Source of the DNA: a marine actinobacterium MedAcidi-G2B
GTDB lineage: Bacteria > Actinomycetota > Acidimicrobiia > Acidimicrobiales > MedAcidi-G1
Assembly (NCBI GenBank): GCA_000817115.1
Contig: JUEO01000002.1
Location: 45,146-109,145, forward strand
Direction of reading: 5' to 3'
Length of the DNA: 64,000 nucleotides
Shown here: positions 1-64,000 of the stretch, piece by piece
How the letters are laid out: each line of letters begins with the position of its first letter
How positions within the stretch are numbered: position 1 is the stretch's first letter
Made by a program: the position numbers and the translations under genes
The notes under the pieces: model-generated
Seen by the model: the letters and a program-made list of their open reading frames with translations, nothing else
What the model was told of the DNA's origin: nothing
Databases searched by the model: none

Positions 1-672
1 GCTCTCCCTGCAGAGAGAAACGTCCTCAAAGATGCAGTAGATAGAACAGCTTTATGGGCGGAGCGCGCTCGGACTGCTTTCCTAACTCATCCAACAGCAA
101 ATGAAAAGCAAAGCCAGTTTGGGATTGTTCAAGGTGGTACTGATGCTCCGTTACGAATTGAAAGCACTGAAAAAACCTTAGAAGTGGGATTTGATGGCTA
201 CGCCATAGGAGGTTTGAGTGTGGGGGAGGGAAGATCTGAAATGCTAGAGCCAGTAGAAGTAGTAACAGATCTTTTACCAGAAGACCAGCCACGTTATTTT
301 ATGGGATTAGGTGACCCAGTCGGAATAGTTGAAGTGGTTGCACGAGGGGTGGATATGTTTGACTGCGTCCTACCTACTCGACTGGCACGACATGGAACCG
401 TATTGACTTCTACAGGACGCATCAACCTTCGTAACGCTTGCTTTATTGGTGATGAGCAACCGTTAGACCCCACTTTTGAGAACAGCCCTGCATCAAATTG
501 GAGCCGAAGTTATTTACGTCATCTTCTAATCACTAACGAGCCAACGGCACCGAGAATACTTACTTTGCATAACTTGGCGTGGATGTTTGATTTTGTTTTC
601 AAGTTAAGAAAGTCAATAGCTGATGGAGAATTTGAAGAATTCCATAAACAAACTCTGGAAATATGGGGTTGA
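1..672 (+). CDS. tgt: queuine tRNA-ribosyltransferase (Tgt), 5'-truncated by window edge
   Basis: Frame 1 is open from base 1 (ALPAERNVLKDAVDRTALWAERARTAF...FGIVQGG...GGLSVGEG...FDCVLPTRLARHGT), typical Tgt motifs; stop at 670-672. Confidence 0.95.
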   Translation, partial: ALPAERNVLKDAVDRTALWAERARTAFLTHPTANEKQSQFGIVQGGTDAPLRIESTEKTLEVGFDGYAIGGLSVGEGRSEMLEPVEVVTDLLPEDQPRYFMGLGDPVGIVEVVARGVDMFDCVLPTRLARHGTVLTSTGRINLRNACFIGDEQPLDPTFENSPASNWSRSYLRHLLITNEPTAPRILTLHNLAWMFDFVFKLRKSIADGEFEEFHKQTLEIWG

Positions 673-750
673 CTTCTAAAATTGGAGTAGAAATAGCAAG
701 TATCGCCGTAGGCTTTCAAAGTCTTCATTAGTTACAAGAAAGAAATCAAA

Positions 751-1047
751 ATGAGTTTTCTCCCCTTAATAATTATTTTCGGAGTCATGTACTTCCTTAT
801 GATCCGACCTCAACAAAAAAAGATGAAGTTACAGAGAGCTTTGATCGAGTCGGTCAAAGCCGGAGATGAAGTGGTTCTCAATTCAGGAATCTTTGGGGTA
901 GTTAGAGAAGTAGAAGGTGACGTAGTTTGGTTAGAGGTCGCTGGAGATTTAGAACTTAAAGTTTTTAAGGGTGCTATTGACCAACGATTTGATTCTCCCG
1001 AAGAAACAGAAGAAGAAGAAAGTGAAGAAGACTCTCCTATCGGGTAG
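751..1047 (+). CDS. yajC: preprotein translocase subunit YajC
   Basis: FLPLIIIFGVMYFLMIRPQQKKMK motif, upstream of secD; acidic C-terminus. Confidence 0.95.
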   Translation: MSFLPLIIIFGVMYFLMIRPQQKKMKLQRALIESVKAGDEVVLNSGIFGVVREVEGDVVWLEVAGDLELKVFKGAIDQRFDSPEETEEEESEEDSPIG

Positions 1048-1053
1048 TGATTT

Positions 1054-2559
1054 ATGCAGCGTCGCCAGACCTTCTTCTTTGTAGGGATAGTTTTATTAAC
1101 TCTTACTTCAGTGTCACTTACGGCGTTGTGGGGAAATAAACCTCTTCTAGGTCTTGATTTACAAGGTGGAGTCTCCGTAAGACTGACCGCAGTTGAGCCT
1201 GCTGACGACGAAATGCTCGATCAGGCAGTTGAAATAATTCGCGCAAGAGTTGATGGTTTAGGTGTAGCTGAGCCTGAGATTTCAAGAACCGAGCAAGGTG
1301 TCATGGTCTCGCTGCCTGGGGTTGATGATCAAGGAAGAGCTCTAGAGTTAGTCGGGACCACTGCTGAACTTAGATTCCGCCCAGTTTGCGACACTCTGCC
1401 CCCACTCGTCGAAGAAGTAGAACCAGTTGTTGCAAGTGGCGAATTGGGTACCGCTCCAATCTCTTGTGCGCCGGCATTAAATGGAGAAGTCATTCCTGCC
1501 ACAGGACGAGATGGAGTAACTCCACCAGAAGAAGACAAGGCTGAACATTTTGTGATCCTTACTGATGACCAAGGACCTGAAGGAGTCTTTGAACGACGAT
1601 TACTACTAGGCCCTTCAATCCTCACCGGAGATGGACTAAGTGGAGCTGATGCAGATTTTGTCAACTTCGAATGGGGCATATCTGTAACAATGAAAGACGG
1701 AGATCAAGGAATCGGGTCCTTCAACGCAATAGCTTCTGAATGCTTCATTGGCTCAATCTTCTGTCCCGTGCAAGCAGGGAGCAACAGAGGACAGGTTGCT
1801 TTAGTCCTTGACAGCCAAGTAATAACCGCTCCGGTAATTAATGCTCCAGCATTTGAAAAAGATGCAATTTTAATTTCAGGGGCCTATGAGAAGCAGGAAG
1901 CTGAAGACGCTGCTCTAGCTTTACGATACGGAGCTCTTCCCATTGAACTAGTTGCAGAAAATACTCAATTAGTGTCAGCCACCATAGGAGAAGATTCTTT
2001 AGAAGCAGGAGTAATTGCAGGTCTAATTGGGTTAGCAGTCGTAGCTATTTTCATTCTTCTTTACTACCGTCTTTTAGGCCTTATAGCTTTACTAAGCCTC
2101 GCAATTTCAGGCTCGTTGCTGTGGGCAATTATTTCCCATCTAGGAACCCAGTCAGGTCTGGCTCTTACTCTGGCAGGCATCACAGGAATCATTGTCGCGA
2201 TAGGAGTCTCAGTCGATTCCAACGTCGTTTATTTTGAACACTTAAAAGAAGATATTCGTGATGGGCGAACTGCCCGCTCCGCCGTAGATCGCGCTTTCAA
2301 ACCTGCATATTCAACGATAGTAAAAGCCAATACAGCCTCACTCATAGGAGCAGGACTCCTATGGTGGCTTACTGTTGGAGCAGTAAGAGGTTTCGCTCTT
2401 TACCTAGGACTCGCAACAATTCTTGATCTTGTAGCAACATATTTCTTTATGGGGCCCGCAATTAAACTTCTCTCTAAAACAAATTTATTTGCAACTAAGC
2501 CAGAACGTTTTGGGCTTCCGGCCATTGGTTCAGTTGAACTGATCGGAGGAGAAAAATGA
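1054..2559 (+). CDS. secD: protein translocase subunit SecD
   Basis: LLGLDLQGGVSVRL, RVDGLGVAEPEI, GVSVDSNVVYFEHLKEDIRDGRT motifs. Confidence 0.97.
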   Translation: MQRRQTFFFVGIVLLTLTSVSLTALWGNKPLLGLDLQGGVSVRLTAVEPADDEMLDQAVEIIRARVDGLGVAEPEISRTEQGVMVSLPGVDDQGRALELVGTTAELRFRPVCDTLPPLVEEVEPVVASGELGTAPISCAPALNGEVIPATGRDGVTPPEEDKAEHFVILTDDQGPEGVFERRLLLGPSILTGDGLSGADADFVNFEWGISVTMKDGDQGIGSFNAIASECFIGSIFCPVQAGSNRGQVALVLDSQVITAPVINAPAFEKDAILISGAYEKQEAEDAALALRYGALPIELVAENTQLVSATIGEDSLEAGVIAGLIGLAVVAIFILLYYRLLGLIALLSLAISGSLLWAIISHLGTQSGLALTLAGITGIIVAIGVSVDSNVVYFEHLKEDIRDGRTARSAVDRAFKPAYSTIVKANTASLIGAGLLWWLTVGAVRGFALYLGLATILDLVATYFFMGPAIKLLSKTNLFATKPERFGLPAIGSVELIGGEK

Positions 2560-3656
2560 TTCGATCACTTCGCCTTTTGTATTCAGGAGAAGCACCAATT
2601 GATTACCCTCAATGGTGGAGACGGGCTGTTCTCATCTCCGCAGTCTTAGTGATAGCAAGTATCTCTTCTTTTTTTGTGAGGAGTTTAAACCTCGGAATAG
2701 ATTTTGAAGGGGGAACGTCTTATGAAGTCAGATCTGCCGGAACGTCTGTCGCAGAAGCACGAGAGGCCGTTTCTTCTGTTGGCTTAGAAGATGCACGTAT
2801 CCAAATAGTTGATGAAGAAGTTCTAAGAATTAGATCCGACATTTCAGACCCCGATCAAACGTCAGAGATTCGTGATTTTCTAAACACCGAGTTAGGGCAG
2901 GTCGAAACATTTGAGCAAGTTGGGCCAACATGGGGAAGTGAAGTCACCAGTAAGGCAATCCGAGCGTTAGTGATCTTTTTTGCCGTTGTATCGATCTATA
3001 TAACAATACGACTTGAATGGAAAATGGCTCTAGGAGCGTTGTTGGCAGTAAGCCACGACATTTTGATAAGCATCGGAATTTACTCAATGTTTCAACTTGA
3101 GATCACGCCAGCAACAATTGTTGCCTTCCTCACGATTATGGGGTATTCGCTTTATGACACAATCGTTGTTTACGACAAAGTTAGAGAAATCGTCGGACGA
3201 TTGGGAGCTACTGATCGTTACCGATATACCGAACTAATGAATTTAGCTCTGAACAGAGTGACTATGCGCTCCATTAATACAAGCATCACTTCTGCTATTC
3301 CTATCATTTCTCTCCTCTTAATCGGCTCTCTTTTGCTTGGTGCAGCCACGCTTCAGGAATTCGCAGTTGCTTTATTAGTTGGAATAATAGTGGGGTCATA
3401 TTCCTCTTTATTTATTGCTTCTTCTTTAGTTTCTATATTGAAAACTAGAGAACCCAGATGGAGAGAAATTGAGCAAAAAATATTAAGAAAAGATTTAGAC
3501 AAAAATTCCACTCGAAGTATTGATCCAAAAGATGTAGTTCAACTTGACCCACGATCCAGCGAACGAACCAGTGGTCCAGCCCGAGGAAAACCAACTCAAG
3601 TACAACGTTCAGCAGGAGGGGCTCCTCCGCGCCCAAGAAAGAAACGGCGACGATAA
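2556..3656 (+). CDS. secF: protein translocase subunit SecF
   Basis: LGIDFEGGTSYEV, GYSLYDTIVVYDKVRE motifs; overlaps secD by 4 nt. Confidence 0.97.
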   Translation: MIRSLRLLYSGEAPIDYPQWWRRAVLISAVLVIASISSFFVRSLNLGIDFEGGTSYEVRSAGTSVAEAREAVSSVGLEDARIQIVDEEVLRIRSDISDPDQTSEIRDFLNTELGQVETFEQVGPTWGSEVTSKAIRALVIFFAVVSIYITIRLEWKMALGALLAVSHDILISIGIYSMFQLEITPATIVAFLTIMGYSLYDTIVVYDKVREIVGRLGATDRYRYTELMNLALNRVTMRSINTSITSAIPIISLLLIGSLLLGAATLQEFAVALLVGIIVGSYSSLFIASSLVSILKTREPRWREIEQKILRKDLDKNSTRSIDPKDVVQLDPRSSERTSGPARGKPTQVQRSAGGAPPRPRKKRRR

Positions 3657-3721
3657 GGATTCCAAGTCAGGTTAAAGACCGATACCGTGGTGCTATGGAT
3701 ACCAAGTTTGGAGAATGCTAA

Positions 3722-5944
3722 ATGGTAGCTGTTCATCGTGTCCTCCCTTGGCGCAGACGCCCCCAAAATGAGGTTTCCGAAACTTCAACTTTGTTAACTG
3801 TCTTTCATGATCACCACCCAAATCAAGAGCCAAAACTGATCGAAAAGGCTTATCAGTTAGCCCTTAAAGCACATGAAGGGCAAATGAGAAAATCAGGAGA
3901 GCCTTATATTCATCACCCAATGGCGGTGGCAACCATAGTGGCAAGACAAGGACTTGATGAAGTGACGATTGCTGCTGCGCTACTTCACGATGCTGTAGAA
4001 GATACCAAAATAGAACTTTCTTATTTAGAAGAAGAATTCGGTTCTGAAGTGGCTCTCATAGTAGATGGGGTCACAAAATTAGATCGCCTTAATTTTGACT
4101 CTAAAGAGGATCAACAAGCAGCAAGCATGAGAAAAATGCTAGTTGCATTAGCAAAAGATCTTCGAGTGCTGATTATTAAATTAGCCGACAGGCTCCATAA
4201 CATGCGGACGTTAGCTGCTTTGCCTGAATTCAAACAAGAACGAACAGCACGTGAGACTTTAGACATATACGCGCCACTTGCGCATCGTTTAGGTATGGAG
4301 GAAGTAAAGGTCCAGTTAGAAGATTTATCGCTAGCAACTCTCTATCCAAAACGCTACAGCGAAATTGACCAAATGGTCTACAACCGAGCACCCGAGCGAG
4401 ATCTTTATCTCATGCAAATGGTGGGAGAAGTTGAAAGTCGGTTTGAAGAATTGGGTATAAAAGCAGAGGTTGGCGGTCGACCAAAACATCTATGGAGCAT
4501 CTATGAAAAAATGATCGTCAAAGGACGTTCATTCGAAGAGATACATGACTTAGTGGGCATAAGGGTCTTAGTGGAAAATGTAAGAGACTGCTATGCGGCT
4601 CTCGGTTCAATTCACGCAGTATGGAAACCAGTACAAGGCCGCTTTAAGGACTATGTGGCTATGCCAAAATTTAACCTCTACCAATCGTTACATACCACGG
4701 TGATCGGACCTCAAGGAAAACAAGTTGAATTCCAAATTCGCACATATGACATGCATCGTCGAGCCGAATACGGCGTTGCTGCTCATTGGGACTACAAAGG
4801 TGTCGCTCCTGCAGATGAAATGGCTTGGTTAAGTCGGATAGTTGAATGGCAAGAAGAGACCACTGACCCAAATACTTTTATGGAAAACCTCAAAATGGAT
4901 CTTGAGCAAGATGAGATTTTCCTATTTACTCCTAAAGGAAAAGTTATAGCATTGCCGATCGGAGCAACAACAGTTGACTTTGCCTATGCGATCCATACAG
5001 AAGTAGGGCATGCTTGTGTAGGAGCAAGAGTGGATGGACGTTTAGTTCCTCTTGAAACCAGACTCAACTCTGGCTCCATCGTTGAGATAATTAATTCGAA
5101 ACAACCAGGAGCAGGACCTTCTCGAGATTGGTTGAAATTCGTAGTTAGTCATCGAGCAGAAAACAGAATTCGTCACTGGTACTCACGGGAACGTCGCGCT
5201 GAAGCAGTAGATAGAGGTTATGAAGAACTTGTGGAAGAACTACGTCACGCGAATATGCCAATAAAGAAAACTATTGATAGCGAAATATTCTCCGAAATAG
5301 CTGCTTCGTTGAATTACTTTGATATTGATTCCGTATACGCAGCCATTGGGGAAGGAAATTTATCTTCTAAGTCACTTGTAAATAGAGTAGAGAGATCACT
5401 TCTTGCATCAGACCCTGAACAAGTAAAAAACGCATCATCTAGTGTTCTTCGAGCTAGGCCTCAACGGCGCACACAAGACGAAGTAGGAGTTCATGTTGAA
5501 GGCTTAGATGATCTTCTAGTCCGACTATCAAGGTGTTGCACCCCTGTGCCGCCAGATGAAATTATGGGATTCGTAACACGGGGACGAGGCGTCACAGTGC
5601 ATCGAACTGACTGTGCAAATGCAGTATCTCTTTCTGCAGATCAACCCGACCGGCTAATAGATGTTGAATGGGACCAGCAAGCAGACGCTTTCTTTACTGC
5701 TTCAATAGAGGTGAAAGCGCTTGATCGTCCACTGTTGTTAAGGGATTTAGTGAATGTTCTCGCTGACCATCAAATGAATGTACTTGGGGCTTCTACGATT
5801 ACCACTGAAGACGACAGAGTTGCACGCCTTAAATTTGATTTTGAACTAGGCGACCCTAGCCATCTGGACCCGATCATGAGGATAATGAGAGGTATTCATT
5901 CTGTTTATGATGTTTATCGAGTGGTGCCTGGACAAAACACTTAG
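3722..5944 (+). CDS. rel: bifunctional (p)ppGpp synthetase/hydrolase Rel/Spo family
   Basis: HD motif LLHDAVEDT, synthetase region FKDYVAMPKFNLYQSLHTTV, TGS and ACT domains. Confidence 0.95.
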   Translation: MVAVHRVLPWRRRPQNEVSETSTLLTVFHDHHPNQEPKLIEKAYQLALKAHEGQMRKSGEPYIHHPMAVATIVARQGLDEVTIAAALLHDAVEDTKIELSYLEEEFGSEVALIVDGVTKLDRLNFDSKEDQQAASMRKMLVALAKDLRVLIIKLADRLHNMRTLAALPEFKQERTARETLDIYAPLAHRLGMEEVKVQLEDLSLATLYPKRYSEIDQMVYNRAPERDLYLMQMVGEVESRFEELGIKAEVGGRPKHLWSIYEKMIVKGRSFEEIHDLVGIRVLVENVRDCYAALGSIHAVWKPVQGRFKDYVAMPKFNLYQSLHTTVIGPQGKQVEFQIRTYDMHRRAEYGVAAHWDYKGVAPADEMAWLSRIVEWQEETTDPNTFMENLKMDLEQDEIFLFTPKGKVIALPIGATTVDFAYAIHTEVGHACVGARVDGRLVPLETRLNSGSIVEIINSKQPGAGPSRDWLKFVVSHRAENRIRHWYSRERRAEAVDRGYEELVEELRHANMPIKKTIDSEIFSEIAASLNYFDIDSVYAAIGEGNLSSKSLVNRVERSLLASDPEQVKNASSSVLRARPQRRTQDEVGVHVEGLDDLLVRLSRCCTPVPPDEIMGFVTRGRGVTVHRTDCANAVSLSADQPDRLIDVEWDQQADAFFTASIEVKALDRPLLLRDLVNVLADHQMNVLGASTITTEDDRVARLKFDFELGDPSHLDPIMRIMRGIHSVYDVYRVVPGQNT

Positions 5945-5989
5945 CGACGAAGACCATCTAGCCTCTTCTGGCGAAGTAACCTTGTCAAC

Positions 5990-7249
5990 GTGAATGATTT
6001 AAATTTTCGAGCACCAAAAGGAACCAGGGATATTCTTTGGCCTGACTCTGAGCATCATCAACGACTTGTTGATATTTTTTCTGCAGTAGTGGGAGAAGCT
6101 GGATATACGCAAGTCATTACTCCCATGTTTGAACATATTGAGGTGTTTCAACGCTTAGGTGATGCAACCGATGTCGTTAGAAAAGAGATGTATGACTTTC
6201 AAGACAAAGGTGGAAGACACTTAGCTTTACGTCCAGAGCAAACAGCTTCTGTTGTTCGGGCATTTGCAGAACATCGGCCCAACATTCCCTGGAAAGCTTG
6301 GTACACCGGACCCAATTTTCGCTATGAACGGGCCCAAAAAGGGAGATTTCGCCAATTCAGCCAAGTAGGAGTAGAAGCATTAGGGACAGAAGACCCATAC
6401 TTAGATGTTGAGGTAATGGCACTCGCTTGGCGTTTTTACGAGCGCCTTGGATTGAGTCAAATAAAACTTGAGATTAATTCGCTGGGCAACAAAGATGATC
6501 GAGTTCATTTCATGGATGCTTTGAGTCAACACTTTGAGAAATACCGGAAAGATCTCAGCGAAGAATCACAAAAAACTCTAGAAGTAAACCCTTTACGAGT
6601 TCTTGATTCCAATAGAGAACAAGATAGTGACCTAATTGCATCAGCTCCTAACATGATTGATTTTCTTTCTGAAGATGCAAAGAAACATTTCTTACTCATT
6701 CAAGAAGGTTTAGATGCCTTAGATATTCCATTTATCGTTAATTCGAAGTTGGTACGTGGACTTGACTACTATGTTCGAACTGCATTTGAGTTTGTTGCAG
6801 AAAGTTTTGATGCTGCCCAGAATGCTGTTGGTGGGGGTGGCCGTTATGACGGTCTTGCCGAAGACCTCGGTGGCCCACCTACACCAGGTGTTGGATTCGC
6901 CATAGGTTCAGATCGGACTTTATTGGCATGTGAGGCAGAAGGAGTATTCCAAACATCAGAACTAGTGACAGAAGTTTTTGTCGTTGACACAACGGGAGGA
7001 CTAGCCGCTCTTTCACTCACAGATCAATTAAGATCTGCAGGATTCAAAACAGATAGAGCATGGGATAACCGCTCAATGAAAGCACAAATGAAAGCAGCTG
7101 ATAAAAGCGGAGCCCTGGTCGCAGTAATTGTAGGTGAAGAGGAGTTAGCGACTGATACCGTCACTTTGAGGGATTTACGCGAATCCACTGAGCAGAGCGA
7201 AATAAAAAAAGAAATTATAATAGAGACTCTCCGAAAGAGGCTTCGTTGA
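5990..7249 (+). CDS. hisS: histidine--tRNA ligase
   Basis: APKGTRDILWPDSEHHQRL, LRPEQTASVVRAF, GGGGRYDGL motifs; GTG start. Confidence 0.96.
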   Translation: MNDLNFRAPKGTRDILWPDSEHHQRLVDIFSAVVGEAGYTQVITPMFEHIEVFQRLGDATDVVRKEMYDFQDKGGRHLALRPEQTASVVRAFAEHRPNIPWKAWYTGPNFRYERAQKGRFRQFSQVGVEALGTEDPYLDVEVMALAWRFYERLGLSQIKLEINSLGNKDDRVHFMDALSQHFEKYRKDLSEESQKTLEVNPLRVLDSNREQDSDLIASAPNMIDFLSEDAKKHFLLIQEGLDALDIPFIVNSKLVRGLDYYVRTAFEFVAESFDAAQNAVGGGGRYDGLAEDLGGPPTPGVGFAIGSDRTLLACEAEGVFQTSELVTEVFVVDTTGGLAALSLTDQLRSAGFKTDRAWDNRSMKAQMKAADKSGALVAVIVGEEELATDTVTLRDLRESTEQSEIKKEIIIETLRKRLR

Positions 7250-8994
7250 CTACTAACTCCAATTACTCAACAACTATGCGCACCGATCGGTGCGGAGATC
7301 TACGTCTGACAGATGAAGGACGCGTTGTGACTCTTTGCGGCTGGGTAAGCCGACGACGTGAACACGGCGAACATTTGGCCTTCATAGACTTGCGCGACCG
7401 GAGCGGAATAGTGCAAGTAGTAGTTGATGGAGCTCAAGACCTAAGAGCCGAGTATGTCCTACAAATAAAAGGGGAGGTTCGGCAGCGGCCAAATGAAACC
7501 ACTAATGAGTCTCTAGCAACAGGAGAAATCGAAATAGAAGCAAAAGAAGTTTTAGTTCTTTCTGAAGCAGAACCTCCACCATTTCCTTTAGACGATCGTA
7601 CTGAAATAGACGAAGTGTTACGTCTCCGGCACCGGTATGTTGATCTTCGAAGAGACCGTATGCAAAGAAATCTTGCTATTCGCGCCAAAGTAAACAGTGC
7701 TATACGCAATGCAATGGAAGAGCAAGGCTTCACTGAGATAGAAACTCCGATGCTTATTGCAAGCACCCCAGAAGGCGCAAGAGACTTTGTGGTTCCTTCA
7801 CGAAAAGAGCCAGGTTCTTTTTATGCACTTCCACAAAGCCCTCAAATATTCAAGCAACTATGCATGGTCGGTGGCGTCGACCGCTACTACCAAATAGCCC
7901 GGTGTTTACGCGACGAAGATCTTCGCGCTGATCGCCAGTTTGAATTCATGCAACTTGATGCTGAAGCAAGTTTTGTCACTCAAGAAGACGTACTGAAATT
8001 CATCTCTTATGCAGTCCTTTCTACAGCTGAAAAAATCACTGGGGAACAACAATCTGAAATTCCAAGAATGTCATGGTTGGAGGCGCAAGAACGATTTGGT
8101 AGCGATAAACCCGATACTAGATTTGGTCTTGAACTTGAGGAACTAACAGACATATTTTCCTCTACAGAGTTTCGAGCGTTCCAAGCTTCCTGCATTAAAG
8201 GAATTCGTGTACCAAACGGGTCGGACATATCTCGAAACCGGTTAGATGACTTGACAGAAAAATGTAAGCAATGGGGTGCTCAGGGTTTGGTATGGATGAG
8301 AGTAGAGGAAGAGGAACTCAATTCTCCTATTTCCAAATTCCTCACTGAAGAGGAGCAAACGTCTCTGCGAGAAGTCATGAAAGCAGAAGAAGGCGATTTA
8401 CTTTTTTTGGTAGCAGACGAGCGGCATTTAGTTCGTCACATATTAGGTTTACTTCGTTTAGAAATTGGACGTCCCCCCGTCACCGAAGGAGGACTGAATT
8501 TCTTATGGGTTGTAGATTTTCCTTTATTTGAAGGAGTTGATGAATCAGGAAACCCACAGCCTGCACATCATCCATTTACCATGCCTCATGAAGAAGATCT
8601 TGAGTTGCTTGAGGCAGGAAAACTTTTAGAAGTCAGATCCCAAGCATATGACCTCGTATTGAATGGATGGGAACTTGGATCAGGAAGTGTTCGAATACAT
8701 AGAAAAGAGATCCAAGAGAAAATCTTCGGACTTCTAGGAATAGAAGCAGAGGAAGCTCAGGAAAAATTTGGGTTCCTGCTTGATGCTTTCAAATATGGAG
8801 CACCTCCACATGCAGGCTTTGCTTTTGGCATGGATCGCCTTACAGCTCTTCTTGCCGGAGAAGAAAATATTCGTGAGGTAATCGCATATCCAAAAACACA
8901 ATCAGGAGCAGATCCGTTAACTTCAGCACCAAACCCGATTGATGACAAACACCTAACTGAACTCGGTCTTCGTGTACTTCCATCTCAGCAGTAA
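7246..8994 (+). CDS. aspS: aspartate--tRNA ligase
   Basis: LCGWVSRRREHG, FMQLDAEASFV, GFAFGMDRL; TTG start at 7246 or ATG at 7276. Confidence 0.96.
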   Translation: MTTNSNYSTTMRTDRCGDLRLTDEGRVVTLCGWVSRRREHGEHLAFIDLRDRSGIVQVVVDGAQDLRAEYVLQIKGEVRQRPNETTNESLATGEIEIEAKEVLVLSEAEPPPFPLDDRTEIDEVLRLRHRYVDLRRDRMQRNLAIRAKVNSAIRNAMEEQGFTEIETPMLIASTPEGARDFVVPSRKEPGSFYALPQSPQIFKQLCMVGGVDRYYQIARCLRDEDLRADRQFEFMQLDAEASFVTQEDVLKFISYAVLSTAEKITGEQQSEIPRMSWLEAQERFGSDKPDTRFGLELEELTDIFSSTEFRAFQASCIKGIRVPNGSDISRNRLDDLTEKCKQWGAQGLVWMRVEEEELNSPISKFLTEEEQTSLREVMKAEEGDLLFLVADERHLVRHILGLLRLEIGRPPVTEGGLNFLWVVDFPLFEGVDESGNPQPAHHPFTMPHEEDLELLEAGKLLEVRSQAYDLVLNGWELGSGSVRIHRKEIQEKIFGLLGIEAEEAQEKFGFLLDAFKYGAPPHAGFAFGMDRLTALLAGEENIREVIAYPKTQSGADPLTSAPNPIDDKHLTELGLRVLPSQQ

Positions 8995-9008
8995 CGAAAG
9001 GCTTTAAT

Positions 9009-10319
9009 TTGCCAGACAGTCTGTTCACAACTGCAGCCACTGAGCGTTTGTCTCGTCGCTCTCCATTAGCTGCACGACTTAGACCAAATCAGCTAGATGA
9101 AATTGTGGGCCAAGATCACTTGGTAGGTGAAGGTAAACCCTTACGCTGCTTAGTTGAGTCTGATCAGCTCTCATCACTAATTTTTTGGGGGCCTCCTGGA
9201 ACTGGGAAAACAAGTCTCGCTAGGCTGGTCGCAAAAGTTACAGCTAAAGATTTCATTGAACTCTCTGCAGTAAATGCAACAGTGAAAGACGTAAGAGAAA
9301 CAATTGCGCAAGCTGAAAAACGTTTAGGCGAACAAGACATTGGAACAATTCTTTTTTTGGATGAAGTGCATCGTTTCAATAAAGCACAACAAGATGCTCT
9401 CTTACCGTCGGTAGAAACAGGGCTATTAATACTGATTGGGGCAACCACTGAGAACCCATTTTTCGAAGTAAATCCACCACTTTTATCACGATCAACTCTT
9501 TTCCGCTTAGAACCTTTATCAGAAATTGCTATCAGGAAACTTCTTGACCGCGGTTTAACAGCAGAAGGCCTTCAAGCAGATGAAGACGCCCTCAATCTAA
9601 TTGTGGGTCGTTCTTCCGGAGATGGCCGCCATGCATTAACAAGTCTTGAAGTAGCAGCAGCGTTAGCAATGGGACGCAAAAGTGAACGCCTAGAACTTGT
9701 TGATGCAGAATTTGCTTTAGGAACAAAAGCATTAAGTTACGGTCGAGATGACCACTTCGATGTTATTAGCGCATTTATAAAGAGCATCAGAGGCTCAGAT
9801 GTAGATGCAGGGCTGTATTGGCTAGCCCGCATGCTTGAAGCCGGAGAGGATGCAAGATTTATAGCGCGAAGATTAGTGATCCTTGCGAGTGAAGATATTG
9901 GAATGGCTGATCCAATGTCCCTACTAATAGCTGACGCAGCAGCAAGAGCGGTGGAATTCGTAGGTTTACCTGAAGCTCAACTGAACCTCGCACAAGCAGT
10001 AGTGCATTTAGCTACTGCTCCGAAGTCAAATAGAGTCACAAAAGCAATTTTTGCTGCGAAAGAGGATGTTCAAGAGAGTGGAGTTGGCAAAGTCCCAAAG
10101 CATCTACGTGATGCCCATTATCAAGCAGCAGCGACATTAGGTCACGGAGAAGGCTATGAATATCCACACAATGATCCACGAGGATGGGTAGAGCAAATTT
10201 ACCGGCCACCTGAAGTGGCTGAAAATATCTACTACGATCCTTCTACCCACGGGTTTGAAGAAGAAGTAGCACGTCGCATGTCTATGCGCACGCCATCTCA
10301 AAAGAAAGAAGAAGCTTAG
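9009..10319 (+). CDS. rarA: replication-associated recombination protein A (RarA/MgsA AAA ATPase)
   Basis: LIFWGPPGTGKTSLARLVA, FLDEVHRFNKAQQDALLP; precedes alaS as in actinobacteria. Confidence 0.94.
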   Translation: MPDSLFTTAATERLSRRSPLAARLRPNQLDEIVGQDHLVGEGKPLRCLVESDQLSSLIFWGPPGTGKTSLARLVAKVTAKDFIELSAVNATVKDVRETIAQAEKRLGEQDIGTILFLDEVHRFNKAQQDALLPSVETGLLILIGATTENPFFEVNPPLLSRSTLFRLEPLSEIAIRKLLDRGLTAEGLQADEDALNLIVGRSSGDGRHALTSLEVAAALAMGRKSERLELVDAEFALGTKALSYGRDDHFDVISAFIKSIRGSDVDAGLYWLARMLEAGEDARFIARRLVILASEDIGMADPMSLLIADAAARAVEFVGLPEAQLNLAQAVVHLATAPKSNRVTKAIFAAKEDVQESGVGKVPKHLRDAHYQAAATLGHGEGYEYPHNDPRGWVEQIYRPPEVAENIYYDPSTHGFEEEVARRMSMRTPSQKKEEA

Positions 10320-10321
10320 AA

Positions 10322-10603
10322 ATGAAATATCGTGTGACATCTTTGTTCATTGGATGGATAGTAGGGCTCATATCTTCACCTTTTGTCCGTCGTCGATTAC
10401 AGCGCTTAATCATGCATTACGCACCAGAGCATTTAAACCGTCAGATTGAAGAGAAGCGTCGAGAGTTGGTTCAAACAGTACGACGCTTCAGGAATGATTT
10501 CAAGTCTTCTACACCCATAAAAGACGAAAGTCGATTTGAGCCGGTATACCGGAAAAATCGTGATCGAAGCCCAGGACACCGTCCGCGACAGCCTCTGAAG
10601 TAA
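10322..10603 (+). CDS. small single-TM hypothetical protein
   Basis: 93 aa, N-terminal hydrophobic segment then basic tail; 2 bp after rarA. Confidence 0.7.
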   Translation: MKYRVTSLFIGWIVGLISSPFVRRRLQRLIMHYAPEHLNRQIEEKRRELVQTVRRFRNDFKSSTPIKDESRFEPVYRKNRDRSPGHRPRQPLK

Positions 10604-10645
10604 ATCACTCTCAGTGCGGAGTTGGGATCGTTAGAATAGACACAT

Positions 10646-13225
10646 ATGAGAAAAAAAGCTCTAACCGCAAAGTCAATCCGACGTGAATTCATTGACTTTT
10701 ATGTCGCAAGAGACCACTTTCATGAGTCATCAGACAGTCTCATACCTGATGACTCAACTCTGCTCTTTACTAACTCAGGCATGGTGCAGTTCAAATCATA
10801 TTTAACTGGAGAGCAGCCAGCCCCTTGGCCACGTGCCGTTACTGTTCAAAAATGTGCACGAGCAGGTGGGAAACACAACGACTTAGAAGAAGTAGGTCGC
10901 ACAAGCCGCCACCTTACCTTTTTTGAAATGATGGGAAATTTCAGCTTTGGAGATTATTTCAAATCAGAAGCTTGCGCATTTGCTTGGGAATTCGTAACCA
11001 AAAACCTTGGCCTAGATCCTGAACGTCTTTGGATAACAGTTCATGAGACTGACGATGAGGCCGCCACCATATGGGAAGAAGAAGTCGGAGTTTCTGCCGA
11101 CCGAATTCAACGCCTAGACGAAGACAACTATTGGCGCATGGCCGACACTGGGCCTTGCGGACCCTGCTCAGAAATTTTTTGGGACAAAGGACCAGAGCAC
11201 GGCGAAGAAGGCGGACCCGCCCATGGAGGAGAAGAAAGATTTGTTGAAATCTGGAATCTAGTTTTCATGCAATTTGAACAGCATGCAGATGGCTCTCAAA
11301 CCCCACTTCCGGCCCCGTCAATTGATACAGGCCTAGGATTAGAACGCGTTCTCTCCGTTTTGCAAGGTGTTGATTCTGTATGGGAGACAGACGAGTTTTC
11401 CACGCTTTTAAAAAGCATCAGTGAATTAACACAAGTTGCACAAAAAGAGAGTGAAAGTTTCGATGTCTCAATGCGGATCTTGGCCGATCATGCACGATCA
11501 TCAACATTTCTAATAAATGATGGAGTGTTTCCTTCCAACGAAGACAGGGGATATGTACTTCGTCGTATTATTCGACGAGCAGTACGGCACGCATGGCTAC
11601 TAGGAGTAGAAGATCAGATCATGGCTTCGTTAGTAGATGTAGTTGTTGAAATGATGGGTTCGGATTATCCAGAACTTGCACAAAACCATGATTACATACG
11701 AGGAGTCATAGATCGGGAGGAAGAAGGTTTTAGAGAGACTTTGCGTTCAGGACTAACGATTTTAGATACGGCTATAGATGGATTAAAGACCGGAGAGTTT
11801 CTTGATGGGCAAGTCATTTTCAAACTTCACGACACCTACGGGTTCCCCCTTGAACTAACTGAGGAAATAACCAGAGAGCGGGGAATCTCTATAGATTCTC
11901 AAGGGTTCTCAGAAGCCATGAATGAACAAAAAGAACGAGCAAAAGCTGCGCGAAAAGAAAATGGTACAGCAGACATTTCAGGAGATCTACGTCCCTTACT
12001 TGAAGAGCATGGTTTAACTTCCTTTATAGGGCGAGAAGAAAATAAAACAGAAGCAGAAGTTCTTTACATAGAAAACAACTATGTCGTGCTAGACAGAACT
12101 CCTTTCTATGCAGAATCTGGAGGTCAGATAGGAGATACTGGCACTCTCACTAACACCAGAGGAGCTGTTCGAGTTATTGATACCAAACTAGCTCTAGATG
12201 GATTGCATGTTCATGAGACAGAAGATAATGAACTAGAGATAGCAGTCGGAGACAAATTAGTAGTAGAAATTGATGTAGCTCGCCGAATGGATATTCGCCG
12301 CAATCACACCGCCACACATCTATTGCATTCAGCACTACGACGAGTTCTTGGCGAACATGTAAAACAACAAGGGTCATGGGTAGGTCCGGACCGGTTGCGT
12401 TTCGACTTCAGTCATTATGCAGCCGTGCAACCAGAAGAGATAAGAGAGATAGAAGACATGGTGAACATGGAAGTGCTCAACAACTTACCTTGTAACCACT
12501 ATGAAACTTCTAAAGAAAAAGCTGAAGCGGCAGGAGCAATTGCTTTCTTTGGTGACAAATACGGGGATAGTGTACGAGTGCTTGAAGCGGGATCGAGCTC
12601 AATTGAACTTTGTGGAGGAACTCATGTCAACGCACTCGGAGACATTGGAGCTTTTAAGATCATCACAGAGGGGTCAGTAGGAGCGAACATCCGCCGCATA
12701 GAAGCGATCACAGGGCCTGCTCCAATCAATCGTTTGAGAGACTTAGAATCTACTCTTGCTTCTGCTTCAGAGAAATTAGGAGTACCGATAGATGATGTTC
12801 TTGAAGGTATAGACAAACGAATAGCTGAGAATAAAGAAATAAAGAACGAACTCAATGAAGTTCGCCGAGCATTAGCACTAAACCAGGTAGATGCGCTGGT
12901 AGAGACAGCAGAGAACGGTTTAGTGATCGCTCAGGTCACAGGAGTGGACCAAGATGGACTGAGAGAACTAGCTACCGCCATTTCTTCTAGGGGCGGGATA
13001 AGAGCCGTTGTGTTAGGACTAGCACCAGAGGGAGGTGGAGCAGCTCTTGTATCTATAGTTACATCTGATAGCGGATTAGACGCAGGTGCTCTTGTCTCCG
13101 AATCTGCAAAAACAATTGGTGGCGGGGGACGATTGAACTCAGAAATGACGGTTATAGGCGGACGCCAGCCTGAAAATCTTCAAGAGGCGCTTGACCAAGC
13201 TCGCCATGCAGCCGAAACAATCTAA
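10646..13225 (+). CDS. alaS: alanine--tRNA ligase
   Basis: FTNSGMVQFKSYLTG, RNHTATHLLHSALRRVLG, ELCGGTHVNALGDIG. Confidence 0.97.
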   Translation: MRKKALTAKSIRREFIDFYVARDHFHESSDSLIPDDSTLLFTNSGMVQFKSYLTGEQPAPWPRAVTVQKCARAGGKHNDLEEVGRTSRHLTFFEMMGNFSFGDYFKSEACAFAWEFVTKNLGLDPERLWITVHETDDEAATIWEEEVGVSADRIQRLDEDNYWRMADTGPCGPCSEIFWDKGPEHGEEGGPAHGGEERFVEIWNLVFMQFEQHADGSQTPLPAPSIDTGLGLERVLSVLQGVDSVWETDEFSTLLKSISELTQVAQKESESFDVSMRILADHARSSTFLINDGVFPSNEDRGYVLRRIIRRAVRHAWLLGVEDQIMASLVDVVVEMMGSDYPELAQNHDYIRGVIDREEEGFRETLRSGLTILDTAIDGLKTGEFLDGQVIFKLHDTYGFPLELTEEITRERGISIDSQGFSEAMNEQKERAKAARKENGTADISGDLRPLLEEHGLTSFIGREENKTEAEVLYIENNYVVLDRTPFYAESGGQIGDTGTLTNTRGAVRVIDTKLALDGLHVHETEDNELEIAVGDKLVVEIDVARRMDIRRNHTATHLLHSALRRVLGEHVKQQGSWVGPDRLRFDFSHYAAVQPEEIREIEDMVNMEVLNNLPCNHYETSKEKAEAAGAIAFFGDKYGDSVRVLEAGSSSIELCGGTHVNALGDIGAFKIITEGSVGANIRRIEAITGPAPINRLRDLESTLASASEKLGVPIDDVLEGIDKRIAENKEIKNELNEVRRALALNQVDALVETAENGLVIAQVTGVDQDGLRELATAISSRGGIRAVVLGLAPEGGGAALVSIVTSDSGLDAGALVSESAKTIGGGGRLNSEMTVIGGRQPENLQEALDQARHAAETI

Positions 13226-13658
13226 AAATAAAGTGCGTGCTCTCGGATTAGATTTAGGAACTAAACGTATAGGTGTGGCAGTTAGCGATAGTGATGGGCT
13301 ATTAGCAACCCCTATAGAGGTAGTTAAACGGCTTGGAGATACATCCAAAGAACATCTTGCAATAGAGGCGTTAGCTAAGGAATGGGAAGTTGACGTTGTA
13401 GTGGTAGGAGTTCCTTATTCTTTAGATGGGAGTATTGGCCCCATGGCAAAGAAAACTCTTACTGAAGTAAAAAAACTAGATAACACATTGTCGGTGCCTA
13501 TTGAGATCTGCGATGAGCGTCTGACCACTGTCACTGCAGAGCGCTCTTTAAGAGAGCAGGGAGTTACATCTAAGGATGGGCGGAAAGTAGTTGACCAGTT
13601 GGCAGCATCAATTTTGCTTCAAGCCTGGTTGGATAGTCGTCGGAATTTGGAGGATTAG
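13206..13658 (+). CDS. ruvX: Holliday junction resolvase-like RuvX/YqgF
   Basis: ALGLDLGTKRIGVAVSD, DERLTTVTAE, KVVDQLAASILLQAWLD; ATG at 13206 preferred over 13191. Confidence 0.93.
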   Translation: MQPKQSKNKVRALGLDLGTKRIGVAVSDSDGLLATPIEVVKRLGDTSKEHLAIEALAKEWEVDVVVVGVPYSLDGSIGPMAKKTLTEVKKLDNTLSVPIEICDERLTTVTAERSLREQGVTSKDGRKVVDQLAASILLQAWLDSRRNLED

Positions 13659-15038
13659 GTGAGCGCTGAAGACGAGAATGAAACATCTGAAAGAGACGGG
13701 AAAACTTTTCGTTCTTCAGCAGACATGGCACCTGGAAACAAAGCGAATGAGACTTCGGTGGGCAAACCAAGTGTTTCTGATTCTGCAACGGAAGGAATAC
13801 CAGTTGTACCTGAAGATGTTGCCATAGAAGAGGCAGTGGTATGGGATCCATCCGTATATAAGGAATCGGAAAAGGGAACAATTTTTGGAGAGGAATTGGA
13901 GGTAGATGCCAATGTGCGTTGGGTTCGCCACCGTAGGCCGTTGGGTCCAATTCCACGTTGGGCATTTGTCGTATTTTTGCTTCTGATAGGAGCAACTTTC
14001 GCCTATCGAAAAGTTGATCAGTGGGTTAATTCACTGGTGACACCGGATGCGCCACCAGGTGATGAAATAGAGTTTGTCGTTGAACCTGGATGGTCTTCGG
14101 GTGAAGTTGCAGTGGCTCTAGGTTCAGCAGGAATTATTGATAATTCACCGATGTTTCGGCAGTGGATGCGATGCCATTCAATGATTGGCTGGTTTATTGA
14201 CTGTCCGTCAGGGATTGAGTACGAATTTCAAGCAGGGGATTACTTGCTTCAAGAGCATTTAGCATTTCAAGACGTTGTAGACATCTTGAATGAAGGACCA
14301 ATACCACCAGAAGTCATACGGGTAACAATTCCTGAGGGCCTTACTATTAGCCAGATGGTCGTAAATATCAAAGAACGCATGCCTACTTACAGTGAGGCTC
14401 AATTAAACGAAGCTTTTTCTAGCGATATTGTTCGATGGGAACATTATCCAGAAGATTTTTTTCTGCCATGGTATGAAGGGATGTTCTTTCCCGACACATA
14501 TCAGTTGGACGAAGCTACTCTTACCGATGAAATGAGCCTTGTAACTCGTATGCATAATCAGTTCCTCAACGTTGTGGAAGAAATTGAACTTGAGGAAAAG
14601 GCAGCAGCGGTAGGTCTAACTCCCTATGAGGCTTTAGTTGTTGCGTCTTTGATTGAAGAAGAGGCCTTATTGAATGAAGAACGAGCCAAAATCTCTCAAG
14701 TGATCCATAATCGCTTGGAGCAAGGATGGTCTCTTGGAATGGAGTCAACAGTTCGTTATGCAGTAGGGAAAATGTCTGGAGAGTCTTTAACTAGAGAAGA
14801 TCTGAATAGCGATTCGCCCTGGAACACATGGATAGAACCCGGACTTCCTCTTACACCAATTTCTGCACCAGGTAGAGCCTCACTTGAAGCAGCAGTAAGC
14901 CCAGAAGATGGGCCATGGATGTTCTTTGTTCGTACTGATGAGAACGGAGTGGTGGGAGCTCATACTTTTACGGTCACTAGTGAAGAATTCGCAGAAGCAG
15001 TCGCAATATGTCGAGAAAAGGATTTAGGTTGTGGCTAA
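13659..15038 (+). CDS. mltG: endolytic transglycosylase MltG
   Basis: TM segment after long cytosolic N-term; ASLIEEEA..., SPWNTWIEPGLPLTPISAPGRASLEAAVSP. Confidence 0.93.
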   Translation: MSAEDENETSERDGKTFRSSADMAPGNKANETSVGKPSVSDSATEGIPVVPEDVAIEEAVVWDPSVYKESEKGTIFGEELEVDANVRWVRHRRPLGPIPRWAFVVFLLLIGATFAYRKVDQWVNSLVTPDAPPGDEIEFVVEPGWSSGEVAVALGSAGIIDNSPMFRQWMRCHSMIGWFIDCPSGIEYEFQAGDYLLQEHLAFQDVVDILNEGPIPPEVIRVTIPEGLTISQMVVNIKERMPTYSEAQLNEAFSSDIVRWEHYPEDFFLPWYEGMFFPDTYQLDEATLTDEMSLVTRMHNQFLNVVEEIELEEKAAAVGLTPYEALVVASLIEEEALLNEERAKISQVIHNRLEQGWSLGMESTVRYAVGKMSGESLTREDLNSDSPWNTWIEPGLPLTPISAPGRASLEAAVSPEDGPWMFFVRTDENGVVGAHTFTVTSEEFAEAVAICREKDLGCG

Positions 15039-15069
15039 TAATTTAAAAAACGTTCTTGGAAGAACTGAT

Positions 15070-15900
15070 ATGTCAACAACTCGTGCAGCAGTCATTGGAT
15101 CACCAGTTACTCATTCTCTTTCACCATTACTGCACAATGCAGCTTTCAACTCTTTGGGTATGGACTGGGAGTACTTAGCTCTTGAAATTACTGAAAGCGA
15201 ACTTGATGAAGTTCTTGCCCAAATGAGGTCAGGAAATCTGGGTGGGTTGTCAGTCACGATGCCTTTAAAAACAAGGGTGGCGTCGTTAGTTGATGAATGC
15301 ACTTCTACTGCTGAAAAATTGAGCGCAGTTAATTGTGTTGTTGCCAATGAAAAAGGTTTGATCGGACATAACACTGACGGAGACGGCTTCCTAAATGGAT
15401 TGATTCATGAAGCACAATTTGATCCAAAAGGTAAAAAAGTGGCGGTCATTGGAGCCGGCGGAGCAGCTCGGGCAGTTATAGAAGCCTTAGCGAGGTCAGG
15501 GGCCGCTTCCATCATGGTAGTAAATAGGACTCCAGCGAAAGCAGAAAGCGCTGCAGATTTAGCAGGAGAAGTCGGGGCTGTTGGAACATTAGAAGATATT
15601 TCTGGAGCCGATCTTGTAGTCAATGCAACCTCTATTGGCATGAAAGATAGCCAAGTAGATATCCCATGCTCGGTAGATCTTCTTCATTCCAGCCAACTCG
15701 TTGTTGATCTTATTTATCATCCACTGGAAACTAGGTGGATTTCATTAGCTAAACAAAAAGGAATAGATTCCTATAACGGAGTTTCTATGCTTCTGTTTCA
15801 AGCAGCTGAAGCCTTTACGCTGTGGACCGGTGAAGAAGCTCCCATATCAATTATGCAAGAAGCAATCACACAGGAACTTGAAAAACGAACGCAAAACTAA
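15070..15900 (+). CDS. aroE: shikimate dehydrogenase
   Basis: VIGSPVTHSLSPLLHNAAF, NTDGDGF, VIGAGGAARAVIEAL; ORF opens at 15031, ATG at 15070 is the likely start. Confidence 0.94.
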   Translation: MSTTRAAVIGSPVTHSLSPLLHNAAFNSLGMDWEYLALEITESELDEVLAQMRSGNLGGLSVTMPLKTRVASLVDECTSTAEKLSAVNCVVANEKGLIGHNTDGDGFLNGLIHEAQFDPKGKKVAVIGAGGAARAVIEALARSGAASIMVVNRTPAKAESAADLAGEVGAVGTLEDISGADLVVNATSIGMKDSQVDIPCSVDLLHSSQLVVDLIYHPLETRWISLAKQKGIDSYNGVSMLLFQAAEAFTLWTGEEAPISIMQEAITQELEKRTQN

Positions 15901-15927
15901 GTTAATTAAAAGAAAAGGAAAGCAAGT

Positions 15928-16218
15928 ATGAAATTCATTCAAGTCATGGAGTTCAATTCGACTAGTGAAGAGGCTCAAAAAGGTTTAGAAGAATACATAG
16001 AGGTTGCTGGTTCAAAGACCACTGCGCGTGTTGTCACACTATGTGTTGATCGAGATAATCCTGAAACCATCGTTCAAATAGTTGAGTTTGACTCCTATGA
16101 GTCGGCGACTCAGAACAATGAGTTGGAAGAAACGAAAGAAGCTTCAAGCGAACATGAAGAAAACATAGGTGAAGTTAATTTCCGTAATCTTGATGTTGTG
16201 GGGGTATACGAACTCTAA
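15928..16218 (+). CDS. small conserved-looking protein, possible dimeric alpha/beta barrel (ABM-like) fold
   Basis: 96 aa ORF with SD-like AAAGGAAAG upstream; MKFIQVMEFN...VEFDSYESATQNNELEET pattern. Confidence 0.7.
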   Translation: MKFIQVMEFNSTSEEAQKGLEEYIEVAGSKTTARVVTLCVDRDNPETIVQIVEFDSYESATQNNELEETKEASSEHEENIGEVNFRNLDVVGVYEL

Positions 16219-16292
16219 ATAAAACATCTATTTACTGTTCTTAAGTAATAATCCGCTGTTCTGAGTAATCCGCAGTGGGTATCCTTATATAT

Positions 16293-16829
16293 ATGGATAC
16301 CGATTTGTGTACTCATGTGGCTCTTGTGGGGCTTATGGGTGCAGGCAAAACTGTAATAGGTGCTTCTTTAGCGCGAAAAAGTAACGTTCGTCACGTTGAT
16401 CTAGATCGCTGGATTCAAAATAGGTATGGCCGTTCCATAGGGGTCATTTTTAACGAACGCGGAGAAAAAGGTTTTAGAGAGATTGAAACCGATGCATTAA
16501 AGGAGGTACTTGGGTCTGAGGAGCCCGTTGTCCTATCAACAGGTGGTGGGGTCATAGTTCAAGATGAAAATAGATCCATACTTAAGGAAAATTCTCACGT
16601 TATTTGGCTTAAAGTCACGCCAGAAGGCTTAGCTAAAAGAGTTGGAGAAGGCAGAGGTAGACCCTTATTAAAAGACAAAGACCCTCTTGAGGTGCTACAA
16701 CTTCTAAATGCAGAACGGGAAGAAAACTATAAAGAAGTCGCCGACCTTGTGATAGATGCAGAGAGTGGGACAGTGGAAGAAATCTCTGACCATATTTTGG
16801 CGCTAACTATTTCAAAAGGTAACAAATGA
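16293..16829 (+). CDS. aroK: shikimate kinase
   Basis: VALVGLMGAGKTVIGASLA Walker A, DLDRWIQ, STGGGVI. Confidence 0.93.
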   Translation: MDTDLCTHVALVGLMGAGKTVIGASLARKSNVRHVDLDRWIQNRYGRSIGVIFNERGEKGFREIETDALKEVLGSEEPVVLSTGGGVIVQDENRSILKENSHVIWLKVTPEGLAKRVGEGRGRPLLKDKDPLEVLQLLNAEREENYKEVADLVIDAESGTVEEISDHILALTISKGNK

Positions 16830-17836
16830 TAGAAATTAAAGTGCCACTGAGTGAAGGTAGAGAATATCCGGTATTGGTAGGAGCCAATGCGCGAGAAGAA
16901 CTAGATTCAGTACTCCCCAAAGACTCCCAGCGCGTTGCCATAATTACGCAAGAAAATATTGGTGTGAGCGTAAATCTGGAAACAGAAAACGAAATTTTTC
17001 TAATCCCTGATGGCGAAGAGGCAAAGACTTTAAAAACCATCGAGTCACTTTGTCGTTCCTTTACGAGGTGGGGATTAACTCGAAATGACTGCATCGTTGG
17101 TATAGGTGGGGGCGTAGTCACTGATGTCGCCGGCTTCGCAGCAGCGACATATCACCGAGGAACGCCTGTAATACATGTACCTACTTCTCTACTTGGTCAA
17201 ATTGATGCGTCGATTGGTGGGAAAACAGGTGTGAATCTTCCCGAAGGAAAAAATTTAGTTGGAGCCTTCTGGCAACCAACAGCCGTGCTATGTGATACTT
17301 CTGTCTTGAACACGCTTCCAGAAAGAGAAATGTTAAGTGGTTATGGAGAGATGGCCAAGTACCACTTTCTTGGTAGCGGGAATTTAGATGACCTGAACTT
17401 AGAGGAGAAAATTGCCAGATGTGTGGAGATCAAAGCTCAAGTAGTTGCATCGGATGAGAGAGAGGCAGGAACTCGAGCAATTCTGAATTATGGGCACACC
17501 TTAGGCCACGCACTTGAAACTACAAAAAACTATGACCTTCGACATGGTGAAGCAATAGCAATTGGGCTGGTCTTTGCCGCAGAACTTGCACACAAACTTG
17601 GACGAATAGATAAAGACAGAGTAGAGGAACATCGTTTGGTAGTTGATCAATACGGGCTAAGCAGCATGATGCCTCAAGGAATAGAACCTGATGTCATAAT
17701 GGAAGTCATGGCTCGAGATAAAAAAGCTATCAATGGTTTGACTTTTGTTCTAGATGGACCAGATGGAGTAGAGGTTGTTACAGGTATTGAACCATCAATA
17801 GTACGTGAGATCATTCATCACATGGATGAGAGTTAA
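16826..17836 (+). CDS. aroB: 3-dehydroquinate synthase
   Basis: GIGGGVVTDVAGFAAATYHRG, PTSLLGQIDASIGGKTGVNLP, NYGHTLGHALE. Confidence 0.96.
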   Translation: MIEIKVPLSEGREYPVLVGANAREELDSVLPKDSQRVAIITQENIGVSVNLETENEIFLIPDGEEAKTLKTIESLCRSFTRWGLTRNDCIVGIGGGVVTDVAGFAAATYHRGTPVIHVPTSLLGQIDASIGGKTGVNLPEGKNLVGAFWQPTAVLCDTSVLNTLPEREMLSGYGEMAKYHFLGSGNLDDLNLEEKIARCVEIKAQVVASDEREAGTRAILNYGHTLGHALETTKNYDLRHGEAIAIGLVFAAELAHKLGRIDKDRVEEHRLVVDQYGLSSMMPQGIEPDVIMEVMARDKKAINGLTFVLDGPDGVEVVTGIEPSIVREIIHHMDES

Positions 17837-17846
17837 AGAGATACTT

Positions 17847-18308
17847 ATGAATACAGAATCTTCAAAATCGCAGATAAAAATCCTTATCCTTTCAGGACCA
17901 AATCTCAATCTTCTTGGGGAAAGAGAACCAGAGACTTATGGAGATCAAACTCTTGAAAGTCATATAGAAACAGCCGAGAAAGCAGCAGATCAGAAAGGCA
18001 TGACAGTTGAACACCTTCAATCAAACCATGAAGGTGCACTCGTAGATGCAATTCATTCAGCAAGAGAAAGATGTGATGCCATAATCATAAATCCTGGAGC
18101 TTTCACTCATTACGCATGGGCTATCCATGATGCGCTTCAGACTTTTGATGGACCAGTTATTGAAGTACACCTTTCTAACCCTGCTGCTCGCGAACCATGG
18201 CGCCACACTTCTGTTGTTGCACCAGTGGCAGCTGGAACGATTGCTGGGTTTGGTGGATATGGGTACCAAATTGCTGTTGATGCTGTTTCTGAATTACTTA
18301 CGCAATAA
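17847..18308 (+). CDS. aroQ: type II 3-dehydroquinate dehydratase
   Basis: ILSGPNLNLLGEREPETYG, NPGAFTHYAWAIHDAL, EVHLSNPAAREPWRHTSVV. Confidence 0.96.
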   Translation: MNTESSKSQIKILILSGPNLNLLGEREPETYGDQTLESHIETAEKAADQKGMTVEHLQSNHEGALVDAIHSARERCDAIIINPGAFTHYAWAIHDALQTFDGPVIEVHLSNPAAREPWRHTSVVAPVAAGTIAGFGGYGYQIAVDAVSELLTQ

Positions 18309-18316
18309 GGAAAAAA

Positions 18317-19396
18317 GTGAATACAACTGAACGACTCAAAAAACTAACGAGCCATTTCGAAGAAGTTGGTTGCGAAGCTTTTTTTGTAACAAAACTCATA
18401 AATATCAGGTATCTAACTGGTTTTACTGGGTCAGCAGGGAAGCTATGGGTGACGAAAGACAAGGCGGTCCTATTTACCGACGGAAGATACGCAGAACAAG
18501 CTCCAGCTGAAACAGAAAACACTTCAATAGAGGTAGTAATACAGGTACAAGGTTTCGACAAGATTTTGAAAGAATTAAGTGATGGAGTTGCAGGATTGGG
18601 ATTAGAGGCTGCTTCAATCACATGGGAGCAGCAACAGCAAATCAGTGAATGGATTCCTTCAGTAGATCTTGTTCCCACTACGGGCCTTATAGAAAAAATA
18701 CGCGAGATAAAAGATTCAGAAGAGTTAGAACACATGAAAGAAGCGGCGTCTATCGCGGATAAAGCACTTTCAGCAGCGAATGAAATGTTTGTTCCTGGAA
18801 CAACTGAGAAGCACCTTGCTGCAGTACTCGATCATGAAATGCGTAAACACGGTGCTTCTGATCGTTCATTTGAAACAATTGTTGCCGCAGGACCTAACAG
18901 TGCGTTGCCACATGCTCGACCTACAGGCCGCCCTTTTGAAGATGGTGATTTAGTCATATGCGATTTTGGAGCTTTAGCCCATGGATATCACTCAGATATG
19001 ACTCGATCATTCCGTATAGGTGGCAGTGAAGAAGGGCAAGAGAATGAAATTCTTCAGTTAGTTCTAAAAGCCCAAGAAGAAGGTTTAAAGACTGTTGTGA
19101 ATGGAGTAGCAATATCTGATGTAGACGCAGCATGCCGAACAGTCATTGAAGAAGCAGGATACGGAGAACAATTTCTTCACAGCACTGGGCATGGAGTGGG
19201 ATTGGAGATACATGAAACTCCTGGGATAGGACAGAAGTCTGAAGGAAATTTGAAGAGTGGACAAGTGGTCACTGTAGAACCAGGAATTTACATATCTGGT
19301 TTAGGGGGCGTTAGATGGGAAGACTCCGTAATCGTGACTGACGAAGGATATGAACTGTTGACTCACTCTCCAAAAAGCATCCGCTTAAATAGTTGA
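18317..19396 (+). CDS. Xaa-Pro aminopeptidase (M24 family)
   Basis: ICDFGALAHGYHSDMTRSF, HSTGHGVGLEIHE, VTVEPGIYI metal-binding motifs. Confidence 0.94.
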   Translation: MNTTERLKKLTSHFEEVGCEAFFVTKLINIRYLTGFTGSAGKLWVTKDKAVLFTDGRYAEQAPAETENTSIEVVIQVQGFDKILKELSDGVAGLGLEAASITWEQQQQISEWIPSVDLVPTTGLIEKIREIKDSEELEHMKEAASIADKALSAANEMFVPGTTEKHLAAVLDHEMRKHGASDRSFETIVAAGPNSALPHARPTGRPFEDGDLVICDFGALAHGYHSDMTRSFRIGGSEEGQENEILQLVLKAQEEGLKTVVNGVAISDVDAACRTVIEEAGYGEQFLHSTGHGVGLEIHETPGIGQKSEGNLKSGQVVTVEPGIYISGLGGVRWEDSVIVTDEGYELLTHSPKSIRLNS

Positions 19397-19397
19397 C

Positions 19398-20762
19398 ATG
19401 GTTAATTCGGTTGAAGGTCACAAATATTTAGAAGGAAGCAGAGCACCTGTTCAGGAAGAGGTCACTGCACACAATCTGCCCGTAACAGGTCAAATTCCAG
19501 AGGAACTTGAAGGACGGTGGCTTCGTAACGGACCAAACCCCTATGGTTCTGTTGACCCCACCACCTATCACTGGTTTCTAGGTGACGGAATGATACATGG
19601 GGTGCGACTACGTGACGGCAAAGCAGAGTGGTACAGAAACCGTTGGGTAAGAGGAACAGATCTTGCTAAACGACTTGGAGAGGAACCACCTGAAGGAAAG
19701 TGTTTCAGAGGTTCTGGATTCAGTCCCAATACTTCAGTCATAGGGCATAACGGTCTTACCTTGGCTCTGGTCGAAGCAGGAATCAGTCCAATGTCTCTCA
19801 CTTATGATCTTGAAACTATTGGTTATACCAATTTCGAGGGCACGTTACCGGGAGCTTTTACCGCTCATACAAAGTTTGATCCAATAGCAGAAGAACTCCA
19901 CGGAGTTTGCTATGCGTATCCAGATATTCCAGATCGAGTACAGCATGTAATAGTAGGGATGGATAACCGAGTCACAAAAGTGACCGATGTTCCTCTTGAA
20001 GGTATGCCAATGATTCACGACATGTCACTAACTAAAAAATACGCGCTTATTTATGATTTGCCGGTATGTGTAGACATTGAAATGGCTATGGCTGGCAAAA
20101 GGTTTCCTTTTGCCTGGAGTGATGAACATGAACCGCGAGTAGGGCTGCTACCCAGAGATGGAGAAGCTAAGGACATTATTTGGTGTGAGGCTCCGAAATG
20201 CTATGTTTTTCATCCAGTGAACGCGTTTGACGTTGAAACCAGTGATGGGAACAGCAAGGTGATTGTAGACCTTTGCAGATTCGATCGTATGTTCCATTCA
20301 GACTTGCACGGTCCGTTTGAGTCAATTCCTAAACTTGCGCGATGGACTATTGATCCAAGCACAAGAACTGTCAGTGAGGAAATTGTGAGCGAACAGTCTC
20401 AAGATTTTCCCACCCATGATCCTCGAGTGGTTGCCCGCAAGCATCGTTATGCCTATACCTCGTGGTTGGATTCCGGATCAACGTGCAGAACAGATATGGA
20501 AACTGGTGAAATCGTTCTCCATGATCATGGTGAGGGTCAGTTTGGAGGCGAACCATTATTTGTGCCTCGTGAAGATAGTAGCGACGAAGAAGATGGATGG
20601 GTCATGGTTTGTGTTAATGACGTAAACCAAGGGCCTGCGGAGCTAGTAATTCTTGATGCAAATGACATAACAGGAAAACCTGTAGCTCGGATACATCTAC
20701 CTCAAAGAGTTCCAGATGGGTTCCACGGATCTTGGATACCTGACTGTGCTATGCCGTATTAA
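19398..20762 (+). CDS. carotenoid oxygenase (RPE65/CCD family)
   Basis: GRWLRNGPNP; four candidate His iron ligands in AFTAHTKFDP, MIHDMSLT, VFHPVNAFD, GFHGSWIPD. Confidence 0.93.
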   Translation: MVNSVEGHKYLEGSRAPVQEEVTAHNLPVTGQIPEELEGRWLRNGPNPYGSVDPTTYHWFLGDGMIHGVRLRDGKAEWYRNRWVRGTDLAKRLGEEPPEGKCFRGSGFSPNTSVIGHNGLTLALVEAGISPMSLTYDLETIGYTNFEGTLPGAFTAHTKFDPIAEELHGVCYAYPDIPDRVQHVIVGMDNRVTKVTDVPLEGMPMIHDMSLTKKYALIYDLPVCVDIEMAMAGKRFPFAWSDEHEPRVGLLPRDGEAKDIIWCEAPKCYVFHPVNAFDVETSDGNSKVIVDLCRFDRMFHSDLHGPFESIPKLARWTIDPSTRTVSEEIVSEQSQDFPTHDPRVVARKHRYAYTSWLDSGSTCRTDMETGEIVLHDHGEGQFGGEPLFVPREDSSDEEDGWVMVCVNDVNQGPAELVILDANDITGKPVARIHLPQRVPDGFHGSWIPDCAMPY

Positions 20763-20845
20763 ATATCAAAGAACAAGAGTTGCCGGTTCCTTTCTGATTT
20801 CTGTCACTTATATTTAAGGGACCGGATAGTGGGAAAGGAAAGAGT

Positions 20846-21409
20846 ATGGCCATAATCACTACTAACGATTTAAAGAATGGTATGACACTTGACCTTGAGG
20901 GCTCTTTGGTTCAGGTGGTTGATTTTCAACATGTTAAACCCGGGAAAGGTCATGCTTTCGTTCGTACTACCCTGAAAAATGTTCGCTCTGGAGCAGTAGT
21001 GGATCGCACTTTCCGAGCTGGAGAAAAAGTAGAACGCGCCATTGTTGATAAAAGAGATATGCAGTTTCTATATAGAGAAGGCGCAGATTACGTATTTATG
21101 GATACTGAAACTTATGAGCAGATGACAGTAACTCCCGAAACTCTTGGAGGGGCGACGAACTACCTTGTTGACTCCAGTACGCCACAATTGCTTATGTATG
21201 GCGAAGAAGTAATTGGAGTAGAGCTACCGGCTTCAGTACAAATTGAAATATCAGAAACTGAACCTGGCATCCAAGGAGATCGAGTATCTGGAGCACGAAA
21301 ACCAGCCACTTTAGAAACAGGCTTAGTGATTCAAGTTCCTTTGTTTGTCGAACAAAACGAAGTAGTCAAAGTTGATACTCGCACAGGCGAATACCTGGGT
21401 CGGGTCTGA
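20846..21409 (+). CDS. efp: translation elongation factor P
   Basis: DLKNGMTLDLEGSLVQVVDFQHVKPGKGHAFVRTTLKN. Confidence 0.97.
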   Translation: MAIITTNDLKNGMTLDLEGSLVQVVDFQHVKPGKGHAFVRTTLKNVRSGAVVDRTFRAGEKVERAIVDKRDMQFLYREGADYVFMDTETYEQMTVTPETLGGATNYLVDSSTPQLLMYGEEVIGVELPASVQIEISETEPGIQGDRVSGARKPATLETGLVIQVPLFVEQNEVVKVDTRTGEYLGRV

Positions 21410-21426
21410 CACTTAAGGAATATGTA

Positions 21427-21849
21427 GTGAGTGAAGAATTAGACACTGATTTTGGCTCTCGCCGAGAAGCAAGAGAAACTGTTCTCAGTATTCTTTATGC
21501 TGCTGATAATCGTGGACAATCTCTTACTGATTATCTTGAAGAGCAATCTGTAGAGCCAGAACTATTTGTATCAGATTTGGTTAAAGGAATATCGACCCAT
21601 TTGGAAAGAATTGATTCCATGATTGGTCAGTTCGCTGAAGGGTGGAGCACTGAACGTATGCCTGCCATAGATAAGGCATTACTACGTATGGCCGTGTACG
21701 AGGTTCTTTATCGACTAGATATACCAATAGAGGCCATCCTTTCTGAGGCAGTAGCTTTAGCGAGTGAATACTCAACTGAACAATCGAGCAGATTCATTAA
21801 TGGGGTAGTTGGAAGCATCTCTGAAGAGACCAGAACAAATAGCAACTAG
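21427..21849 (+). CDS. nusB: transcription antitermination factor NusB
   Basis: SRREARETVLSILYAAD, IDKALLRMAVYEVLY, IPIEAILSEAVALASEYS. Confidence 0.95.
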   Translation: MSEELDTDFGSRREARETVLSILYAADNRGQSLTDYLEEQSVEPELFVSDLVKGISTHLERIDSMIGQFAEGWSTERMPAIDKALLRMAVYEVLYRLDIPIEAILSEAVALASEYSTEQSSRFINGVVGSISEETRTNSN

Positions 21850-21919
21850 CGATTAGTTAGATGGTCTTCGCAGCTGGCGCAAAATTTTCAAAGATGGCGC
21901 GGGCGGCATTTTAATTTGC

Positions 21920-21925
21920 TACAGT
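21920..21925 (+). promoter_or_regulatory. candidate -10 element (TACAGT) of the pyr operon
   Basis: TAnnnT 7-8 nt upstream of the base of the PyrR-binding hairpin; -35 not obvious. Confidence 0.45.
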
Positions 21926-21932
21926 TCTTTTT

Positions 21933-21968
21933 GACCGTGAAGCGAGTCCTGTGAGGCTTGTACGGATC
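21933..21968 (+). promoter_or_regulatory. PyrR-binding RNA hairpin (pyr leader)
   Basis: 21945-21958 AGTCCTGTGAGGCT matches ARUCCNGNGAGGYU; upper stem AGUC/GGCU closes hexaloop CUGUGA, purine-rich 5' bulge, lower stem CCGT/ACGG. Confidence 0.88.
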
Positions 21969-21984
21969 AGAGGAGTTCATACAA

Positions 21985-22551
21985 GTGGTTGAAAAAGAAC
22001 GAGTTCAAACGCCCCCCAAAGGGGGCGTTTTTGTTGCACACGCAAGAGTTTTAGACGCGGAAGACATCAAACGCGCAATTCAACGTATGGCCCATGAAAT
22101 AGTTGAACGAAACCATGGGTTAGACAACGTTGTTTTAATAGGACTTCAAACAGGAGGAGTGATGGTGGCAGAAATGCTCACTGAAGCTCTGAGTAAAATT
22201 AGCGGCACGAGTCCTCCTCAAGGAACACTAGATGTAGCGCTTCATCGTGATGATATAGGTATGCGACCTGTCATGCCTGAAGCAGTAACAGATATTTCTG
22301 TTGATCTAGATGGAGCAACGATCGTTATCGCCGATGACGTTCTTTTCACCGGTCGAACTATTAGAGCGGCTTTAGATGCGCTTTGTGATTTTGGACGCCC
22401 TAAAGAAATTCAACTTGCCGTGATGGTCGATCGAGGGCATCGGGAGTTGCCTATCAGGCCTGATTATGTGGGGAAAAATCTCCCCACGCGCATATCAGAG
22501 ATTGTAGATGTGAGTCCAGAAGGAGTAGATCTTGGGACGGTAAAAAAATGA
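21985..22551 (+). CDS. pyrR: PyrR bifunctional pyr operon regulator / uracil phosphoribosyltransferase
   Basis: ARVLDAEDIKRAIQRMAHEIVERN, VIADDVLFTGRTIRAALDAL (PRPP motif); GTG at 21985 has SD AGAGGAG with 9 nt spacing. Confidence 0.95.
   Translation: MVEKERVQTPPKGGVFVAHARVLDAEDIKRAIQRMAHEIVERNHGLDNVVLIGLQTGGVMVAEMLTEALSKISGTSPPQGTLDVALHRDDIGMRPVMPEAVTDISVDLDGATIVIADDVLFTGRTIRAALDALCDFGRPKEIQLAVMVDRGHRELPIRPDYVGKNLPTRISEIVDVSPEGVDLGTVKK
22007..22034 (+). terminator. intrinsic terminator within the 5' end of pyrR
   Basis: AAACGCCCCC-CAAA-GGGGGCGTTT perfect 10-bp stem, tetraloop, T-rich tail (TTTTTGTT). Confidence 0.85.
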
Positions 22552-23510
22552 ATTCAATCCCATCTAGAAGCTTGTTGTCCATTGAGGGCATGACAAAAAG
22601 CGATATAGAAGAAATTCTGGATCTAACTGACACTTTTGATGAGATTGGACGCCGACCGATTCCCAAAGTCCCAGCGCTTAGAGGACGAACAGTTGCCACA
22701 TTGTTTTTTGAGAATTCCACTCGAACCCGACTTTCTTTTGAAACAGCAGCACGACGCCTCTCTGCAGACACAATGAGTTTTGGAGCAGGATCTTCGTCAC
22801 TGTCAAAAGGGGAAAGTGTTCGCGACACCGTTGAAGTCATTGAAGCTTATGGAGCAGATGTGCTTGTAGTAAGACATCCTGATGCTGGAACGGCTCAACG
22901 TATTGACAATTGGACAGAGGCATTAGTTATTAATGCAGGAGATGGTTGCCACGAACACCCAACTCAGGCGCTATTAGATGCGTATACCTTAAGAAAACAT
23001 AAAGGATCACTCAATGGGCTCAGAATAGCCATTGTTGGAGATATAAGACATTCGAGGGTTGCCCGATCCGATGTGCTTGCTTTTACGATGCTTGGAGCAG
23101 AAGTCGTGCTAGTAGCTCCACCTACTTTGTTGCCTCCATCTCTAGAAGGATGGCCCGTAACTACCTCATATGATCTAGATGAAGTACTACCAACATTAGA
23201 TGTTTGTTATCTCTTGAGAATGCAGAATGAAAGAATCAACGAAGGCCTAATCCCATCAGTACGAGAGTATGTAGCAGACTACGGATTAAACACAAAACGA
23301 GCAGCAACTCTTCCAAAGGACGCACTCATCTGCCACCCCGGTCCTACAAATCGCGGAATTGAAATTGAAGCAGCAGTAGCGTCAGATTCTAGATCGGTCA
23401 TTCTTGACCAAGTATCAAATGGGGTTTCCATCCGAATGGCAGTTCTGTTTCTTCTCTTGGGATCAGGACGCAACTTAGTAGAGGTAAACGACCTGGAAGG
23501 AGAGAAATGA
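22548..23510 (+). CDS. pyrB: aspartate carbamoyltransferase catalytic subunit
   Basis: FFENSTRTRLSFETAARRL, GDGCHEHPTQALLDAYT. Confidence 0.97.
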   Translation: MNSIPSRSLLSIEGMTKSDIEEILDLTDTFDEIGRRPIPKVPALRGRTVATLFFENSTRTRLSFETAARRLSADTMSFGAGSSSLSKGESVRDTVEVIEAYGADVLVVRHPDAGTAQRIDNWTEALVINAGDGCHEHPTQALLDAYTLRKHKGSLNGLRIAIVGDIRHSRVARSDVLAFTMLGAEVVLVAPPTLLPPSLEGWPVTTSYDLDEVLPTLDVCYLLRMQNERINEGLIPSVREYVADYGLNTKRAATLPKDALICHPGPTNRGIEIEAAVASDSRSVILDQVSNGVSIRMAVLFLLLGSGRNLVEVNDLEGEK

Positions 23511-24799
23511 GCCTTGTAATTCGTGGCGGAACCATCATTGACTCAGATGGTGAAAAGAGAGCTGATGTAGCGATTGGAGACGAAGGAATTATCACAGAAG
23601 TTTCTGCAAACTTAAAAGGTGACGAAGAACTTGACGCTTCTGGATGTATTGTCACCTCTGGATTTGTTGATTTGCATAGCCATTTACGTGAACCAGGGCA
23701 AGAAGACGCAGAAACAATAGAAACAGGAGCAAGAGGTGGAGCTCTAGGCGGGTACACGGCCTTAATTGCTATGCCAAACACGACACCCGCTATGGACTGT
23801 CTAGCGGTTATTGACCAAGTACGTGCTTTAGGAAAAAAATCTGTTTGTGAAATTATCCCTACCGGAACAATGACCGTAGGGCGTAACGGGGAGAAAATGT
23901 CTCCAATGGGAGAACTAGTAGATGCCGGAGTAGGGATTTTCACTGATGACGGAAATGGTTTACAAGATCCTCGACTCATGCGTCGAATTATGGAATACAG
24001 CACTGGGTTGAAGCATCGGCTAGGACGCCCGGTCGTGCTTGCTCAACACTGTGAAGTTGAAGCTCTCTCTTGTGGAGGTCACATGCATGAAGGAGCTTGG
24101 TCTTCTCGTCTTGGAATCCCGGGTCAACCAGCGGAAGCTGAAGAACTCATGGTTTCACGAGATATAGCCCTTGTGCGTCTTACCGGCGCACATATGCATT
24201 TTCAGCATTTATCAACAACTGGATCAGTTGAAATGGTTCGTTTGGCAAAACAAGAGGGTCTGCCAATAACCGCTGAAGCTACTACCCACCATTTCAGCCT
24301 TACTGACGCATCATGTGCTTCTTATGATCCGGTATTCAAAGTGCACCCTCCACTTCGAACCGAGCAAGATGTATTTGCAGTGAAAAAAGGTTTATCTGAC
24401 GGGACTATTGATGCCATAGCTACCGACCATGCACCCCATACAGATCATTCAAAGGAAAAATCTTTTGCCGAAGCTCCTCCTGGAATGCTTGGTCTCGAGA
24501 CAGCCTTCAGTATCTCACTTGAAGATTCTGGACTAGATCTACCACAAATTCTTGCCCTCCTGTCTTGGCGTCCAGCAGCAATAGCTGGCATATCAGATCG
24601 ACATGGAAACACTGTTTCAATAGGGTCGAAAGCAAATCTTTGTGTAATTGACCCGGATATCACATGGACAGTGTCAGGCAATTCGATGGCTAGTAGGAGT
24701 TCAAACACCCCATACGAAGGGCGTCGTTTAAGAGGACGTGTTCGCCACACAATCCAATCAGGAGAAGCCGTAGTGATAGATGGGGAAACTCAACGATGA
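23507..24799 (+). CDS. pyrC: dihydroorotase
   Basis: GFVDLHSHLREPG, ATDHAPHT. Confidence 0.97.
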   Translation: MSLVIRGGTIIDSDGEKRADVAIGDEGIITEVSANLKGDEELDASGCIVTSGFVDLHSHLREPGQEDAETIETGARGGALGGYTALIAMPNTTPAMDCLAVIDQVRALGKKSVCEIIPTGTMTVGRNGEKMSPMGELVDAGVGIFTDDGNGLQDPRLMRRIMEYSTGLKHRLGRPVVLAQHCEVEALSCGGHMHEGAWSSRLGIPGQPAEAEELMVSRDIALVRLTGAHMHFQHLSTTGSVEMVRLAKQEGLPITAEATTHHFSLTDASCASYDPVFKVHPPLRTEQDVFAVKKGLSDGTIDAIATDHAPHTDHSKEKSFAEAPPGMLGLETAFSISLEDSGLDLPQILALLSWRPAAIAGISDRHGNTVSIGSKANLCVIDPDITWTVSGNSMASRSSNTPYEGRRLRGRVRHTIQSGEAVVIDGETQR

Positions 24800-25899
24800 C
24801 TCGAAACGCAGAAACCTCAAGACTTGTACTAGCGGATGGAACTGTATTTGATGGTGAAATGATTGGAGCCCCACCAGTTAATGGAGTAGCTACCGGAGAA
24901 GCCGTCTTCAATACTGTTATGTCGGGATATCAAGAAGTTATTACTGACCCTTCTTATGCCGGACAGATAATAACTTTCACTTATCCCCACATAGGAAATT
25001 ATGGAGTGAATAATGAGGATTTTGAGAGCAGACAACCCTTTTGTTCAGGAGTGATCGTCCGACAACTCAGCAGAAGGACAAGTAATTGGCGTGCAACAAA
25101 TAGCCTTGATTCATTTTTGAAAGAGCATGAAATACCTGGAATAGCAGGAATAGATACTAGACGCCTTACACGACATCTCAGAGATGAAGGTTCAATGCCA
25201 GCAGCCTTTGGACAGGGAGACCTAGATGAACTAATTCAATCAGCCAGAGAAACTCTACCCACAGACGGAATTGATCTCGTTTCAACTGTTACCTGCAAAA
25301 CAAAATATATTGTTCCTTCCCTCGGTGGAATTAGACGAATAGTTGCCTATGACTTTGGTATAAAAACCACAATTCTCCACCATCTATCTAAATTAGGAGA
25401 AGTTATCGTCGTCCCAGCCCAGACCTCTTACGAAGAGGTCTTAGATCTAGAACCAGATGGTGTCTTCTTATCAAATGGGCCAGGAGACCCTGCACCACTA
25501 GCAGGTATACGTTCAAATATCTCATCGTTACTTGGGAAAGTACCAATATTTGGTATATGTCTTGGCCACCAATTACTTGCTGCAACCCTTGGAGCTGAAA
25601 CTTTTAAATTGCCATTTGGTCACCATGGAGGAAACCATCCTGTAAGGAACTTGAAGACAGGTGCCGTTGAAATCACCAGCCAAAACCACAACTACTGCGT
25701 AGCTGATGGAGGGATATCATCCGTAGACCTAACGCATATCAACCTGAACGATGAAACTATTGAAGGTCTTCGCTGCCAAGAAGTTCCAGCTTTTAGTGTC
25801 CAATATCACCCAGAAGCAGGTCCAGGACCACACGACAGCCAGTACCTTTTTAAAGAATTTGAAGAACTGATGGCTAAAACTAATGGAGGAGAGTCCTAG
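24796..25899 (+). CDS. carA: carbamoyl-phosphate synthase small subunit
   Basis: [46 protein letters not shown]. Confidence 0.97.
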
Positions 25900-28800
25900 T
25901 GCCAAGACGAACAGACATCTCCAGCATTCTCCTTATTGGATCCGGACCGATAGTCATCGGACAGGCATGCGAATTTGATTATTCAGGAACCCAAGCATGC
26001 CGAGTCCTCAAAGAAGAGGGCTACCGAGTGATCCTCGTCAACTCCAATCCTGCAACCATCATGACAGATCCTGATTTCGCCGATGCGACCTATGTTGAAC
26101 CGCTTCGGTTAGACGTCTTGACAAGAGTGATAGAACAAGAACGACCAGATGCGCTTCTGCCAACACTGGGAGGACAAACTGCTCTGAACCTTGCTATGGA
26201 ATTGGTTGAAGCCGGAGTGCTTGAAGAATATGGAGTTGAACTCATAGGCGCACGATCTGAGGCAATTGCTACCGCCGAGGACCGCCATTTATTCAAAGAG
26301 GCAATGTTGGAAATTGGTTTACAAGTTCCAGACTCCGGTATCGCTCACTCACTAGATGAAGCAAAAAAAGTAGTGGAAGGCATAGGACTGCCGGTCATAA
26401 TACGCCCTGCCTACATACTTGGGGGCAAAGGAACGGGTATGGCGCACACTTCAGAAGAGTTCGAGAAAGTGGCTCAGAATGGTTTAGACGCTAGTCCAAT
26501 TAAAGAAATACTTATTGAGCAGTCAATTGCAGGATGGAAAGAATTTGAATTAGAAGTTATGAGAGATCAGTCCGATAACTGTGTTGTCGTATGCTCAATA
26601 GAAAATTTTGATCCCATGGGTGTCCATACCGGGGATTCCATCACTGTGGCACCTGCTCAAACTCTCACTGACATTGAATACCAGAAGATGCGTGACGATT
26701 CTTTTGCTTGTTTACGAAGAGTTGGCGTAGAAACAGGGGGTTCTAATGTTCAGTTTGCAGTCAACCCAGAAAACGGTGATCAAGTCATTATCGAAATGAA
26801 CCCAAGAGTGAGCCGATCTTCTGCTCTTGCATCAAAAGCAACAGGATTTCCAATTGCGAAAATAGCAGCAAGACTTGCCATCGGATACACCCTAGATGAA
26901 ATACCTAACGACATCACAGAAAAAACTCCAGCTGCTTTTGAACCCACCATTGATTACGTAGTAACTAAAATCCCACGCTGGGCATTCGAAAAATTTCCAG
27001 GAGCCGATGGAATTCTTGGCACGTCCATGCAGTCCGTTGGCGAAGTAATGGCGATCGGCAGAACTTTTCCTGAATCTTTACAAAAGGGGCTGCGTTCTCT
27101 TGAAAATGGTCGATTTGGTTTGAACGCTGACCCAGCAGAAAACTCTCTCAAAAAAATGGATAACGAAGACCTAAGGTCTGCTGCAAAAATAGCTACACCA
27201 GATCGCATATACCAGATAGAAGCCTTATTTCGACGTGGACTCACTGTTGAAGAAGTTCATTCTGATACTTCTATTGATCCATGGTTCCTAGATCAGATAC
27301 TTACTATTACGGAAGAACGATCATATTTAGAAAACGAAACTCTCGACACGCTAGATAAATGGTCATGGAAGAGAGCGAAACAGCTCGGATTTTCTGACGC
27401 ACAACTTGCTTACCTTTGGGAAACCCAAGAGTCGCTAGTGAGAGAAAAGCGGGAAAGTCTTGGAGTGTTCCCTACCTATAAAACAGTTGATACATGTGGA
27501 GCTGAGTTTGCGGCTGACACCCCTTATCATTACTCAACTTGGGAAGACGAAAATGAAGTAAAGCCGTCTGGACGGCCCAAAATCATGATTCTTGGATCTG
27601 GACCGAACCGAATAGGCCAAGGCATTGAATTTGATTACTGTTGTGTACACGCTAGCTTCGCCCTCCGTTCTGCTGGTTATGAAACAATTATGGTTAACTG
27701 CAATCCCGAGACAGTTTCAACAGACTATGACACTAGCGACCGGCTGTATTTCGAGCCGTTAACTCACGAAGATGTATCTAACGTCATAGAAGCAGAACAG
27801 CCAGAAGGAATAATTGTTTCACTTGGTGGCCAGACCCCTTTGAAACTCGCCGCAGTCCTTCCTGAAGAACTCATAGCTGGAACTAATCCAAAATCAATTG
27901 ATATCGCTGAAGATCGGGAACTTTGGAATGCATTATGCAGAAATATTGGTATCAATCAACCACCAGGCGGAACAGCCATCAATCTAGATGAAGCTCAAGA
28001 AATAGCTGATGAAGTTGGATTTCCAGTACTGATAAGACCCTCGTATGTTCTTGGTGGTCGGGCAATGGAAATTGTTTACGACCATTCTCAGTTAGAGAAA
28101 GCTATGGCAGAACTTTTAGAGTTCGGAAGTCTAGGAATTGAGGGAGGACTTTCTTCAGAGCGCCCAGTTCTTGTTGATCGGTTCCTAGAAGAAGCAATTG
28201 AAGTGGATGTTGATGCGATTCGGGATGCAACTGGAGATACTGTCATAGGGGCAGTAATGGAACATGTGGAAGAAGCAGGTATCCATAGCGGGGACAGTGC
28301 GTGTGTGATACCTCCACCGCATTTGAATGAAGAAGTAATAGCAAAGATTGAAGAATTTACATTACAGATAGCCGAAGCCCTTGAAGTAAAGGGACTAATC
28401 AATGTTCAATTTGCAGTAAAAGAAGATCAGATTTATGTGATTGAAGCCAATCCTCGTGCTTCACGAACTGTTCCTTTCGTGGCTAAAGCGACAGGGGTTC
28501 CTTTGGCAAAAGTAGCTAGCCGAGTGATGGTTGGCGCCACACTTGCGGAACTACGAGAAGAAAAATTGCTTAGGCCGCGAGCCTCTGGAGATCATGTTGC
28601 GGTTAAAGAAGCAGTATTACCATTCAACCGTTTTCCAGAAGCTGACCCCGTACTTGGCCCAGAAATGCGTTCCACGGGCGAAGTAATGGGTATAGATCTA
28701 ACAACAGGACTGGCTTTCGCTAAGTCACAAATTTCTGCAGGTGGTGCACTACCAGAATCTGGGACAGTATTTATGTCTCTTGCAGATAGAGATAAAGAAA

Positions 28801-29174
28801 CTGGACTTGAAGCAGCGCGCAGCCTCTCGGATTTAGGGCTCGAGATAGTAGCAACAAAAGGCACAGCAGAGCATTTAGAGAAAAACGGAATACGAGTTAA
28901 AGACGTAGTAGCGAAACTGGATGAAGAGGGAACAGATGCAGTTGAACTGATTCGTTCGGGAGCAGTTCAACTCGTAGTCAATAGTCCCCATGGACGAGGA
29001 CCACGTGCCGATGGGGATCATATTCGCGGTGCGGCTGGGGCAGAGGATATTCCACTTCTCACTACTGCCTCTGCGGCATTAGCAGCAGCTAAAGGCCTTC
29101 ATGAATGGAAAAATAGTTCACTAGAAGTTCGTACTCTTCAGGCATATCATGAAGGTGTCAAAGCAGAGCATTGA
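25899..29174 (+). CDS. carB: carbamoyl-phosphate synthase large subunit
   Basis: [25 protein letters not shown] and [21 protein letters not shown] duplicated halves. Confidence 0.98.
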
Positions 29175-29175
29175 T

Positions 29176-30105
29176 ATGGGACATATTCCAAGTACTGATT
29201 TCACGACGAGAATAGGGTCTGTGGTTCTTCCGAATCCGATCATGACAGCATCAGGAACATCTGGACAAGGCGCTGAACTTTCAAAATATTTCGACCTTTC
29301 CTCACTTGGAGCAATTGTCGTGAAGTCTCTACATGCCAAACCCTGGCCTGGCAGTCCTGCGCCTCGTTTACACCCAACTTCTGCAGGAATGATAAATAGC
29401 GTTGGGCTTCAAGGTCCGGGAATAGAAGAGTGGCTGATAAATGATCTTCCCGCGTTAGAAAAGGCTGGAGCAAGAGTAATTGTAAGTATTTGGGGGCAAA
29501 CAGTAGAAGAGTTTGAGCAGGCTGCGAAACTACTAGCAGGTGCTTCAGATGCTGTGATAGCGGTAGAAGTGAATGCTTCTTGTCCGAATTTAGAAGACAG
29601 AACAAATCTTTTTGCTCATTCAGCAGTAGCAACTGCAGAAGTTGTAAAAGCTTCTTTAGTTTCGGAAAGACCATGTTGGGCGAAGCTCAGTTCAAACACC
29701 CCTGATTTACCTCAAATCGCAAAAGCAGCCGAAGAAGCTGGAGCAGAAGCAGTAACAGTTGCAAACACATTATTAGGCATGGTGATTAACACGGACACTC
29801 GTAAACCCTTACTAGGAGCTGGGCGTGGCGGGGTCTCAGGTCCTGCGATCAAGCCAATAGCAATTCGGTCGGTTTTTGACACCTACGCCAGCAATTTAGA
29901 AATACCAATCATTGGAGTAGGAGGAATCGCAAAAGGGGAAGACGTTTCTGAGTTCTTGATGGCAGGGGCAACTGCAACACAAATAGGAACAGCAACATTC
30001 GCAAACCCTCGTGCTCCTCAGAAGATCCTCAAAGGGTTTTCAAAATGGTGTAAAGATCAAGGTTTAGATCAAGTAAATAAGTTGATTGGAGTGGCTCATG
30101 GCTGA
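29176..30105 (+). CDS. pyrD: dihydroorotate dehydrogenase, class 1 (1B-like)
   Basis: NPIMTASGTSGQG, VEVNASCPN, GVGGIAKGEDVSEFLMAGATATQIGTA; ATG at 29176. Confidence 0.93.
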   Translation: MGHIPSTDFTTRIGSVVLPNPIMTASGTSGQGAELSKYFDLSSLGAIVVKSLHAKPWPGSPAPRLHPTSAGMINSVGLQGPGIEEWLINDLPALEKAGARVIVSIWGQTVEEFEQAAKLLAGASDAVIAVEVNASCPNLEDRTNLFAHSAVATAEVVKASLVSERPCWAKLSSNTPDLPQIAKAAEEAGAEAVTVANTLLGMVINTDTRKPLLGAGRGGVSGPAIKPIAIRSVFDTYASNLEIPIIGVGGIAKGEDVSEFLMAGATATQIGTATFANPRAPQKILKGFSKWCKDQGLDQVNKLIGVAHG

Positions 30106-30838
30106 AGAAAATTTTGATGGCGATAAATTTGAAGAAATAGATGAGGGAGAAGTTCCTTCCGAAATTCGTTCTCGTTTAGCATTGGCGTTAGATGTTGATG
30201 ATGTCGTTGCAGCCCGACGCCTCGCTGCTGATCTTGATGAATTTTTTGGAACGGTCAAAGTTGGATTAGAGCTTTATACAGCTGCCGGGCCAGATGTAAT
30301 TGCAGGACTTGTTGCAAATGGATGGGATGTGTTTGCAGATCTCAAATTGCATGACATACCAACCACGGTCAATAAAGCAGCTCGAGTTGTTGGATCTTTA
30401 GGAGTTCGCTGGCTTACTGTTCATACATCCGGCGGTGAGGCAATGCTTCAAGCAGCAGTCGAAGGACTAAGAGAAGGAGCAGAAGGTCTTGACGGGCCAC
30501 CACCAGGAGTTTTAGGGGTGACAGTTTTGACTAGTGATGCCGAAGCCTCTTCAGAAACATTGAAGACTCGAACTTCACTTGCGGTAGAAACTGGATGTGC
30601 TGGAATCATTTGCGCTGCTCCTGATTTATCAACCACTGAGCCATGGGCAGATCAACTAACACGAGTCGTACCTGGTACTCGTATGCCAGGATCTGAAACC
30701 CATGATCAGGCACGAGTCTTAACGCCGCAGCAGGCCATAAACGATGGAGCTGACATCTTGGTTATTGGCCGTACAGTGACGTTGGCGGAAGAACCGATCC
30801 TTGCAGCAGCAGAACTTGTTAGTTATTTACTCGGATGA
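30098..30838 (+). CDS. pyrF: orotidine 5'-phosphate decarboxylase (type 1)
   Basis: ALDVDD, VFADLKLHDIPTTV; overlaps pyrD stop. Confidence 0.94.
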   Translation: MAEENFDGDKFEEIDEGEVPSEIRSRLALALDVDDVVAARRLAADLDEFFGTVKVGLELYTAAGPDVIAGLVANGWDVFADLKLHDIPTTVNKAARVVGSLGVRWLTVHTSGGEAMLQAAVEGLREGAEGLDGPPPGVLGVTVLTSDAEASSETLKTRTSLAVETGCAGIICAAPDLSTTEPWADQLTRVVPGTRMPGSETHDQARVLTPQQAINDGADILVIGRTVTLAEEPILAAAELVSYLLG

Positions 30839-30875
30839 TTTCACCAAAAGCATTTTCGACGCTAAAGTCCCTGTC

Positions 30876-31190
30876 ATGACAGGACTTCCCGAACTTACAG
30901 ACGAACAACGACGAGCAGCTTTAGTGAAAGCAGCTGAAGCGCGACGAGCTCGAGCCGAAATCAAGGAACTGCTAAAAATGGGTTCTCTCACATTTCCAGG
31001 ACTTCTTGAACGCGCAGATAATGACCCAGTTATTGCGAAAATGAAAGTTCTATCTGCTTTAGAGTCCTTACCTAAACTCGGCAAAGTAAAAGCAAGACGC
31101 ACAATGGAGGAAATAGGTATTAGCGAAAGCCGAAGACTTAAAGGACTAGGGAGTCAACAGCGCTCCGACCTTTTATCTCGGTTTTCATAG
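30876..31190 (+). CDS. mihF: integration host factor, actinobacterial type (mIHF)
   Basis: LTDEQRRAALVKAAEARRARAEIKELLKMGSLTFPGLLERADNDPVIAKMKV...LPKLGKVKARRTMEEIGI; directly before gmk. Confidence 0.95.
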   Translation: MTGLPELTDEQRRAALVKAAEARRARAEIKELLKMGSLTFPGLLERADNDPVIAKMKVLSALESLPKLGKVKARRTMEEIGISESRRLKGLGSQQRSDLLSRFS

Positions 31191-31197
31191 AGGACTA

Positions 31198-31758
31198 ATG
31201 ACACCTAAGAAACGAGAACCACTTTTAGTGGTTCTTTCAGGCCCCGGAGGAGTAGGAAAAGGTGTCCTCGCAGAGAAACTCGTAACCCAAGACAAAAACC
31301 TTGCACTCAGTCAATCATGGACAACCCGGACACGCAGATCTGATGAAGATCCAGAAGCCTACAAATTTGTTAGCCGTCAAGAATTTCTTGATCATCAAAA
31401 TCAAAGAGGGTTCATTGAGTGGAACGAGTTCTTAGGAGAACTTTATGGCACTCCTGTTCCTGACGCCTCTGCTCCGCATGACATTCTTCTAGAAATAGAC
31501 GTGGCAGGCGGTCACCAAATCAAAGAAAATTATGCAGATGCTTTGTTAATTTTTGTAGATGCCCCCAGTGTAGAAGAGCAACGCCGACGCCTTATTGAAC
31601 GTGGAGACACTGGAGAACGGGCAAAAGAAAGAATTGTTGAGGGTGAACGGGAAAGAATAGAAGCCGAGTCTTTGGGTTATCTAAAAATTATTAATGATGA
31701 TCTGAAAGAAGCAATAAAAAAAATCCAAGAAGTGATTAGTGAAAAACGAATTACTTAA
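31198..31758 (+). CDS. gmk: guanylate kinase
   Basis: LSGPGGVGKGVLAEKL, SWTTRTRRSDE. Confidence 0.95.
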   Translation: MTPKKREPLLVVLSGPGGVGKGVLAEKLVTQDKNLALSQSWTTRTRRSDEDPEAYKFVSRQEFLDHQNQRGFIEWNEFLGELYGTPVPDASAPHDILLEIDVAGGHQIKENYADALLIFVDAPSVEEQRRRLIERGDTGERAKERIVEGERERIEAESLGYLKIINDDLKEAIKKIQEVISEKRIT

Positions 31759-31882
31759 GTTCTTCAACACTTGACTATCGAGGTAATGAGCGCCATATCT
31801 GATACCGTTTATACGTCTGAAATGCGTTCAGGTATGAAACATCAACTAAAGATGAGGTATTTTTGTGAAGGGTCACGACACC

Positions 31883-32206
31883 ATGATCACCCCCGAGATA
31901 GAAGGGCTTTTAGATCGGGCTGAATCGAAGTTCCGTTTAGTCGCTCTTAGTTCTCAACGAGCTCGGCAAATAAACTCGTATTTCAATCAATTAGGGGAAG
32001 GTCTTGGAGCTTCTATTCCACCTCAACTTCCCTCAACAGCGCGTAAACCTTTATCCATAGCATTTGAAGAGATCTCAGCAGACAAAATAATTCCTGTCGA
32101 GGTTTCAGAACCATCAGAAGAAGAATTGAAGTTGATTGAGGCCATGGAAGAGTCAGAACTCGAAGAAGATGTCGAGTCTGAAGAGACAAGCGACGAAAGC
32201 GCTTGA
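31883..32206 (+). CDS. rpoZ: RNA polymerase omega subunit
   Basis: ITPEIEGLLDRAESKFRLVALSSQRARQINSYF; between gmk and coaBC; ATG 31883 with AAGGG upstream (GTG 31865 alternative). Confidence 0.93.
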   Translation: MITPEIEGLLDRAESKFRLVALSSQRARQINSYFNQLGEGLGASIPPQLPSTARKPLSIAFEEISADKIIPVEVSEPSEEELKLIEAMEESELEEDVESEETSDESA

Positions 32207-32221
32207 TTTACCCTTGAATTT

Positions 32222-33463
32222 ATGGGCATCTTTGATGGTCGCCGAATCGTTCTTGGAGTAACTGGGGGAATCGCTGCGTATAAGGCAGTCGAAGTTTGCC
32301 GTCGTCTAGTAGACGCCGGAGCCCATGTTTCACCCATTCTCACAAAAGGAGCTGAAAAGTTCATAGGGAGAGCAACGTTCGATGCTTTGGCTTCAGAAAA
32401 AGTTCAGACTTCTCTATGGGAAGAAGAACACCCAATACCCCACACAAACCTTGGCCAAAACGCTGACTTAATTCTGGTTTGCCCTGCCACAGCAAGACTA
32501 CTCTCCGATTATCGAACTGGTCGTTCTGCTGATTTGTTGACCGCAACCCTGTTAGCTACTCGGGCTCCCGTAATAGTTTGTCCTGCAATGCACACTGAGA
32601 TGTGGGAACAACCTTCCGTTCAAGAAAATATTCAAGAGTTAATCAAACGTGGCGTAGAAATAGTCGGACCAGATCAAGGACGCTTAGCAGGAGGTGATGA
32701 TGGAGCAGGTCGCCTTTCCGATCCAGTCTCTGTAGTCGCAGCGGTCGAAAAAGTATTAAATTTAGGTTTGAATTCTAAGACTCAAGACTTCTTGGGACTT
32801 CAAGTCTTAGTCTCAGCGGGTGGAACAAAAGAGCCTATCTGCCCGGTTCGTTATATCGGGAATAGGTCATCTGGTAAACAAGGACATGCCATAGCTTTAG
32901 AAGCAGCTACTAGAGGAGCGTCGGTTGTTTGTGTCACTACTGAACCTAGTCATGCCCCAAATCATCCAAACCTGAAGGTAGTTACAGTTGAGACTGCAGA
33001 TGAAATGGCACAGACAGTCTTTTCTGAAGCGCCAAAAAGTGATTTAGTGGTTATGGCAGCGGCCGTGGCAGATTTCACTCCCGTAGTCAAAAGCGAAAAA
33101 AAGATCAAGAAATCTGAAGAATGTTTAGAGATACGTCTTGAACCCACCGTAGATATTCTTGCCGCCTTGGGTTCCTCTCATACTGGAAAACAGATTTTGG
33201 TGGGTTTTGCTGCCGAAACAAACGACCTTGAAGAAAATGCAAAGAAAAAACTCGAAGCTAAAGGTATTGATTTGATCGTAGCGAATGACGTTTCTGCCGA
33301 GAATACTGGATTTAATTGTGACACGAATGCAGTAACTTTGTTTGATTTAGTGGGAAGAAAAACCGAGTTTCCTCTCGCCGATAAACGAGATATAGCACAG
33401 GCGATACTTGATACTGCTTTAAAGTTAAAGGTTGATAGGCACGAAGAAATTGGAGAAAAATAA
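32222..33463 (+). CDS. coaBC: bifunctional phosphopantothenoylcysteine decarboxylase/phosphopantothenate--cysteine ligase
   Basis: [58 protein letters not shown]. Confidence 0.95.
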
Positions 33464-34656
33464 TGAGTCGTAAATGGACCTTCACTTCAGAGTCTGTCAC
33501 TGAAGGGCACCCTGACAAGATGGCAGATCAAATATCTGACGCTGTTCTTGATGCGATGCTCGTTGAAGATGCAGAGAGCAGAGTGGCTTGTGAAACTCTT
33601 GTTACGACTGGTTTAGTTGTTGTTGCTGGAGAAGTCACCTGCAAAGGTTATGTGGACATCCCTAGCATTGTGCGAAGCACTATAAAAGAGATTGGATATG
33701 ACCGCGAAGATTTTGGATTTGATGGTGATACCTGTGGGGTTATGGTCAGTCTTGATGGGCAGTCTTCAGATATAGCTCAAGGGGTCGATGATTCTGAAGA
33801 AACCCGTACTGCTAACTCAAGTGAAGAGGATCTGGACCGCCAAGGAGCTGGCGATCAAGGCATGATGTTTGGTTATGCCTGTGATGAAACAGAAGAATTG
33901 ATGCCTTTACCTATCAATCTTGCCCATCAGATGGCAGAACGTCATGCGTCTGTGCGTAAATCCGGTTTAATTCCATATTTAAGACCGGATGCAAAGACTC
34001 AAGTCACATTTGATTATGAAGATGATCAACCAGTTCGTTTAAAGACAATTCTTGTTTCAACACAGCACAACGATGGAATTGACCGAGATTCAATGATTCG
34101 TCCTGATCTCATAGACGAGGTTATTCGTCCAGTAATTCCAGAACAATTTGCTGATGATGATTACCAAGTTTATGTAAATCCCACTGGACGGTTTGTCATC
34201 GGTGGACCAGTTGGAGATGCAGGACTAACCGGCCGTAAAATAATTGTTGATACTTACGGAGGGATGGCTCGCCACGGCGGGGGAGCCTTTTCCGGCAAAG
34301 ACCCAAGCAAAGTTGATCGTTCCGCAGCCTATGCAGCCAGATGGGTTGCAAAAAACCTTGTAGCAGCCGGAGCGGCTCGCCGATGTGAGGTTCAGGTAGC
34401 TTATGCAATAGGTATGGCTAGACCAGTCTCTATCTACGTGGAGACTTTTAATACCGAAATCGTGGACCCAGAAAAAATATCAAACTGTGTAAACCAAATC
34501 TTTGATCTGCGCCCTGCTGCGATTATTCGCGATCTTGATTTGAAAAGACCTATTTATAAGGACACTGCTGTTTATGGCCATTTTGGTCGAGAAAAGTTTC
34601 CTTGGGAGCAGACAGGAAAAGTCGAAGAAATTCGTTCTGCTCTTGAACTAGATTAG
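33463..34656 (+). CDS. metK: S-adenosylmethionine synthase
   Basis: [69 protein letters not shown]. Confidence 0.98.
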
Positions 34657-34666
34657 GCGGCAGACC

Positions 34667-36487
34667 GTGCCCGGCAAAATGTCGGATCAGAGCCAGTTAC
34701 CTTTCCAAGACGCAAATCATGATTCTGAATCCAAAGAAGAGACGATTGGCAGAGTTGTACGTGTTCTACCAGATGTAGGTGGAGTAGATCGCCCGTTTGA
34801 TTACCTAGTCCCCAGCAGTTGGATAGCCGATGGGCGAGACAAAAGCCTTCAGGTAGGAAGCAGAGTACGAATTCCTTTCGGGCCAAGGCGTGTAGCGGGA
34901 TGGGTGGTAGAAGACTATGTAGACCCACCAAAAGAAGTCAAACTTCGCGAGTTGACAAAACTAAGTGGCATGGGTCCTAGTTCAGACATGATTCAGATCG
35001 CTCGTTGGGTTTCTTACAGATGGGCTGGAAAGCTTTCATCCGTCTTGAAGACAGCTTCGCCGTTAAGGAACATTGATCGTCTACCCGCCTCTCCGTCTGA
35101 TGTCACAATTGGCGCTAAACCACCGAATTGGGCGGTAGAAGCTCTTGAGAAACCTAAAAGAGTTCTAAGGATGCCACCCAATGAAGACATTCTTCCGCTC
35201 ATCAAAGCGACTATAAGGACGGGTAATGCTTTGGTCATTGTTCCTTCAATCGAAATGGCCAAATCACTTACAGGTGATCTAAAAAAAATAGGTATTCCCG
35301 TTTCACTAATGCCTCATCAATGGGCAGAAGCTGCTGCTGGTGGAGTGGTTGTTGGAACACGATCTGCAGTATTTGCTCCTGTTCGTGAGTTGGCCGCAAT
35401 ATTGATATTTGACGAACACGACGGAACTCTCCAAGAAGAACGGATGCCTACCTGGCATGCCCGAGATGTTGCCATAGAGAGAGCTCGCCGAGCTGAAGTT
35501 CCCTGTGTTCTAATTTCACCAACTCCAAGTTTGGAAGCATTGCAGTGGGGCTTGTTGCAGAAGTTTCCAAAGAATCATGAATCTGAAAGTTGGGCGGAAG
35601 TTCAAATTATTGACCGGCGTGAAGAAAATCCTTTACGGCCAGGTCTCTTAAGTGATGATTTAGTGCAATTAATAAGAGTAAAAGATGAAGATCCAACTAT
35701 TTGCATACTTAATAGAAAAGGAAGATCTCGGTTACTCGCATGCTCACATTGTGGGGAGCTAGTTAAGTGTGAAGATCATCAAGTTCCCCTTATTCAAGAT
35801 GAAGATGAGATGCTTCTATGCACTGTAGATGGAGCACGTCAACCATCTTTGTGCGTTCGCTGCGGTTCCACGCGTTTCAAAAATTTGAGAGCAGGAATTA
35901 GCCGTTTAAGAGAAGAGATTGAAGCTTTGGCGCGCCAGTCAACGGTGGAGATTACTTCGGATACAAAGGCCGCTGATGTTGCGGGCTGCAAATTGTTTAT
36001 CGGAACTGAAGCAGCTCTGCATCGATTCAAGAAAGCGTCTCAAGTCATTTTTCTTGATTTTGATCAAGAACTTCTTGCACGACGTTTTCGCGCTAATGAA
36101 CAAGCTTTGTCATTATTGGCGCAAGCTTCTCGATTGGTTGGGTCTAAAGGTAGTAATGGAAAAATAGTCATTCAAACTAGACAACCTGACCATGAAGTAC
36201 TTCAGGCAGCTGTCAATGGAAATCCAGAACTTCTATCCGAGTCAGAAAAAGAAAGAAGAAAGATATTGAATCTGCCTCCTTTTTCTGCCCAAGCACAAAT
36301 CTCTGGTGCTTCGGCAGAAATATTCATGAATTCTTTAGGGAAACCAGAGGGAATAAAAATTATGGGGCCAAGAGATGGGTCCTGGTTGGTGCAAGCACCA
36401 AATTCAGAAGACTTGGCGGAGTTATTGCATAAAACAGAGCGCCCAAGTGGCAGGTTACGCATTCAAGTTGACCCGCAGAATATTTAG
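34667..36487 (+). CDS. priA: primosomal protein N' (PriA), actinobacterial form with degenerate helicase motifs
   Basis: PFDYLVPSSW...GSRVRIPFGPRRVAGWVV; zinc-binding CSHCGELVKC...CVRCGSTRFKNLRAGISRLREEIEAL; position after metK. Confidence 0.88.
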   Translation: MPGKMSDQSQLPFQDANHDSESKEETIGRVVRVLPDVGGVDRPFDYLVPSSWIADGRDKSLQVGSRVRIPFGPRRVAGWVVEDYVDPPKEVKLRELTKLSGMGPSSDMIQIARWVSYRWAGKLSSVLKTASPLRNIDRLPASPSDVTIGAKPPNWAVEALEKPKRVLRMPPNEDILPLIKATIRTGNALVIVPSIEMAKSLTGDLKKIGIPVSLMPHQWAEAAAGGVVVGTRSAVFAPVRELAAILIFDEHDGTLQEERMPTWHARDVAIERARRAEVPCVLISPTPSLEALQWGLLQKFPKNHESESWAEVQIIDRREENPLRPGLLSDDLVQLIRVKDEDPTICILNRKGRSRLLACSHCGELVKCEDHQVPLIQDEDEMLLCTVDGARQPSLCVRCGSTRFKNLRAGISRLREEIEALARQSTVEITSDTKAADVAGCKLFIGTEAALHRFKKASQVIFLDFDQELLARRFRANEQALSLLAQASRLVGSKGSNGKIVIQTRQPDHEVLQAAVNGNPELLSESEKERRKILNLPPFSAQAQISGASAEIFMNSLGKPEGIKIMGPRDGSWLVQAPNSEDLAELLHKTERPSGRLRIQVDPQNI

Positions 36488-36488
36488 A

Positions 36489-37013
36489 TCAAGGACTCCA
36501 TATTCTCCGGTGTGTTTCATATAGGGCAATACCTGCAGCCGTGGCAACATTCAAACTTCCTACTCGACCTAGCTGAGGAATGAAAGCGACAGAATCACAG
36601 GCTTCAAGGGCTTGAGGTGAAAGGCCTCGATCTTCATGCCCAAAGACTAAGCATGTTTTTTCCTTGATTGGTGCCTGAAATATTGGTATCGCCTCTTCAG
36701 ATAATTCAATTCCTAGCAGAGAGAAACCAGAATCTTTGATTTGAGTTATGGCTTCCTTGATTTCTTCACAAAAAGACCACGTCAAATAGCGATCGGTTCC
36801 CAAAGCAGTACGGGCTACTTTCGGATGAGATGGGAGTGGTGTGGCGCCAGAAAACCAGATATGAGAACTTCGATACGCAGCTGCAGTACGAAGAATGGTT
36901 CCAACATTGAACGGTGTTTGGACGCTATCGAGGAGTATCGCTACATCAGATTCGGTTTGTCGACGCCATTGACGATGAAGTCTCTTAAGGCCTGTGCTGT
37001 CAAGATTCTTCAT
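36489..37013 (-). CDS. SpoU/TrmH-family RNA methyltransferase
   Basis: LLDSVQTPFNVGTILRTAAAYRSSHIWFSG, LVFGHEDRGLS, GSLNVATAAGIALYE. Confidence 0.9.
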   Translation of the reverse strand: MKNLDSTGLKRLHRQWRRQTESDVAILLDSVQTPFNVGTILRTAAAYRSSHIWFSGATPLPSHPKVARTALGTDRYLTWSFCEEIKEAITQIKDSGFSLLGIELSEEAIPIFQAPIKEKTCLVFGHEDRGLSPQALEACDSVAFIPQLGRVGSLNVATAAGIALYETHRRIWSP

Positions 37014-37626
37014 CGCTTTCCCTTCTAGTTACATCCAACAGTCGGAATCCTTTTCTTGAACCACGACGACTGGCGTTCCATTCTTTTGTTTCTAACCATT
37101 TAGCTAATGAGTCAGAACCGAGATGTCGTTGTATCACGAAATGAGCTGATCCATTGGGGCTAAGACGGTTTAACCATTCTAGGAGAAGTTCGTGAAGAGA
37201 TTCTTTACCAATTCTTATTGGAGGATTCGACCAGATTGAATCAAAAGAAATATCTTCAGGTATTTCTTCCGGAAGACAAGTAAAGATATTTTTTGAATTT
37301 GTTTTTTCAGCGTTTAGGCGACAAAGTTCGAGTGCTCGGATGTTGGTGTCAGTGGCCCAAACTTTTGCATCTGGATACCTCTCTCCCAAGGTGCATGCGA
37401 TAGGTCCGTATCCGCAACCTAAATCTAAAATGTTCTTAACCGGCGCAGGCACAGAAGGACCTTCCATTAAGAGATAGCGGGTTCCTTTGTCCACTTGATT
37501 TGCAGAGAAAACTCCACGGTCAGTGGTCAAACTGAGATCAACATCGGGTAGAAGCAATCGCACCTCTTTTTTACGAGAAGTGGATTTAGGGTTAGATACC
37601 CAGTAATGCTGATCGGAGTCGTCCAT
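37000..37626 (-). CDS. class I SAM-dependent methyltransferase (RsmC-like)
   Basis: GVFSANQVDKGTRYLL, NILDLGCGYGPIACTLG, DSIWSNPPIRIGK (NPP motif). Confidence 0.9.
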   Translation of the reverse strand: MDDSDQHYWVSNPKSTSRKKEVRLLLPDVDLSLTTDRGVFSANQVDKGTRYLLMEGPSVPAPVKNILDLGCGYGPIACTLGERYPDAKVWATDTNIRALELCRLNAEKTNSKNIFTCLPEEIPEDISFDSIWSNPPIRIGKESLHELLLEWLNRLSPNGSAHFVIQRHLGSDSLAKWLETKEWNASRRGSRKGFRLLDVTRRESDEES

Positions 37627-37632
37627 ACCCAG

Positions 37633-37642
37633 ACGATAGTCT
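37633..37642. promoter_or_regulatory. candidate overlapping divergent -10 elements (minus TATCGT 37638-37633; plus TAGTCT 37637-37642)
   Basis: Each TAnnnT hexamer lies exactly 6 nt from an ATG (37626 minus; 37649 plus). Confidence 0.6.
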
Positions 37643-37648
37643 TATCTC

Positions 37649-38182
37649 ATGGGTTCATATGAAATACGAACAGTTGGTGATCCGGTACTACGTACAGTAA
37701 CGGATGAAGTAACTAACATAGACGCGTCTTTGGTGAAGGTAACTGACAACATGTTCTCATCAATGTATGACGCTGCGGGCATAGGTCTTGCAGCACCACA
37801 AGTAGGAATTCAGAAAAGATTTTTCGTTTACGATCATGGAGAACACTCCGGAGTAATTCTGAATCCAAAAATTGTGGAATCGGATGGTGAATGGGTTTTT
37901 GAAGAAGCTTGCCTTTCAATTCCAGGGCTTTCTTGGGAAATTATTCGTCCTAAAACAATTCATTTAGTGGGCATTGACCTCAATGGAAATGAAGTGTCGA
38001 TAGAGGCAGATGAACTTGAAGCACGCTTATTCCAGCACGAAATTGATCATCTGAATGGAGTCTTATTGTTAGATCTGCTTGATGATGAAAGTCGACGTCA
38101 AGCTTTAAGCAAGTTAAGAGAATTAGATCTCAGGCGCACTCCTAGGCCGCCTTCAGATCCTGGAGAATTGCGGCTGCCTTGA
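37649..38182 (+). CDS. def: peptide deformylase
   Basis: GIGLAAPQVGI, EEACLSIPG, FQHEIDHLNGVL. Confidence 0.96.
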   Translation: MGSYEIRTVGDPVLRTVTDEVTNIDASLVKVTDNMFSSMYDAAGIGLAAPQVGIQKRFFVYDHGEHSGVILNPKIVESDGEWVFEEACLSIPGLSWEIIRPKTIHLVGIDLNGNEVSIEADELEARLFQHEIDHLNGVLLLDLLDDESRRQALSKLRELDLRRTPRPPSDPGELRLP

Positions 38183-39060
38183 GAGCTACTCTTCCAAAAA
38201 ATCCTACAAGGTTGGTTTATTTAGGGACACCAGAGATAGCTGTACTTCCTTTAGTTGAGTTAGATAATGCAGGGTTTGAAGTGGTGATGGTCGTTACAGG
38301 AGAGGACAAACGACGAGGGAGAGGATCCTCCACAAGTCATAGCCCTGTTAAAGAAAAAGCTCTTGAACTTGGTTTGCCAGTGACACATGACTTGTCTGAC
38401 TTGCTTCATGTCGAAGCAGATCTTGGGATAGTTGTTGCTTTTGGTCAAATTATTCCAAAGAATTATTTAGAGCAGATACCGATGCTTAATTTGCATTTTT
38501 CATTGCTCCCGCGTTGGAGAGGTGCAGCACCAGTTGAGAGATCTATATTGGCCGGAGATGTAATTACTGGTGTTTCCCTGATGGTTGTAGAAGAAGAGTT
38601 GGATACCGGGAGTGTTTGCGCTAGTGAAGAAGTAGAGATAGGCGACCAAACCGGGGATGAACTTCGACAGAGTCTTGTGGAAGTAGGGAGTCACATGTTG
38701 GTAAGAGCGCTTAAAGAGGGGCTCAAAACACCTGTTCCTCAAAATGGTTCACCTATATATGCTCACAAAATTTCATCGAAAGATCTTCATTTAGAGTGGA
38801 GTCAACCCATTGAAGAGCTCATGAATAAGATTCGTTTAGGCGGGGCTTGGACTACGTTTCGCGGAACACGTTTCAAAATTTGGTCAGCTTTAGTTAACTC
38901 ATCGTTATCAGAGCCGGTCGGAACGATTATTGGCGATCAAGTATCTGGGGTGAATGGTTCGCTCAAGTTGATAGAAGTACAAGCTGAGAATCGAGGACGT
39001 CAGTCTTTCGACTCATGGCGATCTGGAGCCCGTCTCACTTCTGAAGACCGGTTCGTCTGA
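38179..39060 (+). CDS. fmt: methionyl-tRNA formyltransferase
   Basis: LVYLGTPEIAVLPL, LNLHFSLLPRWRGAAPVERSILAGD. Confidence 0.95.
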   Translation: MRATLPKNPTRLVYLGTPEIAVLPLVELDNAGFEVVMVVTGEDKRRGRGSSTSHSPVKEKALELGLPVTHDLSDLLHVEADLGIVVAFGQIIPKNYLEQIPMLNLHFSLLPRWRGAAPVERSILAGDVITGVSLMVVEEELDTGSVCASEEVEIGDQTGDELRQSLVEVGSHMLVRALKEGLKTPVPQNGSPIYAHKISSKDLHLEWSQPIEELMNKIRLGGAWTTFRGTRFKIWSALVNSSLSEPVGTIIGDQVSGVNGSLKLIEVQAENRGRQSFDSWRSGARLTSEDRFV

Positions 39061-40187
39061 TGGCAGAAGGGGCAGCGCCTCGCCGTATAGCAGTCAAAGT
39101 TCTTGAACGAATAGAAAACGACGGTGCTTTCGCGAATTTAGTCCTTAATGCCACTTTGGAAAAATCTAAGTTAGATAGTAGAGACCGCGCGTTTGTCACG
39201 GAAATGGTTTATGGAACTACTCGGATGAGACGCGCCTGTGACCATACGCTTGATCGGTTTCTTCACGATGAAATTGAACCTCTAGCGAGAACAATTTTAC
39301 GACTAGGCGTATGGCAAATAATTTTTGGTGGTGTTCCAGCTCATGCGGCAGTATCGGCAACCGTTGAAGTAGCCCCGCGTCGCTTTCGTGGACTTTGTAA
39401 CGCAGTACTGAGACGAATTGCTGAAAATCCAGTTACTGATTGGCCGTCGGAAGCTATTGAACTCAGCTATCCAGATTGGCTCATGAATCGCCTTAAGTTA
39501 GACGTGGGAGAACAAGACGCGTTAGGAATGGCAAAAACCATGAATGAACCTGCGCTGGCTGTGACTCGAAGCGATGGTTACTATCAGGATTTGTCCTCGC
39601 AGATGGTCGCTGAATCAGCTGTTGAGGGTTTAAAAGCAGGAGATTCCATTTTGGATTTGTGTGCAGCGCCAGGAGGAAAGGCCACATTGATGGCTTCTGG
39701 TGGGGTGTGGACCGTTGCAGCAGATGTGAGAGAGAGCCGAATGGGGCTTGTGGCAGAAAATGTGCAACGACTTAATGTCAACCTTTCTCTAGTAGTTTCT
39801 GATGGTTGTTTTCCACCGTTTAAACCGAAATCGTTTAACCGGGTGTTGGTAGATGCTCCGTGTTCAGGTCTAGGAGTTTTACGGCGTAGAGCCGATGCTC
39901 GGTGGCGGGTCTCTGAAGAGGAAATTGAAAGGCTGTCTTTTCTACAAGAAGAACTTCTCCTCTCAGCTTTAAACTTAGTGGCCTCCGGCGGGCAACTAAT
40001 TTATAGCGTATGCACAGTCACTTCTGCGGAAACAACTGAAGTAGATGAACGTTTTAGAACTAAGACAGGAGTTCAATCTTGTGGACCGCTACCAGACCCA
40101 TGGAGAATTCATGGACAGGGAGGAATGATTCTTCCCCAAGATCTAAATAGCGAAGGAATGGCAATTTTTCGTTACCACGTTGAATGA
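39060..40187 (+). CDS. rsmB: 16S rRNA (cytosine-5)-methyltransferase RsmB/Sun
   Basis: ILDLCAAPGGKATLMA, VLVDAPCSGLGVLRRRADARWR, LIYSVCTVT. Confidence 0.94.
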   Translation: MAEGAAPRRIAVKVLERIENDGAFANLVLNATLEKSKLDSRDRAFVTEMVYGTTRMRRACDHTLDRFLHDEIEPLARTILRLGVWQIIFGGVPAHAAVSATVEVAPRRFRGLCNAVLRRIAENPVTDWPSEAIELSYPDWLMNRLKLDVGEQDALGMAKTMNEPALAVTRSDGYYQDLSSQMVAESAVEGLKAGDSILDLCAAPGGKATLMASGGVWTVAADVRESRMGLVAENVQRLNVNLSLVVSDGCFPPFKPKSFNRVLVDAPCSGLGVLRRRADARWRVSEEEIERLSFLQEELLLSALNLVASGGQLIYSVCTVTSAETTEVDERFRTKTGVQSCGPLPDPWRIHGQGGMILPQDLNSEGMAIFRYHVE

Positions 40188-40193
40188 ATCTAT

Positions 40194-40985
40194 TCAAAGA
40201 ATTAGACGTTCTTTAAAATGTTCAAGGACTAGATTCAACGCATCTTGAGTCGGATGACCTGCTTCTTCTATCACTTCTTCAGTTAGAACAGAATGAGCAC
40301 GAGTTGAAAAACGGTACGGATTCCCAGGAGAAGAATCTATTTCTACTCCTATAAATCCTTCTCCGAATTCTTCTTCCAGACGGTCAAACCTTTCACGAGG
40401 AGACATCCCATCATTACTGAATCTCAAACCGATGACACAAACACCATCGTCAACACGATCCCGCACTATTTGAAGGTCTTTTTTTGAAATACCTAAAGAA
40501 CGTTTAGCGCCTTTCGTGAAAGGTAGAGGCAAACTCGGTTGGCTTAACACAGGTGCCAACATCCTTTCGTCAACCATCATCCCAAGTGCAAACCCCCCAG
40601 TGAAACACATACCAACTGCACCGACCCCTGGCCCACCACACCGACCATGCTCAAAAGCAGCTAGAGCCCTGAGCCACTTGGTGATAGGAGAAGTTCTATT
40701 TCGAAGAAAAGCAGTGAATTCACGAGATATACAAGCTTTAGCAAGAGTAGAAGTGAGGTATCCCATAGAGGGTGAACGACCCGGAGTACCAAACAAAGAA
40801 GGAAGAACTGCGGTACATCCAATTCCGGCCACTTTTCTTCCAAATTCTGCAACACGAGGAGTAATACCCGGTATTTCCGACATTACGACCACAGCAGGTC
40901 CGGTTCCGACTCGGAAAACTTCACGACTGAGCCCATCATGGCTGAATTCACCTATTTCATAACCCTGCAAAGCCTTCGTGTCCAT
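40194..40985 (-). CDS. dienelactone hydrolase-family protein
   Basis: VVVMSEIPGITPRVAEFGRKVAGIGCTAVLPSLFG; nucleophile elbow GMCFTGGFAL. Confidence 0.88.
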   Translation of the reverse strand: MDTKALQGYEIGEFSHDGLSREVFRVGTGPAVVVMSEIPGITPRVAEFGRKVAGIGCTAVLPSLFGTPGRSPSMGYLTSTLAKACISREFTAFLRNRTSPITKWLRALAAFEHGRCGGPGVGAVGMCFTGGFALGMMVDERMLAPVLSQPSLPLPFTKGAKRSLGISKKDLQIVRDRVDDGVCVIGLRFSNDGMSPRERFDRLEEEFGEGFIGVEIDSSPGNPYRFSTRAHSVLTEEVIEEAGHPTQDALNLVLEHFKERLIL

Positions 40986-41042
40986 CAAAAGACCTTACAG
41001 CGCAAAGTTCAAGACGGTGAGACCCTGCGGTACCCTCTGAAT

Positions 41043-41543
41043 ATGCATGAAGATACCGAAATTCCCATTCTGGTAAAAATTCTTACTGTTTCTGATGGCG
41101 TTATAGCGGGAACACGTGAGAATCTTTCTGGCGCGGCACTTGAAGAATTAATTACCAGCAGAGGCTGGCAGGTCGTAGAGAAATTAGTAGTTCAGGATGG
41201 CGCAGAAGAAGTAGCGCAAAAATTGATGACTGCTTCAGAAGATTTTCACGGAATGATAGTAACAACAGGGGGGACAGGATTTGGACCACGCGACCAAACC
41301 CCTGAAGGAACAAAAATGGTATTAGATCGAGAGGCTCCAGGCTTGGCAGAAGCGATGCGTCTAGTTAACCCCTTAGGTCGTCTTTCTCGTGGCATAGCGG
41401 GAACAAGAGGTCAGACTCTCATTCTCAACACCCCAGGTTCAGCCAAGGGCTCCATTGAATGCCTTGAAGCCGTGATCGACGTTGTCTCTCATGCCGTACG
41501 TCTATTAGTGGATAATGCAGATCCACACCCCACTTCATCATGA
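41043..41543 (+). CDS. molybdenum cofactor biosynthesis protein MogA/MoaB family
   Basis: ILTVSDGVIAGTRENLSGAALEEL, IVTTGGTGFGPRDQTPEGT, NTPGSAKGSIECLEAV. Confidence 0.92.
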   Translation: MHEDTEIPILVKILTVSDGVIAGTRENLSGAALEELITSRGWQVVEKLVVQDGAEEVAQKLMTASEDFHGMIVTTGGTGFGPRDQTPEGTKMVLDREAPGLAEAMRLVNPLGRLSRGIAGTRGQTLILNTPGSAKGSIECLEAVIDVVSHAVRLLVDNADPHPTSS

Positions 41544-42532
41544 ACTCGGTTAACGATTCAGAGTTCATGATGAAGGCAGTAGAAGTCGCGAAAGAAGCAC
41601 GACTTCATTCTTCTCCTAATCCTTGGGTTGGCTCTATTGTCGTATCTAAGGGAGAAGTAATTTCAAAGGCCGCAACTGGACCTCCAGGAGAATCTCATGC
41701 CGAAGCCCAAGCGCTCCTAGAAGCAGGAGAAAAAGCGCAAGGAGCGACTCTTTATACAACTCTTGAACCATGCAACCACTTTGGCAAAACAGGACCTTGT
41801 ACAGAGGCGATAATCAATGCACAAATTTCTCGGGTGGTGGTAGCTATCAAAGATCCAGATGAGCAAGTGTCGGGTTCAGGAATACGCACCCTCTTAGATG
41901 CAGGAATAGAAGTTGAACTCGGTCCAGGCGCAACTGAAGTCCTAGAGCAATTAGCCCCCTATCTCTGCCATCGGAACACCGGACGTCCTTATGTGGTATT
42001 GAAACTTGCAGCCACACTAGACGGACGCATAGCTGCTCCTGATGGGTCTAGCGTATGGATCACGGGAGAAGAGGCTCGAGCAGACGTCCATAAACTAAGA
42101 GCGGAAAGTGACGCGGTTTGTGTAGGTGCAGGCACAGTACGATCCGACGACCCACAACTTACAGTTAGAGCAGTTGAAGGAACCGATCCTCGCCGGATCG
42201 TAGTAGGAGAAATACCGGAAGGAGCATTAGTCCAGCCTGCTGAATCCTGGACCGGCGACCTCAACGAACTTCTTAACAGTTTAGGAAATCAAGGGGTTCT
42301 GCAACTTCTCGTCGAAGGGGGAGCAGATGTTGCAGGTCGCTTTCATCGAGAAGGTTTAGTTAATCGATACGTGGTATATATTGCTCCCGCATTCTTAGGT
42401 GGTGACGATGGTAAAGCGCTGTTTACAGGTTCAGGCGCTCCCACTATGGAACAAATTCAGAGAGGTCGATTTACCTCAATTACACAATTAGGCAACGACG
42501 TAAGAGTTGACTTGATTTTAGAAGAAAATTAA
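41540..42532 (+). CDS. ribD: bifunctional diaminohydroxyphosphoribosylaminopyrimidine deaminase/reductase
   Basis: SPNPWVGSIVV, SHAEAQAL, TTLEPCNHFGKTGPC, VLKLAATLDGRIAAPDGSSVWITG. Confidence 0.95.
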   Translation: MNSVNDSEFMMKAVEVAKEARLHSSPNPWVGSIVVSKGEVISKAATGPPGESHAEAQALLEAGEKAQGATLYTTLEPCNHFGKTGPCTEAIINAQISRVVVAIKDPDEQVSGSGIRTLLDAGIEVELGPGATEVLEQLAPYLCHRNTGRPYVVLKLAATLDGRIAAPDGSSVWITGEEARADVHKLRAESDAVCVGAGTVRSDDPQLTVRAVEGTDPRRIVVGEIPEGALVQPAESWTGDLNELLNSLGNQGVLQLLVEGGADVAGRFHREGLVNRYVVYIAPAFLGGDDGKALFTGSGAPTMEQIQRGRFTSITQLGNDVRVDLILEEN

Positions 42533-42573
42533 ATAAGGTCGGGAGAAGCGATTAGATCCGCTAAGTTCATCTC

Positions 42574-43449
42574 GTGCTAAAACTTGTATTACCAAAAGGA
42601 TCGTTGGAAGCTTCAACCCTTGAACTTTTTGAGGGAGCTGACCTCGGGGTGCTGAGAAGTTCTTCGGTTGATTATCGCGCTGACATTAGAGACCCAAGAA
42701 TTGAAGAGGTTCGCATACTGCGTCCACAAGAAATCCCTTCATATGTTGCAGAAGGAACTTTTGACTTAGGCATAACTGGTCGTGACTGGATTGAAGAGAC
42801 AAACAGCGATGTTGTTTCTTTAGGTGAACTTCACTATTCAAAAGCCACTGCGCGGCCAGTGAATATTGTTGTAGCAGTTCCTTCTGATGCGCCATGGAAT
42901 TCGGTTGCTGATCTCCCAAATGGGGTGAGAGTCTCAAGTGAATATCCAGAGTTGACTCGCAAATTTTTTGCTGAACAAAACATTGAAGCAGACATTCGGC
43001 TTTCTTATGGAGCAACTGAAGCTAAAGCCCCTGACATAGTCGATGTTATTGTAGATATCACAGAAACAGGAAGAGCTCTTCGCGCTGCTGGATTAAAAGT
43101 GATCGACACCATACTGACCAGCTTCACAGAACTGATTGCTAATCCAGCATCAGCGGCTGACCCAAATAAACGTCACGCTATGGAGCAGATTCATAGACTA
43201 CTGCAAGGAACTCTTGAAGCTAGAGGGAAAGTTCTAGTAAAAATGAATGTAAGTGAATCTGATTTAGATCAAGTAATTGATTTAATTCCATCAATGAAAG
43301 CACCAACAGTTAACGAGTTATTCAAAGGTTCAGGATTTGCGGTAGAGACTGTGGTGGCGAAAAGTGAAATCAATGAGTTGATCCCCGCATTAAGGGATAT
43401 GGGGGCAACAGATATTCTTGAAATTCCACTTTCAAAAATTGTGCACTAA
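42574..43449 (+). CDS. hisG: ATP phosphoribosyltransferase (long form)
   Basis: LVLPKGSLEASTLELF, FDLGITGRDW, DIVDVIVDITETGRALRAAGL. Confidence 0.95.
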   Translation: MLKLVLPKGSLEASTLELFEGADLGVLRSSSVDYRADIRDPRIEEVRILRPQEIPSYVAEGTFDLGITGRDWIEETNSDVVSLGELHYSKATARPVNIVVAVPSDAPWNSVADLPNGVRVSSEYPELTRKFFAEQNIEADIRLSYGATEAKAPDIVDVIVDITETGRALRAAGLKVIDTILTSFTELIANPASAADPNKRHAMEQIHRLLQGTLEARGKVLVKMNVSESDLDQVIDLIPSMKAPTVNELFKGSGFAVETVVAKSEINELIPALRDMGATDILEIPLSKIVH

Positions 43450-43500
43450 GTCTGCACTTATCTCAATGCAGCCGGTTGCGGGACTCGGAGTTCAAGGCTT

Positions 43501-43944
43501 CTAAGTAGTTTCAGGCCCTGAGTTTTCCTCTTCACTCTCTGAGGTCATATTGTCTCGTTGTTCAAGGCTGACATAGGCCATACGTATCTGATGCAAAGCA
43601 TCTTTTAGAGTTTCTTCACTTTCACCCAGCTGGTTAATCAACTTGTCCATCACAGCGCCTAAGGCATTAATAGCCAGAGAAGCATCTTTTAGGTTTGGCG
43701 GTTGCTGCGAGAGATGAATCGCTGCTAATTCATATAGTCCCATTAAATGAGTTGAAATAACTACTGCGACTGGGGTTTGTGCGATTCGTTCCTGCGCTGC
43801 TGCCATCTCTTGTACCATGGCTTCAGCTCGTTCCCGATCCTCTGGTGAAAGATGATCAAATTCCCCAGCATTAGGGTCTATTTCATCATTTTGTGGTTCC
43901 GGTTGAATCGTATGTTCTCCATCAGGGGTCCAGAAACTACTCAT
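43501..43944 (-). CDS. DUF1844-like protein
   Basis: VVISTHLMGLYELAAIHLSQQPPNLKDASLAINALGAVMDKL; divergent from infC as in other actinobacteria. Confidence 0.8.
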   Translation of the reverse strand: MSSFWTPDGEHTIQPEPQNDEIDPNAGEFDHLSPEDRERAEAMVQEMAAAQERIAQTPVAVVISTHLMGLYELAAIHLSQQPPNLKDASLAINALGAVMDKLINQLGESEETLKDALHQIRMAYVSLEQRDNMTSESEEENSGPETT

Positions 43945-44020
43945 ACTATTTTCCTTTGTATCGGTTCTCAGTTCTTCTTAAAGATATGTCCTGATACGCT
44001 TACTTCAACAAAATAAAGAA

Positions 44021-44187
44021 AAGTGGGATTTCCCACCTGACCACTGAAGGTGCGATCAGGTCGCTTCCAAGTAAGCAGCGTTTGCTGCTGACGCGGGTGT
44101 CGGCTTTTCGGCACCCGTTTTTTTATGGATGGGTTTAATTCAAGAAGTCAGGAAGACTGGCTAAGTGATACAAAGGAGTGAGAAGCG
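44021..44187 (+). promoter_or_regulatory. structured infC-rpmI-rplT leader
   Basis: Successive hairpins GTGGG-ATTT-CCCAC, CCTGA...TCAGG, AGCAGC-GTTT-GCTGCT, then terminator at 44094. Confidence 0.65.
44094..44124 (+). terminator. intrinsic terminator/attenuator upstream of infC
   Basis: CGGGTGTCG-GCTTTT-CGGCACCCG 9-bp stem followed by TTTTTTT. Confidence 0.88.
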
Positions 44188-44841
44188 ATAGCAACGCCAC
44201 AGAATCAAGAACCGCGGATAAATGACCAAATTAGAGCTCAAGAAGTGAGACTAGTTTCGTATGACGGAGAACAGGTAGGTATTCGAAGCCTGAATGAAGC
44301 TTTGAATATGGCACAAGACATGGATCTTGACCTTGTAGAGGTAGCCGGTCAGGCAACCCCGCCCGTATGTCGAATAATGGATTATGGGAAGTTCAAATAT
44401 GAACAGTCTCAGAAAGCTAAGGAATCTCGGAAAAAATCAACTCATATTTTGGTTAAAGAAATGAAATACCGACCAAAAATAGGGGTGGGGGATTTCAATA
44501 CGAAAACTAGAAAAGTAGAGGAATTCCTCAAAGAAGGAAGCAAAGTCAAAGTCACGATCATGTTCCGCGGAAGAGAAATGCAGCACCCAGAGCTTGGAGC
44601 TCGAATTCTAGAAAACGTAGCTGACGCAGTCGCAGAAGTTGGACACATCGAGGTATATCCAGAACGAGAAGGTCGCAATATGACCATGGTTCTCGGTTCG
44701 GGAAAAGCCACACAAAAGCAACGTGAAATAGTTGAAAAGTTACAAACAGAGATTACTGAAGAAGAAGTTTTAGAAGAAGAACAACAAAGTGAAGTAGTTG
44801 AAGATACCGAAAATGAAGAAACGGTAGAAGAAACTTCTTAG
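44188..44841 (+). CDS. infC: translation initiation factor IF-3, AUA start
   Basis: Conserved PRINDQIRAQEVRLVS lies upstream of the ORF-track start; only plausible start after the in-frame stop is ATA at 44188 with AAGGAG 9 nt upstream. Confidence 0.9.
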   Translation: MATPQNQEPRINDQIRAQEVRLVSYDGEQVGIRSLNEALNMAQDMDLDLVEVAGQATPPVCRIMDYGKFKYEQSQKAKESRKKSTHILVKEMKYRPKIGVGDFNTKTRKVEEFLKEGSKVKVTIMFRGREMQHPELGARILENVADAVAEVGHIEVYPEREGRNMTMVLGSGKATQKQREIVEKLQTEITEEEVLEEEQQSEVVEDTENEETVEETS

Positions 44842-44871
44842 ATGCAGACAATTTAAGAATGGAGAAAATAA

Positions 44872-45066
44872 ATGCCAAAAATGAAGACTCATAGAGGTTT
44901 AGCAAAGCGTGTAAAAGTGACAGGAACTGGCCGCCTTCGCCGGCGTAGTCCAAACCTCAGCCACATTTTAGAGAAGAAAACACCTCAGCGTAAGCGTCGG
45001 CTTTCTGGAGAAAGCGATATAGCTAAAGCGGATGAAAAATCAATCCGTACTCGTTTAGGCAAGTAA
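44872..45066 (+). CDS. rpmI: 50S ribosomal protein L35
   Basis: MPKMKTHRGLAKRVKVTGTGRLRRR. Confidence 0.96.
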   Translation: MPKMKTHRGLAKRVKVTGTGRLRRRSPNLSHILEKKTPQRKRRLSGESDIAKADEKSIRTRLGK

Positions 45067-45142
45067 TCAACTACTAGTAAAAGCAACTAAAGACAGTTTT
45101 ATAGTCACCACAATTTGAAGTCGGGAAGAAAAGGAGCTTTCA

Positions 45143-45733
45143 ATGGCACGAGTTAAGAGAGCCGTACACAGCAAGAAAAAACATAAGGCAGTACTTAAGG
45201 AAGCGAAGGGGTATTACGGCAATAAAAGCCGGTCGTTTCGTGCTGCAAATGAACAAGTTATGCATTCTGGAAATTATGCATTCCGCGATCGCCGTGCACG
45301 CAAAGGAGAATTTCGACGCCTTTGGATTCAAAGAATCAACGCTGCTTGCAGGCAGAATGGGACAACCTACAGCCGTTTTATCAATGGATTGAAATGTGCA
45401 GGAGTTGAAGTTGACCGCAAGGTTTTAGCGGATCTTGCCGTAAACGAACCAGAAGCATTCACTTCATTAGTTGAAGTGGCTTCAGCTTCCGAGGCGAGCA
45501 ACCAAACCCCAGCAACTCAGATTTCAGAAAATAATGAAAAGGCAGTTGAAGAGAGTTCAGTAGATGCCGCAGAGGAAGAAGCTAAAGAAAGCCCAGTGGA
45601 AGAAGCTCAACAGAGTGAGGATTTAACTTCTTTAACTGTGGCAGAACTTAAAGAGATAGCAAAAGATCTTGATATAAAAATCTCTGGTCTGCGAAAAGCG
45701 GAACTGATCGACGCAATAAATTCTGCTCGGTGA
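45143..45733 (+). CDS. rplT: 50S ribosomal protein L20 with acidic linker and Rho_N/SAP-like C-terminal domain
   Basis: [51 protein letters not shown]; extra ~80 aa ending [29 protein letters not shown]. Confidence 0.95.
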
Positions 45734-46506
45734 CTTTCCAAGTCGGTGATAAAAGTTCGCTCGTTCAGCGAATACGACGATTAGCGAGAGAGCGTTCTTT
45801 TCGCCAAGAAGAAAACGCATATGTGGTCGAAGGGCCGCAACTCGTAACTGAAGTAATTGAATCAAATTTAGAAGTTGAAATCGTTGCAGTTCCAGATGCA
45901 CCTGGGCAGGAAAATCTCATCGTCTTGGCTGAAAACGCTGGTATTGATTGCGTTCTAGTAAACGAGAGAATTTTCAAGGGGCTCTCAAGCACCAAATCTC
46001 CTCAACCGGCAATTGCTGTAGTTGGTTGCCACAACTCAGACCTAGAGGATCTAACTCGTTCAAAAGGAACTCTTTTGGTGCTGGATGAAATATCTGATCC
46101 AGGAAACGCCGGGACGTTGATTCGTTCAGCAGAATCGTTTGGGGTAACAGGAGTGATTTCTGTGGGGGGTGTGGATTTATACAACCCTAAAGTAGTCAGA
46201 GCTTCTGCCGGATCTTTATTTCGTGTTCCATGTACACAAATGGAAAGTTCCGAAGTTGTTCTTCAAGCCCTTTCAGAATCTGGCTATTCCTGCTGGGCTA
46301 CTACACCACAAGAAGGCGTGTCTCCAGAATCTTTAGCCACAGAAACGCCTGTTGCCGTGGTGCTTGGTAGTGAGCCACACGGGCTTGATCCAACAACTGT
46401 AAATGCCTGTCATGGTAAATTGAGTGTGTCAACCTCCGGTCAAGCTGAGTCGTTGAATGTGGCCATTGCCGGTTCAATTGTCCTCTATGCATTGTCTCGG
46501 AGATAG
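45730..46506 (+). CDS. TrmH/SpoU-family 23S rRNA methyltransferase
   Basis: [53 protein letters not shown]. Confidence 0.92.
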
Positions 46507-46577
46507 CCGTTATTTAATTAGCCACTACAAACCCTGTCCTGTGTCGTATTCTTTCATAAGAGCCCAATATTTAAATT

Positions 46578-47579
46578 ATGAACAAAATTGATCTTGATTC
46601 CCATTTGTCTGAATCTCTCGCTGCTATTGAAGCAGCGAGAGATCTAGAAAGCCTGAAAACGCTTGATACGGAATTGCTTGGGAAGAACTCTGCTACAACT
46701 TCAGCTAAAAAAAATCTTGGTCAGCTTGATCCAGAGGAAAGAAAAGTTGAAGGTAAGCGGATAAATGAAATTCGGGATCAAATCCAGAAGAAAATTCTAG
46801 GTCGGAAACTTGTTCTCGCTGAGGAAGAAAATTCCCTTCAACTCGAAAATGAACGGCTTGATCTAACAGAGCTAGATTTGGGTCATCGTTTAGGCCATCG
46901 TCATGTCATCACTCAAACCTGGGAGAGGCTTGAAGACCTCTTTGTAGGTATGGGGTACACGGTTGCAGAAGGCCCAGAAATAGAAGACGAATGGCATAAC
47001 TTCGGAGCATTAAATTTCCCATTGAGTCACCCAGCACGGGATATGTACGACACTCTTTATGTTGATTATGGAGAGCCACAAAGCACTTTATTGAGGACCC
47101 ATACTTCTCCAGTGCAGATGCGGGTGATGGAAAGTCAAGAACCGCCAATTTATTCCATCATGCCTGGACGGGTATTTAGATCTGACACTGCTGACGCTAC
47201 GCACATGCCAGTTTTTCATCAAATTGAGGCTTTGGTCGTCGACCGGGGGATAACGTTTGCGGATTTGGCAGGAACGCTAGATGCGTTCACTTCGGCTTAC
47301 TTCGGTAAAGATTTTGTGACTCGTCTTCGCCCCTCTTATTTTCCATTCACTGAACCTTCTGCTGAGTTTGATATACGGCGCCCAGATGGAACATGGCTTG
47401 AATTAGCAGGGTGCGGGATGGTTCATCCAAACGTTTTGAAAGCTGGAGGTCTCGATCCTGAGGAATGGTCAGGATTCGCTTTTGGGTTTGGTCTAGATCG
47501 CCTTGCATTAATGCGTCACGGTATAGATGACTTGCGGGAATTATTCCGAAATGACCATAGATTTTTGAGTCAATTCTGA
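46578..47579 (+). CDS. pheS: phenylalanine--tRNA ligase alpha subunit
   Basis: LGHRHVITQTWERLEDLFVGMGYTVAEGPEIE, HTSPVQMRVM, GFGLDRLALMRHGIDDLREL. Confidence 0.97.
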   Translation: MNKIDLDSHLSESLAAIEAARDLESLKTLDTELLGKNSATTSAKKNLGQLDPEERKVEGKRINEIRDQIQKKILGRKLVLAEEENSLQLENERLDLTELDLGHRLGHRHVITQTWERLEDLFVGMGYTVAEGPEIEDEWHNFGALNFPLSHPARDMYDTLYVDYGEPQSTLLRTHTSPVQMRVMESQEPPIYSIMPGRVFRSDTADATHMPVFHQIEALVVDRGITFADLAGTLDAFTSAYFGKDFVTRLRPSYFPFTEPSAEFDIRRPDGTWLELAGCGMVHPNVLKAGGLDPEEWSGFAFGFGLDRLALMRHGIDDLRELFRNDHRFLSQF

Positions 47580-49933
47580 TGAAAGTCTTACTTACTTGGC
47601 TTCAGGAGTTCGCACCGTTGGAAGGGACCTCGGAAGAAATTTCTGACCAACTTAGTGGCCTTGGTTTGACAGTTGAAGGCATGACTCATATTGGTGGCGA
47701 TTTAGACGGAGTAGTGGTGGCTAAAGTGCTTGACCTTCGAGCTCACCCTGATGCGGATCGTATACAACTAGTAGATGTAGACAGTGGAGATGGTGAACCC
47801 CTGCAGATTTGTTGTGGTGCTTTCAATATGAAAATCGGAGACCTCGTTCCTCTGGCGACGCTTGGAACCATCATGAATAACGGCATGGAAATCGCAAAAA
47901 GAAAAATGCGAGGCCAGTGGTCAAATGGGATGCTTTGCGCTGCTTCAGAGATAGGACTCGGCGTAGATTCAGAAGGAATAATGCTGCTCGATTCGTCTTT
48001 TGAGGTTGGGGCTCCACTCAAGGAAGCTTTAGGAATCCAAGAAGACGTACTATTTGATCTAGAGGTCAACCCTAATCGCCCGGATGCTATGTCAATTGCG
48101 GGGGTGGCAAGAGATCTTGCAGCGCTTCAAGGTAAAAAGTTTTCTTTACCAACTCCGAAAGAAAAAGAGAGAGGCAAGTCGGTAAATGAACGTTTAAGCG
48201 TAGAGATACTAGACCCAGAACTTTGTGGACGGTTTGTTGCCAGAATACTTGACAATATTGAAGTAGGTCCTTCCCCTTCGTGGGTTTCAAATCGCCTTAT
48301 AGCTCTTGGTATGAGACCAATAAATAATGTTGTGGATGCTTCAAACTACGTAATGCTTGAATTAGGCCAACCGAGCCACACTTATGATTTAGATCGTGTT
48401 CATGGTTCCGGATTTAAAGTCAGAAAAGCACAAGAGGGAGAAAAAATAACCACTCTTGATGGAATTGAACGCCCTCTAACCTCATCTGATGGTGTAGTAG
48501 CTGATGCTAAAAATGTAGCCATCGGTATAGCCGGTGTGATGGGTGGCGCATCTACAGAGATAGATCAAGACACAAAGACCATTGCATTAGAAATGGCGTG
48601 GTGGGATCCAATTTCTATTTCCGCGACTGCTCGAAGACTGGGACTGCGAAGTGAAGCTTCCTCTCGGTTTGAGAGGGGAGCTGATCCGGAGATTGCTGAT
48701 TTGGCAATGCAAAGATTTGCGGAAATATTATCCTCATCCGGCGCCACTCTTACTCCAGGAACTTTAGATTCACGGGGAAATTTACCACATCGCCCACCTG
48801 TTCGAGTTCGAATTCAGAGAGTAAATAAGATGCTGGGAGTCAATCTTTCTCGCAAAGAAATATCAAAACTTCTTGAATCTTTAGAGTTCAAAACTTCCAA
48901 ATCAGGCGAAGATCTTGATGTGGGAATCCCATCTTTTCGTTTTGATAGCAGTGAAGAGATTGATGTTATTGAAGAGATAGCCCGACTATATGGTTATTCC
49001 AATATTCCAAGAACAGTTCCGATGTCCACACTTACTGGTGGCTTAACAGAGCGGCAAACGGATCGCAGGATAGTGAAGAATGCTTTGGTTGGCTTAGGGA
49101 TTGATGAAGTTATGCCAGTGCCTTTCTTGGCCCCAGGTGATTTAGAAGCGGCAGGATTGAAAGTTGATGGTATAACTGTCACGAACCCATTGGTGACTGA
49201 AGAGTCAGTTATGAGAGCTTCCTTAAGGCCGGGCTTGTTGAAGACTTTGGCTTATAACGCATCTCATCGTTTGACCGGTCTAAAACTTTTCGAACTTGGC
49301 CACATCTATCAGCATCCTCTATCTGAACAACCCCTCCCGGACGAACGAGAACATTTAGGTGTTGTATTGGCTGGAGGGGATGCAGGTTCAGCAGTTAATG
49401 TTTGGTCAGCTCTTGCTGATGCACTAGCGCTTCGGGACTATGAACTTATTGCGGTAAGCCCTCCAGGTCTTCATGCTACTAGGACGGCTCAAATCGAAGT
49501 TCATGGCGAAGTCATTGGTTTCGTTGGTGAAATCGCACCGTCTGTACTTGATGCTTATGAGGTATCAGAAAGGGTGGGATGGCTTGAGATTGATTTGGAT
49601 ACTGCGTTAACAATTTCTCATGGTGACAAGCCATACAAGTCAATCAGCCGTTATCCAAGTTCTGATATAGATTTAGCATTTGAGGTATCGGAAGATGTTC
49701 CTGCCTCATCAGTCAGTTCTGTTTTACGTGCTTCAGCAGGAGAGTTGTTAATAGATCTACGATTATTTGATGTGTTTAGAGGTCATCCGGTAGGGGAGAA
49801 CTGTAGAAGTCTGGCTTATACCCTGCGATTTCAGGCCACTGATCGGACATTGACAGATAAAGAAATTTCTGAAGTTCGAGAACGCTGCATATCAACTGTT
49901 GAAAAAGAGTTGGCTGCTTCTTTACGTTCTTAA
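47579..49933 (+). CDS. pheT: phenylalanine--tRNA ligase beta subunit
   Basis: MKVLLTWLQEFAPL; tRNA-binding, B5 and FDX-ACB-like domains. Confidence 0.97.
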   Translation: MKVLLTWLQEFAPLEGTSEEISDQLSGLGLTVEGMTHIGGDLDGVVVAKVLDLRAHPDADRIQLVDVDSGDGEPLQICCGAFNMKIGDLVPLATLGTIMNNGMEIAKRKMRGQWSNGMLCAASEIGLGVDSEGIMLLDSSFEVGAPLKEALGIQEDVLFDLEVNPNRPDAMSIAGVARDLAALQGKKFSLPTPKEKERGKSVNERLSVEILDPELCGRFVARILDNIEVGPSPSWVSNRLIALGMRPINNVVDASNYVMLELGQPSHTYDLDRVHGSGFKVRKAQEGEKITTLDGIERPLTSSDGVVADAKNVAIGIAGVMGGASTEIDQDTKTIALEMAWWDPISISATARRLGLRSEASSRFERGADPEIADLAMQRFAEILSSSGATLTPGTLDSRGNLPHRPPVRVRIQRVNKMLGVNLSRKEISKLLESLEFKTSKSGEDLDVGIPSFRFDSSEEIDVIEEIARLYGYSNIPRTVPMSTLTGGLTERQTDRRIVKNALVGLGIDEVMPVPFLAPGDLEAAGLKVDGITVTNPLVTEESVMRASLRPGLLKTLAYNASHRLTGLKLFELGHIYQHPLSEQPLPDEREHLGVVLAGGDAGSAVNVWSALADALALRDYELIAVSPPGLHATRTAQIEVHGEVIGFVGEIAPSVLDAYEVSERVGWLEIDLDTALTISHGDKPYKSISRYPSSDIDLAFEVSEDVPASSVSSVLRASAGELLIDLRLFDVFRGHPVGENCRSLAYTLRFQATDRTLTDKEISEVRERCISTVEKELAASLRS

Positions 49934-49963
49934 TCCAGAGACTGCGGCAAGATATGCAGTTCA

Positions 49964-50011
49964 TTGTATAAATATGTTGCATTTATATACATAAAGTTGT
50001 ATATTTATTTC
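49964..50011 (+). promoter_or_regulatory. arg operon promoter with ArgR-like boxes
   Basis: TTGCAT (49977-49982) -N17- TATATT (50000-50005) -N6- ATG; TGCATTTATATACA (49978-49991) fits TGnATwwwwATnCA; related imperfect copies at 49965 and 49998. Confidence 0.75.
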
Positions 50012-51046
50012 ATGAAAAAAGTTGGAATCATAGGAGCTTCTGGGTTCACCGGTGCAGAAATACTCAGAATATGTGCCTCTCATCCCGATTTACAGGTTGA
50101 TGTTGCAGCAGCAGATTCAATGTCCGGAGGAAGAGTATCAGACCTTTATCCGGGGCTATCAGCTGAATATGGAGACCTTATTTTTGCGCCAACCAACCCC
50201 AAAATCTTTCAGAACTGTGATCTAGTGTTTCTTTGTCTCCCACACGGAGCATCTCAAGAATTAGTTCCTCAACTGAAAGATGACGTTGAGTATTTAATAG
50301 ATCTTGGAGCAGACTATCGCCTTAAAGACCAGTCTTTGTATCCACTTTGGTACGACGCTCCGCACATCAATCCAGACTTACTATCCGATTTCGCATACGG
50401 TCTTCCAGAACTCTTCCGAGAAGAAGTACAAGAATCAAATCTGATTTCAGTTCCAGGGTGCTTTCCCACAGCCGCAACTCTTGCCTTAGCTCCATACATA
50501 GAATCTGGCTTAATCGAAACAAAAAGAATCATCGTTGATGCAGCTACAGGAGTCTCAGGAGCGGGACGGGCTCCAAAAGAAAATACAACCTTCTGTGCAG
50601 TGGATGAAAACTTTACGGCTTATGGGCTCCTTGATCATCGCCACACTCCAGAAATGGAACAAGTCTTATCAATAAAGGCCAAAGAAGAAGTTTCCGTGCT
50701 TTTTACCCCACATCTCGCTCCAATGACTCGTGGCATTCTTGCGACTTGTTACGCTCAACCAACAGTAGAAATGGACACTGCTTCGGCATTAGAAATCTTG
50801 GCTGCTTATTACGAGAAAGAACCTTTTGTGGTAGTCGATGAAAGGTCTCCTTCAACAAAGTCCACGTTTGGTTCAAATGTTGCACACCTCACGGCACGTG
50901 TCGACCCGCGCACCGGCTACCTAATGGTGATTAGTGCAATTGACAATCTTGGTAAAGGAGCATCAGGAGGAGCTATTCAGTGTGCCAACCTTGTATTTGG
51001 ATTTGAAGAAACTCAAGGACTACCGACTACCGGTATAACACCATGA
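50012..51046 (+). CDS. argC: N-acetyl-gamma-glutamyl-phosphate reductase
   Basis: KVGIIGASGFTGAEILRI, SVPGCFPTAATLAL; ATG 50012, the 49964 start would translate the promoter. Confidence 0.96.
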   Translation: MKKVGIIGASGFTGAEILRICASHPDLQVDVAAADSMSGGRVSDLYPGLSAEYGDLIFAPTNPKIFQNCDLVFLCLPHGASQELVPQLKDDVEYLIDLGADYRLKDQSLYPLWYDAPHINPDLLSDFAYGLPELFREEVQESNLISVPGCFPTAATLALAPYIESGLIETKRIIVDAATGVSGAGRAPKENTTFCAVDENFTAYGLLDHRHTPEMEQVLSIKAKEEVSVLFTPHLAPMTRGILATCYAQPTVEMDTASALEILAAYYEKEPFVVVDERSPSTKSTFGSNVAHLTARVDPRTGYLMVISAIDNLGKGASGGAIQCANLVFGFEETQGLPTTGITP

Positions 51047-52206
51047 CTGTGACCTCAGTTTCAGGATTTTTCGCAAGTGGTGTTACTTGTGGAATAAAGC
51101 ACTCGGGAGATTCGGACCTGGCTTTAGTTACCCACGCTGATGGAGTTCCAATAACCGCAACAGGGGTTTTCACCTCGAATAAGATGACCGCCGCACCGGT
51201 ACAAATATGCAAAGAATATCTATCTACGACAGGAGGTCAAGCTGCCGCTGTGATACTCAATAGTGGAAATGCGAATGCTGCAACTGGAGAAAAGGGAAAA
51301 AATGATGCCCGAGCTATGGCACAATCTGTAGCAGAACATTTAGGTTGCAAGACTGAAGAAGTCCTAGTTTGCTCTACTGGCTGGATTGGTTACCCACTAC
51401 CAATTGAGAAGATAAAAAAGGGCATACCAGAACTTGTGGAGTCTCTTGATTCAGCAGGAGGGCTGAATGCAGCAAAGGCAATCATGACCACCGATACTGT
51501 TCCAAAAACTGTAGAAATAAGAAAAGAAACTTTCACTGTCGGAGGTATAGCTAAAGGCGCAGCCATGCTTGAGCCAAATATGGCAACCATGTTGGCAGTT
51601 TTAACTACTGATGCTGAAATTGATGCACCGACAGCAACAAAAATGCTTCAAGAAGCAGTATCAGGCTCCTTCAATTGCTTGACCGTAGACGGAGCAGAAT
51701 CTACTAATGACACAGTTTTATTATTAGCGTCTGGAGAATCAGGGCCGACAAATAAAGAAGAACTAGCAGAAGCTCTCAAAGAGGCATGTGCCGCATTGGC
51801 TATTCAAATGGCTGATGATGCTGAAGGTTCAACCAAGACAGTGTTTCTCTCTGTAACAGGAGCCGCCACTGATGCTGAAGCACTCAAGGGCGCTAGAGAT
51901 ACCGCAAATTGTCAACTAGTGAAGTGCTCATGGTATGGAGAGGATCCTTACTGGGGCCGTATAGCGGCAGAAATGGGCGCAGCAGATATTGCCTTTGATC
52001 CCGAAACGATAACCATCTCTTATGGAGGACAAGTTGTTTATGCCCATGGAGAAGCACAATCTGTTGATAAAAAATTACTCAAAGAACATATGGCTGGCAG
52101 GCAAATCAAACTTGGTGTTGACCTAGGTCAAGGCTCTGGGACTGCTCAAGTTGTGACAACTGATCTTAGCCATGCATATATCGATGAAAATATGAGAACT
52201 TCTTAA
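51043..52206 (+). CDS. argJ: bifunctional glutamate N-acetyltransferase/amino-acid acetyltransferase
   Basis: ILNSGNANAATGEKG, GIAKGAAMLEPNMATMLAVLTTDA. Confidence 0.97.
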   Translation: MTVTSVSGFFASGVTCGIKHSGDSDLALVTHADGVPITATGVFTSNKMTAAPVQICKEYLSTTGGQAAAVILNSGNANAATGEKGKNDARAMAQSVAEHLGCKTEEVLVCSTGWIGYPLPIEKIKKGIPELVESLDSAGGLNAAKAIMTTDTVPKTVEIRKETFTVGGIAKGAAMLEPNMATMLAVLTTDAEIDAPTATKMLQEAVSGSFNCLTVDGAESTNDTVLLLASGESGPTNKEELAEALKEACAALAIQMADDAEGSTKTVFLSVTGAATDAEALKGARDTANCQLVKCSWYGEDPYWGRIAAEMGAADIAFDPETITISYGGQVVYAHGEAQSVDKKLLKEHMAGRQIKLGVDLGQGSGTAQVVTTDLSHAYIDENMRTS

Positions 52207-52216
52207 AGGAAAAAGT

Positions 52217-53101
52217 ATGAATACTTCAGAAGAAAATTTCTCTCCAGAGCGGAGAGCAGCAGTGCTAGTAGAAACTCTGCCTTACATTCAACATTTCTCC
52301 GGTGAAACTGTAGTCGTGAAACTTGGCGGCAATGCAATGGTCGATGACGAACTAGCTTCTCAATTCGCTCAAGACATAGTTCTAATGCAATCAGTGGGAA
52401 TTAAACCAGTAGTTGTTCATGGCGGCGCCCCTCAAATTGGAAGCATGCTCGACCGGTTAGGTATGGACTCTCAGTTTGTTGATGGACTTCGGGTAACTGA
52501 TGGCGACACCCTTGATGTCGCTCGAATGGTCTTAGTTGGAAAAGTTAATCGAGACATAGTGTCTAGCATCAATATCCATGGTCCGTTAGCAGTTGGAATC
52601 TCGGGAGAAGATGCAGGACTGATAACTGCTACTTCCCGTCATGAAGACTTAGGCTTTGTCGGTGAGATACAAGCGGTCAATCCCACAATCATTAACGGTT
52701 TGTTGAAAGAGGGACACATACCTATTGTTTCAAGCATTGGTGCTGATGATAAAGGACAGGCCTACAACATAAACGCTGACACAGTAGCTTCATCCTTAGC
52801 AGCAGCGTTGGAAGCTAAACGAATTCTTTATTTGACAGATATTGAAGGCTTACGTGCTGACATGGAAGATCCTGAAAGCCATATTTCTGAAATTACGTCT
52901 TCGGATTTACAGAACCTAATTGACAATGGAACGATAAGTGGAGGAATGATTCCAAAAGCTCAAGCATGTCTTGAAGCAGTAGAAGCCGGAGTGGGTTCTG
53001 CGCATATGGTTGATGGGCGTATATCGCATGTGATACTGCTTGAACTCTTTACCGACTCAGGTATAGGAACAATGGTTCTTCCAGATCAGGAGAAAAAATG
53101 A
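52217..53101 (+). CDS. argB: acetylglutamate kinase
   Basis: TVVVKLGGNAMVDDEL, PVVVHGGAPQI. Confidence 0.97.
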   Translation: MNTSEENFSPERRAAVLVETLPYIQHFSGETVVVKLGGNAMVDDELASQFAQDIVLMQSVGIKPVVVHGGAPQIGSMLDRLGMDSQFVDGLRVTDGDTLDVARMVLVGKVNRDIVSSINIHGPLAVGISGEDAGLITATSRHEDLGFVGEIQAVNPTIINGLLKEGHIPIVSSIGADDKGQAYNINADTVASSLAAALEAKRILYLTDIEGLRADMEDPESHISEITSSDLQNLIDNGTISGGMIPKAQACLEAVEAGVGSAHMVDGRISHVILLELFTDSGIGTMVLPDQEKK

Positions 53102-54294
53102 CTTCTGATCGCTTACTTATGAACAATTACGGATCACCACCTATCAAGTTCGTTAGTGGCCAAGGAACAGTTCTTTTTGATGACAATGGAAAAGAGTACT
53201 TGGATTTCTTGTGTGGGCTAGCAGTTACCAGTCTTGGTCATAGCCATCCAAGAATCGCAGAGGCTCTAACGACTCAAGCAAAGACCCTTCTTCACGTGTC
53301 AAATTTGTTTGATACAGATCCACATCTTGAAGTTGCTGAAACACTAGATGAACTCATAAGAAAAGAAACAGACATAGAGATTCCAGGAAGAGTTATTTTC
53401 CAGAATTCTGGAGCAGAAGCTAATGAGGCTGCAATAAAGCTGGCTCGAAAATATCAAGGGCAGGGACGACACGTTATTCTTTCGGCTCTTCAATCATTTC
53501 ATGGCCGTACTTTGGCAACATTAGCGGCCACTGGACAACCAGAAAAACATGAACCATTCCAACCTTTGCCAGAAGGATTCAGACATGCTACTTGGAACGA
53601 TCTTGATCATTTCGCGTCTTTAGTCGACTCCTCAGTGGGTGCCATACTTCTTGAACCGATTCAAGGAGAAGGAGGGGTGAACCCTGCTGATCCACAATTT
53701 TTACAAGGCATTAGAAAAATTTGTGATGATTACGGCATTTTGTTGATTATGGATGAGATTCAAGCGGGACTGGGTCGGACTGGAAAGTGGTTTGGTTTCC
53801 AACACGCTGGTATATCTCCAGATATTGTCACTACAGCTAAGGCACTAGGTAACGGAGTTCCTATTGGGGCAGTTTGGGCTACTGAGGAAGTGGCCGCCGC
53901 TTTTAGACCAGGAGATCATGGGTCAACTTTTGGCGGTCAACCATTAGCTGCTTCAGCAGCACGAGAAGTCTTAAGAACCATGGTGGAGATAGATGCTCCG
54001 TTACTGGCGGCTGAGAGAGGACAAGAACTCATCAGTATGCTTGAAAAAGTTGAAGGGATAGAAAGCGTTCGAGGTTCTGGCCTTCTTTTGGCGGCAGAAC
54101 TTGACGCGAAAATTTTGGATAAACGGACGGCTCCTGAGGTAGCACGGGAATGTCTAGATGCTGGATTAGTAGTGAATGGTGTTACTCCAACATCTTTACG
54201 GCTAGCTCCACCTTTAACGATCAGCGCAGAAGAGTTGAATAAAGGTGTAGCCCTTCTAGAAGAGGTTTTGAATAGTTCTAAGGGAGAAGAATAA
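53098..54294 (+). CDS. argD: acetylornithine aminotransferase
   Basis: NSGAEANEAAIKLAR, MDEIQAGLGRTGKWF, TTAKALGNGVPIGA. Confidence 0.96.
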   Translation: MTSDRLLMNNYGSPPIKFVSGQGTVLFDDNGKEYLDFLCGLAVTSLGHSHPRIAEALTTQAKTLLHVSNLFDTDPHLEVAETLDELIRKETDIEIPGRVIFQNSGAEANEAAIKLARKYQGQGRHVILSALQSFHGRTLATLAATGQPEKHEPFQPLPEGFRHATWNDLDHFASLVDSSVGAILLEPIQGEGGVNPADPQFLQGIRKICDDYGILLIMDEIQAGLGRTGKWFGFQHAGISPDIVTTAKALGNGVPIGAVWATEEVAAAFRPGDHGSTFGGQPLAASAAREVLRTMVEIDAPLLAAERGQELISMLEKVEGIESVRGSGLLLAAELDAKILDKRTAPEVARECLDAGLVVNGVTPTSLRLAPPLTISAEELNKGVALLEEVLNSSKGEE

Positions 54295-54297
54295 CAA

Positions 54298-55212
54298 ATG
54301 AGACACTTTCTTGAAGTAGATGACTTGGATGCCACTGAAGTTGCCGAGGTTTTGAAATTTGCGAGTATGAAGGAATTCCCAAAAAATCTTGATGGGAAAG
54401 GCATGGCCCTGATTTTTGAAAAACCCTCAGCGCGTACACGCAACTCGATGGAAATGGCGGTATTTCAACTGGGAGGGCACCCAATTTATATAAAACCTGA
54501 AGAAGTGGGTTTAGATGAACGCGAGTCTGTAGAAGACGTCACTAAGACACTCTCTTGCTTTCACTCCATGATTGGCGCAAGAGTCTTCAAACACTCAACT
54601 GTTGAACGGATGGCAAGAGAAAACAGGGTTCCAATAATTAACTTATTGTCAGACGAAGCTCATCCTTTACAAGCATTAGCAGACGTATTGACCATGCAAC
54701 AAGAATTAGGAGATTTAGAAGGACGTTCAATCACCTATATAGGAGATGGGAACAATGTCTTTAGATCATTAGCGATCGCCTGTGGATTTCTAGGAATGGA
54801 AGTTAGGTTCTCAGGGCCACCTGAATATCAACTTCCTTATAAAGACCGGGACAGGCTGGAATTCGCTGGAGTGAGTTTTGAGGAGTACAGCTCTCCAGAA
54901 GAAGCCGTTAAAGGCGTTGACGCTGTTTATACAGATGTCTGGACTTCTATGGGACAAGAACAAGAAAAAACCCAACGCCATAAAGCATTTGAAGGATTTC
55001 AAGTTAATGAGAAATTGATGAATCATGCTGGAGAAAAAAGTATATTTCTTCATTGTCTTCCAGCTCATCGAGGTGAGGAAGTAACAGATGAAGTAGTTGA
55101 TGGTTTAGCAAGTCGAGTGTGGATTCAAGCAGAGAACCGGATGCACGCAGCTCGAGGCCTTTTAGCTTGGTTGGTTGAAAAGAACATTGAAGAAGGGAAC
55201 AAGCATGAGTAA
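54298..55212 (+). CDS. argF: ornithine carbamoyltransferase
   Basis: [44 protein letters not shown]. Confidence 0.96.
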
Positions 55213-55666
55213 AGCTCAACGGCATCATCAGATAACTCAACTGCTTTCAGGTTCTCTGATCTCAAATCAATCAGATCTTGTAGAAAAGTTAGAAAGCATT
55301 GGGATAACAGCAACGCAAGCTACTGTTTCTAGAGATCTTGAAGAACTCGGAGCAGTGAAAGTCAGACTCCCAAATGGAGACAATATATATGCAATTCCTG
55401 AGTACCCAGTAGATCGAGTGCTCCCTGAAGATCACTTACGACGTGTAATGGGCGAGTGGGTGGTTGAAATAAAGACATCAGACAACATTATTGTTTTGAG
55501 AACCCCACCTGGTTCTGCTCATGTCGTTGCATCGGCTTTAGATCGTGCAGGACTCTCCGAGGTGCTAGGAACGGTCGCAGGAGATGACACTTTATTAGTG
55601 GTTGCAACGAGTGGAACTGACGGAGAGTCTTTAACTAAGAGTCTCCGACATTTGGCAGGGCTCTGA
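55205..55666 (+). CDS. argR: arginine repressor ArgR
   Basis: [38 protein letters not shown] 55205 overlaps argF end. Confidence 0.95.
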
Positions 55667-55683
55667 ATCAAGAATCGTTATGA

Positions 55684-56934
55684 ATGAGAGAAAAAATGAA
55701 TACAAAAAAATCTGAGATAAAAAAAGTTGTCTTGGCTTACTCTGGCGGCCTTGATACTTCCATTATTTTGAAATGGCTGCAGGAAACGTATGACTGCGAA
55801 GTAGTCACTTTTACTGCTGACCTTGGTCAAGGTGAAGAACTTGAGCCAGCTCGGACAAAAGCTGAATCAATGGGGGTTAAAGAGATTTATATAGAGGATC
55901 TTAAGGAAGAATTTGTTGCTGATTATGTTTTCCCTATGTTTAGAGCGAACGCTCTTTATGAAGGGGAGTATTTGCTCGGGACCTCTATAGCGCGCCCTCT
56001 TATAGCGAAAAGGTTAGTCGAAATAGCTGCGGAGACAGGCGCAGATGCAATTAGTCATGGAGCTACTGGAAAAGGAAATGACCAAGTTCGTTTTGAACTA
56101 GGAGCATATGCGCTTAACCCGGATATAGAAGTGATTGCTCCATGGCGAGAATGGGACCTTGGTTCCCGACAAAGTTTACTTGAATACGCTGAGAAGCATG
56201 ACATACCGGTTGAGATGAAGAGAGGCAAAGAATCTCCGTATTCGATGGACGCGAACTTGTTGCACATTTCTTATGAAGGTGGACCATTAGAAAATCCATG
56301 GAATGAGCCTGCAACCGAGATGTGGAGGTGGTCTGTAAGTCCAGAACAAGCTCCAAATGAGGCAACCTATCTTGAATTAACTTACGAAAAGGGAGATGTA
56401 GTAGCTATTGATGACAAAGAAATGACTCCTGCTGAAGTTCTTGCTTTACTTAACAAAGTTGGTGGTGAGAATGGTATTGGTAGAACCGACATAGTTGAAA
56501 ATCGTTATGTAGGTATGAAGTCACGGGGCGCTTATGAAACACCTGGTGGATCAATACTCCTCAAAGCTCATAGAGCCATAGAATCAATCACACTTGATGG
56601 TGGCACAGCACATTTAAAAGACGAACTTATGCCTCGCTACGCAGAAATCATTTATAACGGCTTCTGGTTTAGCCCAGAACGGGAGATGCTTCAAGCAGCG
56701 ATCGACCATAGTCAAATCAATGTGAATGGTAAAGTTCGTCTTCGTCTTTATAAAGGAAATATTGATGTAGTTGGTAGAGAGTCCAAAGACACTCTCTTTG
56801 ACGAAGCAGTAGCAACTTTTGAAGAAGATCAAGGTGCTTATGATCAAGCAGACGCTGAAGGATTTATAAAATTGAACGCACTGAGATTACGGACAGTTGC
56901 TCGTAGAAATGCATCACGTCAGGAGAAATCATGA
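55684..56934 (+). CDS. argG: argininosuccinate synthase
   Basis: [33 protein letters not shown]. Confidence 0.97.
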
Positions 56935-58313
56935 CAACGCTTTGGCATGGACGTTTCAAAGGAGGCTCGTCTGAAGCTCTTAAAGCTTTAAACGACAGTC
57001 TTTCTTTTGATATGAGAATGTATAGAGAAGATATTGAAGGATCAAGAGCGCATGTGCGCATGTTGGAGCGGGTGGGCTTAATTAGCGGGTCTGATGAAAG
57101 GGTGATTCTTAATGCCCTGGATCAGACAGAGAAAGAGATATCCGAAGAAACGTTCTTGTTCGAACCCAGTGATGAAGATATTCATACGGCTGTTGAGAGA
57201 AGAGTCACTGAGATTGCAGGAGAAGCTGGTGCTCGTCTCCATACCGGTCGAAGTAGAAACGATCAAGTTGCAACGGATCTTCGCCTTTGGCTCAAAAATG
57301 AAATGAAAGAATTATCTAGCTTGGTAACAGAATTCCAGAAGACTCTAATGTCGAAAGCAGTTGCCTCAGAAGGCATTTACCTTCCGGGCTATACACACAT
57401 GCAACAAGCACAACCAGTCATGCTCGCTCACCATTTATTGGCACATGGCTGGGCATTGAGCAGAGATGTAGATCGCTTACTTAATGCGCTAAATCATGCT
57501 GATGTATCTCCTTTGGGAGCGGGAGCGTTAGCAGGGTCATCGCTACCTCTTGACCCAGATGGAGTTGCGAAAGATCTAGGGTTTACTGGTCGATTTAATA
57601 ATTCACTAGATGCAGTTTCTGACAGGGACTTTGTTGCTGATGCACTGTTTGCTTTGGCACTTTTAGGCGTTCATTTATCTCGTATAGGAGAAGAACTGAT
57701 TCTATGGGCAAGTACTGAATTTGGATTTATTGAGTTAGATGATGCTTTTTCGACCGGATCATCAATGCTTCCACAGAAGAAGAATCCTGATGTTGCAGAA
57801 TTAGCTCGTGGTAAAGCTGGTCGTCTCATCGGAAACTTGACTGGTTTCTTAGCGACGCTAAAGGGCCTCCCTCTTGCCTACAACAAAGATTTGCAAGAGG
57901 ATAAAGAACCATTATTTGATGCGTGTGATACAGCTCGGCTGCTCCTCTTAGCCCTTAATGGCATGGTAGAGACAATGAAGTTCAATGCTGAAAAAATGAA
58001 GGAACATGCCGATAACCCGTATGCGGCGGCTATTGACTTGGCTGAGCATTTAGTAGCGAAGGGTATTCCTTTCAGAGAAGCTCATGCCATAGTTGGCGGT
58101 CATGTAGCTACAGCTTTGGCAGGCGAAGAGTCACTTACACAACTTATTTCTTCCGACGAAAGATTAGGCCCAGAGGCTGCAACTCTTTTAACCCCAGGTG
58201 CTGCTGTAAAGATGCGTACTACTCCTGGTGCTGCTGGACCAGAACAGGTAAAAGTTCAACTGGATGAGTTCAAAAAGCAGTTAAAAATTCAGCAGGAACG
58301 GCTCAAAGAGTGA
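56931..58313 (+). CDS. argH: argininosuccinate lyase
   Basis: [38 protein letters not shown]. Confidence 0.97.
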
Positions 58314-58873
58314 TATTTAGAGAAATAAATGAGTTAGCTTCAAGAACTGGCATTGAACCAAAAAAATCAATCCTTGCTGCTCCAGATAGCGCTGAGAAGC
58401 AAAAGTTTTTACAGCTACTTGAAGACTCTCCCAAAGCACTCTTTCGTAGTTGCCGTCCAGCGCACCTCACGGGATCAGCTCTTGTTCTAGATCCTTCTAC
58501 TCATAAAGTACTTATGCTTTTTCACACAAAACTTCAACGATGGCTACAGCCTGGCGGACATGCAGATGGGGACGGAGATCTTGCACGGGTTGCACTAAGA
58601 GAGGCAATAGAAGAAACTGGAATTCCAGATTTGCGTGTGTGCGATGAAGTAATTGACCTTGATATTCATGAAGTAAACCCCCCACAAGAAGATCGTCATC
58701 ATCATTATGATGTCCGATTTCTAGTCTTGGCCCCAAAGGATTCCGTTCCTGTAAAAAATCATGAGTCACAAGAACTCAGATGGATAGAAGTAGACAGCCT
58801 TCATCAACTAGTGGTTGATGAAGGCGTACATCGTTTAGCGCAACGATGTATAAGAAAACTGAAAGAGGAGTGA
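58310..58873 (+). CDS. NUDIX hydrolase
   Basis: GGHADGDGDLARVALREAIEETGI Nudix-box-like. Confidence 0.88.
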   Translation: MIFREINELASRTGIEPKKSILAAPDSAEKQKFLQLLEDSPKALFRSCRPAHLTGSALVLDPSTHKVLMLFHTKLQRWLQPGGHADGDGDLARVALREAIEETGIPDLRVCDEVIDLDIHEVNPPQEDRHHHYDVRFLVLAPKDSVPVKNHESQELRWIEVDSLHQLVVDEGVHRLAQRCIRKLKEE

Positions 58874-58884
58874 GAGTATTTCTA

Positions 58885-59409
58885 CTAAAAGTCACCAGGA
58901 TCAAGACAGGAGTCCAAATCGTTGACACGAGCAAAACCGTTTTGACGAGCAAGATGTGAGCCAGATCCAGAAGGTAATGAAGTCAGCAGAGGAGCGACAT
59001 CCCCTTCCACCCTCAACTTTTCTACATATGTATCACGATCTTGAAGATAGATTTGCCAATCGCTCAGCCAACTTTCAATAAGGAAACGATCACTTTCTGT
59101 TCCCCCGTCAAGTGATTGAAGAGAGGAAACCAAAGAATCTAAAAGAACGTTTACTTCTTCAATCATGCTTGCACGACTTTCAGGAGATTCTGCCGTAGAA
59201 GCTAGAGGAAGGTCTGAGAGTTTCTCTCTAAATTCAGCACAAAGATTTTCTGCACTATTAGCCCATGCCCTGTCTTCTATACGATCCGGATTTCCGGACG
59301 GAGCTAGAAAAAAAGCCCAGAGCCAAAAAATAATCAATGAGGCAACTAAGGCGATCAGACCAAATCGAACTATAGATCTTGACCAGTCTTGATTCTGTTC
59401 GTCTATCAT
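58885..59409 (-). CDS. single-TM hypothetical protein, translationally coupled to the PBP
   Basis: ATG at 59409-59407 overlaps PBP stop (ATGA); MIDEQNQDWSRSIVRFGLIALVASLIIFWLWAFFLAPSG. Confidence 0.75.
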   Translation of the reverse strand: MIDEQNQDWSRSIVRFGLIALVASLIIFWLWAFFLAPSGNPDRIEDRAWANSAENLCAEFREKLSDLPLASTAESPESRASMIEEVNVLLDSLVSSLQSLDGGTESDRFLIESWLSDWQIYLQDRDTYVEKLRVEGDVAPLLTSLPSGSGSHLARQNGFARVNDLDSCLDPGDF

Positions 59410-61817
59410 TCTTCTTCTTCTTCTTCTTCTTCTTCTTCTTCTTCTTCTTCTTCTTCTGGGGTGACTTGCACGGTAATTGTTGAACCTACAGGTAATTCTG
59501 CACCTGGTAATGGATCTTGGGCCCAAACAATTCCGGGTAATGCTTCTGGATTTTCAGGATCAACCGAAATCACAGAATTGAAGGTTAATCCGCTTGATTC
59601 AACTGAAATTTGAGCTTGTTCAACATTTAATCCAAGTAGATCAGCAACTAGAACAGGTGGAGGGGGAACAGCAATTTCTAAAACCATTGAACCGCCCTCA
59701 ACCATGGTGGACCCTACAACGGGTGATTGACCGATGACCACATTTGGATCATATTCAGTAGTTTCTATCTCAATTGACGTAAGAATAGTGATCCCGGTTT
59801 CAGAGTCCAGAAGTAATTGTGATGCTTCTTCTAAAGTCAGTCCAAGTAGTTCGGGAGTAGGAACAATAACTTCAGGTTCCTCAGTGGTGGTTGGCGCTTG
59901 AGAAGGAGGGGGCTCTATGAACTCGCTAACTGGCAAATTTTGATGTGCCGAATCCATAACATCATGCCAAATAAGGGCAGGGTAAGTGCCGCCTGATACC
60001 TTTCGGTCAGTCAAAGGAGGCACCATTGATATTTGACCTTCTGGGTATCCGACCCAGACGGCAGCTGTAATTTGAGGCGTATACCCCACAAAAACTGCAT
60101 CGGCATAGTTTTGTGTGGTTCCAGTCTTACCAGCTGCCGATCTACCAAAATCAGCTCGCCACCCGGTGCCATTCTCTACCACTCCTTCAAGAATCCAGGT
60201 CATTTGGTCTGCTAAAGAGGCTGATAGCACTCGAGTTTGTTCGCGTTCCCATTCCCATAAGGTCGTTCCATCCGATCGAGTTATTTTCGTTACATACGTA
60301 TGGGGAACTGAAACTCCTCGATTAGCGAAAGTACTGTATGCAGAGGCCATATCCAGCATGGTTATATCGGCAGTACCCAAAATGCTTGAGTAGACATTTT
60401 CGATTGGACTTTGGATACCAAGACGGCGAGCCATGGAGACCAGTCGTTCAGGGCCAATTCCCATTATCAACTGAGCGTAGACAGTGTTATATGAGCCCCA
60501 CATTGCTTGAACTAAGGTCACATCTTCAGGATCAGGAATTTCTTCGGTTACAGGGTCAGGATCAGGAAGACGATATCCGGTCGCACCCCCACTTACTTTC
60601 CAAGTGGCAAACTCGCCAGTGGCGCCAGGAATGTCAAACTCAGCTTCGTTAGGAGCAGAATAAACAGCGGTGGCGCTCCATCCCGCTTCTAAGGCAGCAG
60701 CTAAACCTATAGGTTTCATAGACGAACCCACTTGCCGGCCATTACCTACAGCTAAATTAACTTTGGCATCCTCATCTTCAGCAAAGAAGTCTCGTCCACC
60801 AACCATCGCAAGAACAAAGCCAGTTTGCGGATCCATAACTACAACAGATGCATCTGGAAGCCCTTGTCCGAGTGGAAGGTGACGCTCTACAGCTAGCTCC
60901 GCTTTAGATTGAAGATCAAGATCAATAGTGGTTTCTATCCGAAGGCCACCTTCAAAAAGAAGAGTTTCGCGCTCTGCTCTGGTAGCAGCAATGTCTTCAT
61001 TTTCTAGAAACCATCTACGCACTTCCTCTACAAAATGGCCTGCTTCGTAAACAGTGTCAAGGCGTGCAGAATATTCTTCAAGAACCGGAGGAGATTCTAA
61101 AGCTTCAGAATATTCCTCTTCGTTTATGAATTCGTTTGCCAACATACGATTTAGGACCATGTGGCTTCGACGAAGACTATTGCTGTAGTTAAGCAACGGA
61201 TCGTAATAAGAAGGACGCTGAATCACCCCCGCAAGCATTGCTGCTTCTGGAATGGAGAGATCTTGGACGTCTTTATTGAAATAGGTTAAAGCAGCAGCTT
61301 TGATTCCGTAAGCTCCATGTCCAAAATAAATCGTGTTCAAGTATTGGAGAAGAATAAAGTCTTTGCTGTACTGGTCCTCTAAGCGCATTGAATACCAGAT
61401 TTCTTCTAGTTTTCGACTTGCAGTTTTCTCAGAGTTCTCAATAATGGCTAATTTTACGTACTGTTGGGTGATCGTTGAAGCGCCTTGACTTATTCCGCCA
61501 GCTTCTAAATTAGAACGTGCTGCACGAATTATTCCTCTTAAGTCGATTCCATCGTGACTGTAAAATCGTTCGTCTTCAATAGCTATCACTGCGTTACGAA
61601 CCATTTCTGGGATTTCTTCAATCTCACGGATGATTGATCTATTTTCTGGCGCTATTAGCGAGGTGATGTATGTGCCATTTGCAGAGACCACAACTGAAGT
61701 CTGTGCTTGTTCCGGAATACTTATTTCAAACTGTTGAGACTCAGAGCGATAGCAAGCAGTTGCTGTCAAAGAACAAGTTAAAAAAATTAAGACAATTCGT
61801 TGGATCAAAGTTCCCAT
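59406..61817 (-). CDS. class A penicillin-binding protein (GT51 + transpeptidase + two PASTA-like domains, poly-Glu tail)
   Basis: AIEDERFYSHDGIDLRGIIRA, GASTITQQYVK, VGSSMKPIGLA (SxxK), AAGKTGTTQ (KTG). Confidence 0.95.
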   Translation of the reverse strand: MGTLIQRIVLIFLTCSLTATACYRSESQQFEISIPEQAQTSVVVSANGTYITSLIAPENRSIIREIEEIPEMVRNAVIAIEDERFYSHDGIDLRGIIRAARSNLEAGGISQGASTITQQYVKLAIIENSEKTASRKLEEIWYSMRLEDQYSKDFILLQYLNTIYFGHGAYGIKAAALTYFNKDVQDLSIPEAAMLAGVIQRPSYYDPLLNYSNSLRRSHMVLNRMLANEFINEEEYSEALESPPVLEEYSARLDTVYEAGHFVEEVRRWFLENEDIAATRAERETLLFEGGLRIETTIDLDLQSKAELAVERHLPLGQGLPDASVVVMDPQTGFVLAMVGGRDFFAEDEDAKVNLAVGNGRQVGSSMKPIGLAAALEAGWSATAVYSAPNEAEFDIPGATGEFATWKVSGGATGYRLPDPDPVTEEIPDPEDVTLVQAMWGSYNTVYAQLIMGIGPERLVSMARRLGIQSPIENVYSSILGTADITMLDMASAYSTFANRGVSVPHTYVTKITRSDGTTLWEWEREQTRVLSASLADQMTWILEGVVENGTGWRADFGRSAAGKTGTTQNYADAVFVGYTPQITAAVWVGYPEGQISMVPPLTDRKVSGGTYPALIWHDVMDSAHQNLPVSEFIEPPPSQAPTTTEEPEVIVPTPELLGLTLEEASQLLLDSETGITILTSIEIETTEYDPNVVIGQSPVVGSTMVEGGSMVLEIAVPPPPVLVADLLGLNVEQAQISVESSGLTFNSVISVDPENPEALPGIVWAQDPLPGAELPVGSTITVQVTPEEEEEEEEEEEEEEEE
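59409..59456 (-). repeat. (GAA)16 trinucleotide microsatellite
   Basis: 48 uninterrupted nt of TTC on + strand = 16 GAA codons, no GAG interruptions. Confidence 0.97.
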
Positions 61818-61829
61818 AATTACTATCTA

Positions 61830-61852
61830 TTCTGGCCTGTAGAAGGCCAGAA
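61830..61852. repeat. perfect inverted repeat TTCTGGCCT-GTAGA-AGGCCAGAA
   Basis: 9-bp arms, 5-nt spacer, in the PBP/tyrS divergent intergenic region. Confidence 0.85.
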
Positions 61853-61931
61853 AAGATGTCACTGTAGAAAGGTTTCAACAATATCTGCGAAAAGGTTGGA
61901 CCTGAGTCACTTTATAGGCCATCGTTGAAGG

Positions 61932-63221
61932 GTGACTTGTAACGAATTCTTAAATGACCTTGACCGCAGAGGATTAATCTTTGACAGTACTGACCGGGAA
62001 GCTCTATCAAAAAGATTAGATGAATCACCGATCACGCTTTACTGCGGCTTTGATCCGACTGCCGACAGTTTGCATGTTGGAAGCCTTTTACCTTTATTGC
62101 TTCTACGGAGATTTCAAGACGCTGGGCATCGAGTGATATCACTTGCAGGTGGAGCGACAGGAATGGTTGGAGATCCCAGTGGTAAATCAGAGGAACGAAA
62201 TCTTTTAGATCAGGAAACCTTGACGCACAACGTTCAGGCCATAGCGGCCCAAATGAAATCATTCATTCAGCTAGAAAATACAGATTCAGTAGATCCAAGT
62301 TCTTCAATGCTTCTAAATAACTTGGATTGGACTTCTAACGTAAATGTTTTAGATTTTCTTCGTGATGTCGGAAAGCACGTCACTGTTGGAACCATGCTTG
62401 GTAAAGAATCTATACGAGCGCGCCTAGAGAGTGAACAAGGAATTTCTTTCACAGAGTTCAGCTACATGCTTTTACAAGCAAATGACTTTTATGAAATGAA
62501 CCAGCGCTATGGATGTGAAATGCAAGTGGGTGGTTCTGACCAATGGGGAAATATCACTGCCGGAATAGATTTGATTCGTAGACGTACAGGGGGAGTTGCC
62601 TATGGGCTAACTGTTCCTCTTATTACACGTTCAGACGGAGGTAAGTTTGGTAAAACGGCTGAAGGCACAGTGTGGCTCAACCCGGAAAGAACTCTCCCTT
62701 ATCAGTTCCATCAATATTTCCTGAACGTTGATGACAACGATGTAGAGAAAATGCTTCTACAGCTCACGTTGTTGAGCGTTGAAGAAGTGAAAGAGGTAGT
62801 AGCTGAGCATTGCCAAGATCCTTCACTCAGAGTTGGTCAACGGCGTCTAGCTGACGAAGTTTGCACCCTTGTTCATGGATCAAGAGAAACAAAAAAAGCA
62901 GTTTTAGCAGCTCAGGGGCTTTTTGGAGACGCTCCTCCAACAGATGAGGTTCTTGAAGCTCTACGGGGTGTTATACCTGAAACATCTTTTTCTCGTAAAA
63001 ATCTTCAAAATTCAGAGTCATTAATTGAAGTTTTAGTTGAGACTGGCTTATGTAAATCAAAGAACGATGCCCGTCGAACGATAAAAGGTGGAGGGGTGTC
63101 AATTAATGGAATTCGCCAAGATTCAGAGGTTTCAGAGATACCTGAAGAAGCTTTTGAGGATTCGCGTTTCATTCTTTTACAAAAGGGTCGACGCTCTCGA
63201 CATCTACTCGTTGTTTCATAA
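61932..63221 (+). CDS. tyrS: tyrosine--tRNA ligase
   Basis: LYCGFDPTADSLHVGSLLPLLLLRRFQDAGH, QVGGSDQWGNI, KFGKTAEGTVWL; C-terminal S4 domain. Confidence 0.97.
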   Translation: MTCNEFLNDLDRRGLIFDSTDREALSKRLDESPITLYCGFDPTADSLHVGSLLPLLLLRRFQDAGHRVISLAGGATGMVGDPSGKSEERNLLDQETLTHNVQAIAAQMKSFIQLENTDSVDPSSSMLLNNLDWTSNVNVLDFLRDVGKHVTVGTMLGKESIRARLESEQGISFTEFSYMLLQANDFYEMNQRYGCEMQVGGSDQWGNITAGIDLIRRRTGGVAYGLTVPLITRSDGGKFGKTAEGTVWLNPERTLPYQFHQYFLNVDDNDVEKMLLQLTLLSVEEVKEVVAEHCQDPSLRVGQRRLADEVCTLVHGSRETKKAVLAAQGLFGDAPPTDEVLEALRGVIPETSFSRKNLQNSESLIEVLVETGLCKSKNDARRTIKGGGVSINGIRQDSEVSEIPEEAFEDSRFILLQKGRRSRHLLVVS

Positions 63222-63263
63222 TTTCTGAAGTTACAAAAATTCGCGGAAATAAAGGCTAAAGGG

Positions 63264-63292
63264 TTGATGTAGGTCTGCTTGAGCGTTATCGT
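63264..63292 (+). promoter_or_regulatory. candidate rRNA operon promoter
   Basis: TTGATG -N17- TATCGT. Confidence 0.55.
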
Positions 63293-63437
63293 TGCGAGGC
63301 GCACAAGTTCAGAAATTATTTTTCTTAACTAAGCGCTGTGGCTGCAAATCAATGGTTCAAGTAACCATAAAAGTGCTGCAGTTACGGGCACCACCAGTCG
63401 TAAAGACTGACTGCCTGATGACCTAAAAGTCATCATG

Positions 63438-63450
63438 TGCTCTTTGAAAA
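63438..63450 (+). promoter_or_regulatory. boxA-like rRNA antitermination element
   Basis: TGCTCTTTGAAAA, matches boxA TGCTCTTTnA(A) in rRNA leaders. Confidence 0.75.
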
Positions 63451-63472
63451 CGGAACAGAGGACGAAAAAAAA

Positions 63473-63701
63473 GCCAGTGCGGGCTGGCCATAGACGATCG
63501 CGAGTCGTTTCTGGTCAGACCCTGAACAATTCAAGCACTGACGGACAGCGATGATCATTTCGGTGGTCATCTTTGACCTGAAGCCAGTCGATCGAGAATA
63601 TTGGTATTCTTGGATCGACACACACTCGCGTCGGTTTCGTTGAAAAACGATTCCGCACAAATGATTTCTGGGAAAAACTGTTTACAGTTTTTCTTGAGAT
63701 T
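63473..63701 (+). other. 16S rRNA 5' leader with multiple hairpins
   Basis: GCCAG...CTGGC (63473-63488), GATGATCA-TTTCGG-TGGTCATC (63550-63571), GTCGATC-g-AGAATA-TTGG-TATTCT-tg-GATCGAC (63587-63619), AAAAACTG-TTTA-CAGTTTTT (63673-63692). Confidence 0.7.

Positions 63702-64000
<299 letters not shown>

Follow-up and report, generated by a model that had tools for sequence, protein, structure and literature searches.

In 1997, Van de Casteele et al. reportedly proposed a ribosome-coupled form of PyrR attenuation for the pyr operon of Thermus strain ZO5. Additionally, the pyr leader of Mycobacterium smegmatis is said to be subject to PyrR-dependent translational repression, as attributed to Fields and Switzer in 2007. 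The locus described in this article, found in a marine actinobacterium, resembles the Thermus arrangement in its PyrR site, in the lack of an antiterminator, and in the proposed role of a translating ribosome in preventing the terminator, but differs from it in that the Thermus terminator reportedly lies 5' of pyrR in a leader ORF, whereas the present one is part of pyrR, where it codes for an N-terminal extension of PyrR. The locus is interpreted here as a PyrR-gated, ribosome-coupled attenuator with its terminator built into the first pyrR codons, a sequence-based reading to which a probability of about 0.7 is assigned.

The window, that is, the whole 64-kb stretch of DNA analysed (G000:C12:45146-109145), is part of a 1.44-Mb draft genome. 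On its + strand, a TACAGT −10 hexamer, a PyrR hairpin, AGAGGAG, GTG and an intrinsic terminator follow one another in this order, and the features of the locus, in window coordinates, are as follows.

21920-21925, + strand: −10 promoter hexamer TACAGT
21930-21971, + strand: predicted PyrR-binding hairpin of the anti-antiterminator type (fold; sub-threshold RF00515 match; base pairs with compensatory changes in both helix 1 and helix 2)
21945-21958, + strand: PyrR consensus ARUCCNGNGAGGYU, here AGTCCTGTGAGGCT (sequence; consensus as given in a preliminary description of this DNA and in RF00515)
21969-21975, + strand: Shine-Dalgarno sequence AGAGGAG (equivalent found in relatives)
21985-22551, + strand: pyrR coding sequence of 188 aa, GTG start at 21985-21987 (NCBIfam NF003549, 211.8 bits)
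21985-22041, + strand: N-terminal extension of PyrR, residues 1-19, encoding the terminator
21991-22001, + strand: possible RNA polymerase pause, with G-10 at 21991, Y-1 at 22000 and G+1 at 22001 (a lead only)
22007-22032, + strand: intrinsic terminator inside pyrR (fold; strict window scan; nucleotide-level selection)
22548-30838, + strand: putatively controlled genes with head-to-tail overlaps (ORF list), which we take from family knowledge to be pyrB, pyrC, carA, carB, pyrD and pyrF

The PyrR consensus, the Shine-Dalgarno sequence, the GTG and the terminator had already been placed at these coordinates in the preliminary description, and all four were found there when the sequence was re-read and folded. 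The fold of the 111-nt leader, at −38.6 kcal/mol (z = −2.97), comprises both the hairpin at 21930-21971, the 3' end of which overlaps the Shine-Dalgarno sequence, and the terminator. The Rfam PyrR family RF00515 matches positions 21931-22035 at 38 bits, short of the 54 bits set as its gathering score. The terminator consists of a stem (22007-22016 with 22021-22030), a CAAA loop (22017-22020) and a U-tract (22028-22032); its stem begins 22 nt after the pyrR start, and the element corresponds to codons 8-16 of the gene (CAA ACG CCC CCC AAA GGG GGC GTT TTT). A strict scan of both strands of the window (ΔG ≤ −12, at least 5 T in 8 nt) returned two terminator-like hairpins, this one and one at 44093-44118, of which only the former is intragenic. 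The occurrence of an in-gene terminator after the PyrR hairpin is real and lies far beyond chance. Between the PyrR box and the pyrR core, terminators with ΔG ≤ −14 are present at 44 of 61 loci of the order set, compared with 1.2 expected from dinucleotide shuffles, and at 46 of 101 other loci, compared with 2.4 expected.

Regarding the surroundings of the locus, the hairpin at 44093-44118 sits between listed ORFs, and the 5' part of a 16S rRNA gene occupies 63702-64000, at the window end. Directly 5' of pyrR, at 20846-21849, are genes that we presume from family knowledge to be efp-like (elongation factor P) and nusB-like; another upstream gene takes this place in several relatives. The in-gene terminator encodes Pro-Pro, an EF-P-dependent motif, near the efp-like gene.

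Each of the 24 genomes of the window's family that carry PyrR has the same layout, as do most families of the order. A strict pattern, defined as the PyrR box, 38-67 nt and CGCCCCC-N4-GGGGGCGT, matches at least 119 genome stretches, and among the matches listed nearly all are titled Acidimicrobiia or Acidimicrobiales; as judged from these matches, a pyrR gene with an in-gene terminator is typical of this large, mostly uncultured group of Actinobacteria. Three metagenome-assembled records titled Bifidobacterium breve (L238, L278, L295) bear the acidimicrobial element and are probably mislabelled. PyrR itself is nearly universal, being present in 145 of 150 genomes of the phylum and 132 of 148 of the class, and its genes occur in three layouts: layout A, with the box and Shine-Dalgarno sequence directly 5' of pyrR and the terminator absent; layout B, in which the box and Shine-Dalgarno sequence are followed by a short leader ORF running into the terminator, a stop codon and then pyrR; and layout C, that of the window, with the terminator inside pyrR. 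The counts of these layouts rest on a rough start-codon rule by which some rows are misfiled, L030 and L036 having been placed wrongly in the leader-ORF class. In an unrooted PyrR tree, every layout C row is placed in one half, and the layout B rows, with few exceptions, are placed in the other. Translation of the leader ORFs in the leader-ORF class is not claimed, because the 32 of 47 start frames that are open through the terminator are matched by an equal 32 in the control frame.

Relatives also differ in how the element is built. The PyrR box is kept while the terminator is lost or weakened in families f7 and f18 and in parts of f20, f21 and f23, and the terminator is therefore dispensable for PyrR control. 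GC-rich relatives have a shorter U-tract (TTTTC, TCTTC). Two f20 genomes carry another stem, ACGCGGCACC-CC-GGTGCCGCGT, encoding the peptide TRHPGAAF in the same place, and a further genome, G027, carries yet another replacement stem there, GAACGGTGGCGCCTGGCGCCGCCGTT, encoding VAPGAAVF. In genome G026 (L358), which has the fused version at pyrR, a second PyrR box lies about 3.7 kb 3' of the pyrR box, before carA, followed by a Shine-Dalgarno sequence and a GC-rich hairpin spanned by a short leader ORF, VSNTPDALCRPAGGAFVPGPGGPS, the stop codon of which overlaps the carA start. The co-occurrence of the two versions in one genome suggests that the leader ORF and the fused form are interchangeable versions of one module. 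Elsewhere, in L360 (G058), a PyrR box at 938 precedes carA, and the long hairpin that comes after the box, TGCATGTTCGTGCAC...GTGCATGAACATGCA, lacks a T-run. No further PyrR boxes are claimed in the window's own genome, because a simple pattern gave 4 matches there and an equal 4 in the reversed control. Streamlined relatives within the class (L190-L193, family f27, with genomes of about 1 Mb) have a shorter PyrR; the box pattern finds no match upstream of their pyrR, and L190 has a diverged GATACCAGTGAGTGTC. On the pyrR locus of another relative, L051, an FMN riboswitch match of 106 bits was recorded at 2183-2305.

The interpretation of the locus depends in part on the frame in which the terminator is read. 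From the Shine-Dalgarno sequence, the lack of later starts and the constant start-to-stem spacing in relatives, we infer that pyrR starts at GTG 21985. The preliminary description had stated that no in-frame start codon separates the terminator from the conserved PyrR core, and indeed no ATG, GTG or TTG is present there in the window. Among 79 strict-pattern occurrences, the frame is complete and stays open for 160 codons or more beyond the stem in 71, is truncated by a contig end in 6 and forms a short ORF in 2; the in-frame start nearest to the stem lies at one identical distance in 60, and in 14 further cases a start codon stands directly 5' of the stem, several of these resembling internal Met or Leu codons. 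Alignments with solved PyrR structures begin only at residue 20 or 21, and the terminator is thus placed within an N-terminal extension that has no counterpart in the structure alignments. The beginning of this extension, MAERER(R), encoded at 21985-22002 in the window, is strongly conserved even where the terminator is degenerate (L040, L049), for which a pause, translation start and protein function are candidate reasons. It could be argued that pyrR truly starts downstream and that what is read through the terminator is a leader ORF that shares the pyrR frame by coincidence, given that many relatives have an in-frame ATG at 'ARIM' and that leader-ORF versions occur elsewhere in the phylum; this is nevertheless very improbable, as no such start lies within 12 codons past the stem in 15 of the 79 genomes with the exact element, including the window's genus, and no stop codon parts the terminator frame from the PyrR core in any of the 24 family members. 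For the window's genus, a downstream start was rejected on this ground. A different objection accepts the frame and attributes the conserved sequence to constraint on the peptide TPPxGGVFV, which is indeed conserved across most of the order, with the hairpin as a by-product. Next to no probability is given to this view, since the synonymous third bases hardly vary in the stem but are unconstrained in the loop. Across 30 relatives collected by protein similarity, the major third-base frequency at conserved fourfold-degenerate columns averages 0.49 in the pyrR body, with a maximum of 0.77, compared with 1.00 at Thr9 and 0.93 at each of Pro10, Gly13 and Gly14 in the stem, and only 0.33 at Pro11, the third base of which falls in the loop. 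Within the U-tract, T is the last base of the Val15 codon in 0.86 of genomes and of the Val17 codon in 0.74, versus at most 0.33 at other conserved Val columns. Recoding of this peptide according to the codon usage of the respective locus (400 trials per locus) likewise speaks against the peptide as the cause: for most genomes, 0-6 of the 400 recodings equal or beat the observed terminator, and for the window 2 of 400 do so. Exceptions are L015, L019, L020 and L021, as well as L022, for which the number is 153 of 400 and the terminator is visibly degraded. Moreover, the lineages with another peptide still have a hairpin in the same place. The peptide-constraint reading was rejected by the synonymous-site tests. 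Of the two structures claimed in the preliminary description, the PyrR hairpin shows compensatory pair changes in both helices, while covariation in the terminator stem is weak (both-sided changes in 1 of 9 pairs) because the stem hardly varies; the argument for selection therefore relies on third-base conservation and on those branches in which the stem is new. The stem is kept across the order, and by these measures selection is acting on the nucleotides of the stem and U-tract.

The remaining alternatives concern how the terminator would be controlled. Classical attenuation of the Bacillus subtilis type, with an overlooked antiterminator, would account for a PyrR hairpin followed by an intrinsic terminator, both of which are spanned by the Rfam PyrR model. 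The preliminary description had found no convincing antiterminator, and a search of 39 leaders agrees: the best upstream pairing of the 5' arm averages −7.9 kcal/mol and has no fixed position, versus −17.1 kcal/mol for the terminator, which is retained in 36 of the 39 minimum-energy folds. Additionally, of 48 loci examined, 47 have a TANNNT hexamer 23-26 nt 5' of the PyrR box, which in the window would put the transcript start at about 21932; with the −10 box at a fixed position, the transcript should begin at the hairpin base, leaving no room for an antiterminator, and the GGGCG at 21901, earlier suspected to lie upstream of the start, would fall outside the transcript. With a transcript apparently beginning at the hairpin, no consistent upstream partner for the 5' arm and a terminator within coding sequence, an overlooked antiterminator is scarcely plausible. 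A further alternative holds that PyrR only represses translation, as in Mycobacterium smegmatis, and that the terminator is a constitutive brake or polarity checkpoint for late-translated transcripts and not a sensor of PyrR. The abutment of the box on the Shine-Dalgarno sequence would suffice for translational repression, relatives with the box only exist within the same order, and in E. coli, terminators located less than 100 bp into a gene are nearly fully active even when translated (PMC4824070). A near-complete constitutive stop would, however, silence an essential operon, and the terminator was not found on its own but is tied to the box at near-constant spacing, so that regulation fits better than a constitutive brake; the element also appears in short-leader-ORF form before pyrR and carA. 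This alternative is considered rather unlikely.

The preferred reading, that of the ribosome-coupled attenuator gated by PyrR, draws on what is seen in the sequences, namely the anatomy, its conservation, the selection on the stem and U-tract, the open frame without a later start in the window and the lack of an antiterminator. From these we infer PyrR binding, termination in vivo and relief by the ribosome, which may be linked as follows. The transcript would begin with the base of the PyrR hairpin. At high UMP levels, PyrR(-UMP) on the hairpin would cover the Shine-Dalgarno sequence and keep ribosomes from loading; without a ribosome, the terminator in codons 8-16 would fold, and RNA polymerase would stop before pyrR and pyrBC-carAB-pyrDF. 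When UMP is scarce, a ribosome would load, advance about three codons and hold the 5' arm unpaired, allowing the operon to be transcribed, and the ribosome would thus stand in for an antiterminator. The hybrid mode suggested in the preliminary description, in which a block of translation becomes termination of the pyr operon, is supported in these sequence-based tests, since neither of the two stated refuting conditions that sequences can address, a pyrR start beyond the hairpin and a stem not kept in relatives, held.

Data from E. coli raise a problem of timing for this mechanism. When a terminator is placed 30 bp after a start codon, translation cuts its efficiency by only about 10% (PMC4824070), because the ribosome has not yet caught up, and without the help of a pause such as that in pyrBI, it is rare for ribosomes to reach the polymerase in the first 100 bp (PMC4824070; see also PMC7858274). 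The mechanism would therefore need a pause, initiation at very high speed or a terminator that leaks, and an extra timing device such as a polymerase pause is probably required for the ribosome to arrive in time. The sequence G-10 Y-1 G+1 is the consensus of RNA polymerase pauses, and this pattern, ending in codon 6, occurs in 84 of 89 distinct extensions, where it is confounded with the conserved ERER peptide. With the polymerase enclosing about 14 nt of RNA, the start codon would be just exposed at this candidate pause, which serves as a lead only. A tentative extension of the mechanism, possible at best, is that the PyrR extension in Acidimicrobiia is a former leader peptide carrying both the pause (about codon 6, ERER) and the terminator (codons 8-16), the pause holding the polymerase while the Shine-Dalgarno sequence and start codon emerge, and a race between PyrR and the ribosome then setting stop or go for the operon.

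If the mechanism is true, the locus would provide a clear example from nature in which an RNA-binding repressor turns a block of initiation into intrinsic termination within its own gene, across an order. It would make testable, outside model organisms, whether the first ribosome stays near RNA polymerase within the first 50 nt of a gene, against which the E. coli data stand. The element also offers an example of dual coding, of peptide and terminator, in which a clean control is built in, and leader scans that leave out coding sequence may overlook it. No description of a terminator inside pyrR was found in the literature searched, which covers few subscription journals.

Among known systems, E. 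coli pyrBI/pyrL is similar in that a ribosome translating across a terminator prevents termination of a pyrimidine operon (PMC5021804, PMC4824070), but there UTP is sensed through polymerase pausing with a separate leader peptide (PMC5021804), whereas here an RNA-binding protein is proposed to gate the ribosome. The PyrR leaders of other Actinomycetota with leader ORFs (L065, L066, L071, L101 and others) share the box, the Shine-Dalgarno sequence and an ORF running into a terminator, and differ in the stop codon that parts the putative leader ORF from pyrR. The pyr attenuators of Bacillus subtilis likewise combine a PyrR consensus hairpin with an intrinsic terminator; in the window, neither an antiterminator nor a terminator 5' of the coding sequence is present, the terminator being intragenic. 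In terms of RF00515, the ARUCCNGNGAGGYU hairpin, purine-rich internal bulge and lower stem are all present, but the gathering score of 54 is reached neither by the window nor by any of 13 order relatives, while 4 leader-ORF loci elsewhere in the phylum pass it. As in M. smegmatis, the PyrR hairpin overlaps or abuts the Shine-Dalgarno sequence of the first gene, but the mycobacterial type is not known to involve a terminator, whereas the window adds an intrinsic one within the coding sequence, by which the translation block is proposed to become transcription termination. The Thermus ZO5 proposal is the nearest known system: in the window, too, an ORF starting next to the PyrR site overlaps the terminator without an antiterminator, and in place of a separate leader ORF 5' of pyrR, the frame is that of pyrR itself. 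Ribosome-coupled PyrR attenuation having reportedly already been proposed for Thermus, what is best called new here, on the sequences compared, is the fusion of the terminator into the regulator's own coding sequence, kept across most of the order.
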